Assembly: GCA_038827615.1 (NCBI GenBank)
Contig: JAWBNK010000001.1
Coordinates: forward strand, 1-64,000
Origin: Thermosphaera sp.
Lineage (GTDB): Archaea > Thermoproteota > Thermoprotei_A > Sulfolobales > Desulfurococcaceae
Length of the DNA stretch: 64,000 nt
Direction of reading: 5' to 3'
Part shown: positions 1 to 64,000 of the stretch, piece by piece
Layout of the letters: each line of letters starts with the position of its first letter
Position numbering within the stretch: position 1 is the stretch's first letter
Position numbers and translations under genes: made by a program
Notes under the pieces: model-generated
Database searches by the model: none
What the model saw: only the letters and a program-made list of their open reading frames with translations
Told to the model about the DNA's origin: nothing

Positions 1-208
1 GGTTCTCCCTGATTGTTGCAGGGGTTTGAACACTGTTGTGATCCATGTTCAATTGCGATCACTTTTTATCGCGTCGTGGAAAAACGGTTTTCCCGGGGAA
101 ACGAGGGAAGTGGGGTTTCCTGGTTTATGGGAGAGTCTATGTGGTGTGGCAGTTGTCTCGGGTGCTGCCGCGCTCAATGGTGTTGGGCTTTAACGGGGTT
201 GCTCGGCT

Positions 209-3058
209 CTAGGCCCCGTTCTTCTCGTCTATGTACTTCTTAGCCTTCAAATACTTCTTCTCGCTCTCGTAGATCTCGGTCAGCAAGTCCCCGCCGCTGC
301 CGACTCTGCGGAGTATTCTAGCCGCCTCCTGGGTTCCAACCCCTCTCGCGGACAGGGCGAGGAGAGCCGTCCTCCCATACCTGTAGAGCATTATTGCTCT
401 CTTAGCGAGGTCTTCCTGCAGGGCCTGCTCCTCACCGGTCAGCTTCTCTCCCTTCCTCACCTTGTTCACCAGCTTCTTCTCCTCTTCCCCGCTCGTCTTC
501 ACGAGGGCTAGCGTAGCCGTCCTGCACTTCGGGCAGACGTAGCTCTCCATTTTCGCGAGCTCGCGCACCGTTCCCCCTATCTCGAAGCCGCACCTGATGC
601 ACAAGAGCTTCACGCGCCTGTTGAGAAGCCTCTCCATGTACTGCTCGCGGTCAAGGGTTACCACCGACGGGGCCACAGGGATCTCGATGTAGCCGAGTAG
701 CTCCAAGTGACCCTGGGCGAGCTTCTCGAAATACCTGCTCTCCACCTTCACCTCCCCCCTAGCGATCCCGTCGGCGAGAGCTTCCGCAGACTCCAAGTCG
801 TAATCCCTGACGAGCACCTCCCTGAAGGCTTCATCGCCGATAACCGTGTCCGCGAAAGCCTCGAGAAAGCTCCTCGAAACCCTGGTCTCCCCGGGGCTTA
901 TCGCCCCGAACCTCTGCCCAACCTGGAATATCCTCCAGTAGAGGGCCTTACCGCTCCTGGCAACATCCCTTAAAACCCTCTTGTCGAGAACCCTCCTCAA
1001 CCCTTTCAAGGCCTCCAAAACCGCGCCGACCACTTCCCTAGGGTGGTGATAGCCCTTGATCTTAACCACGACGAGGTAGGGGGAGGAGTAGGAGTCGACC
1101 TCGATGTGGGGAAGCCTTGTCTTCAAAACCCACGTCAAAACATCCCTTAAAAGATTGTTCACCTTGCTCCCAGCGTAAACGGTTATAAACAGGGAGTGGA
1201 GCTCCTCCACGTAGTCGACGCAAACCTGCCTCCCGCCGCAGAGCCCCTCAGCCACATCAGCCCTCACACCCCCCGAGGCGAGCTCCCCGTAGTCCCCGGG
1301 GATCCCTCCCCCCGCCCTCAGCGACGCCACCAACTCCCCTACCTCAGACGCTACTTCGAACTCAACAGGTATGTTCTCCCCCTCCCAATGAGGGATCAAA
1401 GCCTCTTCGAAGCCGGCCGCAGACCTCTCAACGTAGAGCTTCGCCTCCGAGTCATCGTATCCTACAACCCGCCACGCCTCCCCTCCCATTATGATCGTAT
1501 CCCCCGGGTTTATGTTGAGGACGATGTACTCCTCGTTCAAGCTGCCAATCCTCCTGTTGCTCGAAGCCTCCACGACCACGACATCCCTGCTCGACGGGAT
1601 CATGGAGGTCTTGTACAAGTATATCCTCGTCTTCCGGGTGGGCTTGAGAACCCCGTTCTCATCCCTCAGAATCCTCGTATAGATCAAGTACTCGACAAGC
1701 TTATCGTACTCCTCCCTCTCCAGCCCCCTGTAAAGGGGGTGATGCCTGATCTCCCTGTAGAACTCATCCCTGCTGAACCCCTCCCTGTGGAGGAGGATGT
1801 TGACAGCCATCGCGTAGGCGAGAACATCGAGGGGGCTGTAAACGACCTCCTCCCTCTCCAGCAGCCTGTTCAAAGCCCTCCTAGCTATGACCAGCGCCTC
1901 GAGGTAGTGTATCAGGTTGTCCATGCTCAAAACCACGCCCTTGGACTCACCCTTCAGCCGGTGGCCGCTCCTCCCAACCCTTTGAACAAGCCTAGCGGCC
2001 TGGCGCGGCGAGAGGTACTGTATCACCAGGTCCACGTGGCCGATGTCTATTCCAAGCTCCATGCTGGACGTGGCGACCAGCGCTCTAACCTCGCCCTTCT
2101 TGAACGATGCCTCAACGCTCTCCCTGTGGCTCCTGGAAAGGCTCCCGTGGTGAACCTCCACGTGGACGCCGCCGAGGCCGAGCCTCCCCGGGATCGTCTT
2201 CAACAGGGAGCCGAGGCGTTCCGCGAGCGACCGGGTGTTCACGAAGACCAGGACTCCGCGGTGCTCCATCATCAGCTCGATTATTCTCGCCATCCTAGCC
2301 GCCTGCCTTTCATCTCCGAGGAGCCCGCGCACCCCTCGGCACAGCTCGCTGTTGCACTCGGGGATTTCAACCTTCAAGCTCATCTTCTTAAGGGTTGAAT
2401 CCTCCACGACGCTGGCCGTTTCCCCGAGCCCGACTATCTCCCTAGCCTTGTCGAGGCTTGACAGCGTTGCAGACAACGCTATCTTCACAAGCCTCCTCCC
2501 CAGCTTCCTCTCCAAGAGGTATGCCGTGGTGAAGGCGAGCAACCCCCTCTTGCTCTCCAAGAGCTCGTGGAACTCGTCGAAGACTATGAACCAGAGGTTT
2601 TCCAGCCTGGGAGCCAGCTTCTCGTTTATGAGGATGTAGTTGAAGTTCTCCGGCGTCGTCACGAGAACATGGGGCGGGTCCTCAAGTATCTCCCTCCGAA
2701 CCCTCTCCGGGGTATCTCCGTGCTTCAGGGAGATCTTAAGCCCGAAGCACTCGGCGAGGCTCCTCAGCCTCCTCTCTATATCCCTGTTCAAAGCCCTCAA
2801 AGGAGTGATGTACACGCATGATATTGGCTTAAGCCCGTCCCTGAGTATCGAGAAGAGCACAGGTATCACGGCGGCCTCGGTCTTCCCGCTCCCCGTGGGG
2901 GCGATTATAAGGGTCGACTCCCTCCTCAAAGCAATGCTCTCGAAGCTCCTCCTCTGGAGCTCCGTCAGCCTCTCGTATCCCAGGTTTCTCAAACACTCGA
3001 CCAGCTTGTTCGCCATCTCCTCATCCAGGCTAAAATATGTGGATAACCCTTTAATCAT
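209..3058 (-). CDS. lhr: Lhr-family superfamily 2 helicase
   Basis: ATP-dependent helicase of the Lhr (large helicase-related) family, expected to act on branched DNA or RNA:DNA hybrids in repair. Seen: motif I APTGSGKT (residues 53-60), TPLRAL (Ia), DEFH box (161-164), SAT motif III (about 196-198), and QRVGRSGHR motif VI near residue 360. These define two RecA domains followed by the long Lhr C-terminal region. Two CxxC pairs near residues 818-843 (CIRC, CPKC) form a probable zinc ribbon close to the C-terminus. The 949 aa length fits archaeal Lhr proteins. The ATG lies only 12 bp from the divergent ATG of the next gene, so the two promoters must overlap coding sequence or one of the starts is further in. 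Confidence 0.93.
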   Translation of the reverse strand: MIKGLSTYFSLDEEMANKLVECLRNLGYERLTELQRRSFESIALRRESTLIIAPTGSGKTEAAVIPVLFSILRDGLKPISCVYITPLRALNRDIERRLRSLAECFGLKISLKHGDTPERVRREILEDPPHVLVTTPENFNYILINEKLAPRLENLWFIVFDEFHELLESKRGLLAFTTAYLLERKLGRRLVKIALSATLSSLDKAREIVGLGETASVVEDSTLKKMSLKVEIPECNSELCRGVRGLLGDERQAARMARIIELMMEHRGVLVFVNTRSLAERLGSLLKTIPGRLGLGGVHVEVHHGSLSRSHRESVEASFKKGEVRALVATSSMELGIDIGHVDLVIQYLSPRQAARLVQRVGRSGHRLKGESKGVVLSMDNLIHYLEALVIARRALNRLLEREEVVYSPLDVLAYAMAVNILLHREGFSRDEFYREIRHHPLYRGLEREEYDKLVEYLIYTRILRDENGVLKPTRKTRIYLYKTSMIPSSRDVVVVEASSNRRIGSLNEEYIVLNINPGDTIIMGGEAWRVVGYDDSEAKLYVERSAAGFEEALIPHWEGENIPVEFEVASEVGELVASLRAGGGIPGDYGELASGGVRADVAEGLCGGRQVCVDYVEELHSLFITVYAGSKVNNLLRDVLTWVLKTRLPHIEVDSYSSPYLVVVKIKGYHHPREVVGAVLEALKGLRRVLDKRVLRDVARSGKALYWRIFQVGQRFGAISPGETRVSRSFLEAFADTVIGDEAFREVLVRDYDLESAEALADGIARGEVKVESRYFEKLAQGHLELLGYIEIPVAPSVVTLDREQYMERLLNRRVKLLCIRCGFEIGGTVRELAKMESYVCPKCRTATLALVKTSGEEEKKLVNKVRKGEKLTGEEQALQEDLAKRAIMLYRYGRTALLALSARGVGTQEAARILRRVGSGGDLLTEIYESEKKYLKAKKYIDEKNGA

Positions 3059-3070
3059 AGTTGCAGCCTC

Positions 3071-4951
3071 ATGATAATAGTAGGGGCTGAGCCCGGCTCA
3101 TCCCCGCCTGCAGGAGAAAGGGGTTCAGCGTTGGCCGGCAACGGGAGGACATGGGTTTACGCTCTCACCGCTCTCAACGTCGCCTTCCCCATTCTAATCG
3201 GCTGGCTCAGCCCCCCGCGCATACCCGGCTACTACGCTCCCCTAGCGAGGATACTTGCATTAGCCGCGTCCTTCTCCACAGTGCTCCTCGCTTCGAGAAG
3301 GCTGATCGCGAGCTCGTCTAACACAGCGGTCATCGCCGCCCTTGCATCCCCCGGGTTCTCATCCCCGGCCGAGTTCATCTACGCTGGAGCGCTGTCAGCG
3401 GCCGTAGCTTACGCGGCTTACACCAAGGGGCTCTCCCCGCTGAGCGCTCGGGCCGAGGCAGGCGAGTTGGCGAGCGCCGCCCGCCTGCTGGGGGAGTTGG
3501 CGAGGGATCCCGGCAGAGCGTTGAAGAACCGCTACACCCCCCTCCTCCTATCCGCCTCAGCCCTCTCGCTCTCGCTCGTAGCAGTATTATACTACGCCTC
3601 GTCCGCGCCGGTTTCAACGATCCTCCTGCTCACCCCGCTGTGGCTTTCGGTCGCAATGGGGATCGCGTCAGCGGGCTCGGGGGCCTCGGCGGCTGGAGCC
3701 GTGAAGGCTGGATTAATATCCGGCTTGAGCACGCTGTCGCTCATCCCCTCCCTGTACACTGCGTCAAGCGTAGACGCGGCGAGGATCCTGACGCCCTCCC
3801 CCGCCGGCTCCTCTGGAGCGATCATCAAGCTGGGGCGGGCCCTAGCCGTGCTCGAGCACGGGGAGCCCCGTGGAGAGTACAAGGGCTTCCCCCAGCACTG
3901 GGTCTCCCGGGGAAGGCCGTGCTGGTATTGGAGGAGGGCTGAGGGGGAGGTCGCCGTCCCCGTTGAATCAATGATGAACACTCACGCAGTCATCGCCGGA
4001 GCGTCGGGAGCGGGTAAGTCGACCCTTGCCAGGAGCTTGATCAAGCAGTTCTCAGCCGTGAAGAAGTCCATCCTGGTAATAGACCCGCACGGTGAATACT
4101 CGAACCTGGGCAGCCTCCTCGGCGACGTGAGGACGGTGGATGCGTCCGAGATATTCCTGAACCCGCTGGACCTCTCCGGGCTGAGCCCCCTGGACAAGGC
4201 CAAGGAGTTCTCTCAAACCCTCGCCCTCCTGTTCGGGCTCGGACCGCTTCAGAGGATCATGCTGGAGGAGCTCCTGGTTAAGACCTATGAGTCGAAGGGA
4301 ATTATAGCCGGCGACCCCTCCACGTGGACCCGGCCGCCCCCGACTCCAACAGACCTCGAACACGCCTGTGCTGATTCAGCCGGGGGTGGCGAGGAGTACG
4401 CTAGGATATGCCCCTACGTTAAAGTCCTGGCGAGGCACTTTCCAAGGGAAGCCCCTGTCTCCCTGCCCTCCCTGCTCGAGAAGCCGGCGGTAGTCTCCCT
4501 CAACAAGCTGGCGAGCGATTTCTCCCGGACCCTGCTAGTTGAAACCCTTTTATACTCGATCCTCTCGGCGATGTACGGTGGGAGATTGAGCGATCTACTC
4601 ATAGTGGTGGACGAGGTCAGGGCCGCCCTCCCAGGGGGAGTAGGGGATAGAATCCTCTCTAGACTCTTCTCGGAGAGCAGGAAGTTCGGCATAACCCTTA
4701 TAGTAGTCTCCCAGGATGCTGGGAGCATACCGGGAGTAATCCTCAACAACGCGGGGTTGAGGATATTCTTCAACACCAGCGAGCCCGAGAGCCTTGAATA
4801 CGCTGTTAAATCCGTGGCAGGGGTTTCGGATAGCGAGAGGGCTCTTGCCGTTTCAACAGCCCTCAAGGGGCTGGGTGCTTTCGAGTTCCTGGTCGACGTT
4901 GCAGGGTTGAACAAGGTATTTATTGCCAAAAACCCATATAGGAGTCTCTAG
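3071..4951 (+). CDS. Membrane-anchored HerA/VirB4-type ATPase
   Basis: The N-terminal part (about residues 25-240) is very hydrophobic, with several probable membrane helices. It is followed by a HerA/FtsK-superfamily ATPase domain with Walker A GASGAGKST near residue 310, IDPHGEY just after it, Walker B LLIVVDEV near 510, and a VVSQD sensor-type motif. HerA/VirB4 ATPases pump DNA or power secretion. The membrane-bound architecture resembles crenarchaeal CedB, the ATPase of the Ced DNA importer, but that assignment is inference; a second VirB4-like ATPase lies at 19600 beside the other Ced-like genes. The start is uncertain because it sits 12 bp from the lhr start; a TTG at 3131 is an alternative. 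Followed closely by the gene at 4973. Confidence 0.75.
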   Translation: MIIVGAEPGSSPPAGERGSALAGNGRTWVYALTALNVAFPILIGWLSPPRIPGYYAPLARILALAASFSTVLLASRRLIASSSNTAVIAALASPGFSSPAEFIYAGALSAAVAYAAYTKGLSPLSARAEAGELASAARLLGELARDPGRALKNRYTPLLLSASALSLSLVAVLYYASSAPVSTILLLTPLWLSVAMGIASAGSGASAAGAVKAGLISGLSTLSLIPSLYTASSVDAARILTPSPAGSSGAIIKLGRALAVLEHGEPRGEYKGFPQHWVSRGRPCWYWRRAEGEVAVPVESMMNTHAVIAGASGAGKSTLARSLIKQFSAVKKSILVIDPHGEYSNLGSLLGDVRTVDASEIFLNPLDLSGLSPLDKAKEFSQTLALLFGLGPLQRIMLEELLVKTYESKGIIAGDPSTWTRPPPTPTDLEHACADSAGGGEEYARICPYVKVLARHFPREAPVSLPSLLEKPAVVSLNKLASDFSRTLLVETLLYSILSAMYGGRLSDLLIVVDEVRAALPGGVGDRILSRLFSESRKFGITLIVVSQDAGSIPGVILNNAGLRIFFNTSEPESLEYAVKSVAGVSDSERALAVSTALKGLGAFEFLVDVAGLNKVFIAKNPYRSL

Positions 4952-4972
4952 TTAAACCCCGGGTGGGATTGA

Positions 4973-5284
4973 ATGTTTTCAGAGGAGGAAGAGGGTTTCG
5001 AGGAAGTAGTCAGGGAGGTCGAGGAGAAGGAGGTAGTCGAGATTAAAGTAGAGCTGCTGAAGCAGATGCTGGAGGTCAGCAAGATGTGGAGGAGAGTGCT
5101 CTCAGGGGAAGCCAGCATCGAGGAGCTGGCGGAGGCGGCGTCCTCGAGGGCTGATTTAAAGCCTGCTCCCCGCGCGAAGCGGGGGAAGGGGGGTAGATCC
5201 CCGCGCAGGTCGAGGAAAACCGGCGCTAAGGCTGGGTCTAGGAAGGCGAAGAGGAAGGCTAAGGCTAAAAGGACTGGTAAGTAA
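4973..5284 (+). CDS. Hypothetical protein with acidic coiled N-terminus and histone-H1-like basic tail
   Basis: Not recognised. The first 60 or so residues are Glu-rich and predicted helical (EEEEGFEEVVREVEEKEVVE). The last 40 are almost entirely Lys, Arg, Ala and Gly, with KAKRKAKAKR-type repeats like a histone H1 tail, so nucleic-acid binding is plausible. It starts 21 bp after the membrane HerA-like ATPase, preceded by a GGGTGGG ribosome binding site, so it is probably co-transcribed with it. Its 3' end overlaps the convergent gene at 5265 by 20 bp. Confidence 0.65.
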   Translation: MFSEEEEGFEEVVREVEEKEVVEIKVELLKQMLEVSKMWRRVLSGEASIEELAEAASSRADLKPAPRAKRGKGGRSPRRSRKTGAKAGSRKAKRKAKAKRTGK

Positions 5285-5645
5285 CCTCGACTTTTTCGAA
5301 GCCAATGGTTTTCAACGCCTCCACGATGGCGTTTAAATCCATCCTCCTATCGAAGACTATTTCAACGCTCTCTCCACCGTTCCTCATCAACCTAAGCTTC
5401 TGGAGCACCGTCCGCCCCTCGAGGGACTCCCTGGGGTCTTTTGGGAGGAAGATGTAGTCTTCGAACTTCCTCCTGGAGTAGCTGTAGTACTCGTCGAAGC
5501 TTGCAACTATCCTAACCGCCTCGGTTAAATCCCTGGTCGAGCCTCTCGCCTCCTTGATGGCCGTTAGAAGCCTCAGGGCATCCTCCCTGCCGAGGACGAC
5601 GTGCGCGCTCCGGGCAATATCTACGACTACGGTAATGCTCTTCAT
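5265..5645 (-). CDS. Conserved-looking hypothetical protein
   Basis: No family recognised. It is a 126-residue soluble protein of mixed alpha/beta character without Cys or membrane segments. It begins with a beta-strand-like stretch (SITVVVDIARSAHVVLG) and ends with alternating strand and helix (VEIVFDRRMDLNAIVEALKTIGFEKVEV). I chose the ATG at 5645, which has GTGGG five bases upstream; a GTG at 5654 would add three residues. Convergent with, and overlapping by 20 bp, the basic-tail gene at 4973; divergent from PCNA. Confidence 0.6.
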   Translation of the reverse strand: MKSITVVVDIARSAHVVLGREDALRLLTAIKEARGSTRDLTEAVRIVASFDEYYSYSRRKFEDYIFLPKDPRESLEGRTVLQKLRLMRNGGESVEIVFDRRMDLNAIVEALKTIGFEKVEVTYQSF

Positions 5646-5725
5646 GAAGCCCACATTAAGGATTAAAGCATTGAAAACATTATAATAATGACTGCTCCAA
5701 TAATACTAGAGGGAGAGGTGTCTGC

Positions 5726-6481
5726 TTGTTCAAAGCAGTCTACTCTAATGCTTCGAAAATGAAGTACGTCGCGCAGGCGATCGCTAAGATAATAGATGAA
5801 GCTCCCTTCTACGCGACCCCGGACTCGCTTGAGGTCAAAGTGCCCAGCCCGGATAAGACCATGATGACGATCATCAAGATACCCAGCGTCGCCTTCGACG
5901 AGTACAGCGTCGACGGCGAGGAGTTCTTCGTAGTGTCTTCCATGGACTTGAACAGGGTGGTTAGGAGGGGCACAAGGAACGATGCGATGGAGATGGAGCT
6001 CGACAGGGAGAACTCGGTCTTGAAGATCGTTTTCCGCGACAAGAAGAGCGGCGTTGAGAGAGCGTTCCTCCTGGAGACCAGGCCAAGGCCCCCGGAGCGG
6101 GTTCCAGAGATAAACATCGAGCTCGGGGTAACGGTTAAAATGACCTCCGACGACTACAGGGAGCTGCTGGGGGATTTGAAAGTAGCCGGCGAGACAGCCC
6201 TCTTCATGTTCCAGGATGGCAGGCTCGTGGTTAAGGCGGGGGAGCAGCAGAAGGAGTATGAGGGGGTCTTCAGCGAGGGAAGCCCGCTCATATACCTGTC
6301 CTCAGCGTCGATGAAGGCTCAGGCGAAGTACTCCGTTGACATGCTGCAGGTGACGCTGAAGCCTATTTCAGCGGCTAAGCAGGTGGCAATCTCCTTCGAC
6401 ACGGACAAGCCTATGAGGATAGAGTACGAGCTCGCGGGGGGCGGAACGATCATTTACTGGCTTATCCCGAGGACCGAGTAG
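5726..6481 (+). CDS. pcn: DNA polymerase sliding clamp (PCNA)
   Basis: Ring-forming processivity clamp for replicative polymerases, Fen1 and ligase. The 251 aa length and the two-domain pattern are typical: an N-terminal FKAVYSNASKMKYVAQAIAKIIDEAPF, a central strand SVDGEEFFVVSSMDLNRVVRR, an acidic interdomain connector (PERVPEINIELG) and a C-terminal AGGGTIIYWLIPR, where PCNA normally ends with a LAPR/LIPR-type strand. The start is TTG at 5726 with a strong GGGAGAGGTG ribosome binding site at 5711-5720, and the AT-rich tract around 5678-5690 (ATTATAATAATG) is a plausible TATA element. Only one of the several PCNA paralogues usual in Crenarchaeota is in this window. Confidence 0.95.
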   Translation: MFKAVYSNASKMKYVAQAIAKIIDEAPFYATPDSLEVKVPSPDKTMMTIIKIPSVAFDEYSVDGEEFFVVSSMDLNRVVRRGTRNDAMEMELDRENSVLKIVFRDKKSGVERAFLLETRPRPPERVPEINIELGVTVKMTSDDYRELLGDLKVAGETALFMFQDGRLVVKAGEQQKEYEGVFSEGSPLIYLSSASMKAQAKYSVDMLQVTLKPISAAKQVAISFDTDKPMRIEYELAGGGTIIYWLIPRTE

Positions 6482-6483
6482 GC

Positions 6484-6768
6484 TTAAGACTGGTTTTTCC
6501 CCGCTCCCTCGAGGAGGCTTGTCAACTCTTCGATAAGCTTCCTCCCCTCTTCAAGGCTCAGTCGAGACCTAGGTGCTGTCGCAAGCGGCTTCTCTGGCAG
6601 GGCGATCCTCCAAGCGGGGGCTGGGCAGACGCTTCTCTTAGCGCACAGTATGCAGCAGTGTATGTCGACTAGAACGTCCTTGAAGAGCGTGCACTGCCTA
6701 ACGGTCTCGTACCTCCCGCAGACGCTGCACCTCTCCCAGTATATCGTCAACGACGACACCTCCTTCAT
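6484..6768 (-). CDS. Small Cys-rich putative zinc- or metal-binding protein
   Basis: Not assigned to a family. In 94 residues it has CSVC (near 14-17), a Cys near 26, HCCILC (near 37-42) and another Cys just after, a pattern suggesting one or two structural zinc sites or an Fe-S cluster, followed by a C-terminal helix (SLEEGRKLIEELTSLLEG). It ends two bases from the convergent PCNA stop. A TATA-like ATTTATA on its strand at about 6790-6797 lies roughly 25 nt before the ATG, so the mRNA is probably leaderless. Confidence 0.6.
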   Translation of the reverse strand: MKEVSSLTIYWERCSVCGRYETVRQCTLFKDVLVDIHCCILCAKRSVCPAPAWRIALPEKPLATAPRSRLSLEEGRKLIEELTSLLEGAGKNQS

Positions 6769-6835
6769 GATTGATTAGCGCGCTCCAAGTATAAATTGGT
6801 TTCCGAAAACCCCTTGGGAAGGGCGGCAAACCCAA

Positions 6836-6856
6836 TAGATTTAAAAAGTATATACT
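6836..6856 (+). promoter_or_regulatory. Putative TATA/BRE promoter of the por operon
   Basis: The AT-rich stretch GATTTAAAAAGTATATA has the form of an archaeal BRE/TATA element. It lies about 30-50 bases upstream of the ATG at 6886, which is preceded by GGTG at 6876-6879. It also argues against translation beginning upstream at 6796, because that extended frame would run through the promoter. Confidence 0.6.
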
Positions 6857-6885
6857 CATATATACAATCAAGCTTGGTGTTATCC

Positions 6886-7464
6886 ATGCTTCTCGAAATA
6901 ATATTCTACGGTAGGGGAGGTCAGGGAGCGGTGACGGCAGCCAACATCCTCGTTGAAGCATCAATGTACGAGGGGCTTAACGGGCAGGCGTTCCCCTTCT
7001 TCGGCGCGGAGAGGAGGGGCGCGCCCGTCACGGCGTTCGCAAGGGTCAGCGACAGGCAAATACTGAAGCACGGCATGTTCAACGCCGCAGACGTCCTAGT
7101 GGTTTTCGACCACGGGTTGATCGCGACGGGGGCCGCGGGGAGGGTTAAGCTGAAGAGGAACGGGGTCTTGGTGGTGAACTCGCCCGGGGAGGGGATCGAC
7201 TACTCCAAGATCAACAGTGAAGGGGGCTTCAAGGCTTACGCAGTGGATGCGACCAGGATAGCTCAGGAGTCTAAGCTGGTCATAGCCGGGTGGCCGGTGG
7301 TGAACACGGCTATGCTGGGGGCCCTGATAGGAGCTGTCAAGATAGTGAGCATCGACAACGTCAAGAAAGCCATAGTCAACTACTTCGGGGATAAAGCCGG
7401 GGCTGTGAACGCCCAGGCCGCGGAGCGCGCGTACCGCGAGGTCAAGCTGGTTAGGGAGGTGTGA
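6886..7464 (+). CDS. porG: 2-oxoacid (pyruvate) ferredoxin oxidoreductase, gamma subunit
   Basis: Gamma subunit of the heterotetrameric CoA-dependent 2-oxoacid:ferredoxin oxidoreductase. Shows the hallmark GRGGQGAVTAANIL near the N-terminus and FFGAERRGAPV in the first third. I start it at ATG 6886 (192 aa, normal for the family) with GGTG upstream and a TATA box before it. First gene of the operon order gamma-delta-alpha-beta that is standard for archaeal POR; the next gene starts 3 bp downstream. Substrate (pyruvate versus branched-chain 2-oxoacid) cannot be decided from this subunit alone. Confidence 0.93.
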   Translation: MLLEIIFYGRGGQGAVTAANILVEASMYEGLNGQAFPFFGAERRGAPVTAFARVSDRQILKHGMFNAADVLVVFDHGLIATGAAGRVKLKRNGVLVVNSPGEGIDYSKINSEGGFKAYAVDATRIAQESKLVIAGWPVVNTAMLGALIGAVKIVSIDNVKKAIVNYFGDKAGAVNAQAAERAYREVKLVREV

Positions 7465-7467
7465 AGA

Positions 7468-7752
7468 GTGGACAGGGTTGAAGTAGTCAAGCCCGTTCAC
7501 GGGAGGCTGCCTCTCACAACACCCTCTAAGGGCGTAGCAGGTAAAACCGGGCTGTGGAGGACCGAGAGGCCGGTGGTCGACAACGGCAAGTGCACGAGGT
7601 GCTTCCAGTGCGAGATATACTGTCCCGTCAACGTGATAAGGGTTGAGCCTGAAACCGGGGTTTCAATAGACTACGAGTACTGCAAGGGGTGCGGAGTCTG
7701 CGCCGACGTCTGCCCGATGAGGGCTATCTCAATGGTTCCGGAGGCGGGGTGA
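7468..7752 (+). CDS. porD: 2-oxoacid ferredoxin oxidoreductase, delta (2[4Fe-4S] ferredoxin) subunit
   Basis: Electron-transfer subunit with two classic cluster motifs: CTRCFQCEIYCP and CKGCGVCADVCP, each CxxCxxCxxxC(P), ligating two [4Fe-4S] clusters that pass electrons from the TPP centre of the beta subunit to external ferredoxin. The N-terminal extension (WRTERPVVDNGKCTRC) is as in other PorD. GTG start three bases after the gamma-subunit stop, 94 aa; alpha follows 7 bp later. Confidence 0.95.
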   Translation: MDRVEVVKPVHGRLPLTTPSKGVAGKTGLWRTERPVVDNGKCTRCFQCEIYCPVNVIRVEPETGVSIDYEYCKGCGVCADVCPMRAISMVPEAG

Positions 7753-7759
7753 GCGCGGG

Positions 7760-8935
7760 ATGGTTAGGAAGGCTTTAACAGGCAATCACGCGATATCCTA
7801 CGCGGTCAAGCTGGTTAAGCCTGAAGTGATAGCGGCGTACCCGATAACCCCGCAGACGAGCATTGTAGAGAAGCTGTCGGAGATGGTTGAGTCGGGCGAG
7901 CTCGACTCGACGATGATCAGAGTTGAATCCGAGCACTCAGCGCTGGCAGCGTGCTACGGCGCCGCGCTCGCCGGGGCGAGGGCTTTCACGGCGACGAGCA
8001 GCCAGGGACTGCTGTATATGCACGAGGTGGTCCACTGGGTGTCTAGGGCGAGGATACCGATGGTGATGGCCGTCGTCTCCAGGACCATTAACGCTCCGTG
8101 GAACATCTGGCCGGACCACAGCGACTTCATGGATCAGAGGGATGCCGGCTGGATAATGGCCTACGCGATGGATAATCAGGAGGCGCTCGACCTGACCATT
8201 CAGGCCTTCAAGATAAGCGAGGACCCCGAGGTCTACCTGCCCGTCATGGTCGGCATAGAGGGCTTCATACTGGGACACACGACCATGCCCGTTGAAATCC
8301 CCGATGAGGAGCTAGTGAGGGAGTGGCTCGGGCCCCGCAGGCAACCCTACGTCGTAGATGGGAGCTCGCCGATAGGCGTTGGAGGCTTAACTATGCCGGA
8401 GGAGACCGAGGATATCTTCCACGGGATACAGGAGTCCATGGAGAGCGCTAAGAGGGTCATCGAGAGGGTTGACCGGGAGTACGGTAGGATGTTCGGGAGG
8501 AGCTACGGCGGGCTGACCCAGTGCTACAGGTGCGAGGACGCCGACTACTTAGCGGTCTCCATGGGGGCTTGGTCGGGGGATTTAATGGAGGCCGTCAACA
8601 AGCTCAGGGAGGAGGGCTACAGGGTGGGGGTGTTGAGGCTGAGGTTCTACAGGCCCTTCCCCCGCGAGGACTTGCTCGAGCACGCGGGGAGGTCTAAGGG
8701 CGTGGTAGTCTTCGATAGAGCGGTGAGCTTCGGGGCTTGGGGTCCAATATTCGCGGACCTCGTCGCCAGCCTAGCCGAGCGCCCCGAGAAGCTTCCCGCG
8801 CTCAGCAACATCGTCGCGGGAATAGCGGGCGTTAACATCACTAGCGAGGACTTCGAGAAGCTCGTGAAAAGGTTTATTGAAAGCGTCGAGAAGGGCGAGA
8901 AGCCCGTTTACTTCGAATGGTTTAGGAAGAGGTGA
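7760..8935 (+). CDS. porA: 2-oxoacid (pyruvate) ferredoxin oxidoreductase, alpha subunit
   Basis: Alpha subunit carrying transketolase-like domains I and II. Seen: AYPITPQTSIVEKLSE (the family's YPITPQ motif), ESEHSALAACYGAALAGARAFTATSSQGL (active-site region), and a C-terminal domain with GVLRLRFYRPFP. 391 aa as expected. YPITPQT with GLLYMHE is typical of pyruvate/2-oxoisovalerate enzymes rather than 2-oxoglutarate ones, so pyruvate is favoured. The beta gene starts five bases after the stop. Confidence 0.95.
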   Translation: MVRKALTGNHAISYAVKLVKPEVIAAYPITPQTSIVEKLSEMVESGELDSTMIRVESEHSALAACYGAALAGARAFTATSSQGLLYMHEVVHWVSRARIPMVMAVVSRTINAPWNIWPDHSDFMDQRDAGWIMAYAMDNQEALDLTIQAFKISEDPEVYLPVMVGIEGFILGHTTMPVEIPDEELVREWLGPRRQPYVVDGSSPIGVGGLTMPEETEDIFHGIQESMESAKRVIERVDREYGRMFGRSYGGLTQCYRCEDADYLAVSMGAWSGDLMEAVNKLREEGYRVGVLRLRFYRPFPREDLLEHAGRSKGVVVFDRAVSFGAWGPIFADLVASLAERPEKLPALSNIVAGIAGVNITSEDFEKLVKRFIESVEKGEKPVYFEWFRKR

Positions 8936-8939
8936 TCGC

Positions 8940-9845
8940 ATGGCTCAAGCCAGGCCGAAACCACCGATTCCATACGACATGAGGGATTCATTCCTACCCG
9001 GAGACGCTGCGTGCTCGGGATGCCCGATTCCAATGGGCTGGAAGGTCGTCCGCGCCGCGCTGGGCGAGAAGACAGTGTTCGTCATACCGGCGTGTTGTTC
9101 ATCGGTCGTGGTGGGAGTCTACCCTGGTCAATCACTCAACTCGAGCATAGTGCACGTGCCCTTCGCGGCAGCCCCTTCTGTGGCATCGGGGATTGCAGAA
9201 GCCTATGAGAAGAGGGGGCTGAGGGATGTAAACGTCGTAGTCTGGGCGGGCGACGGGGGCACGGCCGACATCGGCATGGCTTCCCTGAGCGGTGCAGCCG
9301 AGAGGAATAACAACATAATATACATCATGTACGATAACGAGGCGTACATGAACACTGGAATACAGAGGAGTTCTTCAACCCCAAGGGGGGCTTGGACGAC
9401 CACTACGCCCGTGTCGGGGAAGACCGAGCAGAAGAAGGATGTAGCGAAGATCATGATCGCCCACGACGTGCCCTACGTGGCGACGGCCAGCGTGGCCTAC
9501 CCCCACGACTTCTACAGCAAGCTACAGAAGGCGAGAAGCATCAGGGGCTTCAAGTTCATACAGCTCCACGCGCCGTGCCCTGTGGGATGGAGGTTCGAGC
9601 CCCAGTACACTGTCAAGGTGGCTAGGCTCGCCGTTGAAACAGGGCTCTGGATACTCTACGAGTACCAGGGCAGGAGGCTGACGCTATCGGGTCCGAGCAG
9701 GCCCTACCTGGACCCGTCGAAGAGGAAGCCTGTTGAAGAATACATTAGGATGCAGGGCAGGTTCAGGAACATTCCTCCGGAAGCCCTCGAGGATATCAAG
9801 AGGAGCGTTGAGCTCAACTGGGAGTGGGTGAAGAAGCTCATCTAG
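8940..9845 (+). CDS. porB: 2-oxoacid (pyruvate) ferredoxin oxidoreductase, beta subunit
   Basis: TPP-binding catalytic subunit. ACSGCP at the N-terminus, PACCSSVV and HAPCPVGW supply the cysteines for the proximal [4Fe-4S] cluster, and WAGDGGTADIG is the TPP/Mg binding motif (GDGG...). I start at ATG 8940 (301 aa); an in-frame start at 8877 lies inside porA and would add an unlikely basic leader. Last gene of the operon. Confidence 0.94.
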   Translation: MAQARPKPPIPYDMRDSFLPGDAACSGCPIPMGWKVVRAALGEKTVFVIPACCSSVVVGVYPGQSLNSSIVHVPFAAAPSVASGIAEAYEKRGLRDVNVVVWAGDGGTADIGMASLSGAAERNNNIIYIMYDNEAYMNTGIQRSSSTPRGAWTTTTPVSGKTEQKKDVAKIMIAHDVPYVATASVAYPHDFYSKLQKARSIRGFKFIQLHAPCPVGWRFEPQYTVKVARLAVETGLWILYEYQGRRLTLSGPSRPYLDPSKRKPVEEYIRMQGRFRNIPPEALEDIKRSVELNWEWVKKLI

Positions 9846-9925
9846 TTTTTAACTGTTAACCACTTCTTTTAAAACCGCATGGTGTGAACGGGGCCTCCGA
9901 TTAAGCCACAGGGTTCGAGGAGGGT

Positions 9926-10102
9926 TTAGGCTAGAGGTGCGAGCTTGGATAAAGCGATCACGGCGATTGTGAAGGCCACCATCACGCCTATGAGGACGTG
10001 GGGTTTAAGCTTGACTCCTACATCGCTCTCCTCGTAGAATCTCACGAGCCCTGCTGCCGAAAGGAGCCCGGGCCCCTCCCTCTTCTTCGCCTTCCTGCTC
10101 AA
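9926..10102 (-). CDS. secG: Preprotein translocase Sec61-beta subunit
   Basis: A 58-residue protein, easily missed because of its size and TTG start. It has a basic N-terminus (MSRKAKKREGPG), then LLSAAGLVRFYEE, the conserved cytosolic part of archaeal Sec61-beta, then VGVKLKPHVLIG and one membrane helix (about residues 37-52, VMVAFTIAVIALSKLA). This order matches the tail-anchored Sec61-beta family; SecY is at 37227. The start codon is TTG at 10102, the only conventional start in frame after the TAA near 10140. The 36-bp AT-containing gap to the divergent MazG gene probably holds both promoters. Confidence 0.88.
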   Translation of the reverse strand: MSRKAKKREGPGLLSAAGLVRFYEESDVGVKLKPHVLIGVMVAFTIAVIALSKLAPLA

Positions 10103-10151
10103 GGGTCTCAGCCTCCTTCTCCTATTTAATCCCAGAGGGGCTTAAATAATT

Positions 10152-10418
10152 GTGGTGTCTGGAGTGGAGATTAGGGAGGCTCAAAGCCTCATTAGGGAGA
10201 AGTTTTTCGAGAGGGATTCAGCCAGGGGTTTGTTCGCAACCTTCACATGGTTCACCGAGGAGGTGGGGGAGCTCGCCGAGGCTCTTCTCGAAATGAACAG
10301 GAGGATGCTCGAGGAGGAGCTCGCCGACGTGCTCGCGTGGCTGCTCAGCGTTGCCAACCTGGTCGGCGTGGACTTGGAGGATGCTTTCAGGAAGAAATAT
10401 GTCAGCTCGGGCTTTTGA
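10152..10418 (+). CDS. MazG-like nucleotide pyrophosphohydrolase
   Basis: All-alpha NTP pyrophosphatase of the MazG/HisE superfamily, thought to clear non-canonical NTPs. Key residues seen: EEVGELAEAL (the EExxE metal-binding motif) and EEELADVLAWLL (the second ExxD motif), then DAFRKKY. 88 aa is the usual single-domain size. The GTG at 10152 is only a few bases from a TTAAATAA tract, so the GTG at 10164 (start VEIREAQ) may be the true, leaderless start. Its end overlaps the convergent GGGP synthase by 17 bp. Confidence 0.85.
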   Translation: MVSGVEIREAQSLIREKFFERDSARGLFATFTWFTEEVGELAEALLEMNRRMLEEELADVLAWLLSVANLVGVDLEDAFRKKYVSSGF

Positions 10419-11151
10419 CAGCTCTTATGATCTTGACGGCTGCTTCGGGGTCCTTCTCGACTATGGTTCCCGTGACCACGATGTCTGCGCCCGACTTAAC
10501 CATCTCCCTGGCCTGCTCCGGCGACCTTATCCCTCCCCCCACGATGGTTATCAAGCTTGTGTGTTTTTTCACTATCGCGGGGAAGCTCGCTGGGACCGGC
10601 TGCTGCGACCCGCTCCCCGCCTCAAGGTAGATGTACTTGAAGCCCATCATCTCGCCCGCTAGAGCGTACGCTAGGACTATCTCCGGCTTCCCCACGGGTA
10701 TGGGCTGCGCCCTGCCCATGTGCCCCACGGCCGTGTCCGGGTATACTACTATGTAGCCGGTTGGAAGGGGTTCGAGACCGTACTTCTTGACCAGCGGGGC
10801 TGCGACCACCTGGGCCTGCATCAAGTAGTAGGATTCGTTCGAGTTCATTAAAACCATGAATAATACCGCGTCTGCGTGAGGAGTCAAGCAGTTTACGTTG
10901 CCCGGGAAGACTATGACGGGGAGCCCCGTCTCCTTCAGCAGGCGGGCAGTTCTCCCCGCTTCCTCCGGGGTCACCCCTAGGCTTCCCCCGATGAGGAATG
11001 CGTCTGTCCCGGCTTCGCTCACGAGCTTGGCCGTCTTCTCCAAGCTCTCCTTGGTCGACGGCTTGTCGGGGTCTATTAGCGTGAAGTGTAGCTTCTCCCC
11101 TCTCGAGATCCTACTCGAGATCTGCTCGTGAATCCTCCCCAATCTCTCCAC
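10402..11151 (-). CDS. Geranylgeranylglyceryl phosphate synthase
   Basis: Prenyltransferase forming the first ether bond of archaeal lipids from sn-glycerol-1-phosphate and GGPP. TIM-barrel motifs of the family are visible: FTLIDPDK, FLIGGSLGV, PTGYIVVYPDTAVG, YLEAGSGS, VGGGIRS and GADIVVTGT. I start at GTG 11151 (249 aa, family-typical) with GGAGACGG just upstream; the frame is open to an ATG at 11238 but that extra basic stretch lies wholly inside elf1. The gene overlaps the 3' end of elf1 by about 40 bp, so translation is probably coupled. Confidence 0.93.
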   Translation of the reverse strand: MERLGRIHEQISSRISRGEKLHFTLIDPDKPSTKESLEKTAKLVSEAGTDAFLIGGSLGVTPEEAGRTARLLKETGLPVIVFPGNVNCLTPHADAVLFMVLMNSNESYYLMQAQVVAAPLVKKYGLEPLPTGYIVVYPDTAVGHMGRAQPIPVGKPEIVLAYALAGEMMGFKYIYLEAGSGSQQPVPASFPAIVKKHTSLITIVGGGIRSPEQAREMVKSGADIVVTGTIVEKDPEAAVKIIRAVKSPS

Positions 11152-11476
11152 CCGTCTCCTCTGTTTCCTCGAAGCCTTCCTCCCCGGCTTCTCCACCCGG
11201 GGCTTGCTCGAAGCTGACTTGGATCTTCCCCTCTTCAAACAAGTCTATGAACTTGTTGTAGACATCTACTGCTTGGTAGAGGTCTGGCACTGGGCCCGGG
11301 TACTCGGCTCTCAGCCCGCACCTCCCGCAGCTGATCCTAGCGGTCTTGAAGCCCGGTTCCTCTGCCTTGGAAAACTCTACTGAGAGGGATACTGAGCCGC
11401 AGTTTGGGCACTGGAACACGCTCGGCATCCTAACTACTCTCTTCTGGATCTTCCTCCTCTTCTTCCTCCTCCCCAT
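11111..11476 (-). CDS. elf1: Transcription elongation factor Elf1-like zinc protein
   Basis: Archaeal homologue of Elf1, a factor bound near the RNA polymerase elongation complex. Starts MGRRKKRRKIQKR (basic tail), followed by FQCPNCGS and ISCGRCG, two CxxC pairs making one zinc ribbon, then LYQAVDVYNKFID. The C-terminal 30 residues are Glu/Gly-rich (GEAGEEGFEETEETGGE). ATG at 11476 is preceded by GTGGTG; a longer frame from 11506 is less likely. Lies between the SWIM gene and GGGP synthase on the same strand. Confidence 0.87.
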   Translation of the reverse strand: MGRRKKRRKIQKRVVRMPSVFQCPNCGSVSLSVEFSKAEEPGFKTARISCGRCGLRAEYPGPVPDLYQAVDVYNKFIDLFEEGKIQVSFEQAPGGEAGEEGFEETEETGGEIGEDSRADLE

Positions 11477-11502
11477 TTGAAACACCACTTGACGATCTCT
11501 TA

Positions 11503-11907
11503 TCACTGTTGCGCAGTATATAATGCTTTCCTGAGCGTTGGCGAGAGGTTTTTCTCGAGGACTTCGAAGGCGATCTTAACGCACGTGTCAGCGTCCAAGG
11601 CCAAGTCCCTCTTCTTCCCAAGCCTCAGGGCCAGCTCCACTCCCACCAGGTGCTTGCAGGCAAGAGTCTTCCTGGTGGATGCAACCCTGATCATGAAGTC
11701 CTTGCAGCTGCAGAAGCTCCTCGGCACTATTAAGTAGTCGCTCCTCGGGCCCATGTAAACCCACACGTCCACCGTTCTCTCCCCGAGCGTGCAGGAGATT
11801 TTCACAAACCTTTTCTCGTAAACCTCGCTGATTATTTCGCGCGCTTCAGGAGAATCCGGAGCAATCGACTCCAAGTATCTCGCAGTATCCCTCACATCCA
11901 AAACCAT
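11503..11907 (-). CDS. SWIM zinc-finger protein
   Basis: Small protein (134 aa) with the SWIM signature CSCKDF...ACKHLVGVELAL, that is CxC followed after about 15 residues by CxH, a zinc module for DNA or protein binding. Archaeal single-domain SWIM proteins are often linked to recombination factors, but no partner is visible here. I start at ATG 11907 (MVLDVRDTARYLE); the frame stays open upstream but then crosses the tRNA-Pro gene. Upstream of elf1 by 26 bp on the same strand. Confidence 0.8.
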   Translation of the reverse strand: MVLDVRDTARYLESIAPDSPEAREIISEVYEKRFVKISCTLGERTVDVWVYMGPRSDYLIVPRSFCSCKDFMIRVASTRKTLACKHLVGVELALRLGKKRDLALDADTCVKIAFEVLEKNLSPTLRKALYTAQQ

Positions 11908-11929
11908 CAACCAGCCTGGATAATTAAGG

Positions 11930-12035
11930 TGGGCCCGCGGGGATTTGAACCCCGGGTCACGGGGAGTTCCGCCTCCAGCGGCGCACAGCCCAGGTCCCGA
12001 ACCCCGCATCCTAGTCCAAGCTAGACGACGGGCCC
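11930..12035 (-). tRNA. tRNA-Pro (CGG) with 30-nt intron
   Basis: On the minus strand the acceptor arms GGGCCCG and CGGGCCC pair fully, with A as discriminator; CCA is not completely encoded. D arm GTCT/GGAT with GG in the loop, anticodon stem CGGGG/CCCCG, variable loop TGACC, T arm CGGGG-TTCAAAT-CCCCG. The anticodon loop reads TTCGGG and is interrupted before its last base; anticodon CGG gives proline. The interruption, about 30 nt beginning ACCTGGGCTG and ending GGCGGAAC, lies at the canonical 37/38 position. GTTC just before it can pair with GAAC at its 3' end, the expected central helix of a (relaxed) bulge-helix-bulge. Confidence 0.92.
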
Positions 12036-12095
12036 ATCCACTAATCCATATTAAACAACAAGGGATTTTAATACTTAGCAAACACCTGAAACACC

Positions 12096-12118
12096 ATCCC
12101 GGGAAACCCCGGGAAAAA
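12096..12118. repeat. GC hairpin, copy 1, in CRISPR leader
   Basis: TCCCGGGAAACCCCGGGAAAA. CCCGGG on each side of a short spacer can form a stem. A near-identical copy, TCCCGGGGAGCCCCGGG followed by AAAA, recurs at 12217-12238, so the leader carries two direct copies of a hairpin-forming element about 120 bp apart. Confidence 0.6.
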
Positions 12119-12216
12119 GCCGCCGCCGCGTCGAGGAACGAAGTGATCACTTCTCGTCACGGAAACGAACACAGTTCAGAAAACACGCAGAGTGCCGCGG
12201 ATAAACATTATGCAAA

Positions 12217-12238
12217 ATCCCGGGGAGCCCCGGGAAAA
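12217..12238. repeat. GC hairpin, copy 2, in CRISPR leader
   Basis: CCCGGGG-AG-CCCCGGG, a perfect 7-bp inverted repeat followed by AAAA; second copy of the element at 12096. It lies immediately before the longer palindrome at 12241. Confidence 0.6.
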
Positions 12239-12240
12239 CC

Positions 12241-12265
12241 CCCGGGTCCGCGCCGCGGACCCGGG
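12241..12265. repeat. Perfect 12-bp-arm palindrome in CRISPR leader
   Basis: CCCGGGTCCGCG at 12241-12252 and CGCGGACCCGGG at 12254-12265 are exact reverse complements around a single C. It could be a protein-binding site (integration or leader-binding factor) or a very stable transcript hairpin. GACCCGGG recurs at 12291-12298. Confidence 0.8.
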
Positions 12266-12367
12266 TGATCAACCCCTCATCAACCCCATGGACCCGGGCC
12301 CACAGAGGAGGCAGGGGAAAGACTTAAATAGAGGAAAACAAAATAAACAAATCAAAAACCAAAAACA

Positions 12368-15300
12368 GAAACAATAGAGAAAAATTGAAAGGATAGTGCG
12401 GAGACGGATCATGGATTTCGTTATGAATATTGAGAAACAATAGAGAAAAATTGAAAGAGGAATACAGCATGAGTGCTATTCGCGTACACCGGTACAAGAA
12501 ACAATAGAGAAAAATTGAAAGCGACGACGCGGGGGTAACCTTGAACAAATGGCGGGCAATGGAAACAATAGAGAAAAATTGAAAGTATTTTTTGTCTAAG
12601 TTGGGGCTTATAAATAAGGCTTTTGGAAACAATAGAGAAAAATTGAAAGAGCGGCATGAAAGTGTTGCTGAGATCGGGCGTGATAATACAGAAACAATAG
12701 AGAAAAATTGAAAGTGAAAAACGAAATAGAGGCTCCAGGATTCTACCTTGTAGACGAAACAATAGAGAAAAATTGAAAGTTGCCCAATCAGCCGCGTCTT
12801 CCGACAATGTTAAAAAGTTGAAACAATAGAGAAAAATTGAAAGCTAATGCTCTCAAGCTGTTCGCACCTGCCCAGCTCGGCCGAAACAATAGAGAAAAAT
12901 TGAAAGAATACGCTGCTGACCCCTGCCCCAATCCACGCCCGCCAGCGAAACAATAGAGAAAAATTGAAAGATACGTTTCAATCTTCCAGACTGCCCTGAG
13001 GCGAGACACCGAAACAATAGAGAAAAATTGAAAGCGACATAACAGACATCCAGGCCGCGTATCGCGATGGCTTCTGGGAAACAATAGAGAAAAATTGAAA
13101 GATACTCATGTTAATGGTAGATAACGATGACTACAGGTCTTAGAAACAATAGAGAAAAATTGAAAGCCTGTTTTCAAAAAGTACCCCCCTATATGGGTTC
13201 ATTAAGAAACAATAGAGAAAAATTGAAAGATCTAATCGGAACTGTATTGGTATTAGGTGGCGTGGCATAGAAACAATAGAGAAAAATTGAAAGTCTTTTT
13301 CCCGCCGATGCTTCTAAACGTCCTGTCAACTGGGAAACAATAGAGAAAAATTGAAAGTGTTACGGCATACTATGATGAGCGTGAAGATATATTATGTGAA
13401 ACAATAGAGAAAAATTGAAAGCATACTACTTATGTCGAAGTGTTCGGCGGATCTGCTAAGGAAACAATAGAGAAAAATTGAAAGCTTATCCATGGGGCTC
13501 GCCTACGCTAACGACCACGCCAGTCTGAAACAATAGAGAAAAATTGAAAGATCTTAAGCAGTTCGGACTCGGGAATATAGTTTTTACCGCGAAACAATAG
13601 AGAAAAATTGAAAGTGTTCACTGTCGACGGCCGTGAATATGTTGCTAACGCTTAGAAACAATAGAGAAAAATTGAAAGTGGGCGAGGAGCGAGCCCTGGA
13701 AATCATACGTAGTCTAAGCGAGAAACAATAGAGAAAAATTGAAAGTTACTTCTTCAGTTAGTTGTGGTGAATGCATGAAGTGCGGAAACAATAGAGAAAA
13801 ATTGAAAGGACAAGTTCAAGGCATTCGATATGACAACGCGGGAGGAAATTGAGAAACAATAGAGAAAAATTGAAAGCTCTCACCTCCTCTATCCAAACCT
13901 CTCTGTTTCAATTTTCTCTAGTAGCTTGAAACAATAGAGAAAAATTGAAAGTTTTTTTACTATTCATCCTTCCTGTTTACGCTGACTCTGTCTCGAAACA
14001 ATAGAGAAAAATTGAAAGTTCTTAGCTTTACACATATAAAATTTTTAAACTCTATGCCAGAAACAATAGAGAAAAATTGAAAGTATGTTCCAGCATCTGC
14101 GTAGAAGTCTATCCTGATCTTGTGAAACAATAGAGAAAAATTGAAAGGACTTTTGCCTTGTCTACCATGCTATCACCCGCAGTCGCAGAAACAATAGAGA
14201 AAAATTGAAAGGGGGTAGCTCGTTGGCTGCGAATATCATCTTCGCGTAGTGAAACAATAGAGAAAAATTGAAAGTGTTATCAGCGATCCTCACGTCTCTT
14301 ACGATAAACTCAGCCTGGAAACAATAGAGAAAAATTGAAAGTGGCTATTCTAACGGGCTTGTACTCCCAGCCCATTATTTCAGCCAGAAACAATAGAGAA
14401 AAATTGAAAGGATTGGAATATGGAGACGGAGCCTGATAACCGTGGTGTTCAGAAACAATAGAGAAAAATTGAAAGTATCATTTGGTTGGAGTAGCTTGCT
14501 CCGAAGAGCCTTAGCGAAACAATAGAGAAAAATTGAAAGATGCTCAAGAAAAAAGTCATCTCAGACTTCCTCTGGTTTGCGAAACAATAGAGAAAAATTG
14601 AAAGACTGCTCTGGTTGGGTCTTCGCTGTCGAAGTCGAAAGCAAGGAAACAATAGAGAAAAATCGGAAGCTAATAAGTATGAACTCCACGCTTATAAACC
14701 TAACGCTTGCCGAAACAATAGAGAAAAATTGAAAGTGTGTCTAAGACCCCCCATTTTTTCAAGAAAAACACAAAAAGAAACAATAGAGAAAAATTGAAAG
14801 TTCATCGGGGGCAAGTCGAGCATTGGCTTCGGCAAGCTCATGAAACAATAGAGAAAAATTGAAAGGATAATTTTTTCAGCACTATTAAGGATAATCATAG
14901 CATAAGGAAACAATAGAGAAAAATTGAAAGAATATACAAATAACCTAGCATGCTTCATGCTTACCACAAATTGAAACAATAGAGAAAAATTGAAAGTCCA
15001 AGTGGTCTAAGTCCAGCGTTTCACCCACGTGTTTGAAACAATAGAGAAAAATTGAAAGTTCCACGAATTTCCCTTTTGCTTTACTTTCCTCACACAGAAG
15101 AATAAGAAACAATAGAGAAAAATTGAAAGCCTTGCTTTCTAAGTATGGACGCCCATAGTTACTTAAGCTTGAAACAATAGAGAAAAATTGAAAGCCCATC
15201 GCTGCTCTGAGCAACACTCTCATAGTGCCCTCCCTTGAAACAATAGAGAAAAATTGAAAGCTCGTTTCCTCGGGGTTTACGGTAATATTGTCCAACGTCC

Positions 15301-15649
15301 CGAAACAATAGAGAAAAATTGAAAGTGAAAACACGTTTTTCGTTGAGAGCCAGCTGATGGAGGGAAACAATAGAGAAAAATTGAAAGTAATAGGAGGTAT
15401 TGCGGGATACGAGTACGGCAAAAATAAGGGAAACAATAGAGAAAAATTGAAAGATTGTAACGTTAATAACACAGTTATCAAGCACTGTAGTTAAGAAACA
15501 ATAGAGAAAAATTGAAAGCTAACGCTTCGCTTTCATCATTCTTAAGCTTATCCCACAGCGAAACAATAGAGAAAAATTGAAAGCATTATGCCGTTGCTAT
15601 ATACTTGTTCAAATTTAAACCAGGGGAAACAATAGAGAAAAATTGAAAG
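12368..15649 (+). CRISPR. CRISPR array, 51 repeats of 24 bp, 50 spacers
   Basis: By direct counting there are 51 copies of a 24-bp repeat that begins GAAACAATAG and ends AAATTGAAAG, the first at 12368-12391 and the last at 15626-15649. They are separated by unique spacers mostly 38-45 nt long, with outliers of 47 nt (15059-15105) and 51 nt (13877-13927). All repeats are identical except one at 14646. The terminal ATTGAAAG is the usual crenarchaeal 8-nt crRNA tag, so the array is read on the plus strand from the leader at 12036-12367. No cas genes are within the window, so processing and interference proteins must be supplied elsewhere; subtype I-A or III is inferred from the repeat only. Confidence 0.98.
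14646..14669 (+). repeat. Degenerate CRISPR repeat inside the array
   Basis: The 36th repeat ends AAATCGGAAG instead of AAATTGAAAG, two substitutions inside the 8-nt tag region. Degenerate repeats normally mark the leader-distal end, but 15 perfect repeats follow this one. Confidence 0.95.
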
Positions 15650-15759
15650 ATGTTATCGATAAGCGTGTTATTCGTGAAGGTGGATTCTTGGCTGAAGACT
15701 AGGAGAAGGTGGTGTTGAACCACACCTGTCCAGCATACACGCCGAGTCCTGAGCGAATT
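15650..15759. other. CRISPR trailer
   Basis: After the last repeat about 40 bases look like a final spacer without a closing repeat. Then GGTGGTGTTGAACCACACC (about 15709-15727) can form a small hairpin that may end the array transcript. No gene seen. Confidence 0.4.
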
Positions 15760-17697
15760 CTACCTCCTGGTTTTAACTCTTCTACGCGAGGGCCTCTTGA
15801 AGGCTTTCGGGCTGTCAAGTATTAAAGCTACTACTATTTTCTCGACGAGCTGGTCGCTTATGGGGCAAGCCTCCAGGTAGCGTTTCCTCTCGTCACCGCC
15901 CACGTTCTCGGCGAGCACCGGCCCCTGCTGGGTCAGCCTGCCAGCCCCCTTCGGGATCCACAGGATGCAGCTTCCACACTTAACGCAACCATACATCCTA
16001 TATATTATCTTCAAGACGTCGACGAGGTCTTCGAGGTTTTCACCATCCCTGAAGGGCTTAACAGTCACTGCGCTCCCCTCTATCGCGATGCTCGTGCTCG
16101 CCGAGGAAACAACCACTCCGCCCGCACCCTCCTCGTACTTGTACCCTATCCCCTCAACATTCTGCTTGAACACTTCGGCGTAGGACGGCTCCAGCACTCT
16201 CTTATTGAACTCGACAGTCAGCTCCTCCCCAACCAGCCTCCTCGCCACAGGGGCCAGGCCTATCCTGCCAGCGAGAAGCCTCCTCCTATACTCCTCCCTC
16301 CAGTCGACAACGTATCCTTGAACATGCCTGGCAACCCTCTTCTTAGCCGTAGCCGGCGTGAGCCACCTCCACAAGCCGAGCTTAACCCACTCCTCAGGCT
16401 GGTTCAAACTCCTCCTCCACTGCTCGAGAATTCTCCTCCACTTCTCCCAGAGCTCTGGGTAGGTTTCTTCAACATCCTTGAACTCGGCTAGAGTGCTGGA
16501 CGGGCAGAGGTAGCAGCCCAGCCTGTCGAAACCCTTCAAGTACAGCTTGTTGAAGGGTAGGTCGTGCTTGAAGATGTACAGCCATCCTGCAAGCTGGCTC
16601 CAGTACTGAATCGGCGAAGTAGTAACCAAGTGGGGTATCCACTTATTCCTCCAAACCCTCGGGCTCTTCGCCCTGTCAAGCGACTCGAAAGCCCTCTGAC
16701 CCACAACGTTGAAGGCCCCGTTAGGCCACAAGCCCCTCGCAAGCTTGGCTATAGGAACCAGCTTGGCTATCTTGCAACACCACCTATAGTCCTTCCCAGG
16801 CGGGCCGAACACCTCAACCCCCCTCCAGAAGGCATCACCGGCTGATGCTACGTGAAGCCTCAGCCCATACTTCTCCGAAACCTCCTCAACGTTTCTAAGG
16901 GTCTCAGGGAGCTCCAGCCCGGTGTCATTGAAGATCATCTCCCCTCCACCCAGTGCTCTCACCGTTAAGTCCAGGGCTATCAAGCTGTCCTTGCCCCCCG
17001 AGTACGAGACGACAATGGGCAGGCGATACTTTCCATGCAGCTTCTCAAGAAACCTCGTCGAAGCCTCCTCGAGAGCCTTCAACCCTTCCTCATTAAAACG
17101 TATCACATCGCTCATCGACACAGCCCTCCCGCTCGTCTCAACAGGCCTGGGCTTCTCCAGGAAGGTTTTAACCACGATCAGCCTCCCATCATACTTCTCC
17201 GCAAGACCCCTCACCCTGCCCTTAGAGTCCACTATGACGGCTTGAACCCCTTGGAGCTCAGCACTCCCCACAGCCCTCCCAACGTACACGGGCCCGTCAA
17301 CCCTGTACTGCTCGACAAGCCCCTCCTCCAGGGCCAGGAGGGCTCCCGAGTGAGTCAGCCTGAACCTCCACTTCTCCCTGAAAGGGTCGTAGTAGAGCTG
17401 GCCCAGCACGTTGCCCGAGGCAACAACCTCCCACATCTGATCCCAGTGGGGGACCTTGTTGAGGAGGAGGAACTGGTTCTCGAAGAACCTCGAGAACAAG
17501 CGTGAATCCCCGTACTCGTAGAGCACGGCGCTCCTCAGCTTCTCCACATCTCCCTGGAAAGCCGGGCGGGCATCCCCCGGCTCGGACAGCCTCACAACGT
17601 AGTAGAGGTCTATTTCCTCCTGCCTCGGCTTCACTATCGGCGTGTTCCGCCAGGGATCCCAGTATATCCTAGCCACCCTCGGCCAAGCCCACCGCAT
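15760..17697 (-). CDS. PP-loop ATPase / PAPS-reductase-family protein with C-terminal Fe-S motif
   Basis: 645 aa. An N-terminal region of about 200 residues includes a possible PUA-like stretch (VGRAVGSAELQGVQAVIVD). Then a PAPS-reductase-type PP-loop domain has SYSGGKDSLIALDL near residue 230 and FNDTGLELPET, CC near 290 and GCYLCPSS near 400. The C-terminal part has CVKCGSC and a downstream CP, half of a ferredoxin-like [4Fe-4S] motif. PP-loop enzymes activate substrates with ATP, for sulfate reduction, RNA thiolation or DNA phosphorothioation; which applies here is unknown. ATG 17697 has GGGAGGGG upstream, and TTATATAT at 17738-17744 may be its TATA box. Its 3' end abuts the CRISPR trailer. 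Confidence 0.75.
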   Translation of the reverse strand: MRWAWPRVARIYWDPWRNTPIVKPRQEEIDLYYVVRLSEPGDARPAFQGDVEKLRSAVLYEYGDSRLFSRFFENQFLLLNKVPHWDQMWEVVASGNVLGQLYYDPFREKWRFRLTHSGALLALEEGLVEQYRVDGPVYVGRAVGSAELQGVQAVIVDSKGRVRGLAEKYDGRLIVVKTFLEKPRPVETSGRAVSMSDVIRFNEEGLKALEEASTRFLEKLHGKYRLPIVVSYSGGKDSLIALDLTVRALGGGEMIFNDTGLELPETLRNVEEVSEKYGLRLHVASAGDAFWRGVEVFGPPGKDYRWCCKIAKLVPIAKLARGLWPNGAFNVVGQRAFESLDRAKSPRVWRNKWIPHLVTTSPIQYWSQLAGWLYIFKHDLPFNKLYLKGFDRLGCYLCPSSTLAEFKDVEETYPELWEKWRRILEQWRRSLNQPEEWVKLGLWRWLTPATAKKRVARHVQGYVVDWREEYRRRLLAGRIGLAPVARRLVGEELTVEFNKRVLEPSYAEVFKQNVEGIGYKYEEGAGGVVVSSASTSIAIEGSAVTVKPFRDGENLEDLVDVLKIIYRMYGCVKCGSCILWIPKGAGRLTQQGPVLAENVGGDERKRYLEACPISDQLVEKIVVALILDSPKAFKRPSRRRVKTRR

Positions 17698-17806
17698 GAA
17701 GCCCCTCCCTTCATGAAACCTGGATCGTAAACACAGTTATATATCAGGCGTAAGTTTCGCCCGACCCGCCGGGATAACACGAGCCCACACCCTCAGGGTG
17801 GAGCCC

Positions 17807-18070
17807 ATGGACATGCTCGAGTTCGTGAGAAGCCTAACCCTCACCATAGTCGGGCTGGCATGGATAGTCTTCATGCTCTCGTGGGCGGTTGGCTGGGTCC
17901 TGAAAGGGCTGCCCCTCCCCTTCATGCGCGTCAAGAAAACAGGGGCAAGAATGATAGAGGACACCGTCTGGGCCGCGTTCTGGCTGGCCATGGGGACAAC
18001 GGTGTTCGCCGCGATATCCTACATCGTCTCAATAGTCTACCAGCCCATGCCCCCGCCGCCCCCGGTTTGA
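17807..18070 (+). CDS. Small two-helix membrane protein, CedA1/VirB2-like pilin candidate
   Basis: 87 residues, two membrane helices (about 7-30 and 48-74) joined by a short basic amphipathic loop (KGLPLPFMRVKKTGARM), ending in a proline tail MPPPPPV. This hairpin layout is that of VirB2-like pilins, including CedA1 of the crenarchaeal Ced DNA-import system. Start at ATG 17807 with AGGGTGG at 17795-17801; a GTG at 17798 would overlap that site. Followed 17 bp later by a polytopic membrane protein and then a VirB4/HerA ATPase, which supports the Ced assignment. Family membership is inferred from topology and context, not from a database match. Confidence 0.65.
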   Translation: MDMLEFVRSLTLTIVGLAWIVFMLSWAVGWVLKGLPLPFMRVKKTGARMIEDTVWAAFWLAMGTTVFAAISYIVSIVYQPMPPPPPV

Positions 18071-18087
18071 GGAAGGATCGTCAAAGC

Positions 18088-19464
18088 GTGTCCCCCATGG
18101 ACTACTTGATCCTAGCTTTCTACCTCTCCACGCTCTCATACTACACGGGCGTCTTGATCAAAGCCCTCCCGCTACCGCTCTACGGCTTGAAGAAGCTGGG
18201 GAACACGCTGATGATCGACGGAGTCTACTCGGCAGTCCTCGCCTTCTCCTTTCGAGCCGTGCTCGGACTCCTCGACTACTTGGCCGCGATGCTGGGGGTG
18301 GACTGGCCCCTCTACACCAGCTGGGTCCTGGTGAGGCTCAACGAGCTCCTCGCGCTGATGGGGGTTTTGAAGATACTTGGAGCCATCCTGAGCAGGACGG
18401 GGCTCTCGTTCGTGTCGACAGGGCTTATCAGCCCCTTGACCAGCCAGCTCACCGCCGTCTCAACAACCATAATCATACTCTACGCCACCAGCACAGTGCT
18501 CAGCAGGCTCAGGGAGACCCTGATAGCCATGGGCATAATGCTGCACGCAGTCCCCTTCAGGCTGACGAGGAGCGTCGGCGCAGTCCTAATATCCCTCCCA
18601 ATAGTATTCTCCATAGGAGCCCCCCTGATGCCCGCCTTCATCGAGACCATATCGGGCAACACGCCGCCCATGCCATACGACCAGAGCAGAACCCAGTCGG
18701 TAGCCCTAGTCTTCAAGGACAGGCTCGGAGGCGGCATCGGCTTCGGAGTAGTGGAGGGCTACGACGCCAGGGGAGAGCTCATATACAGGTACGCAGTGAG
18801 CGAGAAAGGGGTCGTTTTGAAAACGTTCTACAGCGGGGGCTTCCCCGCATTCCAGCACACAATGGTCTTCACCTTCGCCGACAGACAGTACATGCTGGAG
18901 TTCAACCCCTCAAAGCACTTTGCGAACGGCTGGGTCAACTCAACCCTCATAGTCCCCGACGCCATATCCCTGGGCGTGAACAGGATCCTGTTCTTCGACT
19001 GCGACTTCAACGTTTCAAGCACGGCTAGGGAGGGAAACGCCACGGTCGTCTTGATCACCACGCAGACCCCGTGCAGGGTTGAAGCATACTTTCAATCAAG
19101 CGATGCAGCAGAGGTATACTTAAACGGCTCGAGGATCGACTCGGGCTCCAGCCTAACCTGGAGCGGGCTGAGGCTGCAGAAGATGGTATTCGACAAGCCC
19201 CCGGGCACGGGCAACTTGACGATAATATCGTGGTTCAAAGGCTACGACAGGATCCAGGTCGAAGAGCAACCCTTCATCTCATCAATGATCGACTTCAACG
19301 CGATGGATCCCGAGTCCCTGGTCTACCCGGTCTCCCTCATCATGGTCGACCTATTGATCCTCCCACTGGTCTACACCGGAATACTGGTCACAGCATCCCT
19401 CGCGCTGGCCAGGCTGCTGGGGGGTGTCTCGCCACGGGTGGCAAGAACCCTGGCCGGCGTGTAG
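18088..19464 (+). CDS. Polytopic membrane protein, CedA/VirB6-like candidate
   Basis: About 458 residues (GTG 18088 after GGAAGG at 18071-18076; ATG 18097 is an alternative). The N-terminal 190 residues hold about five to six membrane helices. Then comes an extracytoplasmic domain of about 200 residues with several NxS/T sequons, and a C-terminal helix pair region (YPVSLIMVDLLILPLVYTGILVTASLALARLL). Residues 15-60 align without gaps to the preceding pilin-like protein: KALPLPLYGLKKLGNTLMID against KGLPLPFMRVKKTGARMIED. A weaker copy, HAVPFRLTRSVGAVLIS, occurs later. Proposed inner-membrane channel of a Ced-type importer (inference). The large ectodomain is unlike what I know of CedA. A frameshift near its 3' end is possible (GGGGGGT at 19419-19425). 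Confidence 0.6.
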   Translation: MSPMDYLILAFYLSTLSYYTGVLIKALPLPLYGLKKLGNTLMIDGVYSAVLAFSFRAVLGLLDYLAAMLGVDWPLYTSWVLVRLNELLALMGVLKILGAILSRTGLSFVSTGLISPLTSQLTAVSTTIIILYATSTVLSRLRETLIAMGIMLHAVPFRLTRSVGAVLISLPIVFSIGAPLMPAFIETISGNTPPMPYDQSRTQSVALVFKDRLGGGIGFGVVEGYDARGELIYRYAVSEKGVVLKTFYSGGFPAFQHTMVFTFADRQYMLEFNPSKHFANGWVNSTLIVPDAISLGVNRILFFDCDFNVSSTAREGNATVVLITTQTPCRVEAYFQSSDAAEVYLNGSRIDSGSSLTWSGLRLQKMVFDKPPGTGNLTIISWFKGYDRIQVEEQPFISSMIDFNAMDPESLVYPVSLIMVDLLILPLVYTGILVTASLALARLLGGVSPRVARTLAGV

Positions 19465-19625
19465 CGAGGCCCAGCCTCCTCCTCGCAGCGCTCTCCATAG
19501 CGGCAGCTCTAGCCAGCCTAGCCGAGGGGGATTGGGCCGGAGCCCTCTTCATCCTAGCCCCGGCGACCGCTTACCAGGCTATAGCGCGGTGGCTCGGCGT
19601 TGAAGAGGATCGTGGAGAAGGTTAG
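19461..19625 (+). CDS. Two-helix membrane reading frame lacking a start codon (CedA2-like or frameshifted tail)
   Basis: In the -1 frame relative to the previous gene, about 54 codons read ARPSLLLAALSIAAALASLA, EGD, WAGALFILAPATAYQAIARW, then an acidic end GVEEDRGEG: two hydrophobic helices around a tight turn, a believable small membrane protein. No ATG, GTG or TTG is available close upstream in this frame; the nearest is an ATG at 19230 deep inside the previous gene. It may be read by -1 frameshifting at the G-GGG-GGT heptamer (19419-19425), or a G may be missing from that run in the assembly. Overlaps the start of the ATPase gene by 26 bp. Confidence 0.4.
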   Translation, partial: VARPSLLLAALSIAAALASLAEGDWAGALFILAPATAYQAIARWLGVEEDRGEG

Positions 19626-21216
19626 AAGCATCCTAGGGCTGGTTGACGGGGAGGTCGCGATCGACCCCCCGGACGTCATCACTATCCTCCGCGACGGCCG
19701 GGTAGCGGCTTCACGAGTCCTCGTCTGCAGGAGCGTGGACTACGCGGTGAGGGATTTCTCGGAGGCGTCGGCGAGGCGCTACATGGAGGCTTTCGCCACC
19801 ATCATCAGCAAGCTCCCCGTGAACGCGGAGGTCAGAGTGGTCAAGGATGAAGTAGACGTTAAATGGTTTACGAGGAGGCTGGTCAACGAGATCCTCAACA
19901 CAAGGGTTAGGCTCGAATCCTCGATGGATGAGCACTCAAGGGTGAAGCACAGGGTCAGGCTCGACACTCTCAGCAAGCTATACGAGGCGGTTTTGAAGGG
20001 GGAGGCCCTTTCTAAAACCGTGATCGTAGTCAAGATCAGGGCGAGGGCGAGGCGGCTCGAGGAAGCCCGCTCAATCCTCGACTACCACGAGTCAGCCGTT
20101 TCAAGCGTCTTCAAAAACTACTACGGGCTCGTCCTGGAGAGGGCGTCTAAGAAGGAGCTTGCAAGGCTCCTGGCGCTTGACCTGAACCTCGACGAGCCGA
20201 GCCGTATGCCCTCAGTGGTCGCCGAGTCGCTGAGGCTTGGCTTCCTCCACCCGTTCCCGCTCGAGAAGAAGTACGCGGGGCTGGAGGGAGTCTTCATAGG
20301 GGTCGACCTCAGGGACGGCGGGGCGGTGCTAATCCCCGTTGAACAGTTGTTCAAGCACATGGTAGTAATAGGTCCAACGGGCAGGGGGAAGACGACCCTG
20401 CTGGCGGCGATGATAGAGTCCGCGACCATTGCGGAGGAGTTAAGGATCACCTCCCTGGACTTCAAGGGAGACCTCGTCAAATACCTGCCCCCAAAGCTCC
20501 TCAGGGTCTACACCCCCGACGACATAGTGGTGAACCTGGCTCAGAGGCCCCCGTACACCACCGAGCCGGATTGGAGGATGATAGTCACCGACGCGCTGTC
20601 AAACGCTTTAAACGCCGACCCGGGCAAGATCGTTGAAGCCCTGGAGCCGGTTGAGAAGGCAGGGGTTTCAGCCCTCCTCCACAGAGGGGAGAGCAGCATA
20701 CTGCTCCCCTTGTTCGAGCTCTTCAACAGGCCGGGCCGCTACGAGGCTTTAGAGGGCTTGCACGGAGAGAACTCCCTCATCGATCTAAGCAGCAAGAGCC
20801 TCCTCTACCAGAACGTTTACGCCGGAGTCATCATAGGGGTGTTGAGGCACGCGCTCTTAAAGAGGGGAGGTCTGGGAAACCTGATCGTAGTGGATGAAGC
20901 CTGGAGGGTCGGCAGGCTGAGGAGCCTCGCCGAGCTGGTGAAGGAGGGGCGGAGCAGGAGGGTTGGCGTCGTCCTAGCCACGCAGAACCCCGGGGACCTG
21001 CCCCGGGAGATACTGGAGAACGCCTCCAACATCGTTTTCTTCGGCTCCCTCGACGAGGAGTATGTTGCCAGGGCCTTGAAGACGACCGGGTTGAGCGAAG
21101 ACTACGCGCAGCATGTGAGGAGGCTTGGAGTGGGGGAGGCGCTGTACGTTAACGCTGATTCAGCCGCCCCGGTGTTCCTGAGGGTTAAAACGCCGCTCTC
21201 GCTGAACCCTTCTTGA
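19600..21216 (+). CDS. VirB4/HerA-type ATPase of the Ced-like cluster
   Basis: 538 aa. The N-terminal 240 residues form a VirB4-like accessory domain without membrane helices. The RecA-like motor has Walker A GPTGRGKTT (about 257-265), a SLDFKGDLV strand, Walker B LIVVDEAWR (about 430) and ATQNPGDLP, typical of VirB4/TraC/HerA. Expected to power DNA or pilin movement for the membrane proteins encoded just upstream. Starts with TTG 19600 inside the preceding two-helix frame; GTG 19612 is an alternative. Which of this protein and the membrane-anchored ATPase at 3071 is the functional CedB is unresolved. Confidence 0.8.
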   Translation: MKRIVEKVRSILGLVDGEVAIDPPDVITILRDGRVAASRVLVCRSVDYAVRDFSEASARRYMEAFATIISKLPVNAEVRVVKDEVDVKWFTRRLVNEILNTRVRLESSMDEHSRVKHRVRLDTLSKLYEAVLKGEALSKTVIVVKIRARARRLEEARSILDYHESAVSSVFKNYYGLVLERASKKELARLLALDLNLDEPSRMPSVVAESLRLGFLHPFPLEKKYAGLEGVFIGVDLRDGGAVLIPVEQLFKHMVVIGPTGRGKTTLLAAMIESATIAEELRITSLDFKGDLVKYLPPKLLRVYTPDDIVVNLAQRPPYTTEPDWRMIVTDALSNALNADPGKIVEALEPVEKAGVSALLHRGESSILLPLFELFNRPGRYEALEGLHGENSLIDLSSKSLLYQNVYAGVIIGVLRHALLKRGGLGNLIVVDEAWRVGRLRSLAELVKEGRSRRVGVVLATQNPGDLPREILENASNIVFFGSLDEEYVARALKTTGLSEDYAQHVRRLGVGEALYVNADSAAPVFLRVKTPLSLNPS

Positions 21217-21273
21217 TTTAAAACCCCTTTCCAACATCTATGATAGTGTCGGCTGCTCAGGAGGTGTTTATAG

Positions 21274-21357
21274 ATGGGCGGGAGGCAGAGGACCACCATC
21301 TTCATGACCAAGGAGAAGGTGAGGCCCGGCGAGAAGCAAGCTAAGGAGAAGCAATAG
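21274..21357 (+). CDS. 27-residue basic peptide gene
   Basis: A mini-gene with a textbook ribosome binding site (GGAGGTG about seven bases before ATG 21274). It reads MGGRQRTTIFMTKEKVRPGE followed by a Lys/Gln-rich end and TAG, eight bases before the next ATG. Very basic and polar. The opening MGGRQ...TKEK is faintly like the N-terminus of ribosomal protein S25e, but the rest of that protein is absent. It could be a true small protein or a translated leader for the downstream gene. Confidence 0.45.
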   Translation: MGGRQRTTIFMTKEKVRPGEKQAKEKQ

Positions 21358-21365
21358 GGTTTTGA

Positions 21366-22178
21366 ATGACTGAGGTCTCGGTAGCAATCCCCACGAGCAT
21401 CCTCCAGGTCGAGTCCACCCTCCTCCTGAAAACCCTCAGAGTCCACCAGGTTGCGAGGACGCTGAGCATATTCGGGGTTTCAACAGCTGTTTTCTACAGG
21501 GATTTCGAAACAGGGGAGCAGGAGCACGAGGAGTACGCTGAGCTGATACGGAGGCAGTGGAGCTTCTTCTTCACACCCCCCTACCTCAGGAGGAGGCTCG
21601 TGCCGATCCACCCGTTGCTCAGACACGTCGGCATGCTCCCCCCGATACGCCTCTCATGGTTCGACGCCCCCAGGGAGCTGGAGCCCGGGGATGAGAGAGT
21701 AGCTTTCATCGCGAAGTCGAAAAGAGGCTTCAAAGCCCACGTCGACTCCTCCCGGGTTTTCAAGGCGGTGGGAGACTGCCGCGAGGGCTTCAGCGTGGTC
21801 AGGGTTTCAAGCCCGGAGTCCGGGGTCGTCGAGTGCTTGGACAAGGAGTTCTACAGGGGTCCCCGCCTTGTCTTCAAGAACAGCTTGAAGCAAGTATACG
21901 AGGACAGCGCGGGCTTCAAGATCATAGCGACCAGCAGGTATGGGCGGGTGCCCGGGGTCGACGACCTCCTCGCGCTGGGGATGCATGAGAGGGTTCTAAT
22001 AGTGTTCGGCTCCCCTAGGAGGGGGCTTCACGAAATGGCTAGGGCGGAGGGGATCGGGGAGCTCGGAGAGGTCTGGAACACTGTGCCGGGGCAGCTGGTC
22101 AAGACCGTGAGGACGGAGGAGGCTTTAATAATAACTCTGGGATTGGTGAATTATGCTTTAAGATTAAAAGGGCTTTGA
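21366..22178 (+). CDS. SPOUT-type putative RNA methyltransferase (DUF171 family)
   Basis: 270 aa, the RNA-binding/SPOUT protein commonly found next to rpl3 in archaea. N-terminus SVAIPTSILQVESTLLLKTLRVHQVARTLSIFGV, a central OB-like insert, and a C-terminal SPOUT part with VLIVFGSPRRGLHEMA and WNTVPGQLVKTVRTEEALIITLGLVNY, where the knot binding SAM would form. Likely methylates rRNA; substrate unknown from sequence. ATG 21366, 66 bp before rpl3. Confidence 0.8.
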   Translation: MTEVSVAIPTSILQVESTLLLKTLRVHQVARTLSIFGVSTAVFYRDFETGEQEHEEYAELIRRQWSFFFTPPYLRRRLVPIHPLLRHVGMLPPIRLSWFDAPRELEPGDERVAFIAKSKRGFKAHVDSSRVFKAVGDCREGFSVVRVSSPESGVVECLDKEFYRGPRLVFKNSLKQVYEDSAGFKIIATSRYGRVPGVDDLLALGMHERVLIVFGSPRRGLHEMARAEGIGELGEVWNTVPGQLVKTVRTEEALIITLGLVNYALRLKGL

Positions 22179-22195
22179 GGAATTAGATTGAACAA

Positions 22196-22222
22196 TATGC
22201 TTTAAAACCTGGTATAATAATC
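22196..22222 (+). promoter_or_regulatory. Putative promoter of the rpl3 superoperon
   Basis: Contains GCTTTAAAACC and TATAATAAT, TATA-like elements 25-50 bases upstream of the rpl3 ATG at 22244, in the only AT-rich gap before the long ribosomal-protein cluster. Confidence 0.5.
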
Positions 22223-22243
22223 CATCCATGAAGGTGGAAGCTA

Positions 22244-23431
22244 ATGGGCCATAGAAAGCTGCACGCGCCGAGACACGGAAGCCTTGGCGTGAGGCCGAGG
22301 AAGAGAGCGGAGGAGATGACTCCGCGCGTCAGGACCTGGCCCAGCAAGACATGGGCTGAGCTGGCGTTGGAGAAGCATGGGAAGGAGGCTGAGAAGCGCG
22401 GACTGTCTTCGAAGCCAACGCTCCTCGGCTTCGCCGCCTACAAGGCCGGAATGACTCACGCCTTAATAGTCGAGGATAAACCCCACACCCCCTTTACCGG
22501 GAAGGAGGTTTTCACACCCGTCACGATACTCGATGCCCCGCCCATCGTTATCCTTGGTTTACGTGCTTACGGTTTCGGGGAGCAAGGCGGCCTCGTCTCG
22601 CTGGGCGAGGCCTGGAGGAGCCCTGTTGAAGCCGTTAAGAAGGCTTACGAGCAATACTACAGCGGCAATCCACTGCTGACGGAGAGCGCTGACGGCGTCG
22701 TTAGAAAGTATCTACTGGGGCTGAGGAAGCTTAACCACGGGCTCGTCAAGCCGGACCCCAGCGGCGCATACGGGTTCAAGTTCGTAGAGACGAACTGGGA
22801 GGAGGCTTTCAAGAAGGTGTTCACCGGCGACGTCGTCGAAGTCAGGGCGATAGCCTCCACAATACCCGTGCTCTCGGGCTTCGGCAAGAAGAAACCGGAG
22901 ATAATTGAAGTAAAGATAGGCGGCGGAGGAGTCGATGAGGTAGTTAAGTACGGCGAAGCAATCCTGGGAGGCTTGGTGACGGCGCGCGACGTGTTCACCG
23001 AGGGACAGTTCATCGACGTGATAGGCGTGACCAAGGGCAAGGGGTTCCAGGGCGTTGTGAAGAGGTTCGGCGTCAAGGAGCTGCCGAGGTGGCATAAGCA
23101 CAGGAAGGGTAGCAGGAAGATAGGGTCGAGAAGCCCTGCGTTCGGGACGATGAGCGAGCCCCCGCAGGCTGGCCAAATGGGCTTCCACAGGAGGACAGAC
23201 TACAACAAGCGGGTCTTGAAGATAGGCGAGAACGGGCTCGAGGCAACCCCGAGCGGAGGCTTCCTCGGCTACGGCCTCGTCTACGGCCCCTACTTAATGG
23301 TCAAGGGCACGGTCTTCGGCCCTTCGAAGAGGCTCTTGATACTGAGGCACCCGGTTAGGCCGCCCAGCTGGATACCTTTGGAGGCGCCCAAGATCACGTA
23401 TTTGAGCTTAGAGAGCAAGCAGGGTGCTTAG
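22244..23431 (+). CDS. rpl3: 50S ribosomal protein L3
   Basis: Peptidyl-transferase-centre protein. Recognised from [82 protein letters not shown] and [19 protein letters not shown]. At 395 aa it is longer than most archaeal L3 (about 340-360); the extra length seems to lie in the middle (residues about 125-180). ATG with AAGGTGG upstream; the stop abuts the rpl4 ribosome binding site. Confidence 0.97.
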
Positions 23432-23440
23432 GTGGGATCC

Positions 23441-24256
23441 ATGACCTGGACTCTGATGGCTCCGAGAGAGGTTGAAGGATTAACCGTTAAGGTATTCAAC
23501 ATCGACGGCGAAGCAGTCGAGAGCATAGCCCTCCCCCCGGTGTTCCAGCTACCGGTTAGGAAGGACTTGATAAGAAGGGCGTTCCTCTCAGCCTTCACGG
23601 CGATGCTTCAGCCAAAGGGCAGGGACCCGATGGCCGGTAGGAGGACGACAGCCAAGTACTGGGGAGTAGGCTACGGAATAGCCAGGGTTCCAAGACTCCC
23701 GAACGGAACAGCGAGGTTCGTAGTGAGCGCTAGGAAGGGCCACGCGGCCTTCCCGCCGACTCCCGAGGAGAAGATCCACGAGGAGGTGAACAAGAAGGAG
23801 AGGGTTCAAGCGATAGCCTCCGCGCTCGCCGCTGCTTCGAGGCTCGAGCTGGTTAAAGCCCGCGGCCACGTCTTCAGCGCTGAGGCAGTACCGATCGTCG
23901 TCGACGACGAGGTCGAGGAGAGGATAGAGAACTCCAAGCAGGCTAGGGAGTGGCTCATCAAGCTCGGCCTATGGGATGATGTCGTGAGGAGCCAGCAGGG
24001 GATTCGCATAAGGGCTGGCAGGGGGAAGATGAGGGGTAGGAGGTACGTTGAGCCCAAGAGCATTCTATTCGTCCTCACAGGCTACGATAAACCGCTGGCA
24101 AGGGCGGTGAGAAACCTCCCGGGCGTAGACATCGCGACCCCTGGAAACCTCAGCGTGCTGCATCTAGCGCCCGGAGGCGTCCCCGGGAGACTGACTGTTT
24201 TCTCAAAGAAGGCTTTAGAGGAGGTAGCCGGGAAGTTCGAGGTGGTGTTCCTGTGA
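23441..24256 (+). CDS. rpl4: 50S ribosomal protein L4
   Basis: RPL4/L1e-type protein: [64 protein letters not shown] and [19 protein letters not shown] are the conserved tracts around the rRNA-binding loop. I start at ATG 23441 with GGTGGGA just upstream; GTG 23432 sits in that site. 271 aa. Its last bases overlap the GTG of rpl23. Confidence 0.96.
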
Positions 24257-24528
24257 GCAGCGACGTGGAGAGGCTCTACAAGATCATTGTGAGGCCTGTT
24301 CAGAGCGAGAAGGCGCTCGGCATGATAGACAAGCAGAACACGCTGACGTTCATAGTGGATATAAACGCTACAAAGAGCGAGGTTAAAAAAGCCGTGGAGA
24401 CGCTGTTCAACGTTAAAGTTGAAAAAGTCAGAACCATGATAACCACTAAGGGGGAGAAGAAGGCCTACGTGAAGCTAGCCCCGGAGTACAAGGCTAGCGA
24501 CGTAGCCGCTCAGATAGGGTTGATCTAG
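24253..24528 (+). CDS. rpl23: 50S ribosomal protein L23
   Basis: Tunnel-exit protein that docks SRP and the translocon. [54 protein letters not shown] is the standard L23 core. 91 aa; GTG start overlapping the rpl4 stop (GTGA), indicating translational coupling. Confidence 0.97.
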
Positions 24529-24539
24529 GGGTGGTTTGA

Positions 24540-25259
24540 ATGGGTAAGAGGCTTATAGTGCAGAGAAGGGGGCGCGGATCCCCTAACTTCAGGACGCCCG
24601 ACCACATACATGTTGCGCCGGCTAAATACCCGCTGGTAGCGTTCGACAAGACGTTCAAGGGCGTGGTGTCAGACTTCGTCCACGACCCCGGGAGATGGGT
24701 GCCGTTGGCTGAGATAGAGCTCGAGAACGGGCTGGTCTTCTACACTCCAGCGGTCGAGGGGATGTACAAGGGGCAAGTCGTAGAGATGGGTCCGTCGGCT
24801 AAACCCGTCCACGGGAACATCCTCCCGATAGGAGCAATACCCGAGGGCACGCAGGTATGCAATATCGAGAAGAACCCGGGCGACGGGGGCAGGTTCGTCA
24901 GAGCCAGCGGAACATACGCTATCATAGTGGGCAGGGCGGGAGGCAAGACCCAGGTCCAGCTTCCAAGCGGCAAGATAATCGAGGTTCCGAACGAGGCGAG
25001 AGCCACGGTCGGAGTGGTTGCGGGAGGCGGAAGGCTCGAGAAGCCTTTGCTCAAGGCTGGAGCAGCCCACTACAAGTGGAGCGCTAAGTCTAGATGGTGG
25101 CCCAGGGTCAGGGGCGTAGCAATGAACGCGGCTTTCCACCCGCACGGCGGCGGAAGCCACCAGCACGTTGGGAGGCCTTCAACAGTATCGAAGATGACTC
25201 CTCCGGGCAGGAAGGTTGGCCACATAGCGGCTCGGAGGACCGGGAGGAGGAAGGGCTAG
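24540..25259 (+). CDS. rpl2: 50S ribosomal protein L2
   Basis: MGKRLIVQRRGRGSPNFRTP start, then VHDPGRWVPLAEI and, near the end, WPRVRGVAMNAAFHPHGGGSHQHVGRPSTV, which holds the conserved His of the GGGxxxHxG region near the peptidyl-transferase centre. 239 aa, normal for archaea. The following 70-bp gap (TATATATTGG near 25283) looks like a promoter for the MoxR gene. Confidence 0.97.
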   Translation: MGKRLIVQRRGRGSPNFRTPDHIHVAPAKYPLVAFDKTFKGVVSDFVHDPGRWVPLAEIELENGLVFYTPAVEGMYKGQVVEMGPSAKPVHGNILPIGAIPEGTQVCNIEKNPGDGGRFVRASGTYAIIVGRAGGKTQVQLPSGKIIEVPNEARATVGVVAGGGRLEKPLLKAGAAHYKWSAKSRWWPRVRGVAMNAAFHPHGGGSHQHVGRPSTVSKMTPPGRKVGHIAARRTGRRKG

Positions 25260-25329
25260 CCCCTCCTTCTCGCTTTTTAGTATATATTGGCGTTACACAT
25301 CATCATTCATGTGATTAAGGTTTCTCCAA

Positions 25330-26253
25330 ATGCCCGCTTCCAATCCCCGCGAAGACCCCGTGGTGAAGAAGGTTTTCGAAACATACGACCCTGTCGTCAA
25401 GAAGAGGGAGAGAGTGAGAGACCCTGAGGAAATGATCGACTCGCTGAGGAGGGAGTTCAAGCTCGTCGTCAAGCCCCACGTGGTCTACTTAACCATTGCC
25501 TCCTTCATGAACAACAGGCCGGTCTTATTCGAGGGTCCGCCGGGGACGGGGAAGACCGAGATAGGGGAAGCAGTCCTATTCCTGTGGTCGGGCAAATCAC
25601 CCTTCATTCTTCCATGTAGCGAGAACTACGACGAGTACAGGGTGATAGGCGACTTCCACCCTGCAATGGCCATGGCGAAGGGGTTCAACGAGGAAAGCTT
25701 CGTCCCGAGACCCCTGCTCGCGGCTTTAATCATGGGTACTGGAGTATTGATCGACGAGATAAGGAGGAGTAGCGAGGAATTCCAGAACATGTTGCTCGAC
25801 ATAATAGATAAGAGGAGGATAGTGATCCCCGAGTTGAGGAAGGTCTACTCCCAGCCGAGCGATGACTTCCAGGTCATCTTGACCAGCAACCCCTTGGACA
25901 TCGCGCAGGGGGAGTTGAGCGACGCCTTCCTGAGGAGGGTTGTGAGAATAGAGTTCAAGTACCCCAGTGTCGAGGAGGAATACGAGATCGTCAGGCTGAA
26001 GCTCGGAGGCCTCGTAGAGAAGCTCAGCGACGAAGCCGTGCTCAAGGCCATTTCGATAGTCAATCACCTCAGGGATAAGGCGAACTATAAGCCCGGGATA
26101 TCGGACACCGTCACCTGGCTCACCATGGCGGCCCTGCTCGCCGAGGCGAGAGGGAAGAGCAGGGTCGGAGATGAGGAGTTGAAGCAGGCTGGTTTTTCAA
26201 CGCTGTATAAAAATCCCGAGGACGAGGATCTGATTAATGAGGTCCTGCGTTAG
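25330..26253 (+). CDS. MoxR-type AAA+ ATPase
   Basis: 307 aa AAA+ protein: Walker A GPPGTGKTE, Walker B GVLIDEIRR, sensor 1 LTSNP, and AFLRRVVRIEFKYP (arginine finger region). MoxR ATPases act as chaperones with VWA-domain partners, here the next gene, whose start overlaps this gene's end by 17 bp. The pair sits between L2 and S19, splitting the S10-type ribosomal cluster. An AT-rich gap before it suggests its own promoter. Confidence 0.88.
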   Translation: MPASNPREDPVVKKVFETYDPVVKKRERVRDPEEMIDSLRREFKLVVKPHVVYLTIASFMNNRPVLFEGPPGTGKTEIGEAVLFLWSGKSPFILPCSENYDEYRVIGDFHPAMAMAKGFNEESFVPRPLLAALIMGTGVLIDEIRRSSEEFQNMLLDIIDKRRIVIPELRKVYSQPSDDFQVILTSNPLDIAQGELSDAFLRRVVRIEFKYPSVEEEYEIVRLKLGGLVEKLSDEAVLKAISIVNHLRDKANYKPGISDTVTWLTMAALLAEARGKSRVGDEELKQAGFSTLYKNPEDEDLINEVLR

Positions 26254-28135
26254 CGAGAACCCCGACTCGCTGAAGAGGGAGCTCGTCAAAAGGATCGATG
26301 AACAGGTTTCAACAGCCTTCAGGGAGACGGGCTACACCGGGCTACCCGTGGATAAAATGCTCCTGTACGTGAAGCTGTGCATAACGCTTGAAGCCATTCT
26401 CAAGGACAAGGGGGGTTTGGAGGAGTATAAGGAGGCTGTTAAGCGGGCCCTCGGCATTAAACCGCCGGAGAAGCCCAGCGAGGAGTCCCTGGCTTCTTTC
26501 AGCGTAAACCACTCCTTTCAAGCAAAGCTCTCGAGGCTTAAGACCCTTAGGGTGTCGGACATATTGAGCAGGGATTCAACCCCGCAGGAGGTCATGGAGT
26601 ACATATGGTATAGGAAGACGGGCGTGATAAGGAGGCATAAGAGCGGCGGGTTCATCGTCGACGCTGAGAGGTTGAAGAGCGTGGGCAACAGGGGCTCTAT
26701 CACGGCTAGGGACATCAACAAGTACCTCGGCGAGATACCTAGCTCCCTATGGGGAAAGATAGTATCCGGGAGCATGCTCGAGAAGATGTCAAAGAGCGAG
26801 ATAATAGAGTTCGCGAGCAGGTTCTACGGTAGAAACCCCAGCATCGACAGGAGGATAGACCAAGAGGTCGCGTCGAGGTTGAGCTCGGGCTGGCCAATGA
26901 GCTTCGATGAGTACAGGAGGATCGAGAAGATCGTGAGCAAGGTCTCCAGCAGGATTAAAAGAGAGGCCATCCCACCCTACGCGCTACCCTTCATTAACAC
27001 GGGATCGTTGACCAGGGAGGAGTACTCCAGGCTCGTTGAAAGGCTAGAGGAGCTCCCGCTCAGGGACAGGTGGAGGATAGTTGACAAGATATACAGGAGC
27101 GACCAGCACGCGGGCCTCCTCAAGGACCTAGGGGCCTTTACGCTCGCCGGCGTTGGAAACCCTGAGAGATTGAGGGAGCCGTCGCGGTCTAAATCGCTCC
27201 TCGGGAAGGCCTTGATGAACTATATATCGTTCCTGCTTACAAGGGATCCATCATACCTCGACTACTCCCTGTACTTAGCCGGTAAGGTTGACCCCGACTC
27301 CCTGGAGCCGGGGCTCAGAAGGGTTTACGAGGGGCTGGTCTCCCGGGACTCCAAGAAGCTTTTAACAGCGATCGCTAGGCAGAACCCTGCCGAATCCGTT
27401 GAAGCCCTATCCTACAAGGTCTGGGAGCACGCGTCCCTCCAAGGCAGGCTCGAGCTAGAGCCCGGCGTCCTCAAGAGAGCGGTTGAAATAGGATGCGCGA
27501 TCCTCAACAGGGCGTGGTCCAGCAGGGGAAGGAGGGCTGAGCTGAAGCCTTCGACCGTGAAGGGGAGGGTTGATGTCAGGAAGACCATGTATAGGCGCGT
27601 CAGAATGGACGACACCATCCTATACAGGAGGAGGGAGAGGAGAGCCAGGGTGGTCGGAGTCGTTGACGTCAGCGGGAGCATGTCGAGGTTCTCCCTATGG
27701 TCGATCCTCTCCCTGGCCTCCATATCCCCGGTTCTAAGCGGAGTCGTAATATTCTCCGAGAAGCCGACGGTCTACAAGGGGCCTGGTTCGAAGTCGCAGA
27801 AGCTAGTGGTAAGGTACTTGGAGAACCTGTTCCGCCACGGCTTCAAAGGATACACTAACATATCCAGCGCCCTCAGGGAGGCCTACAGGTTCTGCGTTAG
27901 AACGGGTTCGAACACCATTGTCTTGTTCAGCGACCTCCAGCAGACGGTTCAAGACGTTGACCCGTGGATCGAAGCCGGGAACATCGCGGCTAAGGGGCTG
28001 AGGATAATAGTTTTTGCCCCCTCTCGAACCGATGAGAAAGTAGTGGACTTGATGAAGAGGGCTGGCTGCCTGGTTGAAACAGTGCCGAGCCCTGAGAAGA
28101 TACCAAAGATTTTAAAAAGGAAATTAAATGTTTAA
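26237..28135 (+). CDS. VWA-domain protein, MoxR partner (CoxE-like)
   Basis: 632 aa. A long, mostly helical and basic N-terminal part of about 460 residues without a recognised domain precedes a von Willebrand factor A domain with an intact MIDAS site: DVSGSMS near residue 475, the Thr of GYTNISSAL, and LFSDLQQ. The layout (helical part, RRERRARVVGVVDVSGSMS) is that of VWA proteins paired with MoxR ATPases, thought to remodel or metallate protein complexes. ATG inside the end of the MoxR gene. Client unknown. Confidence 0.82.
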   Translation: MRSCVSENPDSLKRELVKRIDEQVSTAFRETGYTGLPVDKMLLYVKLCITLEAILKDKGGLEEYKEAVKRALGIKPPEKPSEESLASFSVNHSFQAKLSRLKTLRVSDILSRDSTPQEVMEYIWYRKTGVIRRHKSGGFIVDAERLKSVGNRGSITARDINKYLGEIPSSLWGKIVSGSMLEKMSKSEIIEFASRFYGRNPSIDRRIDQEVASRLSSGWPMSFDEYRRIEKIVSKVSSRIKREAIPPYALPFINTGSLTREEYSRLVERLEELPLRDRWRIVDKIYRSDQHAGLLKDLGAFTLAGVGNPERLREPSRSKSLLGKALMNYISFLLTRDPSYLDYSLYLAGKVDPDSLEPGLRRVYEGLVSRDSKKLLTAIARQNPAESVEALSYKVWEHASLQGRLELEPGVLKRAVEIGCAILNRAWSSRGRRAELKPSTVKGRVDVRKTMYRRVRMDDTILYRRRERRARVVGVVDVSGSMSRFSLWSILSLASISPVLSGVVIFSEKPTVYKGPGSKSQKLVVRYLENLFRHGFKGYTNISSALREAYRFCVRTGSNTIVLFSDLQQTVQDVDPWIEAGNIAAKGLRIIVFAPSRTDEKVVDLMKRAGCLVETVPSPEKIPKILKRKLNV

Positions 28136-28191
28136 AATACAGTCTAGCTTAGATTTAGTTAACACAATGCTTACGCGCTAGGTGAACAGGG

Positions 28192-28629
28192 TTGACGCTG
28201 AGCTTGCAGGACATGCCGGTTGAATGGAGGAAGTTTAAATACAGAGGCTACAGCCTCGAGGAGCTACTGAACATGCCGATGGACGATTTAATCAACCTGC
28301 TCTCCTCGAGGCAGAGGAGGAGCTTGAAAAGGGGTCTAACTAGGGCCCAGATCAGGCTTCTAGCCAGGATTAGAAGGGTCCGCAGCAACCCCGAGCTCGC
28401 CAAGAAGGGCGTCATTAAGACTCACGTGAGGGACATGGTCATCCTCCCCGAGATGATTGGTTTAACCATCGCGGTGTACAACGGCAAGGAGTTCATTCCA
28501 GTCAAGATATCGCCGGAGATGATTGGGCACTACCTCGGCGAGTTCAGCATAACCACGAAGAAGGTTACTCACGGAGAACCGGGTTTGAAGGCTACTCGTA
28601 GCAGCAGGTTCGTAGCGCTGGCTAAGTAG
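28192..28629 (+). CDS. rps19: 30S ribosomal protein S19
   Basis: [36 protein letters not shown] is the archaeal N-terminus; [52 protein letters not shown] is the S19 core. 145 aa, TTG start with GGTG seven bases upstream. First gene of the second block of the ribosomal cluster, after the MoxR/VWA pair. Confidence 0.96.
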
Positions 28630-28637
28630 GTGGTATC

Positions 28638-29111
28638 ATGCCCACATGGCACTACTCCGTTAGCTTCATGGATGAGTCGAAGATTGCTAAGGCGGCTAGA
28701 ATCGATATCCCTGTTTCAATAAAGTATATGAGGGAGATAGCCTACACCCTGAAGGGCATGAAGCTCCAGGACGCGATAAGGTTTCTCGAGGACGTTTTGA
28801 AGATGAAGCAAGCGGTGCCCTTCAGAAGATATACGGGGAAGCTGAGCCATAAGAGGGGGCTTGCGGACAGGTTTAAATGGCCCATAGGCAGGTACCCGGT
28901 TAAGGGCGCCAGGTACATGCTGGAGGTATTGAGGAATGTTGAAGCCAACGCCGAGAACAAGGGGTTGGATAAGGACAAGCTCGTCATAATCCACATAGCT
29001 GCTCACAAGGGGATGACTATTAAAAGGTACATGCCCAGGGCTTTCGGCAGGGCCACTCCCAAGTACAGGAGGCTAAGCAACGTGGAGGTAGTGGTCAGAG
29101 AGGTGGGCTAG
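28638..29111 (+). CDS. rpl22: 50S ribosomal protein L22
   Basis: Tunnel-lining protein. ARIDIPVSIKYMREIAYTLKGMKLQDAIRFLEDVLKMKQAVPFRRYT and HIAAHKGMTIKRYMPRAFGRATPKYRRLSNVEVVV match the archaeal L22/L17e pattern. 157 aa; ATG with GGTGG upstream, one base before the rps3 ATG region. Confidence 0.97.
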   Translation: MPTWHYSVSFMDESKIAKAARIDIPVSIKYMREIAYTLKGMKLQDAIRFLEDVLKMKQAVPFRRYTGKLSHKRGLADRFKWPIGRYPVKGARYMLEVLRNVEANAENKGLDKDKLVIIHIAAHKGMTIKRYMPRAFGRATPKYRRLSNVEVVVREVG

Positions 29112-29112
29112 G

Positions 29113-29793
29113 ATGGTTGGTCCAAGGGTTAAATCCTACTTTCTCTCATATGGTTTGAAGAAGCTCATGATAGACGAGTTCCTAGCGAACTATTTCAAAG
29201 ACGCTGGGTACGCCGGCGTTGAAGTATTCAGGACTCCCACGGGGCACAGGGTGGTGGTATACGCTGAGTACCCTGGGAGACTGATCGGGCGCGGAGGAAG
29301 CGTAATAAAGAAGTTGACGACCATACTGCAGACTCGCTTCGGGCTGGAGAACGTGAACATAACCGTCTCGCCGGTAATGGATCCCGACTTGAACGCGAGA
29401 GTGGTCGCGTTCAGGATCGTCAGGGCCCTCGAGAAGGAGATACCCTTCAGGAGGGTCATGATGGGAATGCTGAAGAGGATAATGGATGCTGGCGCAGTGG
29501 GCGCCGAGATCATCATCAGCGGTAAGCTGAGAGGCGAGAGGGCTACTTACGAGAAGATGAGGGTTGGAAAGATATACAAGGCTGGAGAACCCGTCGAATA
29601 CATCGTCGACAGGGCCGTCGCGAGAGCCCTGTTGAAGCCCGGTATATACGGTGTAGAGGTATTGATCGTTAAGCCGGGGATAAGGCTCCCAGACCACGTG
29701 GAGATAAAATCCGTTAAACCGGAGGCTTTGAAGCAAGCCCCGGCGGCAGGGGAGCAGGAGTCGCCCGTGGAGGGTGGTGGAGTTGAAGGCTGA
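29113..29793 (+). CDS. rps3: 30S ribosomal protein S3
   Basis: Type-2 KH domain with [19 protein letters not shown] (GxxG loop) and C-terminal domain [23 protein letters not shown]. 226 aa with a Pro/Glu-rich tail. The last 20 bp overlap the start of rpl29, implying coupled translation. Confidence 0.97.
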
Positions 29794-30022
29794 CGAGATA
29801 AGGAAGATGAGCCCTGAGGAGAGGATGGTTAAGCTTAACGAGCTCAGGCTCGAGCTTGTTAAGCTGAGGCTTCAGTCCAAGCTTGGAACGCTCACTAACA
29901 CTGCTAGAATAAGGAACGTTAGAAGGGATATTGCAAGGATCCTCACAGTGATGCGCGAGGAAGCCGGTAGGGTTGTGAAAGAGGAGAAGGAGGGCGGTGT
30001 TGTTGAAGAGGAGAAGCAGTAA
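29774..30022 (+). CDS. rpl29: 50S ribosomal protein L29
   Basis: Small helical-hairpin protein: [29 protein letters not shown] and [20 protein letters not shown] are typical. GTG starts at 29774 or 29777, both inside rps3. The C-terminal tail is Glu/Val/Lys-rich ([16 protein letters not shown]). Overlaps rnp1 by about 26 bp. Confidence 0.95.
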
Positions 30023-30278
30023 TCTACTATACCATGAACTCATCGGGTTGAAAGCCAGGATCCTCGAGTACCCGGACCCGTCTATTAAGGGTTTTCAGGG
30101 GGAAGTAGTCGATGAGACCCTTAAAACCCTCGTGCTCAGCGACGGCTCCCGTAGGATTAGGGTTTTCAAGGAAAACGGTGTTTTCATGTTTACTCTTCCG
30201 AGTGGTGAAAACGTGATTATTAAAGGGTTTAAGTTATTGGGTAGACCATGGGATCGTGTTAAAATGGTTTTGAGGTAG
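29997..30278 (+). CDS. rnp1: Ribonuclease P protein component 1 (Rpp29/Pop4)
   Basis: Protein subunit of RNase P for tRNA 5' maturation. [39 protein letters not shown] and an SH3/Sm-like barrel ending [12 protein letters not shown]-type residues ([14 protein letters not shown]) identify archaeal Rnp1, normally located between L29 and S17, as here. Start at GTG 29997 or the TTG codons immediately after it. 93 aa. Confidence 0.93.
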
Positions 30279-30284
30279 GTTTAC

Positions 30285-30638
30285 ATGAGCAGGAGCCAGG
30301 TCAACAATATAGGTTTAGAGGGGATCAACCCTCCGGAGAGGAGCTGTGAAGACCCGAAGTGCCCCTGGCACGGACACGTGAAGGTTAGAGGAGTAGTGCT
30401 GACTGGAGTTGTAAGTAAGAGGAAGGCTCACGGAATGGTCGTCGTGAGGCACGACTACCTCCACTATGTGAAGAAGTACATGAGGTATGAGAAGAGGAAG
30501 AAGCACATACACGCTCACCTCCCGCCATGCATTGAGGTGGGAGAGGGAGACGTGGTAGTCATAGGGGAGACCAGGCCCTTGGCTAAGACTGTTTCATTCG
30601 TCGTGCTGGGAGTAGTTAAGAAGGCGGGTGTTGTGTAA
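30285..30638 (+). CDS. rps17: 30S ribosomal protein S17
   Basis: OB-fold rRNA-binding protein: [62 protein letters not shown] is the archaeal S17/S11e core, [20 protein letters not shown] the end. 117 aa. TAATG overlap with rpl14. Confidence 0.97.
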
Positions 30639-31066
30639 TGGGTGCGAAGAGAGCGGTAGCGGGTAAGCCGGCCTTCTCCAGAAGGAGGATTAACACCGGG
30701 CTGCAGGTTCAAACCGTTGCTAAAGTCGCCGATAACAGCGGAGCCAAGGAAGTCATGATCGTCGGCGTTCCAGGCTATCATGGAAGGCTTAGAAGGGTAC
30801 CCCCTGCAGGCGTCGGCGACTTAGTCGTCGTCAGCGTTAAGAAGGGAATACCCGAGATGAGGAAGCAGATCTTCAAAGCAATAGTCGTTAGGCAGAGGAG
30901 ACCGTACAAGAGAGCCGACGGAACCTGGATAGCTTTCGAGGACAACGCTGTAGTGATACTCACTCCAGAGGGTACGCCAAAGGGAAGCGAGATAAGGGGA
31001 CCCATAGCTAGAGAGGCCGCTGAGAGATGGCCTCAGATAGCTAACCTGGCTTCAATGATAATATAG
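30638..31066 (+). CDS. rpl14: 50S ribosomal protein L14
   Basis: [61 protein letters not shown] is the L14/L23e core; it ends [24 protein letters not shown]. 142 aa; ATG overlaps the rps17 stop. Confidence 0.97.
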
Positions 31067-31077
31067 GGGGTGTTAAA

Positions 31078-31479
31078 ATGTCCGTTACAACGTCTCGCAA
31101 ACCCGGGAAGCAGAGGAAAGCCCTGGCTGAAATGCCTCTTCACTTGAGGAGGAAGCTTTTGACGGCGCCGCTCAGCGATGAGCTGGTTGAAAAGTACGGG
31201 GTTAAAAGGCTACCAGTGAGGAAGGGGGATACTGTGCTCGTGGTTAGGGGAGACTTCACGGGGCATGAGGGTAAGGTGGTGAGGGTCGACTTGAAGAGGA
31301 CGCGGATACATGTTGAAGGGGTTCAGAGGAAGAAGGCGGATGGAACCCCTGTTTACGTCCCAATTCACCCGAGCAAGGTCGTGATCACTAAGCTGGACTT
31401 AAGCGATAAGCTCCGCCTGGAGGTAATTGAGAGGCGGAGGGTTAAGGCTCCCGAGGAGCAGGAGAAGAAGGGTGAGTGA
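31078..31479 (+). CDS. rpl24: 50S ribosomal protein L24
   Basis: KOW-motif protein: [65 protein letters not shown]. 133 aa with a charged C-terminal tail. ATG with GGGGGTG upstream. Confidence 0.97.
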
Positions 31480-31481
31480 GA

Positions 31482-32240
31482 ATGGGCAGTATGGGCGGCA
31501 GCAGGCATTTAAAATCAATCGCGGCTCCAAGGTATTGGCCGATACTCAGGAAGGAGTACAAGTGGGCGGTAAAGCCGAGCCCGGGGCCCCACGCAGTAGC
31601 CAGGTCCATCCCGTTGCTGCTGATCGTCAGGGACGTTCTAAGGCTCGCTAAGACGGGTAAGGAGGCCCGGAGGCTCATAGCGGAGGGCTACTTTAAGATC
31701 GATGGTAAAGTCAGGAGGAACTACAAGTTCCCTGTTGGAATGATGGATGTTATCGAAGTCGTCGGCGCGAACGAGTACTACAGGGTTGTGCCAGTCCCCT
31801 CCAAAGTCCTGGACCTTGTGAAGATAGACAAGGATGAAGCGTCATTTAAGCTCGCTAGAATCGAGGATAAGACAACCGTTAAGGACGGGCACATTCAGCT
31901 GAACCTTCACGACGGAAGGAACATATTGATCAGGGTGAATGATCCTCGAAACCCGGTCGAGGACGTCTACGACACGCTTGGAGTGCTACAGATCAGTGTT
32001 CCAGGACAAGAGGTCCTGAACTACATACCGTTGAAGGAGGGAGTGATCGCCATAATCTCGGGTGGTAGAAACGTCGGCAGAGTCGGTAAGATAGTCTCCA
32101 TCCACAGGGGCATGAGGAGGCACAGGAGTATCGTGACCATCGAGGACAAGTCGGGTGCGAGATTCCAGACGAGCCTTGACTACATCTTCCCGATAGGCTT
32201 GGAGAAGCCGTTGATAAAGCTGCCTGAGGGTGCTTGGTGA
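31482..32240 (+). CDS. rps4e: 30S ribosomal protein S4e
   Basis: Archaeal/eukaryotic-type S4: [34 protein letters not shown], an S4 RNA-binding region ([40 protein letters not shown]) and a C-terminal KOW-like part ([16 protein letters not shown]). Start ATG 31482 with AAGGGTG upstream; GTG 31476 lies within that site. 252 aa. Stop overlaps rpl5 ATG. Confidence 0.96.
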
Positions 32241-32809
32241 TGTCGGTCCTTTTGTCGCCGGATGTTGAAAAGAAGATCGTTGAGAAATGGAGCACTAATC
32301 CAATGCTCAAGCCCAGGATAAGCAAGGTTACAGTGAACATTGGCTTGGGAGCTGAGACAGATAAGCTTCCCAAGGCCCTCAAGGTTCTCGAGGAGATAAC
32401 TGGAGCCAAGCCGGTTCCGAGGAGGGCAAAGAAGACCATTAAAGACTTCAACATCAGGAAAGGCGAGAATATCGCGGCCATCGTGACGTTGAGAGGCGAG
32501 AAGGCCCGTAGCTTCCTGCGGAAAGTCTTCGAAACCCTCGGCTACAGGTTGAAGGCATCCTACTTCGACGACTACGGTAACGTGAGCGTCGGCATTAAGG
32601 AGCACATCCACATTCCAGGGGTAAGGTATGACCCAGAGATAGGTGTTTTCGGAATGGACGTTGCAATAACCATTGAGAGGCCCGGTTACAGGATTATGAG
32701 GAGGAAGCGTTGCAGGAAGAAGAGGGTTCCGAGGAGGCACCGCGTGAACAAGCTGGAGGCAATGGTTTTCCTGAGGAATGAGTTCGGAGTTGAAATAGTG
32801 GGTGAGTAG
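32240..32809 (+). CDS. rpl5: 50S ribosomal protein L5
   Basis: 5S rRNA-binding protein. [52 protein letters not shown] and [35 protein letters not shown] are conserved L5/L11e tracts. ATG 32240 overlaps the rps4e stop (TGATG). 189 aa. Confidence 0.97.
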
Positions 32810-32811
32810 GC

Positions 32812-32976
32812 ATGGGCAAGTTTAAACCCCCGAAAACATACAAGTATGGTCGCGGAGTACAAGAATGCCAGAGATGCGGCTCCAGGGACGCGGTCATCCA
32901 AGCCTACGGGATATACTTGTGCAGGCAGTGCTTCAGGGAGGTCGCGTCGACGATAGGGTTTAAGAAGTACAGTTAA
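32812..32976 (+). CDS. rps14: 30S ribosomal protein S14 (zinc type)
   Basis: 54-residue protein, MGKFKPPKTYKYGRGVQECQ opening, with CQRC and CRQC providing a zinc site and FREVASTIGFKKYS at the end, as in archaeal S14/S29e. It starts two bases after the rpl5 stop with GAGTAGG upstream and is followed by a 39-bp gap before rps8. Confidence 0.96.
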   Translation: MGKFKPPKTYKYGRGVQECQRCGSRDAVIQAYGIYLCRQCFREVASTIGFKKYS

Positions 32977-33015
32977 AAAGGTGGTGTTTGAATCTTAAGA
33001 GGGAGGTGTTAGCGC

Positions 33016-33417
33016 ATGGTTGTCATGGATGTGCTTTCAAACGCTCTTTCGGCGATATACAACGCCGAGGTAAGGGCCAAGAGCGAGGTAGTGCTTTGGC
33101 CGGCTTCTAAGCTCGTTTTAAACGTTTTGAGAGTTTTGCAGAGAGAGGGATACATCGGCGAGTTCGAATATATCGATGATGGTAGATGGGGTAAGATCAA
33201 GGTACAGTTGCTTGGCAGGATCAACAAGATCGGGGTCGTGAAGCCCAGGCACCCGGTGTCCTACAGGGAGCTCGAGGAGTTCCCGGAGTGGCTTAAAAGG
33301 TATCTGCCGGCTTACAATATTGGAATACTAATAGTCAGTACACCCCAGGGCGTCATGTCCCATAAGGAAGCCGTTGAGAAGAAGACGGGCGGCGTGCTAC
33401 TAGGGTATTGCTACTGA
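33016..33417 (+). CDS. rps8: 30S ribosomal protein S8
   Basis: [76 protein letters not shown] and [32 protein letters not shown], the complete archaeal S8/S15Ae. 133 aa; GGGAGGTG precedes the ATG by about 10 bases. Confidence 0.97.
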
Positions 33418-33428
33418 GGTGTTTACTC

Positions 33429-33983
33429 ATGGTTAAAAGACTCCACGTGGTCGAAACCGTTGAAATCCCCCAAGGGGTTTCAGTCACCGTTGAAGGCTCA
33501 AAGGTGATAGTTAAGGGTCCCAAAGGGGAGACTTCAAGGGACTTCTCCCATGCGCGGGACGTGTTAATCAGGGTTGAAGAAGGCAGAGCAGTTGTCGAAG
33601 CATTTCTAGCCGACAGGAAGAAGAAGGCTCTAGTGGGTACGGTGGCAGCCCACATTAGAAACATGATAACCGGTGTGACCAAAGGATACGTTTACAAGCT
33701 CAAAATCATATCATCCCACTTCCCCATGACCGTTGTAGTCGACGAGAAGAACGGGGTCGTGAGGATAAAGAACTTCATAGGTGAGAAGGCGGATAGGATT
33801 GCCAAGATACATGGAAGAGTTAAGGTGAAAGTGAGCGGTAGCGACGTCATAGTCGAGGGAGTCGATATTGAGGAGGTAGGTTTAACGGCTGCCAGCATTG
33901 AGAGGGCCACGAGGATACCCGACAGGGATAGGCGTGTTTTCTCGGATGGAATATTCATTTACGAGAAGGGTGAGGCTTCATGA
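33429..33983 (+). CDS. rpl6: 50S ribosomal protein L6
   Basis: Two L6 repeats: VEIPQGVSVTVEGSKVIVKGPKGETSRDF and FPMTVVVDEKNGVVRIKNFIGEKADRIAKIHGRVKVKVSGSDVIVEG, with ATRIPDRDRRVFSDGIFIYEK at the end. Start at ATG 33429 with GGTG upstream; a start at 33408 lies within rps8. 184 aa; the last bases overlap rpl32e (ATGA). Confidence 0.97.
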   Translation: MVKRLHVVETVEIPQGVSVTVEGSKVIVKGPKGETSRDFSHARDVLIRVEEGRAVVEAFLADRKKKALVGTVAAHIRNMITGVTKGYVYKLKIISSHFPMTVVVDEKNGVVRIKNFIGEKADRIAKIHGRVKVKVSGSDVIVEGVDIEEVGLTAASIERATRIPDRDRRVFSDGIFIYEKGEAS

Positions 33984-34405
33984 GCACCGACTTCGAGAGA
34001 TTATTGAAGCTGAGAAACGAGATGAACAGGGATAGGCCGGAGTTCCTGAGGCATTTGTGGTGGAAGAAGCCGAAGTTTAAGAACGACCCTAAGTGGAGGA
34101 AGCCAAAGGGAATAGACAACAAGATGAAGAGGCAGTTGAAGGGCTTCCCGCCGATAGTTAAGATAGGTTACAGGGGCCCAGCTCTCGTAAGAGGACTCCA
34201 TCCCACCGGCCTTAAGCCCGCAGTAGTTCACAATAAGAGCGAGCTTGAAGCCTTGGATCCTGCTACGACGATAGTCTACATAGCTGGTAGCGTTGGGTTG
34301 AGGAAGCGAATGGAGATTTATGAAGCAGCTGCTTCAAAAGGCTTCAGGGTTGCAAACCCGCCGAGAATCATTCAGCCGCAGGCTAAGGGAGGTGTTGTCG
34401 GATGA
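33980..34405 (+). CDS. rpl32e: 50S ribosomal protein L32e
   Basis: PEFLRHLWWKKPKFKNDPKWRKPKGIDNKMKRQLKGFPPIVKIGYRGPALVRGLHPTGL is diagnostic. 141 aa. ATGA overlaps with both neighbours (rpl6 and rpl19e) imply coupled translation. Confidence 0.97.
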   Translation: MSTDFERLLKLRNEMNRDRPEFLRHLWWKKPKFKNDPKWRKPKGIDNKMKRQLKGFPPIVKIGYRGPALVRGLHPTGLKPAVVHNKSELEALDPATTIVYIAGSVGLRKRMEIYEAAASKGFRVANPPRIIQPQAKGGVVG

Positions 34406-34860
34406 GCGACTTATCACTCCAGAAGAGGCTTGCAGCGGAGGTCTTGGGAGTCGGCGTCTCCAGAATTAGGATTGATCCAGCGAGAGCTGATGATGTCAGC
34501 GCCGCCATAACCAGGGAGGACATAAAGAAGCTGATCAAGGAAGGAGCGATATGGGTTGAGCCAGTCCACGGCATCGCCGGGGTAAGCTCAAAGGTGAGAA
34601 GAGTTCAGAGGAGCAAGGGCAGGAGGAGGGGTCATGGCAAGCGTAAGGGAGTTAAGACGGCGAGGCTTGAGGAGAAGGAGGCTTGGATGGCCAGGATAAG
34701 GAGGATGAGAAGGTTCCTCAGGTATTTGAGGGATAAGAACATGATAGACAAGAGGACTTATAGAAGGCTTTACCGACTGGCCAAGGGAGGTGCTTTCAAG
34801 AGCTTAGCATCCCTCAAGCTCTACTTGAGGGAGAACAAGATATTGAAGGAGGTTAAGTAG
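34402..34860 (+). CDS. rpl19e: 50S ribosomal protein L19e
   Basis: [83 protein letters not shown] plus the long C-terminal helix [28 protein letters not shown]. 152 aa; ATG overlaps the rpl32e stop. Confidence 0.97.
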
Positions 34861-34870
34861 GTGTTTCGGC

Positions 34871-35458
34871 ATGGCAAGGGGAGCTAGGTACAAGGTTCCG
34901 AGGAGAAGGAGGAGAGAGGGTAAGACAAACTACTACAAGCGCTACGTTATGATACTGTCTAAACGCCCGAGGTTCGTGGTGAGGAAAACGCTGAACTACA
35001 TCTGGGTACAGATCGTAGAAGCCAAGCCAGAGGGCGATGTGGTCATAGCGGCGGCGCACTCCCGGGAGCTTGTCAAGAAGTACGGTTGGAAGGCGGGAAC
35101 CTGTAATACTCCGGCCGCTTATCTAACCGGGCTGCTGGCAGCCTGCCGGGCTTTGAAGAAGGGCGTTGAGCTAGCATCCCCCGACATCGGCTTGCATTCG
35201 TCGAGGAAGGGGGCAATCATATATGCGGCCATCAAGGCAGCCAACGATGCCGGCTTGAAAGTGCCGGTGAGCGAGGAGGTACTGCCATCGGAGGAGAGGA
35301 TAAGGGGAGAGCACATTTCAGAGTACGCTAAGATGTTGAGCGAGAAGGGTTTATTAGAGAAGAGGTTTTCAAAATACCTTGCTAACGGTTTAAATCCCGT
35401 CGACCTACCCGCTCACTTCGACGAAGTGAAGGGGAGAATCTTGAAGGAGTGCGGGTGA
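34871..35458 (+). CDS. rpl18: 50S ribosomal protein L18
   Basis: 5S rRNA-binding protein: [52 protein letters not shown] and [56 protein letters not shown], archaeal L18/L5e type. 195 aa; GGTG upstream of ATG. Confidence 0.97.
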
Positions 35459-35471
35459 GAGGTGGGGTCGT

Positions 35472-36116
35472 ATGGCTATGAGCGCGGTTGACAGGGCTTC
35501 ACTGGAGAGATGGGTTCCCAGGACCAGAGTAGGCAAAATGGTTGTTGAAGGCAAGATTACTAGTTTAAAGGAAATATTCGACAGAAACCTGCCTTTGCTC
35601 GAGCCTGAGATCGTCGACTACCTGCTCCCGGACCTCAAGTACGAGAGAATAGACGCTGGAATAGTGCAGAAAATGACTGACGCGGGCAGGAGGACCAAGT
35701 TCAGAGTCGTAGTAGTCGTGGGCGATGGGAAGGGGTTTGTCGGAGTCGGCTCCGGAAAGGCCAAGCAGTACACTGATGCTCTGGCGAAGGCCATTAGGAA
35801 CGCTAAGCTCAACATAACCCCCATAAGGAGGGGCTGTGGAAGCTGGGAGTGCAGGTGCGGGGAACCCCACAGCGTCCCCTTCACCGTGACGGGTAAGAGC
35901 GGGAGCGTTGAGATAATCATCAAGCCCGCGCCCAAGGGTACTGGGCTCGTGGCGGGCGACATCGGTAAGGTTGTACTGAGGATGGCCGGCATCAGGGATG
36001 CTTGGACTGAGTCGTTCGGTGAAACCAGGACATCGCTCAACTTCGCGAAGGCAACCCTAAACGCTTTAAAGAATACTTACAGGTTCGTCACACCAGTAGA
36101 CTGGTTGAAGAGTTGA
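35472..36116 (+). CDS. rps5: 30S ribosomal protein S5
   Basis: [114 protein letters not shown]. 214 aa. The Cys triplet near CGSWECRCG is the usual archaeal insertion. Confidence 0.97.
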
Positions 36117-36126
36117 GGTGGTTTAA

Positions 36127-36621
36127 ATGGCCGGCGAGCTTTACGCTGTACTAAGGCTCAGGGGCCTCGCGGACACCCCTCCAGATGTGGAGCACACGTT
36201 GAAGCTTCTCAGGCTCCACAAGAAGTATCATTTAGTCCTGTACCCGTCAGACCTACCGGGCTTGAAGAAGATGCTGGACGTGGTCAAGGACTGGGCGACG
36301 TGGGGGGAGATATCCAGGGAGACTCTCGTCGAGCTGTTGAGGAAAAGGGGGAGAACCGTGGGAGGGAGGAAGCTGACAGACGAGTACGTTAACGAGAAGC
36401 TGAAGGATCTCGGAGTGACAGGCGGGATTGAGGGACTTGCAAACGCATTGCTCGAGGGAAGGGTCAGGCTACACGAGATCGACCACTTGATAAAACCCGT
36501 TTTCAGAATGCATCCTCCGAGAGGAGGGTTTAAGAAGAGCATTAAGAAATCAGTAGGGAGTGGCGGAGAGCTCGGCTACAGAGGGAGGGCAATTAACGAG
36601 TTAATTATGAAAATGATCTAG
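36127..36621 (+). CDS. rpl30: 50S ribosomal protein L30
   Basis: [56 protein letters not shown] and a C-terminal [25 protein letters not shown], archaeal L30/L7e type. 164 aa, ATG with GAGGTGG upstream. Confidence 0.97.
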
Positions 36622-36632
36622 AGGTGAGTCGC

Positions 36633-37079
36633 ATGGTTGTCAGGAGGAGCAAGAAGTCGAGGAAACTGCGCGGTCGCACGAGGACAATGGGCTGGGGGAG
36701 AGTTGGACAGCACAGGAAGAGCGGCTCCAGGGGAGGATTTGGAGCCGTTGGAATGCACAAGCACAAGTTCTTGTGGATCGTTAAGAACGCTCCGAGATGG
36801 TATGGTAAGCACGGGTTTACATCTCCCTGGAGTGTTAAAGAAGAGGTCAGGGCGGTCAATGTCGGAGAGCTCGACGAGATGGCTAGGGGGCTCGTAGAGG
36901 CTGGGAAAGCGGTCGTTGAAAACGGGCTCGTGGTTTTAAACACCGTTGAAATGGGATACAGCAAAGTCCTTGGAAGAGGAAGAGTTACTGGCAAGCTCAA
37001 GGTCATCGCCGAATACGTTTCCGAGGAAGCCAGGAGGAAGATAGAGGAGGCCGGCGGCAAGGTCGAAGTCTTAGAGTAG
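36633..37079 (+). CDS. rpl15: 50S ribosomal protein L15
   Basis: [62 protein letters not shown] is the archaeal L15/L27Ae signature. Start ATG 36633 with GAGGTGAG upstream (GTG 36624 is part of that site). 148 aa. Last ribosomal gene before the promoter-bearing gap to secY. Confidence 0.97.
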
Positions 37080-37155
37080 GTTTTCCCCTTTTGTTTTGAT
37101 TCGCAACCATCTCGTTTGCGCTGCTCCTTTCGACCGTCAAGGTTCTCGGGGGAAT

Positions 37156-37188
37156 AGATATTTAAGCAATTTATCAGTATTATAAAGG
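37156..37188 (+). promoter_or_regulatory. Putative promoter upstream of secY
   Basis: ATATTTAAG (37158-37166) and ATTATAAAGG (about 37179-37188) are TATA-like elements in the 147-bp gap between rpl15 and secY, about 40-70 bases before the ATG. A separate promoter for the secY block is likely. Confidence 0.55.
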
Positions 37189-37226
37189 AGTCTAGAACTG
37201 TATAGTAAGAAGCTACGGTGGCGTAG

Positions 37227-38669
37227 ATGGGAGTACTGGATATAATGGCTAAGATCGCTGATTACATGCCCACTGCGGCGAAGCCTACTACTAAGCCCTC
37301 CCTATACGAGAGGTTGTTCTGGACGGCGATAGCGCTGGTAGTATACTTGATCATGGCTAACACCCCTCTCTACGGCATAGAACAAGCCGGCCCCGAGCAG
37401 ATACTCCTCGTCCAGATAATATTCGCTTCAAACAGGGGCACTCTAATGGAGCTTGGAATAGGCCCGATCGTGACGGCTGGCTTGATAATGCAGATTCTCG
37501 TAGGCGCTAAGCTCATAGACTTGGACTTGACGAACCCGGAGAACCGCAAGAAGTTCACCGCGGCACAGAAGACCCTTGGAGTCCTCTTAGCGGGGTTCGA
37601 GGGAGCCATGTACGTGCTCTCCTGCAGATACTGGTACCCGACCGGTGGAAACCCCTTCCTACAGTGCAGTGCTTCATGGAGCACTAGGCTGATAGTTTGG
37701 GCACAGCTCTTCCTAGCCTCCTACATGGTGATAATGCTTGATGAAATGATACAGAAGGGCTGGGGGATAGGCTCCGGAGTATCCCTCTTCATACTCTCAG
37801 GGGTTGCAACCACCATATTCTGGAACCTGTTCAGCCCATTCACGGTTTCAACCGGCGCAGATACCGTTGAACCAGTTGGTTTCATACCCTACGTTATCTC
37901 GCGAGTCCAGGCCGGGGGAGGCTTAGGGGACATTTTGATCAGGCCGGGCGGGAGGGATTTAACGGGGCTGATGGCAACCATAGTCATCATCTTCATACTG
38001 CTGTACTTGGATGCAATGAAGATCGAGATCCCCGTTTCAACCCCGAAAATGTACACCATCAAGTCGAGGATCCCGTTGAAACTCCTGTACGTTGCGAATA
38101 TTCCAATACTATTCGTCGGCATCCTCTACGCCAACATACTCGTCTTTGCAACCATATTCAGGAATTACCTTGGCGGAGTATTACCGGCTTGGGCCGTTGA
38201 CCTACTTGCAAAGTATGATGAAAACGGCAGGCTCGCCGGGGGGCTTGCATACTACTTGGCCTCGCCCAACGGCTTGTACAGCGTGTTCGCCGACCCCGTC
38301 CACATAATCGTTTACTCAGTCCTAGTCGTGTTGCTGGCGATCATGTTCGGGTTGATGTGGGTCGAGGTCTCGGGTCTGAGCCCGGCTGCTCAGGCGGAGG
38401 AGCTAGTTAGCAGTGGTTTCGAAATACCTGGGATGAGAAGGAACCCGAAGATACTTGAAAGCCTGCTCGCAAAGTACATATACCCGTTGACGGTTCTGTC
38501 GAGCATTATAGTCGCCCTTATCGCTGTCACCGCCGACGTGTTCGGAGCTTATGGAACCGGCACAGGGCTGCTCTTGGCAATAGGCATAGTCCAGCAGTAC
38601 TACACGATGATAGCTTACGAGAGGACGCTGGAGGCCTACCCGCTCCTTAAGCGGCTGATTGGAGAGTAG
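37227..38669 (+). CDS. secY: Preprotein translocase subunit SecY (Sec61-alpha)
   Basis: Protein-conducting channel with ten predicted membrane helices, 480 aa. Seen: PTAAKPTTKPSLYERLFWTAIALVVYLIM at the N-terminus, a plug-type region after helix 1, GIGSGVSLFILSGVA, EIPVSTPKMYTIKSRIPLKLLYVANIPI (a cytosolic loop with the conserved basic residues that touch the ribosome), and TGLLLAIGIVQQYY in the last helix. Works with Sec61-beta (9926-10102). The next gene follows after two bases. Confidence 0.97.
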   Translation: MGVLDIMAKIADYMPTAAKPTTKPSLYERLFWTAIALVVYLIMANTPLYGIEQAGPEQILLVQIIFASNRGTLMELGIGPIVTAGLIMQILVGAKLIDLDLTNPENRKKFTAAQKTLGVLLAGFEGAMYVLSCRYWYPTGGNPFLQCSASWSTRLIVWAQLFLASYMVIMLDEMIQKGWGIGSGVSLFILSGVATTIFWNLFSPFTVSTGADTVEPVGFIPYVISRVQAGGGLGDILIRPGGRDLTGLMATIVIIFILLYLDAMKIEIPVSTPKMYTIKSRIPLKLLYVANIPILFVGILYANILVFATIFRNYLGGVLPAWAVDLLAKYDENGRLAGGLAYYLASPNGLYSVFADPVHIIVYSVLVVLLAIMFGLMWVEVSGLSPAAQAEELVSSGFEIPGMRRNPKILESLLAKYIYPLTVLSSIIVALIAVTADVFGAYGTGTGLLLAIGIVQQYYTMIAYERTLEAYPLLKRLIGE

Positions 38670-38671
38670 GC

Positions 38672-39133
38672 ATGATCATCACCGTAGTTATCATAGTGAG
38701 CGTTCTCTTCTCCATGGGCATCGGATTCATCATTGGCTTAGTCAAGAGGCTGGACTATTTTAAGGAAGCCGTCGAGGTGTATAGGAGCGTGCAGATCCCT
38801 GATACTCCTAGAAGCAAGGGGGATGTTAGAAGGATAAGAAGGTACAGGCTCATGGTTAAGACCGCTAGGAGGAGGGTGCTGGCCCTCTTCATAACACAGT
38901 TCACAGTATTTGTCAGCATGTACGTCGTAATGCTTTACGTAGTCATGCTCGCGGCCTCCCGCGCGGGAGCCGAGTGGGTTAAGATACCCGTGGCAATACC
39001 CTTGCTGTCGATTCCATTGGAGGAGGGAGGGTTCACCACTCACATAAGCTTCATATCCATCCTCGCGTTCACCCTACCGCTTCACTTCGTCAACAAGAAG
39101 ATCAGGTTGGCGAGCGGGGAGTCCGCGGCATAA
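38672..39133 (+). CDS. DUF106 membrane protein (EMC3/TMCO1-like, Oxa1 superfamily)
   Basis: Three membrane helices (about residues 3-23, 72-95, 112-135) with a basic, coiled cytosolic segment between the first two (SKGDVRRIRRYRLMVKTARRRVL). This is the archaeal DUF106 insertase layout, related to Oxa1, EMC3 and Get1, and it lies directly after secY in many archaea. It probably helps membrane-protein insertion. 153 aa, ATG two bases after the secY stop. Confidence 0.85.
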   Translation: MIITVVIIVSVLFSMGIGFIIGLVKRLDYFKEAVEVYRSVQIPDTPRSKGDVRRIRRYRLMVKTARRRVLALFITQFTVFVSMYVVMLYVVMLAASRAGAEWVKIPVAIPLLSIPLEEGGFTTHISFISILAFTLPLHFVNKKIRLASGESAA

Positions 39134-39193
39134 AATTTAAGAAATCCTTACGTTATTGTGAATCCATGGGTTACAACTGCTCACGGTGAAACC

Positions 39194-39460
39194 ATGCCTC
39201 GACCAATGCTTAGATCCAGGAGCTGGAGGAGAACAAGCATTAGAACCCCTTCAGGGAGAGTAGTAGTTCACTACGAGAAGAGGAGGCCTGGAGTCGCCAA
39301 GTGCTCCGTATGCGGTAAGCCGTTGAACGGCGTTCCATCCCTGAGACCATCAGGTATGGCGAAGCTGGCCAAGACCGAGAAGAGACCTGAGAGAATGTTC
39401 GGAGGAACCGTCTGCCCAGAGTGCTTGGCTAGGGGACTACGGGAGGCGGTAAGGCTTTAA
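39194..39460 (+). CDS. rpl34e: 50S ribosomal protein L34e
   Basis: PRPMLRSRSWRRTSIRTPSGRVVVHYEKRRPGVAKCSVCGKPLNGVP and CPECLARGLREAVRL; CSVC and CPEC make a zinc site. Start ATG 39194 with GGTG upstream; the in-frame 39158 start is in the leader. AATTTAAG just after the DUF106 stop is a plausible promoter. 88 aa. Confidence 0.95.
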   Translation: MPRPMLRSRSWRRTSIRTPSGRVVVHYEKRRPGVAKCSVCGKPLNGVPSLRPSGMAKLAKTEKRPERMFGGTVCPECLARGLREAVRL

Positions 39461-39556
39461 GCATAAATCCAACGTAATATTCAATCCTATTTTACCCCTA
39501 AATAGCATTGACTTCTTCAAAGAGCATTGGCTGCTAAAGCGGAGAGTGATGCTGGA

Positions 39557-40099
39557 ATGGTTAGAATAGCGATAAGCGGCCCCCCGGGAAGCGGTAAGAC
39601 AACTCAGGCGAAGAAGATAGCGCAACACTATGGGCTGAAGTATTTTTCAGCCGGAGAGATATTCAGGGATTACGCGAGGTCGAAGGGCTTATCCCTCGAG
39701 GAGCTCAGCCTCCTCGCTGTAAAGGACCCTAGGATAGACTTGGAGATAGATAGGAAAACCATGGAGGTTGCAAGGGAAGACAACATTGTCTTGGATGGGC
39801 ATCTATCAGCCTGGATAGTCTCAGACATGATGGATGTTAGAATACTGGTAACCGCCCCGGTCTCCCTTAGAATCCTTCGGATAGCGGGGAGGGATAACAT
39901 CCCGCTGGAGAAAGCATATAGGGAGACGATCGTGAGGGAGAACGCGCAGAAGAAGAGGTTCATGGAGTTCTACGGGATAGACCTCGATGATCTATCGATA
40001 TTCGACGTAGTTGTAAACACGAAGCTGATCGGGGTCGAGGAAGCATTCCAGATCATTAAGACGGTAATAGATAAGGTTTTAAAGGGGGATCGCGGTTAA
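39557..40099 (+). CDS. cmk: Cytidylate kinase
   Basis: CMP/dCMP kinase with P-loop GPPGSGKTTQAKKIA at the N-terminus, YFSAGEIFRDYARSKG, LEIDRKTMEVAREDNIVLDGHLSAW and IAGRDNIPLEKAYRETIVRE, the archaeal Cmk pattern, in its usual place between L34e and L14e. I start at ATG 39557 (MVRIAISG); a TTG at 39527 would add ten residues. 180 aa. Confidence 0.92.
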   Translation: MVRIAISGPPGSGKTTQAKKIAQHYGLKYFSAGEIFRDYARSKGLSLEELSLLAVKDPRIDLEIDRKTMEVAREDNIVLDGHLSAWIVSDMMDVRILVTAPVSLRILRIAGRDNIPLEKAYRETIVRENAQKKRFMEFYGIDLDDLSIFDVVVNTKLIGVEEAFQIIKTVIDKVLKGDRG

Positions 40100-40129
40100 A
40101 CGATAAAAGATATATAGAGGTGTTTACCT

Positions 40130-40420
40130 ATGCCGGCCATCGAGATAGGTAGGATCTGTGTTAAAGTCGCTGGGCGCGAAGCAGGTAGAAAGTGTGTAGT
40201 AGTGGATATCGTAGACGAGAACTTCGTAATCATCACAGGGCCCAAATCCCTAACCGGCGTCAGAAGGAGGAAGACCAACATAAAACATATCGAGCCAACC
40301 GACAAGATTATAAACATCCCCAAGGGGGCAGGCGACGAGGATGTTTTGAAGGCGATAGGGGCGTCGGGACTAACCGACTTCATGACCCAGGTCGTAAAGC
40401 CCAAGCTCTCTCCTATATAA
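40130..40420 (+). CDS. rpl14e: 50S ribosomal protein L14e
   Basis: AIEIGRICVKVAGREAGRKCVVVDIVDENFVIITGPKSLTGVRRRKTNIKHIEPTDKIINIPKGAGDEDVLKAI: a KOW-like SH3 barrel as in L14e. 96 aa, ATG with GAGGTG upstream; cbf5 follows after 40 bp. Confidence 0.96.
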   Translation: MPAIEIGRICVKVAGREAGRKCVVVDIVDENFVIITGPKSLTGVRRRKTNIKHIEPTDKIINIPKGAGDEDVLKAIGASGLTDFMTQVVKPKLSPI

Positions 40421-40460
40421 GCGTTAAACCGAATATTTTGTTTAAAGGTGTACGTGTTTT

Positions 40461-41517
40461 ATGAGCCTCGTTGATAGAGGAGTCGAGTTCATAGACCATA
40501 TTACTCGTAGAGCAGGATACTCTAACAAGTGGATAGTAGTGAGGGATGTCGAGACGGATCCAGCATACGGGAAGCTCCCATACGATAGGGACATCCGCGA
40601 GCACATATCGTACGGCGTGATAAATCTGGACAAACCCCCGGGCCCAACAAGCCACGAGGTCGTTGCATGGGTTAAGAAACTATTCAACCTTGACAAGGCC
40701 GGTCACGGGGGTACCCTAGAGCCCTGCGGGGCGGGGAAACCCCAAGGTGACCGGCGTACTCCCAGTAGGCTTGGACAATAGCACTAAGGTCATCGGCAAC
40801 GTGGTCCATTCCGTCAAGGAGTACGTCATGGTCGTGCAGTTGCATGAAGAAGTTGACTTGAAGAGGCTTGAAGACGCATTAAAGTACTTCACAGGGGAGA
40901 TTTATCAGAGGCCTCCGTTAAGGTCCAGCGTGAAGAGAGTCCTGAGAACTAGGAGGGTGCACGAGATAAGGCTTCTCGACGTTAGGGATAAGTTCGTGCT
41001 CATTAGAGTCTCATGCGACCCCGGCACCTACATGAGGAAGCTCGCACACGATATGGGCCTGTACCTTGGGATCGGCGCTCACATGAGAGAGTTGAGGAGG
41101 ACTAGGACGGGACCCTACAGGGAGGACGAAACCCTCGTTAAACTCCAGGACGTCAGCGATGCTCTATACTTGTGGCGGGCCGAGGGTGATGAGAGGTTGC
41201 TGAGGAAGATAATCCTCCCCGTTGAGACAGCAGTAGCCCACTTGCCCAAGATTATTGTGAACGACCTCGCAGTCGACGCAATAGCTCACGGAGCGAGCCT
41301 CGCGGCCCCAGGTGTTGCAAGGCTCACTGATAACGTTGAACCCGGTTCTACAGTGGCCATATTCACGTTGAAGGGCGAGCTCGTCGCTTTGGCCAAGGCC
41401 TTGAGGAGGGCGGGTGAAATAGCCAGTATGGAGAGAGGAATTGTAGCCAAGACAAAGAGGGTTTTAATGCCCGCCGGCGTCTACCCTAGGTATTGGAAGA
41501 CTAGTGGAAAGGAGTGA
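40461..41517 (+). CDS. cbf5: tRNA/rRNA pseudouridine synthase Cbf5, gene interrupted by a BHB intron
   Basis: Catalytic subunit of archaeal H/ACA RNPs and of tRNA pseudouridine-55 formation. Exon 1 (40461-40719) encodes HISYGVINLDKPPGPTSHEVVAWVKKLF and KAGHGGTL; exon 2 (40739-41517) continues VTGVLPVGLDNSTKVIG, the RPPLRSSVKR motif and the C-terminal PUA domain (KIIVNDLAVDAIAHGASLAAPGV...). Unspliced, the frame shifts after GTLEP and the catalytic Asp is absent. Removing 19 nt (40720-40738) gives CTA GAC CCC AAG, that is GTLDPKVTG, restoring frame and Asp and making a 345-residue protein. Introns in cbf5 are known in Crenarchaeota. ATG 40461; the methyltransferase gene follows after 3 bp. Confidence 0.94.
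40720..40738 (+). other. 19-nt bulge-helix-bulge intron in cbf5 mRNA
   Basis: Intron AGCCCTGCGGGGCGGGGAA. The RNA folds as a canonical splicing-endonuclease substrate: inner hairpin GCCC/GGGC closed by loop TGCG; 3-nt bulge AGA (40718-40720) on the 5' side; 4-bp central helix CCCT/GGGG; 3-nt bulge AAA (40737-40739) on the 3' side. Cutting after the second base of each bulge gives exactly this intron. Further out, GCCGGTCAC (from about 40698) pairs with GTGACCGGC in exon 2. Confidence 0.93.
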
Positions 41518-41520
41518 TTA

Positions 41521-42099
41521 ATGCACTACTTCAAGCCGGCTAGAAAAGGCGAAAAAGTCCTAATACCGTTCACGATACACGGTCACACGTTCGAGTTTCT
41601 GTCCTACAAGAGCTTGTTCTCGGGCTCCCAGGTCGACGAGGGCACGAGACTCCTCTTGGAGAACATTAAAACCCCTGATGAAGGAGTAGTGTTGGACGTT
41701 GGATGCGGCTACGGGGTTATAGGAGTAGTGGTCGCGAAGTTGAACCCTAGGCTGAAAGTATATATGACCGACGTAAACCCCCTGGCTGTTGAAACAGCCT
41801 CGTACAACGCGGAGTTGAACGGGGTCTCCGATAACACGGTAGTTCTACTGGGCGACCGCTACGAGCCCGTTAAAAACATGGTGTTCGATGCAATATATTC
41901 GAACCCCCCGCTCTCAGCAGGCATGAGGATCGTGGAAGACATAGTCTTAAACGCGCGGAAGCATCTCTCCCCGAAGGGTTTCGCACAGTTCGTGCTAGCG
42001 AGAGGCGGGTCGTACCTATCCGAGAAAGCACGGGAGACATACCGAGTAGTAGAGGCTAAGAGTAAAAAAGGTTATATTCTCCTATACTTAGAACCATAA
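41521..42099 (+). CDS. Class I SAM-dependent methyltransferase (small-domain MTS type)
   Basis: 192 aa Rossmann-fold enzyme: VVLDVGCGYGVIGVVVAKLNP (motif I), VYMTDVNPLAVETASYNAELNGV (motif II), and DAIYSNPPLSAG (NPP motif IV), typical of RsmC-like RNA or HemK-like methylation of planar nitrogens. Located three bases after cbf5, suggesting rRNA or tRNA modification; exact target unknown. Confidence 0.88.
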   Translation: MHYFKPARKGEKVLIPFTIHGHTFEFLSYKSLFSGSQVDEGTRLLLENIKTPDEGVVLDVGCGYGVIGVVVAKLNPRLKVYMTDVNPLAVETASYNAELNGVSDNTVVLLGDRYEPVKNMVFDAIYSNPPLSAGMRIVEDIVLNARKHLSPKGFAQFVLARGGSYLSEKARETYRVVEAKSKKGYILLYLEP

Positions 42100-42104
42100 T
42101 AATG

Positions 42105-42190
42105 AGCCGGGGTGCCCGAGCGGTCTAAGGGGCTGGCCTTGAGAGCCAGTGGGCATCCAGCCCGCGCGGGTTCAAATCCCGCCCCCGGCG
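42105..42190 (+). tRNA. tRNA-Ser (UGA)
   Basis: Acceptor GCCGGGG/CCCCGGC with G discriminator, anticodon stem CTGGC/GCCAG around loop CTTGAGA (anticodon TGA, reading UCA), long class II variable arm (TGGGCATCCAGCCC region), T arm GCGGG-TTCAAAT-CCCGC. No intron; CCA not encoded. Lies six bases after the methyltransferase stop. Confidence 0.95.
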
Positions 42191-42382
42191 CTTAGTCAGC
42201 CCTGCTAATAGCATGCAATCTTCGAGACTACGTGCAGCCTCTCCAATAGCACGTCTTTGAAACTGTAATCGCGATTTGGACCGTTTTCAATGGGTTATTA
42301 GTTCAGTCGCCGCGAAACGTTCCATTATCCTCGGGCTTAAATCTTGGGCCATGGATAATATATTTGAAATGCTGGTGAATCC

Positions 42383-43339
42383 ATGATCCTTTTCGCGAGG
42401 CCGAGGATCTTATACAGTGAGTGCTTGGGGATAAGGCCCGTAAGGCATGATGGGAACATCATATTCGATGCATTCGCAGAGGAGCTTAAAAAGCACGTCG
42501 AAGTCGTCCCTGTTTGCCCGGAGGTGTCGATAGGTCTTGGGGTTCCCAGAAACCCCGTGGTCCTATTCGAGGATGGGGGAGTGGTTGAGCTGGTAGACAC
42601 TGTCACGGGGGAGAAGCTGGCATCGAGGATGAGGGAGTTTTCAACCAGGTTTCTCGAAAAACTCGTCGTTGACGGTGCCTTATTGAAGGCTGGGAGCCCC
42701 TCCTGCGGAGTGGGAGATGCTAAAGTGTATGGAGCAGGGAGGAGAGTGTTGAGGAAGAGCGATGGATTGTTCACGAGCATTCTTAGAACTAGTTCTCGGT
42801 GGATACCTGTTGAAAGCGAGAAGAGGTTGTTGAGCTACGGTGTTAGGAGGCTGTTTCTCACGAGGATCTACGCGCTCGCAGATCTCCGCGTGACGATCGA
42901 CGGCTTGAGAGGAGTCGAGGACCTCGTAGATTTTCACAGGAGGTATAAGTACTTGTTGATGTTGCACAATCCATCAATCCTCAAGAAGCTTGGACGCTTA
43001 ATTGCCGATAGATCATTAAGCAACCCCAGCGAGCTAGCAGCGGCTTACAGGAGCTTATTCGTTGAAGCGCTGAGGAGGGAACCCTCTAGGCGCTCCTACG
43101 TAAACGTCTTCACCCACATATACGGGCATGTGAAAAGGGAGTTGAATCCTGAGGAGAGGAGATTCGTGTTAACGCTTATTGAAAAATACAGAGATGGGGG
43201 AGAGAGTTTGAATACCCTCCTGGCCTACTTCCGCGGTTTCATCTACAGATTCGGCAACAAGTATCTCGCGGAACAGAGGTTCATCAAACCCTACCCCGAG
43301 GAGCTGGATCACGCTCCTCCCGGCTCAAGCTTGGAGTAG
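42383..43339 (+). CDS. DUF523-DUF1722 fusion protein
   Basis: 318 aa. The N-terminal DUF523 part has YSECLG, VCPEVSIGLGVPR and LKAGSPSCGVG, three conserved Cys sites that may bind metal. The C-terminal DUF1722 (YbgA-like) part has DLVDFHRRYKYLLMLHNP and FIKPYPEEL. The fusion is common in bacteria and archaea. DUF523 proteins have been linked to tRNA thiolation/dethiolation chemistry, but I cannot confirm a role here. Single gene between tRNA-Ser and the NifX group. Confidence 0.85.
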   Translation: MILFARPRILYSECLGIRPVRHDGNIIFDAFAEELKKHVEVVPVCPEVSIGLGVPRNPVVLFEDGGVVELVDTVTGEKLASRMREFSTRFLEKLVVDGALLKAGSPSCGVGDAKVYGAGRRVLRKSDGLFTSILRTSSRWIPVESEKRLLSYGVRRLFLTRIYALADLRVTIDGLRGVEDLVDFHRRYKYLLMLHNPSILKKLGRLIADRSLSNPSELAAAYRSLFVEALRREPSRRSYVNVFTHIYGHVKRELNPEERRFVLTLIEKYRDGGESLNTLLAYFRGFIYRFGNKYLAEQRFIKPYPEELDHAPPGSSLE

Positions 43340-43440
43340 CTCATCACGCGTCCTTACATGAACTCCTTTGAACGAGACTCTGGATGAAAAATACTTGGGA
43401 TTACATCCATTAGAGATTAGCAGGCCCGCCTACTCCAGCC

Positions 43441-43812
43441 CTAGTGTTCGACCGGTCCCTCCGCCTCTCGGAGGGCTCCTTTAGAAAACATTTCCAGCGC
43501 ATCCTTGAGGCGAACCAGCCCCTCCCCCGCCTTGGGGACTGCGTAGATTTTCATCCCCAGCGTTCTGAGCCTCGCGAAAGCCCCAGGCCCCAGCCCAGCT
43601 ACTAATACTGCTTCAACTCCCTTCTGATGGAGAATGCTGACCACTGCGTCCCCTCTCCCATGTTCATGGCTCGCGCTCGGGTTTTCAACGACCTCCTTGA
43701 TTGAGTAGCCATCTTTCATCGACTCGACGATGGCGAAGAAGCGTGATCTCCCGAAATGAGGGTTCACGTAATAGTCTTCTTGCACTTTAACTACTGGAAC
43801 CCCTATTTTCAA
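43441..43812 (-). CDS. NifX/NafY-type iron-molybdenum cofactor-binding domain protein
   Basis: 123 aa dinitrogenase iron-molybdenum-cofactor family domain: MKIGVPVVKVQEDYYVNPHFGRSRFFAIVE, ASHEHGRGDAVVSILHQKGVEAVLVAGLGPGAF. In organisms without nitrogenase such proteins are thought to carry Fe-S or Mo/W-type metal cofactors. Last of three minus-strand genes with DUF5320 and DUF134, a grouping seen in many anaerobes. Confidence 0.85.
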   Translation of the reverse strand: MKIGVPVVKVQEDYYVNPHFGRSRFFAIVESMKDGYSIKEVVENPSASHEHGRGDAVVSILHQKGVEAVLVAGLGPGAFARLRTLGMKIYAVPKAGEGLVRLKDALEMFSKGALREAEGPVEH

Positions 43813-43844
43813 GACTCCTCACCGCTCAACCTTCCAAGGGTCCT

Positions 43845-44108
43845 CTATTGCATACGGGATCTAATCTCATCTATTCTCTTATCGATGAACTTCAAATATT
43901 CAGTTAAACTATTCTTCAAGGATTCGAGATATTTCAACTCAAGCTCTCTCTCGAAGACGCTATTGGGATATCGAAGCAACTCTGGATAGCGGAGTCTGCA
44001 CCAGCCTCCTCCATGCCTGTGCCCCGGCCTCAGTTGAGGCGGTATCCAGCTCCACGGTCCAAAGCCCGACCATACAGTGCTATAAGGGTAGTGGTTCCTC
44101 CAGCCCAT
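43845..44108 (-). CDS. DUF5320-like small protein
   Basis: 87 aa. N-terminal half rich in Gly, Pro, Trp and His (GWRNHYPYSTVWSGFGPWSW, PGHRHGGGWCRL), C-terminal half a coiled coil (ERELELKYLESLKNSLTEYLKFIDKRIDEI). This pattern fits the DUF5320 family found beside NifX and DUF134 genes; the coil would oligomerise and the His/Gly part may hold metal. ATG 44108; longer upstream frames run into the DUF134 gene. Function unknown. Confidence 0.65.
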   Translation of the reverse strand: MGWRNHYPYSTVWSGFGPWSWIPPQLRPGHRHGGGWCRLRYPELLRYPNSVFERELELKYLESLKNSLTEYLKFIDKRIDEIRSRMQ

Positions 44109-44149
44109 GGCTCTCACAATTCTGAAATATGTTTCAAATCCTTTTAAAA

Positions 44150-44482
44150 CTATCCTCCGGGGCCAGGACCGTTCTCGATGGTTTCTGAAACCAGTTTTAA
44201 AGGCCTCTTCTCGGAGAACGCCTTGGCTAGCTTCCACCTGCATGATTCAAGAATCCTCCAGAAAGTTGCTTTTGAAACCCCCATTCTCAGCGCTGCTTCA
44301 TCCGTCGATAATCCATCCAAGTGGACAAGCTTCAGCGCCTCTAACTCGTAGTCGTAAATCTCGATGACACTAGATGGTTCAACCCCCATGACTGCTTTAA
44401 CGGGTATGTACATGAATTCTTCTCCTCTCGTGGAACAGGAGGTAATTTTCCTCCTGCACCTCCATGGGCCGCCTCTAGGCAT
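44150..44482 (-). CDS. DUF134 helix-turn-helix protein
   Basis: Begins MPRGGPWRCRRKI like DUF134 proteins (MPRPxKxR), then VEPSSVIEIYDYELEALKLVHLDGLSTDEAALRMGVSKATFWRILESCRWKLAKAF, a sigma-70 region-4-like HTH. Likely DNA-binding regulator of the NifX/DUF5320 genes downstream. ATG 44482. Confidence 0.82.
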   Translation of the reverse strand: MPRGGPWRCRRKITSCSTRGEEFMYIPVKAVMGVEPSSVIEIYDYELEALKLVHLDGLSTDEAALRMGVSKATFWRILESCRWKLAKAFSEKRPLKLVSETIENGPGPGG

Positions 44483-44591
44483 GTCAAACCTCTCTACTGT
44501 TGAAAGATAATATGATCCCGCGTTTTATTAAGTAGCTCGCGCGAGAGTAATAAATATAGCACCTTGAAGCAAGAATTCACTATGTGGAAGA

Positions 44592-45338
44592 ATGAGTCAT
44601 GAGGGAAAGGTCGCAATAGTTACCGGGGCCGCGATGGGTATTGGAAGGGAGATTGCTGTTAAACTCTCGAGAGAAGGGGCCTACACCGTCCTGTTCGACC
44701 TCTCGGAAAAAGTCTTCGAAACTGCCAAGGAGCTTAAGGCTCAAGGCTTAAGGGCGATGGCCGTAAGAGGGGACGTGTCCAATAAGCACGACGTGGAGAA
44801 GGCAGTAAACATGGTTGTCGGTGAGTTGGGTAGAATCGACATACTGGTCAATAATGCTGGGATATATCCTTTCAAACCCTTCCTTGAGATGACTGAGGAT
44901 GAATGGGACAAAGTTATGAACGTTAATGTGAAAGGGGTTTTCTATTTCACGAGAACGGTTGCACCCATAATGGTCAGGAACAATTATGGGAGAATAGTTA
45001 ACGTTTCATCGATCGCGGGGACGGTAGTGGGCTTTCCAGGGCTAACCCATTACTGTGCGTCTAAAGCGGCAATATTGGGCTTCACGAGAGCCCTCGCTCT
45101 TGAACTGGCAAGGTTCAATATAACGGTGAACGCGGTTGCCCCCGGGCCGGTTGAAACACCGGGAACGTTGAAGGGTTTGACTGGGGAGGTGTTGGAGTCC
45201 TTTAAGAGATCGATACCTGTTGGAAGACTCGGGATTCCAGCCGATATTGCCGAGGCAGTAGCGTTCCTTACCACTGAGAGAGCTGGATTCATAACTGGGC
45301 AGTTAATAATTGTCGATGGAGGTTATACTATTCAATAA
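44592..45338 (+). CDS. Short-chain dehydrogenase/reductase (SDR)
   Basis: 248 aa classical SDR with TGAAMGIGREIA (TGxxxGIG nucleotide-binding), NNAGIY, catalytic SSIAG and YCASK (Ser, Tyr-x-x-x-Lys), PGPVETPG, and IVDGGYTIQ end. D at the end of beta-2 (VLFDLSE) suggests NAD(H) preference. FabG-like but substrate unknown. TAATAAATATAGC about 45 bases upstream may be the TATA box. Monocistronic, with a 238-bp AT-rich gap after it in which I see no gene. Confidence 0.9.
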   Translation: MSHEGKVAIVTGAAMGIGREIAVKLSREGAYTVLFDLSEKVFETAKELKAQGLRAMAVRGDVSNKHDVEKAVNMVVGELGRIDILVNNAGIYPFKPFLEMTEDEWDKVMNVNVKGVFYFTRTVAPIMVRNNYGRIVNVSSIAGTVVGFPGLTHYCASKAAILGFTRALALELARFNITVNAVAPGPVETPGTLKGLTGEVLESFKRSIPVGRLGIPADIAEAVAFLTTERAGFITGQLIIVDGGYTIQ

Positions 45339-45576
45339 TTTTTTACCCAACACCTTATCCGGGAGATGTTAAGGGTGTTTATACTCTAGCAGATTATTTT
45401 TTAAACGAGACTGTTAATTATTTATTACCATGAGTGAACACAGTTTAAATTGGTGGAAAAGTGTCTAATTACATCTCGCATCCTATCCAAACCACTCTCG
45501 CAAGCCTTTTCAAGTCTAAGCGACAACTCAGCAGTTTATTTGGAGGAAGCACACCGCTGGAGGGGGTGTCTGGGGC

Positions 45577-45891
45577 TTGGAGCTGAAGAATCATAGAGAA
45601 TGCGCTCAATGCGTGTACTTCGAGCCCAATTCAGCCTACCCTCTTCTCGGCTACTGCAGGATCAATAATGAAGCTTCACTGGGCATCATCGAGGCTTGCG
45701 GCAGCTTCAGGAGGGCAAGCGTTGACGAGCTTAAGAAGGAGTTGGAAAAGAATGGATGGTTATTCTGTGTTACGTGTGGAAGGGTGTTGAGCAGTGAGGA
45801 GGAATTGGCTCAGCATTTAGGGAAGCACCTGGTTTCTTCGAAAATCATAATTGATGATGGAGTAGCTGAAGAGGCTTACTCAGCAGATTGA
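45577..45891 (+). CDS. Cys-rich protein with C2H2-like finger, upstream of 2-oxoacid oxidoreductase
   Basis: 104 aa. N-terminal half: CAQCVYFEP, YCRIN and EACGSF, four cysteines spaced like a metal site. C-terminal half: FCVTCGRVLSSEEELAQHLGKH, a CxxC-x12-HxxxH finger. TTG start with AGGGGGTG upstream; ends two bases before the oxidoreductase alpha gene, so it is probably co-expressed. A regulator or assembly factor for that enzyme is possible but not shown. Confidence 0.65.
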   Translation: MELKNHRECAQCVYFEPNSAYPLLGYCRINNEASLGIIEACGSFRRASVDELKKELEKNGWLFCVTCGRVLSSEEELAQHLGKHLVSSKIIIDDGVAEEAYSAD

Positions 45892-45892
45892 G

Positions 45893-47815
45893 GTGAGAGC
45901 GGTGCGCCGGACTGAGTTAAGCCTGATACTTGGGGGTCCCCAGGGCTCTGGATTGGAGACTGCGATGTGGATTCTAACGCTTTCTCTTGCGCGGGCAGGG
46001 TACGGCGTGATCGCGGATCGAGAGTACTACTCTAATATCGTTGGAAGGCATAGCTACATACATATGCGAGTATCCTCGGCTCGGCGGCCGAGGTCTCTCA
46101 AGCTTCCAGTCGAGGTCTTAGTCGCCTCCGACGCGGAGACCTTGTTCACGCATTTCAACGATATTGGGGATGGAGGTTATCTAATCTACGATACGAGCAT
46201 TAAGGCAAAACAGCTATCCGATGTACCGAGCGTTGAGGATGTGACGAGAAAGAGGATAATGAGCCAGCTCTCTTCTCTAGGTGTCCGCGGCGACACCGAC
46301 TCGTTGATAAGCTACCTGGCGAGCTCTAGGTCCGTATTGCCGATTCCAATAGACTCGGTGAAAATATTCAGGGCCCTATCTGAGAGGTTCAAGCTCAATG
46401 CTAAGCAAGCCTCCAGGTTTTCAAGCTCAATTCTCGGCTCCGCCCTTACGGTCGTTATGGGGCTCGATCCCGAGGACCTGGAGTATGCTGTTCGGAGAAG
46501 GTTTGGAGCCAGGAAGGATCTTCTCGAGCAGAACATGTTCGTCGCGCAACTTGTCGGCGAGATGGTGAAGGATTACAGAGGGATTGTTAAGCTAGAGGAC
46601 CCTTCAATGAACGCTGAGAGGATCATGGTTGTAACTGGGAACGAGACGGTGGCGATGGGAAAGATCATCGGGGGAGTCAGGTTTCAAAGCTACTACCCGA
46701 TAACCCCGGCAGCAGATGAGAGCATTATGTTGGAGAAGTATGAAGTGTTGGATTCAGGCAAGGGCCCGGTAGGACCCATCCTGGTGTTGCAGGCCGAGGA
46801 TGAGATCGCTGCGATTGCCTCGGTAATAGGCGCATCGTTAACCGGCGCTAGGAGCTCCACTGCGACCAGCGGCCCGGGCTTCGACCTCATGATTGAAGGA
46901 ATAGGGTGGGCCGGAAACAACGAAACACCAGTAGTGATAACGTATTATCAAAGAGGGGGTCCGAGCACTGGATTACCGACGAGAGGGGGTCAGAGCGACT
47001 TGTTTAACGCATTGTTCTCGGGGCACGGCGAGTTCGCGAGGGTTGTTCTAGCATCTGGAGATCACAAGGAAGCTTTATACGATGCGGCGGAGGCTTTCAA
47101 CATCGCTGAGAAATACCAGGTGCCTGTCATACACTTGCTTGACAAGTTTCTCGCTAACTCAATAGTCACGGAGACTCTTCCCGACTTCTCTTTGGTCAAG
47201 TTAGAGAGAGGGATGAGGGGCGCTGAAGGGCCGGGGTATAAGAGGTTTGACCTTTCATCGACAATTTCGCCCAGGCTTCCCCTCGGGGCTAAGGATACGG
47301 TCATGTGGTATACGGGCGATGAACACGATGAGCTCGGACACATATCCGAGGACCCGGAGAACAGGGCGAGAATGTATTCTAAGAGGATTGAGAAGTTGAA
47401 GCTGATAAACATGGAAATTCCATCCTCGTTCAAGCTTACCGTCCACGGTCACGAGAGCCCGGACTACGCATTAGTGGGCTGGGGCTTCGTGAAAGGAGTC
47501 GCTATAGAAGCCATCGAGCAGCTCAGCTCAAGAGGCCTTAGGGGAATGTACGTGAACTTAAGGCTCATGTGGCCATTCCCAACTGAAGAGTTCACGAGGC
47601 TGGTGCGTGGACTCGACCCTGACAAGATCATAGCTGTTGAACACAGCTACGGGGTCAGCATAGCCGACTTGATCGCCATGAATACGGGGGTTCGGGTAGG
47701 GAAGAAGATATCAAAATACACCGGTAGACCTATCTACCTCAACGAGCTAACAGAGGCGGTTCAATCACTACTGAGCGGTAGGACTGAGAGAGCCGAGGTG
47801 AGTCTCGGTGCCTGA
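45893..47815 (+). CDS. 2-oxoacid:ferredoxin oxidoreductase, fused gamma-alpha subunit
   Basis: 640 aa large subunit of the two-subunit archaeal enzyme. The N-terminal 190 residues are gamma-like ([19 protein letters not shown]), joined to an alpha part with [19 protein letters not shown] (the YPITP..E motif of broad-specificity OFORs), [18 protein letters not shown], and [18 protein letters not shown]. Converts 2-oxoacids such as 2-oxoglutarate or pyruvate to acyl-CoA with ferredoxin reduction. GTG at 45893 or 45902. Overlaps the beta gene by 8 bp. Confidence 0.93.
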
Positions 47816-48779
47816 CCGCTGGAGCTTCAAGAGTACTGTTTGGCCGGACTGGTGTCCCGGCTGTGGAAACTACGGCATCCTCACAGCGTTGATCAGGTCT
47901 CTAGAGGAGCTAGGGGTGGATCCCTCGAAGACCGTTGTGGTCTCCGGAATAGGATGCTCAGGTAAAACCCCGCATTTCGTAAACGTCAATGGGGTTCACA
48001 CCCTCCACGGGAGGGCCATACCTTTTGCAATGGGGATCAAGCTGGCTAGACCCGAGCTCACAGTAGTAGTTCACGGGGGAGACGGCGACCTCCTCGGCAT
48101 TGGTGCGGGGCACTTCGTAGCCCTGGGGAGGAGGAACCTCGACATAGTCGTAATACTTCACAACAACGGGGTTTACGGATTAACTAAGGGGCAAGCATCG
48201 CCCACGCTTCCACTCGGCTCTAAGACCAAGGGGATTCCGAGGCCGAACCTTCAGGCAGCGGTAAATCCGTTAATGCTCGCCTTAGCCGCTGGGTATACTT
48301 TTGTTGCAAGGGGCTATGCTTTCGAAGGTGAACACTTGAAAACCCTCATAAAGAAGGCTGTGGAACACAAGGGCTCAGCCATCATAGATGTACTCCAACC
48401 ATGCGTAACCTTTAACGACATCTTGACGCCGGAGTACTACAAGGCCCGGATCTACAAACTAGAGTCAGACCCGGGCTGGGATCCCGTCGTAAGGACACCG
48501 GAGGAGAGGGAGGCGAAGCTGTTGAGGGCGGTTCAAAAAGCCCTGGAGCCTTGGGACAAGATCCCGATTGGAGTATTATATGCTGACGAGACCCAGTCCA
48601 CAATGGAGGAGAGGCTGTCGGAGAGGCTCAAGATATATCCTGCTCTGAATCCTTCAAACTCCCCTATCTCTGGAGCTGATGGAGGACCCGTCATCAGCGT
48701 CGATGACTTTGCCAAAGCCTTCTCAGACTACATTGTCGAAGTGAAGAAGACTCAGGGCCGGTTCAATCTAAAAGGCTAG
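47808..48779 (+). CDS. 2-oxoacid:ferredoxin oxidoreductase, beta subunit
   Basis: 323 aa TPP subunit: [14 protein letters not shown] and [13 protein letters not shown] give cluster cysteines, [47 protein letters not shown] is the TPP/Mg region, QPCVTFND a further Cys site. KGQASPT with GMTxGQ spacing is typical of the two-subunit enzymes. GTG start within the alpha gene. This is the second 2-oxoacid oxidoreductase in the window, besides the four-subunit one at 6886-9845. Confidence 0.94.
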
Positions 48780-48827
48780 CTGAAGCCTGGTTTCAGGGAT
48801 CAAATTCCCCAGTTTTCCGGATACACC

Positions 48828-49070
48828 TCATCCTCCGGCGAACGGAGGCATCACTAATATTTCATCACCGTCTTCCAGAAACTGTTTCTCACGGGGAAAC
48901 CTGTAGTTCACGAATAATACTGGTTTAACCGTTAAACCAACCTCCCCAAGCCACTTCGTTATGAGCTTCTCTAAGTCTTCGATCGTCGCATTGTCTTCAA
49001 GCTCCACTATCCTCTCCTTCCCAAGTTTCTCCGCATATATCGATATCAGCTTGACGATAATCTTTTTCAA
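48828..49070 (-). CDS. MoaD/ThiS-family ubiquitin-like sulfur carrier
   Basis: 80 aa beta-grasp protein: IIVKLISIYAEKLGKERIVELEDNATIEDLEKLI, DGDEILVMPPFAGG. The C-terminal Gly-Gly is the thiocarboxylation/adenylation site of MoaD, which donates sulfur in molybdopterin synthesis. Divergent from the tungsten-type aldehyde oxidoreductase next door, which needs that cofactor. ATG 49070. Confidence 0.88.
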   Translation of the reverse strand: MKKIIVKLISIYAEKLGKERIVELEDNATIEDLEKLITKWLGEVGLTVKPVLFVNYRFPREKQFLEDGDEILVMPPFAGG

Positions 49071-49153
49071 AGACCACCCTCAATCAAGATCTTGTGGAAT
49101 ACACTGATTTATATCTGAGTGCTCGGGATTAGAGGGTTTTCTGTGGGAAAAAT

Positions 49154-49165
49154 CTTTATATAATC
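49154..49165 (+). promoter_or_regulatory. TATA box of the aldehyde oxidoreductase gene
   Basis: CTTTATATAATC, a good archaeal TATA box 31-42 bases before the GTG at 49196, preceded by A-rich GGGAAAAAT. Confidence 0.65.
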
Positions 49166-49195
49166 TCATAGGCTAAATATTGATCGGTGTTATAG

Positions 49196-51091
49196 GTGCC
49201 CGTAGGAGGATATATGGGAAGAATTCTGCGCGTCGACCTGTGGAAGGAGAAGCTGTACGTTGAGCCGCTCCCCCAGGAGAGCATCCTGAGGAAAATGCTT
49301 GGAGGCAGGGGGCTCGGAGTCTACTACATGTTGAGAGAGGTCAATCCGAGAGTAGACCCGCTCAGCCCGGCGAACAAGGCGATAGTTGCAACCGGCCCGG
49401 TGACGGGTGTGGCAGGGATCCCCACGAGCGGTAGATGGGCTTCGATTACGAAAGCCCCGTTGACGAACACTATTCACGATGCTCAGAGCGGCGGGAAGTT
49501 TGGCCCAGAGCTGAAGTTCGCGGGATTCGACATGATCATCATCGAGGGAAGGGCCGAGAGACCGGTCTACCTGTGGATCAACGATGGAAAAGCCGAGATA
49601 AGAGACGCATCCCACCTGTGGGGGCGTGATACATACGACACCACAGATGCAATCAAGGAGGAGCTCTCACCGGTGATCGGCAGGGATGAGGCGAGCCATG
49701 TCAAAGTAGCTTGCATAGGGCCGGCAGGTGAAAGGCTTGTCAGATTCGCATGTATAATAAACGACAAGAGCAGGGCAGCGGGAAGGGGAGGGCATGGAGC
49801 AGTTTGGGGTAGCAAGAGGCTTAAGGCCATTGCCGTCAGAGGTCGCATGAAGCCGCAAGTAGCGAAGGAGGAGTTGTTCAAGGAAACCGTTAAGAAGTCA
49901 ATGGAGTTGATCAGGAAATCCCCTGTGACCAGTGAGGGATTGCCGAAATTCGGTACGGCGGTGCTCGTCAACATCATCAATGCACACGGCGTCTTTCCCA
50001 CTAGGAACTTCCAGACGGGAGTCTTCCCCGAGGCGGAGAAGATCAGCGGGGAGACGATCGCAAAGGAGATCATGGATTGGAATAAGCAGAAGGAGGAGAT
50101 ATGCTGGGGCTGTCCAATAGGTTGCGCCAGGTACACTAAGGTTTCGAAACCCCCGTTCACTGGAGAGGGAGGCGGTCCAGAGTATGAAACGGTGTGGGCT
50201 CTCGGGGCGCAAACAGGCACTTCCGACTTAGCGGCCGTCTCCAAGGCGAACTACCTGTGCAATGAATTAGGCGTTGACACCATCACAATGGGACACGTTA
50301 TCGGCACCTTCCTAGAGCTTGTCGAGAAAGGTAAGATCCCCCAGGAAAAGCTGAGGGGCTTGAAGGCGGAGTGGGGCAGTGGCGAGGCACTCGTAGAGCT
50401 CGTTTGGAGGACAGCTTACCGCTCAGGCATCGGCGACGATATAGCCGAGGGATCGGCTAGACTCGCAGCCAAGTACGGGGCACCAGAGCTCGCCATGGTT
50501 GTAAGGAACCAGGAGCTTCCAGCGTACGATCCCAGGGGTATTCAAGGACACGCGCTAGCTTACGCGACTAGTAATAGGGGAGGATGTCATTTAAGAGCGT
50601 ACCTGATCTCGCCCGAGATACTCGGGGTCCCCGTGAAGGTTGACAGGTTCTCGACGGAGGGAAAGGGCAAGCTCGTGAAAGAGATGCAGGACGCGTTCGC
50701 CACAATAGACTCCATGATCGTGTGCAAGTTTGCGACTTTCGCTTACTACACGGATGTTCTGTCCGAGCAGGTATCGGCAGTGACTGGCTGGGAGATAACT
50801 CCAGAGGAGTTCAACACAATAGGTGAGAGAATATACAACATGGAGAGAGCATTCAACGCTTTATCCTTCGGCGACGGGGAGGAATATGATACGCTTCCAA
50901 AGAGATTGCTCGAGGAACCAATGCCCGAGGGTCCCAGCAAGGGTCATGTGGCAAGGATAAGGGAGATGCTACCTGAATATTACAGTGCGAGAGGATGGAT
51001 CAGGGGTAGGCCGACTAGGGCTAAACTCGAGGAGCTAGGCCTGAAATGGGTCGCAGACAGGCTTGAAGAGGAAGGGTTGCTTCCAGCTTAG
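49196..51091 (+). CDS. aor: Aldehyde:ferredoxin oxidoreductase (tungstopterin)
   Basis: 631 aa member of the AOR family: VGGYMGRILRVDLWKEKL, ATGPVTGVAGIPTSGRWASITKAPLTNTIHDAQSGGKFGPELKFAGFDMIIIEGRA (pterin-binding domain), GRGGHGAVWGSKRLKAIAVRG. Cluster ligands CWGCPIGC at residues 303-310 and a distal Cys at 510 (IVCKFATF) match the CxxCxxxC...C pattern of one [4Fe-4S]. Oxidises aldehydes to acids with ferredoxin, using W-bispyranopterin. GTG 49196, or ATG 49214, which has AGGAGG four bases upstream. Followed by a radical SAM gene. Confidence 0.94.
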   Translation: MPVGGYMGRILRVDLWKEKLYVEPLPQESILRKMLGGRGLGVYYMLREVNPRVDPLSPANKAIVATGPVTGVAGIPTSGRWASITKAPLTNTIHDAQSGGKFGPELKFAGFDMIIIEGRAERPVYLWINDGKAEIRDASHLWGRDTYDTTDAIKEELSPVIGRDEASHVKVACIGPAGERLVRFACIINDKSRAAGRGGHGAVWGSKRLKAIAVRGRMKPQVAKEELFKETVKKSMELIRKSPVTSEGLPKFGTAVLVNIINAHGVFPTRNFQTGVFPEAEKISGETIAKEIMDWNKQKEEICWGCPIGCARYTKVSKPPFTGEGGGPEYETVWALGAQTGTSDLAAVSKANYLCNELGVDTITMGHVIGTFLELVEKGKIPQEKLRGLKAEWGSGEALVELVWRTAYRSGIGDDIAEGSARLAAKYGAPELAMVVRNQELPAYDPRGIQGHALAYATSNRGGCHLRAYLISPEILGVPVKVDRFSTEGKGKLVKEMQDAFATIDSMIVCKFATFAYYTDVLSEQVSAVTGWEITPEEFNTIGERIYNMERAFNALSFGDGEEYDTLPKRLLEEPMPEGPSKGHVARIREMLPEYYSARGWIRGRPTRAKLEELGLKWVADRLEEEGLLPA

Positions 51092-51139
51092 ATTTCGTTT
51101 TTTCCCCTCAAAACCTTCTAGAACACGATAGTTGAAGGG

Positions 51140-52258
51140 ATGGTGCTCAGAGAGTTGTCACTTACCGTTAATACGGGGGATTGGCTCTTTACTCTAAGCG
51201 GGGATTCGCGGCCAAGGGAGATCGTAGTCGAAGCCTCAACAAGATGCAACCTCGAATGCATCCATTGCTTCAGGAACGCGTCCAGCAATCTGGTGTTAAG
51301 GAACATGGATCTCGGGGATTTCAAAAGGATTGTCGACAACTCGGTCGACAGCGGAGTAGTCAAGCTCGTTTTCACGGGTTGGGGAGAGCCGACGGTAAAT
51401 CCCCATATAGTTGACATGTTAAAGTACGCTAAGGAGAAAAACCTTAACGTGGTGTTGAACACCAACGGAATGCTCATAGAGGGGATCGTTGAGGACCTAG
51501 TGAGGATCGGCGTGGACGAGCTCTACGTGAGCGTCGACGCTGTCGACATCTCGCTTTATGAAAGAATAAGAAGACTGGGAGATCTTTCTAGAGTTTCAAG
51601 GATTATTGCCAAGATATCCGAGCTCAAGAAGGAATTGCGCACTGCAAAGCCCGTTGTAAAGGCGATTTTCACGATTACAAGGCTCAACGTGGATCAGATA
51701 TCGAGGCTCATTGACTATGCTGCTGGGGTTGGAATCCAGGAGGTTTACTTGAGCCTTTACGTTCACTACCCAGGCGGCGTGCCAGGAATTGACTGCATTA
51801 ACGAACCCTCTTGCGTAGCACAGCTTAGGGGAGTCATGGATTCCATAGTTTTGAAACTGTTCAATACAAACATAAGGTTGTGGCTTCCAGCTCTCAACTC
51901 GTATACTTCAAGGCAGTGTCCCTTCGCAGCGAACCGAGCCCTATTTGTCAGGGCAGACGGCAAGGTCTCTCCCTGCATGTTTCTAGCGTATTCATGGGAT
52001 GTTGTGATAGAGGAAACTAAGAGGAGTGTGAGAGAGTATTTAATCGGGGATGCATTGGCCGAGAGCCTCCTCGATATATGGAGGAGGAATTCGAAAATGT
52101 TCTTCAAACTATCGTTTAATCAGATGCCCTCATGCCTCGATTGCAACCTGAGAGGCTGGTGTAGCTACACCTTGAGCACGGAAGCGGATTGCTGGGGCAA
52201 CACTCCCAACTGCTCCTTCTGCCCATATCACTACAAGTTCTCCCACTGCCCCGTGTAA
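51140..52258 (+). CDS. Radical SAM/SPASM protein, probable AOR maturase
   Basis: 372 aa. Radical SAM motif CNLECIHC (Cys36, 40, 43), FTGWGEPTVNPHIVDML and LNTNGMLI, then a Cys-rich C-terminal SPASM-type region (CPFAANRALFVRADGKVSPCMF; CLDCNLRGWC; CWGNTPNCSFCPYH; CPV) for additional Fe-S clusters. Radical SAM proteins adjacent to tungsten oxidoreductases are known as maturases of those enzymes; the location right after aor supports that here. ATG 51140. Confidence 0.85.
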   Translation: MVLRELSLTVNTGDWLFTLSGDSRPREIVVEASTRCNLECIHCFRNASSNLVLRNMDLGDFKRIVDNSVDSGVVKLVFTGWGEPTVNPHIVDMLKYAKEKNLNVVLNTNGMLIEGIVEDLVRIGVDELYVSVDAVDISLYERIRRLGDLSRVSRIIAKISELKKELRTAKPVVKAIFTITRLNVDQISRLIDYAAGVGIQEVYLSLYVHYPGGVPGIDCINEPSCVAQLRGVMDSIVLKLFNTNIRLWLPALNSYTSRQCPFAANRALFVRADGKVSPCMFLAYSWDVVIEETKRSVREYLIGDALAESLLDIWRRNSKMFFKLSFNQMPSCLDCNLRGWCSYTLSTEADCWGNTPNCSFCPYHYKFSHCPV

Positions 52259-52301
52259 GATGAGAGGTGTTGAAAAAGCGGGTTTTTCAATGCAGAGAGA
52301 G

Positions 52302-52859
52302 TTAAAATCCTTGATACTTGTCCCTGGATGCTCCGCAGACGGGGCATCTCTCAGGGGGCTCGATCCCTACGTGAGTATGACCGCAGACCGGGCAGATCCA
52401 AACCTTCCCTTGGAGAGGCCAGTCCTGCCCCTTATCCACGTAGTTCTTAGCCTCCCTGTAGAGCTTGGCGTGTATTTTCTCGGCTTCTAATGCGAAGTGA
52501 AAGCTTCTGACGGCTTGGCTCTCACTCTGGAACCTCGCTATCTCCAAGTAGACAGGGTACATCTCGTTTACCTCGTGCTCCTCTCCCATATATGCTAGTT
52601 CAAGATTCTTCGAGGTGTTGCCGGGTCCGATGGGCGTCCCAGAATAAACTGGCGCAGGCTCTTTATACTCCCTCAGCACGCTGTAATGGTTTCTCGCGTG
52701 AACGAGCTCTGCATACGCTATAGCCTTGAATAATCTTGCGACGTTCGCATATCCCTCCCTCTCGGCTATCTCGGCGAAGATCAAATACCTCATGTGGGCC
52801 ATTGACTCTCCTCCGAACGCGTTTAGAAGGGCTTCCTTAGTCATAACCCTTACAGGCAT
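52302..52859 (-). CDS. rbr: Rubrerythrin
   Basis: 185 aa peroxide-reducing non-haem di-iron protein. A four-helix bundle with E...ExxH sets (GGESMAHMRYLIFAEIAEREG, AYAELVHARNHY, YMGEEHEVNEMYP, ALEAEKIHAKLY) and a C-terminal rubredoxin-like domain CPVCGH...CPVCGA. Used for oxidative-stress defence in anaerobes. Strong TATA-like GCTTATAAAAG on its strand at about 52905-52915. Confidence 0.95.
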   Translation of the reverse strand: MPVRVMTKEALLNAFGGESMAHMRYLIFAEIAEREGYANVARLFKAIAYAELVHARNHYSVLREYKEPAPVYSGTPIGPGNTSKNLELAYMGEEHEVNEMYPVYLEIARFQSESQAVRSFHFALEAEKIHAKLYREAKNYVDKGQDWPLQGKVWICPVCGHTHVGIEPPERCPVCGASRDKYQGF

Positions 52860-53061
52860 ACTTTATCCCCAATAAATCATACGTGTATGTAGGTAATAAA
52901 CCCGCTTTTATAAGCTATAACCCTGTACAAGCATAACCTATGCCTTTCTAATCCACTATATCGAGATTCACATCGATGATTGAAAGCCCGCTAATGCACT
53001 CGTCAACGCCACGCCGCCATTTATCAAGGCTTCCACACATTAATTAATAAGTGGGGATTTA

Positions 53062-53598
53062 ATGGATAGGGATGAATTGATTCAATTCATACTAACTAGG
53101 AGGAGTGTTAGAAGATACAGGCCGGAGCCGGTTCCACTGGAGATGCTCACCAAAATTCTCGATATTGCAAGGTACGCTCCAAGCGCTAGGAACAAGCAGC
53201 CGTGGTCCTTCATTCTAATAACGGATCACGAGGTCAAATCCCGGATTGCCTCAGTATATGCTTGGAGGCAACCCATATCTGAGGCGCCTGCTGGAGTTGT
53301 CGTAGCCTGCGACTCTAAAGAATCTCCAACGTCTTACGTGCAGGATTGTGTTGCAGCATCAATGTACATTATGTTCGCGGCTCACGCAATGGGTCTCGGC
53401 ACTTGCTGGCATGGATTATTGAGCGATGAAGTGAGGAAGCGGGTTCAGGAAATATTGAAACTTCCATCCGAAAAGATCCCAGTAGTACTGCTGTCGATTG
53501 GTTGGCCGGACGAATCACCCGAGCCAAAACCCCGTAAGCCCTTGCGAGAGGTCGGCTTCCTGAACGCGTTTGGAAATCCCATCGAACATCAGACATAG
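53062..53598 (+). CDS. Nitroreductase-family flavoprotein
   Basis: 178 aa FMN-dependent NAD(P)H oxidoreductase: FILTRRSVRRYRPEPVP, ARYAPSARNKQPWSFILI, DCVAASMYIMFAAHAMGLGTCWHGL, PSEKIPVVLLSIGWPDE are the canonical FMN-contacting tracts. Substrate not predictable. Single gene between rubrerythrin and the MscS-like gene; about 135 bp of AT-rich sequence without a gene follows. Confidence 0.92.
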   Translation: MDRDELIQFILTRRSVRRYRPEPVPLEMLTKILDIARYAPSARNKQPWSFILITDHEVKSRIASVYAWRQPISEAPAGVVVACDSKESPTSYVQDCVAASMYIMFAAHAMGLGTCWHGLLSDEVRKRVQEILKLPSEKIPVVLLSIGWPDESPEPKPRKPLREVGFLNAFGNPIEHQT

Positions 53599-53734
53599 GG
53601 GAGGTGTGGACTTCACGCCCCAGGATCATCCATGGGGCATTATATCTTAGGTTTTTAGAGTTTTACGTTGTGAATGGTCTAGAAAACATGTGTTACATTT
53701 ATTTCCAAGGATGTATGGAAGTTTTAAAAAATGT

Positions 53735-54592
53735 TTATTCTCCCCTACTCGTTCTCTTCTCCGCTTCTACGAGAATCTTCTTTACAAGGTAGAATACAAC
53801 GGGGATTAATACTAGCGCGAATGCTACTGCGATGCTTACGGATAGCGTTCTCAATACTTCGCTGACGAGCGGGTAACCGCTGAAGATGGCTGACAATCCC
53901 ACGAAGATGAACACGAATACGACTATGAACTGTAAGAAGGGCGCGAGCTTCGCGAAGTCCGGGTGTGCGTCGACTATGGTCTTAAATACTTCTACGACTA
54001 TTATTACTCCAACCGCGATGGCGGTAACACCTACTAGTAGGGGGTAGATTAGCGTCGACGGCAGTTTCAACAGGGTGAAAGACACCGTTAATACGATGGC
54101 TATTAAACCAACTAGTAGCAGGTTCTCTATTAGGGCTATGAGGGATTTGTAGGTTTCGCTGAAGCCAGCGCTCAAGAGGGTGCCTATATACTTTGCGAGC
54201 GATACCGCGAGCACTAGTCCAAGCGTTATCACCGCTATGCCTCCTATTAGGTATGGTAGGTAGGAGACTACTCCATATATCAGTTCGCCCGCCTCCCCGC
54301 TCATCGGTATGTAGCTTATCGCGGCGACGAGGGATATCGATATGATGAATGCTTTAGTCAAACCCCCTATGAGCTCGGAGAACTCGAGCCCCATCGTGAC
54401 AAGGGTCTTGCCGAAAGGCGTGGTTGAAATAGGTCTTTCAACATATCTTCTCAAGACTTTGGTAACTATTCCTCCGACGATGATACCCACCACTACTCCG
54501 AGAATTATCCATATTATCGCAGCGATCACTCCGGGCACAGTGTTGACGAGCTGAGTTGATAGGGTGTTTCCAAGGTCTTCGAGAGTCGCCAT
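53735..54592 (-). CDS. Polytopic membrane protein with MscS-type transmembrane repeats
   Basis: 285 aa, about seven hydrophobic segments. The N-terminal TVPGVIAAIIWIILGVVVGIIVGGIVTKVLRRYVE and a second similar PYLIGGIAVITLGLVLAVSLAKYIGTL resemble the conserved TM-helix repeat found in small-conductance channel-like proteins; the soluble MscS beta domain is absent. Probably a channel or scaffold of unknown function. ATG 54592; divergent from the MoxR operon. Confidence 0.7.
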   Translation of the reverse strand: MATLEDLGNTLSTQLVNTVPGVIAAIIWIILGVVVGIIVGGIVTKVLRRYVERPISTTPFGKTLVTMGLEFSELIGGLTKAFIISISLVAAISYIPMSGEAGELIYGVVSYLPYLIGGIAVITLGLVLAVSLAKYIGTLLSAGFSETYKSLIALIENLLLVGLIAIVLTVSFTLLKLPSTLIYPLLVGVTAIAVGVIIVVEVFKTIVDAHPDFAKLAPFLQFIVVFVFIFVGLSAIFSGYPLVSEVLRTLSVSIAVAFALVLIPVVFYLVKKILVEAEKRTSRGE

Positions 54593-54820
54593 AATGACCC
54601 CATAATATATTATCAGACGAGTTAAAAATAAACATTAACTTCCAACCCACAGTTAGCACACATTGCGAGATGGTGTTGCATGGCCTGAAGACATGGTGAA
54701 GATCCCACTGAGGATGTCGCAGCTCCCGCGCTGTTGTTGAAAGCTTGTAAACCTCCATCGTGTCGTAGCGATTCTTTTTTAAGAGCCGTGATTGTTAAAT
54801 CTAGTCATAGAGTGGACGCG

Positions 54821-55753
54821 ATGTTCTTCAAGCTTGTCGAGGAGAGACTTGTTTCCTCCGGGATTTTGATAGAGAAGGAGTACGAGGTAAAGATGCTTAT
54901 AGCTAGCATGATAGCGAAGGGCCACGTCCTGCTTGAGGGTGTTCCAGGCGTTGCTAAGACCACCATGGCTAAGGCTGTTGCAAAGCTCTTCAGCCTTGAG
55001 TTTAAGAGAATCCAGATGACTCCGGATCTGTTGCCCGGCGATATCATCGGTTTCTACATGTATGATCAGAGGAGGGGCGAATTCCGGTTGAGGAAGGGAC
55101 CCATCTTCACCAATATCCTCCTCGCCGACGAGGTTAACAGGGCTTCCCCGAGGACTCAGTCAGCCCTCCTCGAGGCCATGCAGGAGAGGCAGGTAACGAT
55201 AGAGGGCGAGTCGTTCAGGCTCGAGGAGCCGTTCATGGTGATCGCGACTCAAAACCCCGTTGAAATGGAGGGTGTTTTCCCTCTGCCCGAGGCCCAGCTT
55301 GACAGGTTTCTAGTTAAGATAACCACTGGCTACCCCTCTAGGGAGGGTTTCAAGGTCCTATTGAAGCGAATAGAAGAGTTGGAGCAAGTTGTCGATGATT
55401 TGAAGCCCGTCGTGCTCAAGGAGCAGGTGGTCAAAGCCGTGGCAGAAGCCAAGGGCGTCAAGGTTGATGACTCGATAATTGACTACATCGCAATGATCGT
55501 GGAGGAGACGAGAACTCACCCCGCCGTTAGGCTCGGGGGCTCGCCGAGGGCAGGCATAGCTATTCTGAGGTTAGCCAGGTCTTGGGCGTATCTTGAGGGG
55601 AGGAACTATGTTATCCCTGACGATGTTAAAGCAGTGGTTAAGCCGGCTTTAGTTCACAGGTTAATACTGAAGCCAGAGTATGAAGTTGAGGGCGTTCAAC
55701 CGGAGAAGATAGTTGAAGACGTGTTGGGTAAGATACCGGTGCCCAAGCCGTGA
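54821..55753 (+). CDS. MoxR-type AAA+ ATPase
   Basis: 310 aa: Walker [25 protein letters not shown], Walker [48 protein letters not shown] (sensor 1, Arg finger), [16 protein letters not shown] (sensor 2). Canonical MoxR, distinct from the copy at 25330. First gene of an operon with DUF4129, membrane, DUF4350 and DUF58 proteins. Start at ATG 54821 (GTG 54812 possible); the frame is open to 54734 but that part holds the TATA-like sequences. Confidence 0.92.
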
Positions 55754-56514
55754 ACACGCGCATCGCTGTGCTCCTGCTAATGCTGTTAGCAAGCTCGCCG
55801 ATGATCGCGCACGGGGAGGCGTTAGACCAGCAACTACGCCATACTCCCGGTTTCCCCGGCTCTATTTACGATGAGGAGTTGTTGAGAGAGATCTTAAACA
55901 TGCTTAACCAATGGCAGGGGTCTAACACGGGGGGAGCACCCGTGGATCAACTCATTCCACCGCAGACGGGTACGCCTGGATCGGGGTCTCAAGGACAAAT
56001 ACTCCCCAGCTTCTCAGACATAAGTGTCCCCAGCGCAGAGCTACCAAGCTTTCCCAGCGTTTCAGCGCCGTCTCTGCCTACACCACAGCTACCCGGATTC
56101 GCAATGCCTGATCCATGGTTGGCGGCGTTGATTGCTACCACGGTACTAGTTGCAGTGTTAATTACCCATTTCAGAGGCTCAATAGCGGGCACGATCTATT
56201 CAGGGCTCAGAAAGCTTAACGCTCCATTTAGAGGGAGGGGTCTTCCGAGGGTGGATAGCTCAGACCCTATAGCGCTTTACTGGCTGGGCGTAGAATACGT
56301 TTCACGTTGGACCGGGCTCAGTAAGCTGTCAACGGATACGCATCGAGAATATCTCTCCAAGGTCATCGATAAGCTCAATGCTTCGAAGAGGAATATGTTT
56401 GCGAGGCTTACTGAGTGCTATGAGCTCACGAGGTTTGCACACGAAGAAAGAAGCGAAGTCGTTGAGGAGGCTAAAAGGTCTTTCAAGACACTGGTGATGG
56501 GTGGTGAAGACTAG
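55750..56514 (+). CDS. Exported/membrane protein with C-terminal DUF4129-like domain
   Basis: 254 aa: signal peptide (residues 1-22), an extracellular segment with a Pro/Ser-rich linker ([15 protein letters not shown]), one membrane helix ([18 protein letters not shown]) and a cytoplasmic domain [31 protein letters not shown] resembling DUF4129, the usual companion of MoxR and DUF58. GTG 55750 overlaps the moxR stop. Confidence 0.75.
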
Positions 56515-57604
56515 AATTCTGCTAGAGATTGCACCTAGGATCACATCCCTCCTGGTTTTCCACAGCATCGTTGAGTCACTATTGAGAGTTGATAGGATGC
56601 TTGTTCCACAATTTTACCTGTCTAATGGATGGTTGCAACTAGTTGATACCTTCATGGCCTATGTTACAATTAGCCTCGCGATAGGAACCGTGGTCTCCGC
56701 CTCTCCAATTCTGTACTCCTTAACATTGGCTTCAAACATATTAATGGACTATGGTAGCGGGCTCCAAGTATCAATTATCAGCTTAGCGGGTCTTGCAATA
56801 CTCTTGGGATTTAGCTCCCTGAAAACAGGGTATAGAGATGGACAGGAAAGAAGTATTAAATATGTTGATAAATGGGGGTTCGCTAAGGGGTTGGCGTGGA
56901 CAATAGTTTTTCCAACTCCCTTGATCATAATATCGTTAACGCTCTCTTCATACTCTTTCACTCTCATTCAAGGGTTTGTCAAGGCGGAGACTCCTCTTAT
57001 GAACCTGTTATCGTTGAATCCTTTAGTCAAGTTTTCACTCATCATGGCTTTAATAATAGTAAGTTATAAGATAATTGACAACTTGGTCGAATCCGCGGTA
57101 TTGTTCATATTTCCATCGCGCAAGTTCTCGCTTAACACACTTACTTCTAGAGACGATATCGACGTACTGTTTAATCCTTCCCTAGGCTTCATCAGAAGTA
57201 TCATCTTAGGCTCCATACTATCCCCCTTCATATATGCTGGGCTGGACGCTTTGATCACTCAAGCTCTTCGGTGGGCTGGCTCGTTCATCACTATTGCGTT
57301 CGTAAGGGCCTTGCTCCCCTATTTTGTATTCTTTCTCGCAAGTTATATTATCGGGAGAGCTTTTTCGAGTTTACACAGAATGAACGCATGGAGCACGATC
57401 ATGGTAGTGATTTCTATTTTCACCATTCTATACGTCTCGGGCGTGTTATACGCCTACTACTACACCGGCGATTTTCTACTCTCGCTCATACAGCCTGACT
57501 TCCACGGATTGATTGGGAGGATTGAAATGGTGTTTACAAATTATTATGTCTCATTCTTCTATCTTATAGATATGGTTGGAAATTTAATGGGGTTTGCGCC
57601 GTGA
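56501..57604 (+). CDS. Multi-pass membrane protein of the MoxR-DUF58 operon
   Basis: 367 aa with about eight to nine hydrophobic segments, basic loops and no recognised catalytic motif. GTG start inside the preceding gene and stop overlapping the next start (GTGA). Family unknown to me. Its place between DUF4129 and DUF4350 genes suggests a structural role in the same membrane complex. Confidence 0.7.
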   Translation: MVKTRILLEIAPRITSLLVFHSIVESLLRVDRMLVPQFYLSNGWLQLVDTFMAYVTISLAIGTVVSASPILYSLTLASNILMDYGSGLQVSIISLAGLAILLGFSSLKTGYRDGQERSIKYVDKWGFAKGLAWTIVFPTPLIIISLTLSSYSFTLIQGFVKAETPLMNLLSLNPLVKFSLIMALIIVSYKIIDNLVESAVLFIFPSRKFSLNTLTSRDDIDVLFNPSLGFIRSIILGSILSPFIYAGLDALITQALRWAGSFITIAFVRALLPYFVFFLASYIIGRAFSSLHRMNAWSTIMVVISIFTILYVSGVLYAYYYTGDFLLSLIQPDFHGLIGRIEMVFTNYYVSFFYLIDMVGNLMGFAP

Positions 57605-57834
57605 GCTCGGAGAAGAGCGTGAGGAAATCCAACAGGGCCCTGATCTTCCTGCTAGTGAGTATATCCCTCTTCATCATTTCAACGCTATTCCTACTTTGGT
57701 CGGTGAGCTATATGGAGAGGAGTAGAATAGCTACTTCGCTAGTGTCAGCCCTCATTGGTTTTTCGCTTCTTACCGCCGCTCTCTACGCTTTAAGGCTGTC
57801 GGCTTACATATACGGGGTTGAGAGGGGCGAGTAA
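57601..57834 (+). CDS. Small two-helix membrane protein of the MoxR-DUF58 operon
   Basis: 77 aa with two membrane helices (about 13-33 and 43-66) and short charged ends. GTG start overlaps the previous stop by four bases. No family recognised. Confidence 0.65.
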   Translation: MSSEKSVRKSNRALIFLLVSISLFIISTLFLLWSVSYMERSRIATSLVSALIGFSLLTAALYALRLSAYIYGVERGE

Positions 57835-57853
57835 GATAAGGGCTTGATCATTG

Positions 57854-59326
57854 ATGAGGAGTCCTCAGAGAACGAAATCTATGATCCGCCCGCTGGTCAC
57901 ATCATCGATAATACTAGTGTTGTTTTTCGCGGGGATGGTGGGATTGGTTGAAAAAGGTCCTCCACCCTACTCTCTACCGGTGGGGGCGTCTCCGCTGAAT
58001 CCTGGCAACCTCGGTACTTCTGAACTCTATGGCATCATTAGAAGCAAATACTCATATACCATGATAGCGAGAAGCGTGGACGAAGTGTATTTCGGGGAGA
58101 CCCCAGGGAGATGCCTCCTAATTGTAATATCGCCTGAGAAACCCTATTCGCCAAGCGAATCAAGGCTGTTGATGGAGAGAATGTCGATGTGCGAGGAGCC
58201 GGCCATGATCGTTGCTGATGAATACACTTCGTCAAACAATATCCTGACGTATGTTGGCGTCTCCATTGCTGGACGCATCTACGTTAAAGCATCCGACGGT
58301 CTTCCATATTTAAATGCCTCATTCATCGTGGACGGTGGAAACGTGAACCTCCTGCTCGATATAGCCTCAAGTGTTCAGGGAGGACAAAGAGTCCTGGGAT
58401 ATGCGGAGAACGTTGTCCCAATTGATGATCGGTCATCGCCCCCGTTGAACATTACGGTTGCATCTTACTCGGAGGCCCGGATTCCTCGCTATGATGGTTA
58501 TGGGGCGGTTAATCTAAAAGCCATTGTTCTCAGCGATGGATCTATCTTCCTAAATCAGGTCTTAAGGTCGGATCGAGGGCCAGAATATGTCAAGGTAGTC
58601 ATGGGCTATGTCGACATGTTATGCGAGAGCGCTCCCGATTGTAGGATTGTCATCGAGGCTTCGAAATACGAAGAAGTGAGCTCTAGCGAAATGCTCAGAG
58701 ATCCCCAAGTGCTTTTGAGGACGGCGAGCACGGATTGGATGCTGACGGCAACTCTCTTAGGGGTGGTTTTGCTACACCCATCGACCTGGTTTACACCTTT
58801 CCTATCCTACACGGGGGAATTGTTCCTCTCTATCGTCAATGACAGACACGCTGGTATCCCGTTGATAGCGCTGGTGTCGGCTCTAGTATATCTTTACACG
58901 AGCAGGAGGATTCCGGGGAAAAGGGATGAGAGGCTCCCAGAGCAGGTTGAGAGGGAAATATACGCTACTCACGGCGTGAGAGAGAGGGTTCTGCGAGGGA
59001 GGTACGACCTATCCCGCAACGACTTCACAGCCTTATACAGTATAGTCGACACGTACATGCTCGAACTGCTTGGTGTATCGTTGAAGCAGCCTGAAGCAGT
59101 TGAGGTGCTCTCAAGGTTCGTTGGGAGAGATAGTGCTGAAAAGTATGTGCGCAAGATGAACAAGCTTTACGAGAAAGCTACTTTGGGGAGAAAGCTCCCG
59201 TTAGTTTTCTCATGGGGCAGAGTGGTGAAGCAGATGCTCAGGGATACTGAGGCTTTGCTGAACAAGCTCGGTGCATCCCTCTCCGACGAGAAAGGGTATG
59301 AATATCTCGAGATGAGGAGGGCTTAG
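57854..59326 (+). CDS. DUF4350-type membrane protein
   Basis: About 490 aa. N-terminal membrane anchor (PLVTSSIILVLFFAGMVGLV), an extracytoplasmic domain of about 270 residues (GTSELYGIIRSKYSYTMIARSVDEV..., CLLIVISPEKPYSPSESRLL) like the DUF4350 Rossmann-type domain, then two membrane segments and a cytoplasmic helical tail. In other prokaryotes DUF4350 pairs with MoxR/DUF58, as here. Start ATG 57854 (TTG 57851 adjacent). Confidence 0.72.
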   Translation: MRSPQRTKSMIRPLVTSSIILVLFFAGMVGLVEKGPPPYSLPVGASPLNPGNLGTSELYGIIRSKYSYTMIARSVDEVYFGETPGRCLLIVISPEKPYSPSESRLLMERMSMCEEPAMIVADEYTSSNNILTYVGVSIAGRIYVKASDGLPYLNASFIVDGGNVNLLLDIASSVQGGQRVLGYAENVVPIDDRSSPPLNITVASYSEARIPRYDGYGAVNLKAIVLSDGSIFLNQVLRSDRGPEYVKVVMGYVDMLCESAPDCRIVIEASKYEEVSSSEMLRDPQVLLRTASTDWMLTATLLGVVLLHPSTWFTPFLSYTGELFLSIVNDRHAGIPLIALVSALVYLYTSRRIPGKRDERLPEQVEREIYATHGVRERVLRGRYDLSRNDFTALYSIVDTYMLELLGVSLKQPEAVEVLSRFVGRDSAEKYVRKMNKLYEKATLGRKLPLVFSWGRVVKQMLRDTEALLNKLGASLSDEKGYEYLEMRRA

Positions 59327-59327
59327 C

Positions 59328-60665
59328 TTGTCCTCCAGTGTCTACGCTACCAGAAGGATTCTAGGGGTCCTTCTACTGTCAGCTGTATCAATCTCCATGG
59401 GAGCGTTTCTCGATTTCAAGTTAACACTCATTGGGTTGTCCCTCTTATTCGGGACTCTTGCTTTCAAAGGTTACGTTCTAATAGCAGGGCTGGCGGCGTC
59501 AAGGCTTGAAGTTGACTGGGTTTACAAGGGTAATATAGAGGGTGAGGAGCTCGAGGTAGTAGCCCTCCTCAAGAATAAGACCATCGTTCCCATAGGTTTC
59601 TTAGAAGTATCTCTAAAATACTCCCCGAACCTACGGCTTATCGAAGGAGCTAGGGGAGGAGTCCTAGCCATCCCTCCTCGTTCAATTGTTCAATTCAGGG
59701 CTATCTTTAAAGCAAGGGTGGGTTGCCACAAGATTGGACCCTTCACGGTAGTGGTTAGGGATGTATTGGGATTGTTTAGAACCGATGAGTTCGAGATAGG
59801 AGGCAACATATGCGTTAAGATTAAGCCTAGGGTAAGCGAGCTGGTGGTTAAAAAGCTTTTCGCGTATTCGAGGACGGTTGGGTTGACCAGGTCTGGGAGG
59901 CCTGGTCATGGGGTTGAATTCTACGATGTGCGCGAGTACAGGACGGGTGACGAACTTAGGAGGTTGGAGTGGAAGAGGCTTGCCTCGAGGAACCTATTGG
60001 CGGTTAAGGAGATGGAGCAGGAGGCTTTTCAAAACGTGATATTCATTGTCGATGCTACTAGTTTTACGATGAGAGGTCCTTATGGAAATACTCCCTACGA
60101 GCATGTGGCTAGGATAGTTTCATCGACGGCGAGGGCCTTATCTGCTAGAGGAGATGCGCTGGGACTCGTATTGTACTCTGACAGGAAGGTTTTATCCACG
60201 GGGGGATTGACCAGGGGGAAGAGAGCATTTTATGAAATAGTCAACCTGCTATCTACGTTAGAGTATGATCCAGCACCCGTGGCTGATGAGGAGGCGAGGT
60301 TGGGTTCTATTAGCAATGCGCTGAAGGAAACGCTTAGAATAATGCCTCGCGAAAGAAACGCGGTATTCTGGTTTACGACCACTGGGGGCGAGGCCTACGC
60401 TGAAAAGCTTGCAGGCATTGTTGAGAGGCTGGCAGGGATGGGAAACAACGTTTACGTCATAATACCGGTGATCACCGCCTACGAACTCCTCGACCTGGAT
60501 AAAACCGCGAAAATGATATACAGAGTAAAGACGGCACAGCAAACTAGGAAAGACATAGGCTTCGCAAAATATCTCAGGAAGCGGGGAGTAAAAGCTGTCG
60601 CAATAGGTCCCGAGCATATTCCTCAACTAGTTATCGACATTGTGGAGACGCTTTCTACTCGCTGA
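59328..60665 (+). CDS. DUF58 protein with VWA-like domain
   Basis: 445 aa: two N-terminal membrane helices, a beta-rich segment, then the DUF58 signature (GHGVEFYDVREYRTGDELRRLEWKRLASRNLLAVKEMEQE) and a VWA-type fold with FIVDATSFTMRG in the MIDAS position, where the usual DxSxS is altered to DATSF. TTG 59328, two bases after the previous stop. Ends the MoxR operon; a perfect 7-bp hairpin follows. Confidence 0.85.
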   Translation: MSSSVYATRRILGVLLLSAVSISMGAFLDFKLTLIGLSLLFGTLAFKGYVLIAGLAASRLEVDWVYKGNIEGEELEVVALLKNKTIVPIGFLEVSLKYSPNLRLIEGARGGVLAIPPRSIVQFRAIFKARVGCHKIGPFTVVVRDVLGLFRTDEFEIGGNICVKIKPRVSELVVKKLFAYSRTVGLTRSGRPGHGVEFYDVREYRTGDELRRLEWKRLASRNLLAVKEMEQEAFQNVIFIVDATSFTMRGPYGNTPYEHVARIVSSTARALSARGDALGLVLYSDRKVLSTGGLTRGKRAFYEIVNLLSTLEYDPAPVADEEARLGSISNALKETLRIMPRERNAVFWFTTTGGEAYAEKLAGIVERLAGMGNNVYVIIPVITAYELLDLDKTAKMIYRVKTAQQTRKDIGFAKYLRKRGVKAVAIGPEHIPQLVIDIVETLSTR

Positions 60666-60676
60666 CTTACCATTTT

Positions 60677-60696
60677 AACAGGGATTAAACCCTGTT
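60677..60696 (+). terminator. Hairpin after the DUF58 gene
   Basis: AACAGGG-ATTAAA-CCCTGTT: exact 7-bp inverted repeat with a 6-base loop, 12 bases after the stop and just after TTTT. Could be a terminator-like or mRNA-end structure, or an operator. The rest of the gap to 60887 shows no gene; AACCCC (about 60775) and GGGGTT (about 60804) could form a second, weaker stem. Confidence 0.45.
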
Positions 60697-60887
60697 GAAG
60701 CTTATTAGAAATCTTCACCCTCGGAATCAGTAAACTCGATCGTTCACAAAACGCGTCGAAGGCGTTGGCGTTTCAACCCCTAAACAGGGACCTCTGCAAC
60801 CGGGGGGTTATTAAACTACATGTCTCCGCGTTGAACCCAGAAGTATTTTTACTCGGTTAGTACTCTATTAGCAGTATAGTGAGCATT

Positions 60888-61520
60888 ATGGATCGAATTC
60901 CGCTTAAAGCACTACTCTCGATCTCGATTCTGGCACTTTTTCTTTCAACTCCGTTATCAACAATCGCGGAATCCCTTGTTTACAGGGAGGGAGATTGGGC
61001 ATCCTATAAGCTCACCATTAACATGGGAGGAGTTGAATGCGTCTATAGAGTTAGGCTTAGTGTTAAATCAGTGAACGATACCGTCGTTAGGTATTCGTTG
61101 GCGCTCGAAGAAGTCGTTAAGCAAGATGAGCAGAAATGCCAGCTCGCAGCTACGCTGTTAATGCTGGGGCTGGCCTTCTCCTCGAACATTGAAAGAAACG
61201 TTTCATCCCTAACGCCTGAGTCGAGGGAACTATTGATAAATCCCTCGTACACTGGAGAATACACCGTTAGCAACGGGTTTAAGACGTCCTACGTCAAAGG
61301 AGTCCTAACTCTACTAGAGGGTGAGAGCACGGACATCATTGTTACTCGGATCAAGGTAGAACTGGTTGATACAAGCATAAGCATGGTAAAGCTTTACCAG
61401 CAGGCTCCCCTATTGCTCATCGCAGGATTAATGGTCGCCGCAGTGGTCACTACGCTTGTATTGATCACTAGGAGACTACGCCGAAAGAGAACCTCTCCCG
61501 AGACCGGCGCGACCTCCTAG
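60888..61520 (+). CDS. Exported protein with C-terminal membrane anchor
   Basis: About 210 aa. Signal peptide (LLSISILALFLSTPLSTIAES), a beta-rich extracellular domain starting LVYREGDWASYKLTINMGG with NDTVV and NVSS sequons, and a C-terminal helix (APLLLIAGLMVAAVVTTLVLI) followed by RRLRRKR. No family recognised; looks like a surface-anchored type I membrane protein. ATG 60888 (GTG 60879 possible). Confidence 0.65.
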   Translation: MDRIPLKALLSISILALFLSTPLSTIAESLVYREGDWASYKLTINMGGVECVYRVRLSVKSVNDTVVRYSLALEEVVKQDEQKCQLAATLLMLGLAFSSNIERNVSSLTPESRELLINPSYTGEYTVSNGFKTSYVKGVLTLLEGESTDIIVTRIKVELVDTSISMVKLYQQAPLLLIAGLMVAAVVTTLVLITRRLRRKRTSPETGATS

Positions 61521-61603
61521 TGTGAACCCATCCATTTTACCCCTGTTTTCGACCTATTTGATTGAAAGATAAGGATTCACGATATGTATCGCCTCTACAT
61601 TTT

Positions 61604-61614
61604 CTTTATAAAAG
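61604..61614 (+). promoter_or_regulatory. TATA box for the first TasA-like gene
   Basis: CTTTATAAAAG, about 40 bases before the TTG start at 61649 with AAGGTG (61635-61640) between them. Its presence argues against translation from the in-frame TTG at 61562. Confidence 0.6.
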
Positions 61615-61648
61615 AACAAGCTTATTTCAAAAACAAGGTGCTTATATC

Positions 61649-62215
61649 TTGGCAAATGTTTTTCCATTAATGATACTTCTCCTCTCGCTACTAATAATAG
61701 GGGTTGGCTATGGACTGTGGAGCGATACTCTTAAGGCGAATGTTTTCATCCAAGTGGCACCCTCTGATCTCGATATCGGCTCTTGGAAAGTTTTCGCTAG
61801 ATTCAAGTGTGGGTACTGCATAGGTTATGATCAAGTATACTTATCCCCCGGTAACGATACACTGCATGTTTTGATTGGAAACTCCCGTGTACAGTACTTG
61901 TGGGTTGGCCTAGTTATCGAGAACAATAGGGCTTTGAATTCGTACCTGGACAATATAGAAGTATGGATCGTTGACTCAAGTGGAGAGTATAACATTACTC
62001 CGATCACATACTTATACGAACCCGTTAAGACGGGGGTTGGGAACATGCCTTACTGGGGTAGATTGACTTGCAACGATCTACCGGTGCAGGGATATCTCCC
62101 TGGCTACCCAGTGTTGGTGAAACCAGGTTACAAGATGGTTGCTTGGTTGTTTATTTCGCTTGATTCGCTTGAACTGAGTAATGTGGAGGTTAGGGTTAAA
62201 CTAGTCTCGCATTAA
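61649..62215 (+). CDS. TasA/AbpA-like secreted fibre subunit candidate (paralogue 1)
   Basis: 188 aa from TTG 61649 (AAGGTG eight bases before). One N-terminal hydrophobic helix (PLMILLLSLLIIGVGYGL), then WSDTLKANVFIQVAPSDLDIG, a beta-rich domain with CxxC (KCGYC) and sequons NDT and NIT, ending SLDSLELSNVEVRVKLVSH. The cleavable-helix then W-x-D/E-T/N-L pattern is like SipW-type TasA/camelysin proteins and archaeal bundling-pilus AbpA, which polymerise by donor-strand exchange. It shares this pattern with genes at 63044 and 63666. Function inferred. Confidence 0.55.
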   Translation: MANVFPLMILLLSLLIIGVGYGLWSDTLKANVFIQVAPSDLDIGSWKVFARFKCGYCIGYDQVYLSPGNDTLHVLIGNSRVQYLWVGLVIENNRALNSYLDNIEVWIVDSSGEYNITPITYLYEPVKTGVGNMPYWGRLTCNDLPVQGYLPGYPVLVKPGYKMVAWLFISLDSLELSNVEVRVKLVSH

Positions 62216-62347
62216 AATCGTACACCATTATTTTCGATTAATCAGAATAATAGTTAATGATACTAAAATATTATTCTGAATATATAAAAAATACAGAAGA
62301 TTTATATGGAGTATTTCAGATATAATATATAAACCGAAGGTTTTATA

Positions 62348-62950
62348 ATGAGTAATAGGACGAAGATTGACATCGTTGAGAGAATCCTTGACTATTTAGC
62401 CAGGGAGGAGAAAGCTCTCAAAACCCATATTCTTTATGCTTCCAACCTGAATAGTAATAGCTTGAGCAGATACTTGGATTGGATGGTTAAGCTTGGCTTG
62501 ATCAGTTATTTCGAGGATGGGAGAAACATCATTTACACTATAACCGAGAAGGGCATAGAAGTCCTCGAAGGGATAAGGAACATTAATGATTTAATAAATG
62601 CTAAAAGAGATATTTTGAGCGAAGAACTAACTCTTTATAGGGATGTCTTCAAGAGGACTTTTGGAGGGGATGACTTCACAGTATCCTACGGGTCTATCAT
62701 TGGAAAATCGGGTCTAACGCATTCTCATCTAATAGTCAAGTATGGGGGCATCGAGTATCTATTACTCTCCATTAATGAGGCCAGAGTCTCCAGGCACATG
62801 CTCAGGAGCGTGGGGTATTCTCTCCTAGTGTCGGATGACACAGGTCTTCCATTGCTTATTGTTTTAAGGAACAGAGGGCTTATTGACCTAGTCAGTAGAA
62901 TAGCTTCTCTCGTCAATCCTAACAGGGTAGTTAAGACGATAGTAGTTTGA
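62348..62950 (+). CDS. Winged-helix transcriptional regulator
   Basis: 200 aa. N-terminal winged helix: KIDIVERILDYLAREEKALKTHILYASNLNSNSLSRYLDWMVKLGLISYFEDGRNIIYTITEKGIEVLEGI, the archaeal wHTH layout (PF14947-like). The C-terminal 100 residues (VSYGSIIGKSGLTHSHLIVKYGGIEYLLLSI) form an alpha/beta sensor-like part I do not recognise. GATTTATATGG at about 62299-62308 is a likely TATA box. Placed between TasA-like genes, so it may control them. Confidence 0.75.
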   Translation: MSNRTKIDIVERILDYLAREEKALKTHILYASNLNSNSLSRYLDWMVKLGLISYFEDGRNIIYTITEKGIEVLEGIRNINDLINAKRDILSEELTLYRDVFKRTFGGDDFTVSYGSIIGKSGLTHSHLIVKYGGIEYLLLSINEARVSRHMLRSVGYSLLVSDDTGLPLLIVLRNRGLIDLVSRIASLVNPNRVVKTIVV

Positions 62951-63043
62951 TACGTATGATCAATATGGATGGTTAGTATATATAATTCTTGCCCTAGTGT
63001 TTTAAGAATACTATTCTATCATCCTAACTTAAAGGTGTAATAT

Positions 63044-63598
63044 ATGAACTCGATATCAACAATAGCTGGATTAACCTTCGTAGGGTTAATGCTTGTAGCT
63101 CTAGGCGTGGCAGCCGCCATGTGGATGGAGACGTTGAAAATAAACACTTACGTGGAGACTGGAGAAGTCAAGATGAAGTGATCGGACTGGTACTGCAGTG
63201 ATGAGGGGCCTGACCCCCAGGCAGGAAACAATTTCCACAACGAGGAGGGAAAGGATGTTGCACAGTGCTATGTCACCCCCGAGTTGTTTGATGAGGAGGA
63301 TAATGTTATCAAGGTGAACATAACCCTGGTTAACGCGTACCCAGGCTATGCTCCAGTAATATATCTCTATGCGGACAATATTGGAACGATACCGGTGAAG
63401 CTACTCGAATACTCTATCTCGGAGTACGACGAAGAGGCTTTGACGGTCATCCTAGATATACCATCGGATACTCAGGTTCACCCGGGCGAAGCCCTTGCGT
63501 TGAACCTTGGGATAATAATTAATCAAGAAGCCCAAGAGCTAACATCATACTCGTTCGAAATAACCTTCACGTTCGCACAGTGGAACGAGGTGCCCTAA
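63044..63598 (+). pseudogene. TasA/AbpA-like subunit (paralogue 2) interrupted by in-frame TGA
   Basis: ATG 63044 with AAAGGTG upstream reads a 45-residue N-terminus: hydrophobic helix LTFVGLMLVALGVAAAMW, then MEMETLKI-type METLKINTYVETGEVKMK, then TGA at 63179-63181. The same frame continues without another stop to TAA at 63596-63598: SDWYCSDEGPDPQAGNN, VNITLVNAYPGYAPVIYLYADNIGTIPV, SFEITFTFAQWNEVP, with the FxFxxxQWNE ending of TasA-like proteins. A TGG in place of TGA would give a 184-residue secreted subunit. Either a nonsense mutation, a sequencing error, or read-through. N-terminal pattern shared with genes at 61649 and 63666. Upstream GTATATATAATTC at 62976-62988 may be its promoter. 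Confidence 0.7.
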
Positions 63599-63612
63599 TT
63601 TTTTTAAACATG

Positions 63613-63639
63613 TTCACGCCCGCTCATAACGGGCTTGAA
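63613..63639 (+). terminator. Stem-loop between TasA-like genes
   Basis: TTCACGCCCG (63613-63622) and CGGGCTTGAA (63630-63639) form a 10-position stem with one mismatch around the loop CTCATAA; a T8 run immediately precedes it after the stop. Possible transcript-end or processing hairpin that would set relative expression of the two genes. Confidence 0.45.
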
Positions 63640-63665
63640 TTCGTAACATGTATTGGTGTATTGAG

Positions 63666-64000
63666 ATGAATAAAATCATAATATATGCATTAAGCATCGC
63701 ACTCATAGGCGTATCAGTCCTCGTAGGACTGGCCATGTGGTCGGACAACTTAAGCGCGAACTCCTACGTGTCCACGGGGGAGTTGGACTGGCACATTGTA
63801 GCTGGGCCAACCATCTGGCTCGACGCTTGCGGGCTTCCACCAGGCTATGGAATGTTTAAGGGGAACGATTGGAACGCATCGCTACTCCCCATGCCAGGAG
63901 CTGTTCAATTAGATAAGGATGTCGGATGTACTGATGTGACGCTGATAGACTCGGATGGAGACGGAGACTACGACGCAATGAATGTTACGCTAGTCAACGT
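63666..64000 (+). CDS. TasA/AbpA-like subunit (paralogue 3), truncated by window end
   Basis: ATG 63666, open to the end of the window (111 codons seen). Hydrophobic helix IIIYALSIALIGVSVLVGLAMW, then SDNLSANSYVSTGELDW, matching the WxxxLxxNxYVxTGEx pattern of the gene at 63044. Then a domain with sequons NAS and NVT and a DSDGDGDYD stretch that looks like a calcium-binding loop (as in dockerin/EF-type sites). Calcium is known to stabilise many surface fibres and S-layers; the role here is inferred. The 3' end is outside the window. Confidence 0.6.
   Translation, partial: MNKIIIYALSIALIGVSVLVGLAMWSDNLSANSYVSTGELDWHIVAGPTIWLDACGLPPGYGMFKGNDWNASLLPMPGAVQLDKDVGCTDVTLIDSDGDGDYDAMNVTLVN

Follow-up and report, generated by a model that had tools for sequence, protein, structure and literature searches.

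The window analysed here, the whole stretch of 64,000 nucleotides (64 kb), comes from a heat-loving archaeon and carries on its forward strand cbf5 (positions 40461–41517), which encodes the RNA-modifying enzyme Cbf5 and which, as read from the sequence, is interrupted by a 19-nt bulge-helix-bulge (BHB) intron of the kind known from tRNA genes, AGCCCTGCGGGGCGGGGAA, at 40720–40738 (Table 1); this 19-nt sequence occurs once in the window. The insert splits the codon of the catalytic Asp87 between its first and second bases (G|AC). Without splicing, the frame opening at the ATG at 40461 runs to ...GTLEPCGAGKPQGDRRTPSRLGQ, departs from the Cbf5 family sequence after GTLEP and meets a stop at 40781; once the intron is removed, a single frame of 345 codons plus stop spans the gene, with GTLDPKVTG intact. 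The preliminary description had put forward both points, namely that the unspliced reading passes through GTLEP and then leaves the family, and that excision of 19 nt restores the frame and the catalytic Asp, and translation bears them out. Indeed, the spliced 345-aa protein scores 446 bits against the NCBIfam Cbf5 equivalog model (cutoff 242), the unspliced halves score 89 and 333 bits with adjoining profile ranges, and the alignment of the spliced protein with solved archaeal Cbf5 is gap-free through GTLDPK. The predicted spliced junction reads CTAGACCCC. Its placement carries a one-base ambiguity, with two equivalent registers, between which 40720–40738 was chosen because of the BHB cut rule. 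A single tRNA gene, tRNA-Ser (TGA), was found in the window, on the same strand at 42106–42191.

Table 1. Parts of the interrupted cbf5 gene and of the predicted RNA structure at its junction
Feature	Position	Strand	Basis
cbf5 exon 1, codons 1–86 and base G of Asp87	40461..40719	+	translation; 106-aa reading matches NCBIfam Cbf5 over residues 23–90
19-nt BHB intron	40720..40738	+	frame restoration; fold; identical position in 120 genomes
cbf5 exon 2, AC of Asp87 to TGA stop	40739..41517	+	translation; NCBIfam Cbf5 match, profile positions 71–321
Extended exon-exon stem, 5′ side (GCCGGUCAC and GGGGU outer helix)	40698..40712	+	fold; all nine outermost pairs
Central helix, 5′ strand CCCU, 4 bp	40714..40717	+	fold; all four pairs in 118/120 relatives
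5′ bulge AG|A, predicted cut after 40719	40718..40720	+	fold; AG|A in 101/114 distinct sequences
Inner stem-loop GCCC-UGCG-GGGC	40721..40732	+	fold; covariation among relatives
Central helix, 3′ strand GGGG	40733..40736	+	fold
3′ bulge AA|A, predicted cut after 40738, in small internal loop	40737..40739	+	fold
Extended exon-exon stem, 3′ side (ACCCC, GUGACCGGC)	40739..40755	+	fold

The RNA around the junction (79 nt) has a minimum-energy fold of −42.3 kcal/mol (z = −3.6), and no shuffled sequence folded equally well. This fold contains a UGCG loop together with the CCCU/GGGG central helix, the AGA 5′ bulge and the GCCC/GGGC inner stem, the last three in agreement with what had been described at the outset as a textbook BHB, a term that does not hold for the 3′ side. 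There, the AAA is not a clean bulge, since the outer GGGGU/ACCCC pairing resumes only beyond an unpaired A that faces AA (alternatively, UA facing AAA). The strict hBHBh′ motif, with two clean 3-nt bulges and helices on either side, is absent, the A at 40713 facing a C and leaving zero canonical outer pairs directly past the 3′ bulge. We accordingly call the structure a relaxed BHB, because its outer (3′) bulge belongs to a small internal loop; the geometry with predicted cuts between the second and third bases of each bulge is otherwise present. Sites of the same geometry occur five times on the forward and six times on the reverse strand of the window. A chance match is nevertheless not the explanation here, since only one such site falls within cbf5 and it coincides with a position conserved in 120 relatives.

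The extended exon-exon stem was considered as additional evidence and set aside. In the window gene it looks striking, with all nine outermost pairs formed, as they are in 22 of the 120 genes that have the intron and in none of the 27 that lack it, but the mean number of these nine pairs formed is 6.48 in intron-bearing genes as compared with 6.70 in intronless genes. We therefore take the stem to be characteristic of a lineage and give it no weight as support for the intron.

The comparison of cbf5 introns in related genomes, suggested in the preliminary description, was carried out across the order: cbf5 was located in 190 of 197 genomes and the junction could be read in 147. An insert lies exactly at G|AY of the Asp codon in 120 of these and is missing from the other 27; the junction within the Asp codon, singled out beforehand as noteworthy, is the standard position of cbf5 introns in Crenarchaeota. 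The 120 inserts are 13–57 nt long and are distributed over the three length classes modulo 3 as 30/51/39. In the nearest genomes the intron measures 19 or 20 nt within the same genus and 16, 21 or 22 nt in a sister genus, lengths that suit Thermosphaera and Desulfurococcus; the window gene thus probably comes from Thermosphaera or a close relative, among the crenarchaeal Desulfurococcaceae. Among 114 dereplicated sequences, a set that leaves out a lineage with 13-nt inserts, the first inner-stem pair is GC in 87, AT in 16, TA in 3 and CG in 1, and is paired in 113, where shuffles reach at most 99; pairs 2–6 likewise exceed all 2000 shuffles, which ignore shared descent. The first four inner pairs are formed in 97–99% of the 114 sequences, each with several pair types. 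Thr and Leu codons provide the exon strand of the central helix, and in counts that ignore relatedness the Thr codon is ACC in 117/120 genes with the intron vs 9/27 without, the Leu codon CTA in 110/120 vs 9/27. These flanking synonymous sites thus appear to be constrained only where the intron is present, kinship not being factored into this reading. Three genomes (G011, G059, G019) seemed to have TGA codons in frame within exon 2; these were considered as signs of second introns but turned out to be ordinary stops at the protein end.

On a quick Cbf5 tree, built on 144 columns and on which gain and loss are indistinguishable, the intronless state requires seven changes, of which at least three are forced by well-supported branches. 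The intron is missing throughout two families, f7 and f8, which are presumably Ignicoccus and Pyrodictiaceae. Intronless genes are also found among intron-bearing kin in family f1 (L026, L029 and L032; genera g9 and g10) and family f5 (L065 and L080; genus g28), while genus g58 of family f6 includes three genomes with the intron and three without (L110, L111, L116). The f1, f5 and f6 cases are apparent losses additional to the two already published, loss being preferred over gain because it is consistent with the published ancestral intron. As for unusual lengths, two members of genus g40 (f5) have 13-nt inserts at the Asp codon (gggtttgggggag in L122, genome G045; aggttttggggag in L130, genome G053), which fall under the published range of 16–44 bp and are essentially devoid of a separate inner stem. 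At the other extreme, inserts of 57, 52 and 47 nt (L051, L117, L089) exceed the published maximum of 44.

It may be asked whether a genuine intron additionally acts as a switch limiting Cbf5 output, for example via splicing efficiency. This was proposed by Yokobori et al. (PMC2738675), and it would be in line with the retention in most lineages of an intron that is removable and has repeatedly been lost. However, the rarity of exact deletion can by itself explain retention, and both the loop and the intron length vary freely, so that we regard such a switch as rather unlikely; slightly less probable still, in our view, is that the intron persists because it regulates how much Cbf5 is produced, control being exerted at its excision by EndA. 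If the intron were such a regulator, the repeated exact losses would represent natural switch-off variants and the 13-nt forms minimal variants. Programmed translational frameshifting or bypass in place of splicing might be suspected from the hairpin that straddles the frame break, and earlier authors, as noted in PMC2738675, took related cases as frameshifting; yet the insert lengths of the relatives would demand shifts of 0, +1 and −1 alike, Glu and extra residues would replace the catalytic Asp, and spliced cDNA has been reported from relatives (PMC2738675), which makes this reading extremely improbable. An error made in sequencing or assembly, or decay of the gene, would account for the broken raw frame but has an equally negligible probability, given that both exons are intact, that the genome has no second cbf5 (one match in G000), and that inserts at the same codon, looked for in independent genomes, were found with covarying structure in 120 of them. 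It is thus the conserved position, together with the mixed length classes, that leads us to reject error, pseudogene and frameshifting.

In the genome from which the window derives, a domain search identified two PF01974 (EndA) genes, at G000:C1:336521 and G000:C2:4555. Judged by eye, one of the two keeps Tyr, His and Lys as candidate catalytic residues, whereas in the other His and Lys are missing. Such a pair is what would be expected of a hetero-oligomeric enzyme composed of a catalytic and a degenerate subunit. RtcB, the joining enzyme of archaeal tRNA splicing, is encoded by one gene.

The interruption is almost certainly the ancestral cbf5 BHB pre-mRNA intron that is cut by EndA and joined, with restoration of the Asp87 codon and of the frame. 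This reading is the one best supported by the comparative data and agrees with PMC2738675; we infer that cutting and ligation take place in this organism. The cbf5 pre-mRNA, carrying the ancestral intron in a 19-nt form, would fold into the relaxed BHB; hetero-oligomeric EndA, with one catalytic and one structural subunit, would cut at AG|A and AA|A; RtcB would presumably join the exons; and ligation would restore the GAC codon and the frame, giving active Cbf5.

The crenarchaeal cbf5 pre-mRNA intron was reportedly described by Watanabe in 2002 and by Yoshinari in 2006. The cbf5 introns of Crenarchaeota, which the preliminary description had named as known, were documented at this Asp-codon junction by Yokobori et al. 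in 2009 (PMC2738675), who list sizes of 16–44 bp (Table 1 of that paper), including 19 bp in Thermosphaera aggregans, 16 in Desulfurococcus mucosus and 21 in D. amylolyticus. Most of the cbf5 introns examined there have an unconventional BHB, ascribed to hetero-oligomeric EndA. Cleavage after the second of the three bases in each bulge, proposed for the window gene from the outset, agrees with the comparative data and with the rule and site given in that paper. The intron is therefore already known, PMC2738675 reporting the junction, the size range and the 19-bp case. Among archaeal mRNA introns it is the classic one, on which papers appeared in 2002–2009, and its small size, initially thought worthy of attention, is unexceptional. 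What is new here, in passing only, is the 13-nt introns of one lineage and the apparent losses beyond the two published, so that the survey modestly extends the history of gain and loss, with several further apparent losses, some of them inside one genus, and introns as short as 13 nt. The window otherwise offers a clean further example of an intron that is better known than any other in archaeal mRNA, and it recalls that cbf5 of these archaea comes out split or truncated from plain ORF callers. Compared with the published crenarchaeal cbf5 intron, it shares the gene, the Asp-codon junction, the relaxed BHB and the cut rule (predicted here), matches the Thermosphaera aggregans listing, with which it was compared by size and whose species may be identical or sister to the present one, and shows no difference that matters. 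With archaeal tRNA and rRNA introns, for which cleavage by EndA has been published, it has the BHB motif in common; however, those introns lie in the anticodon loop or in an rRNA helix, whereas the present one interrupts a codon of an mRNA.
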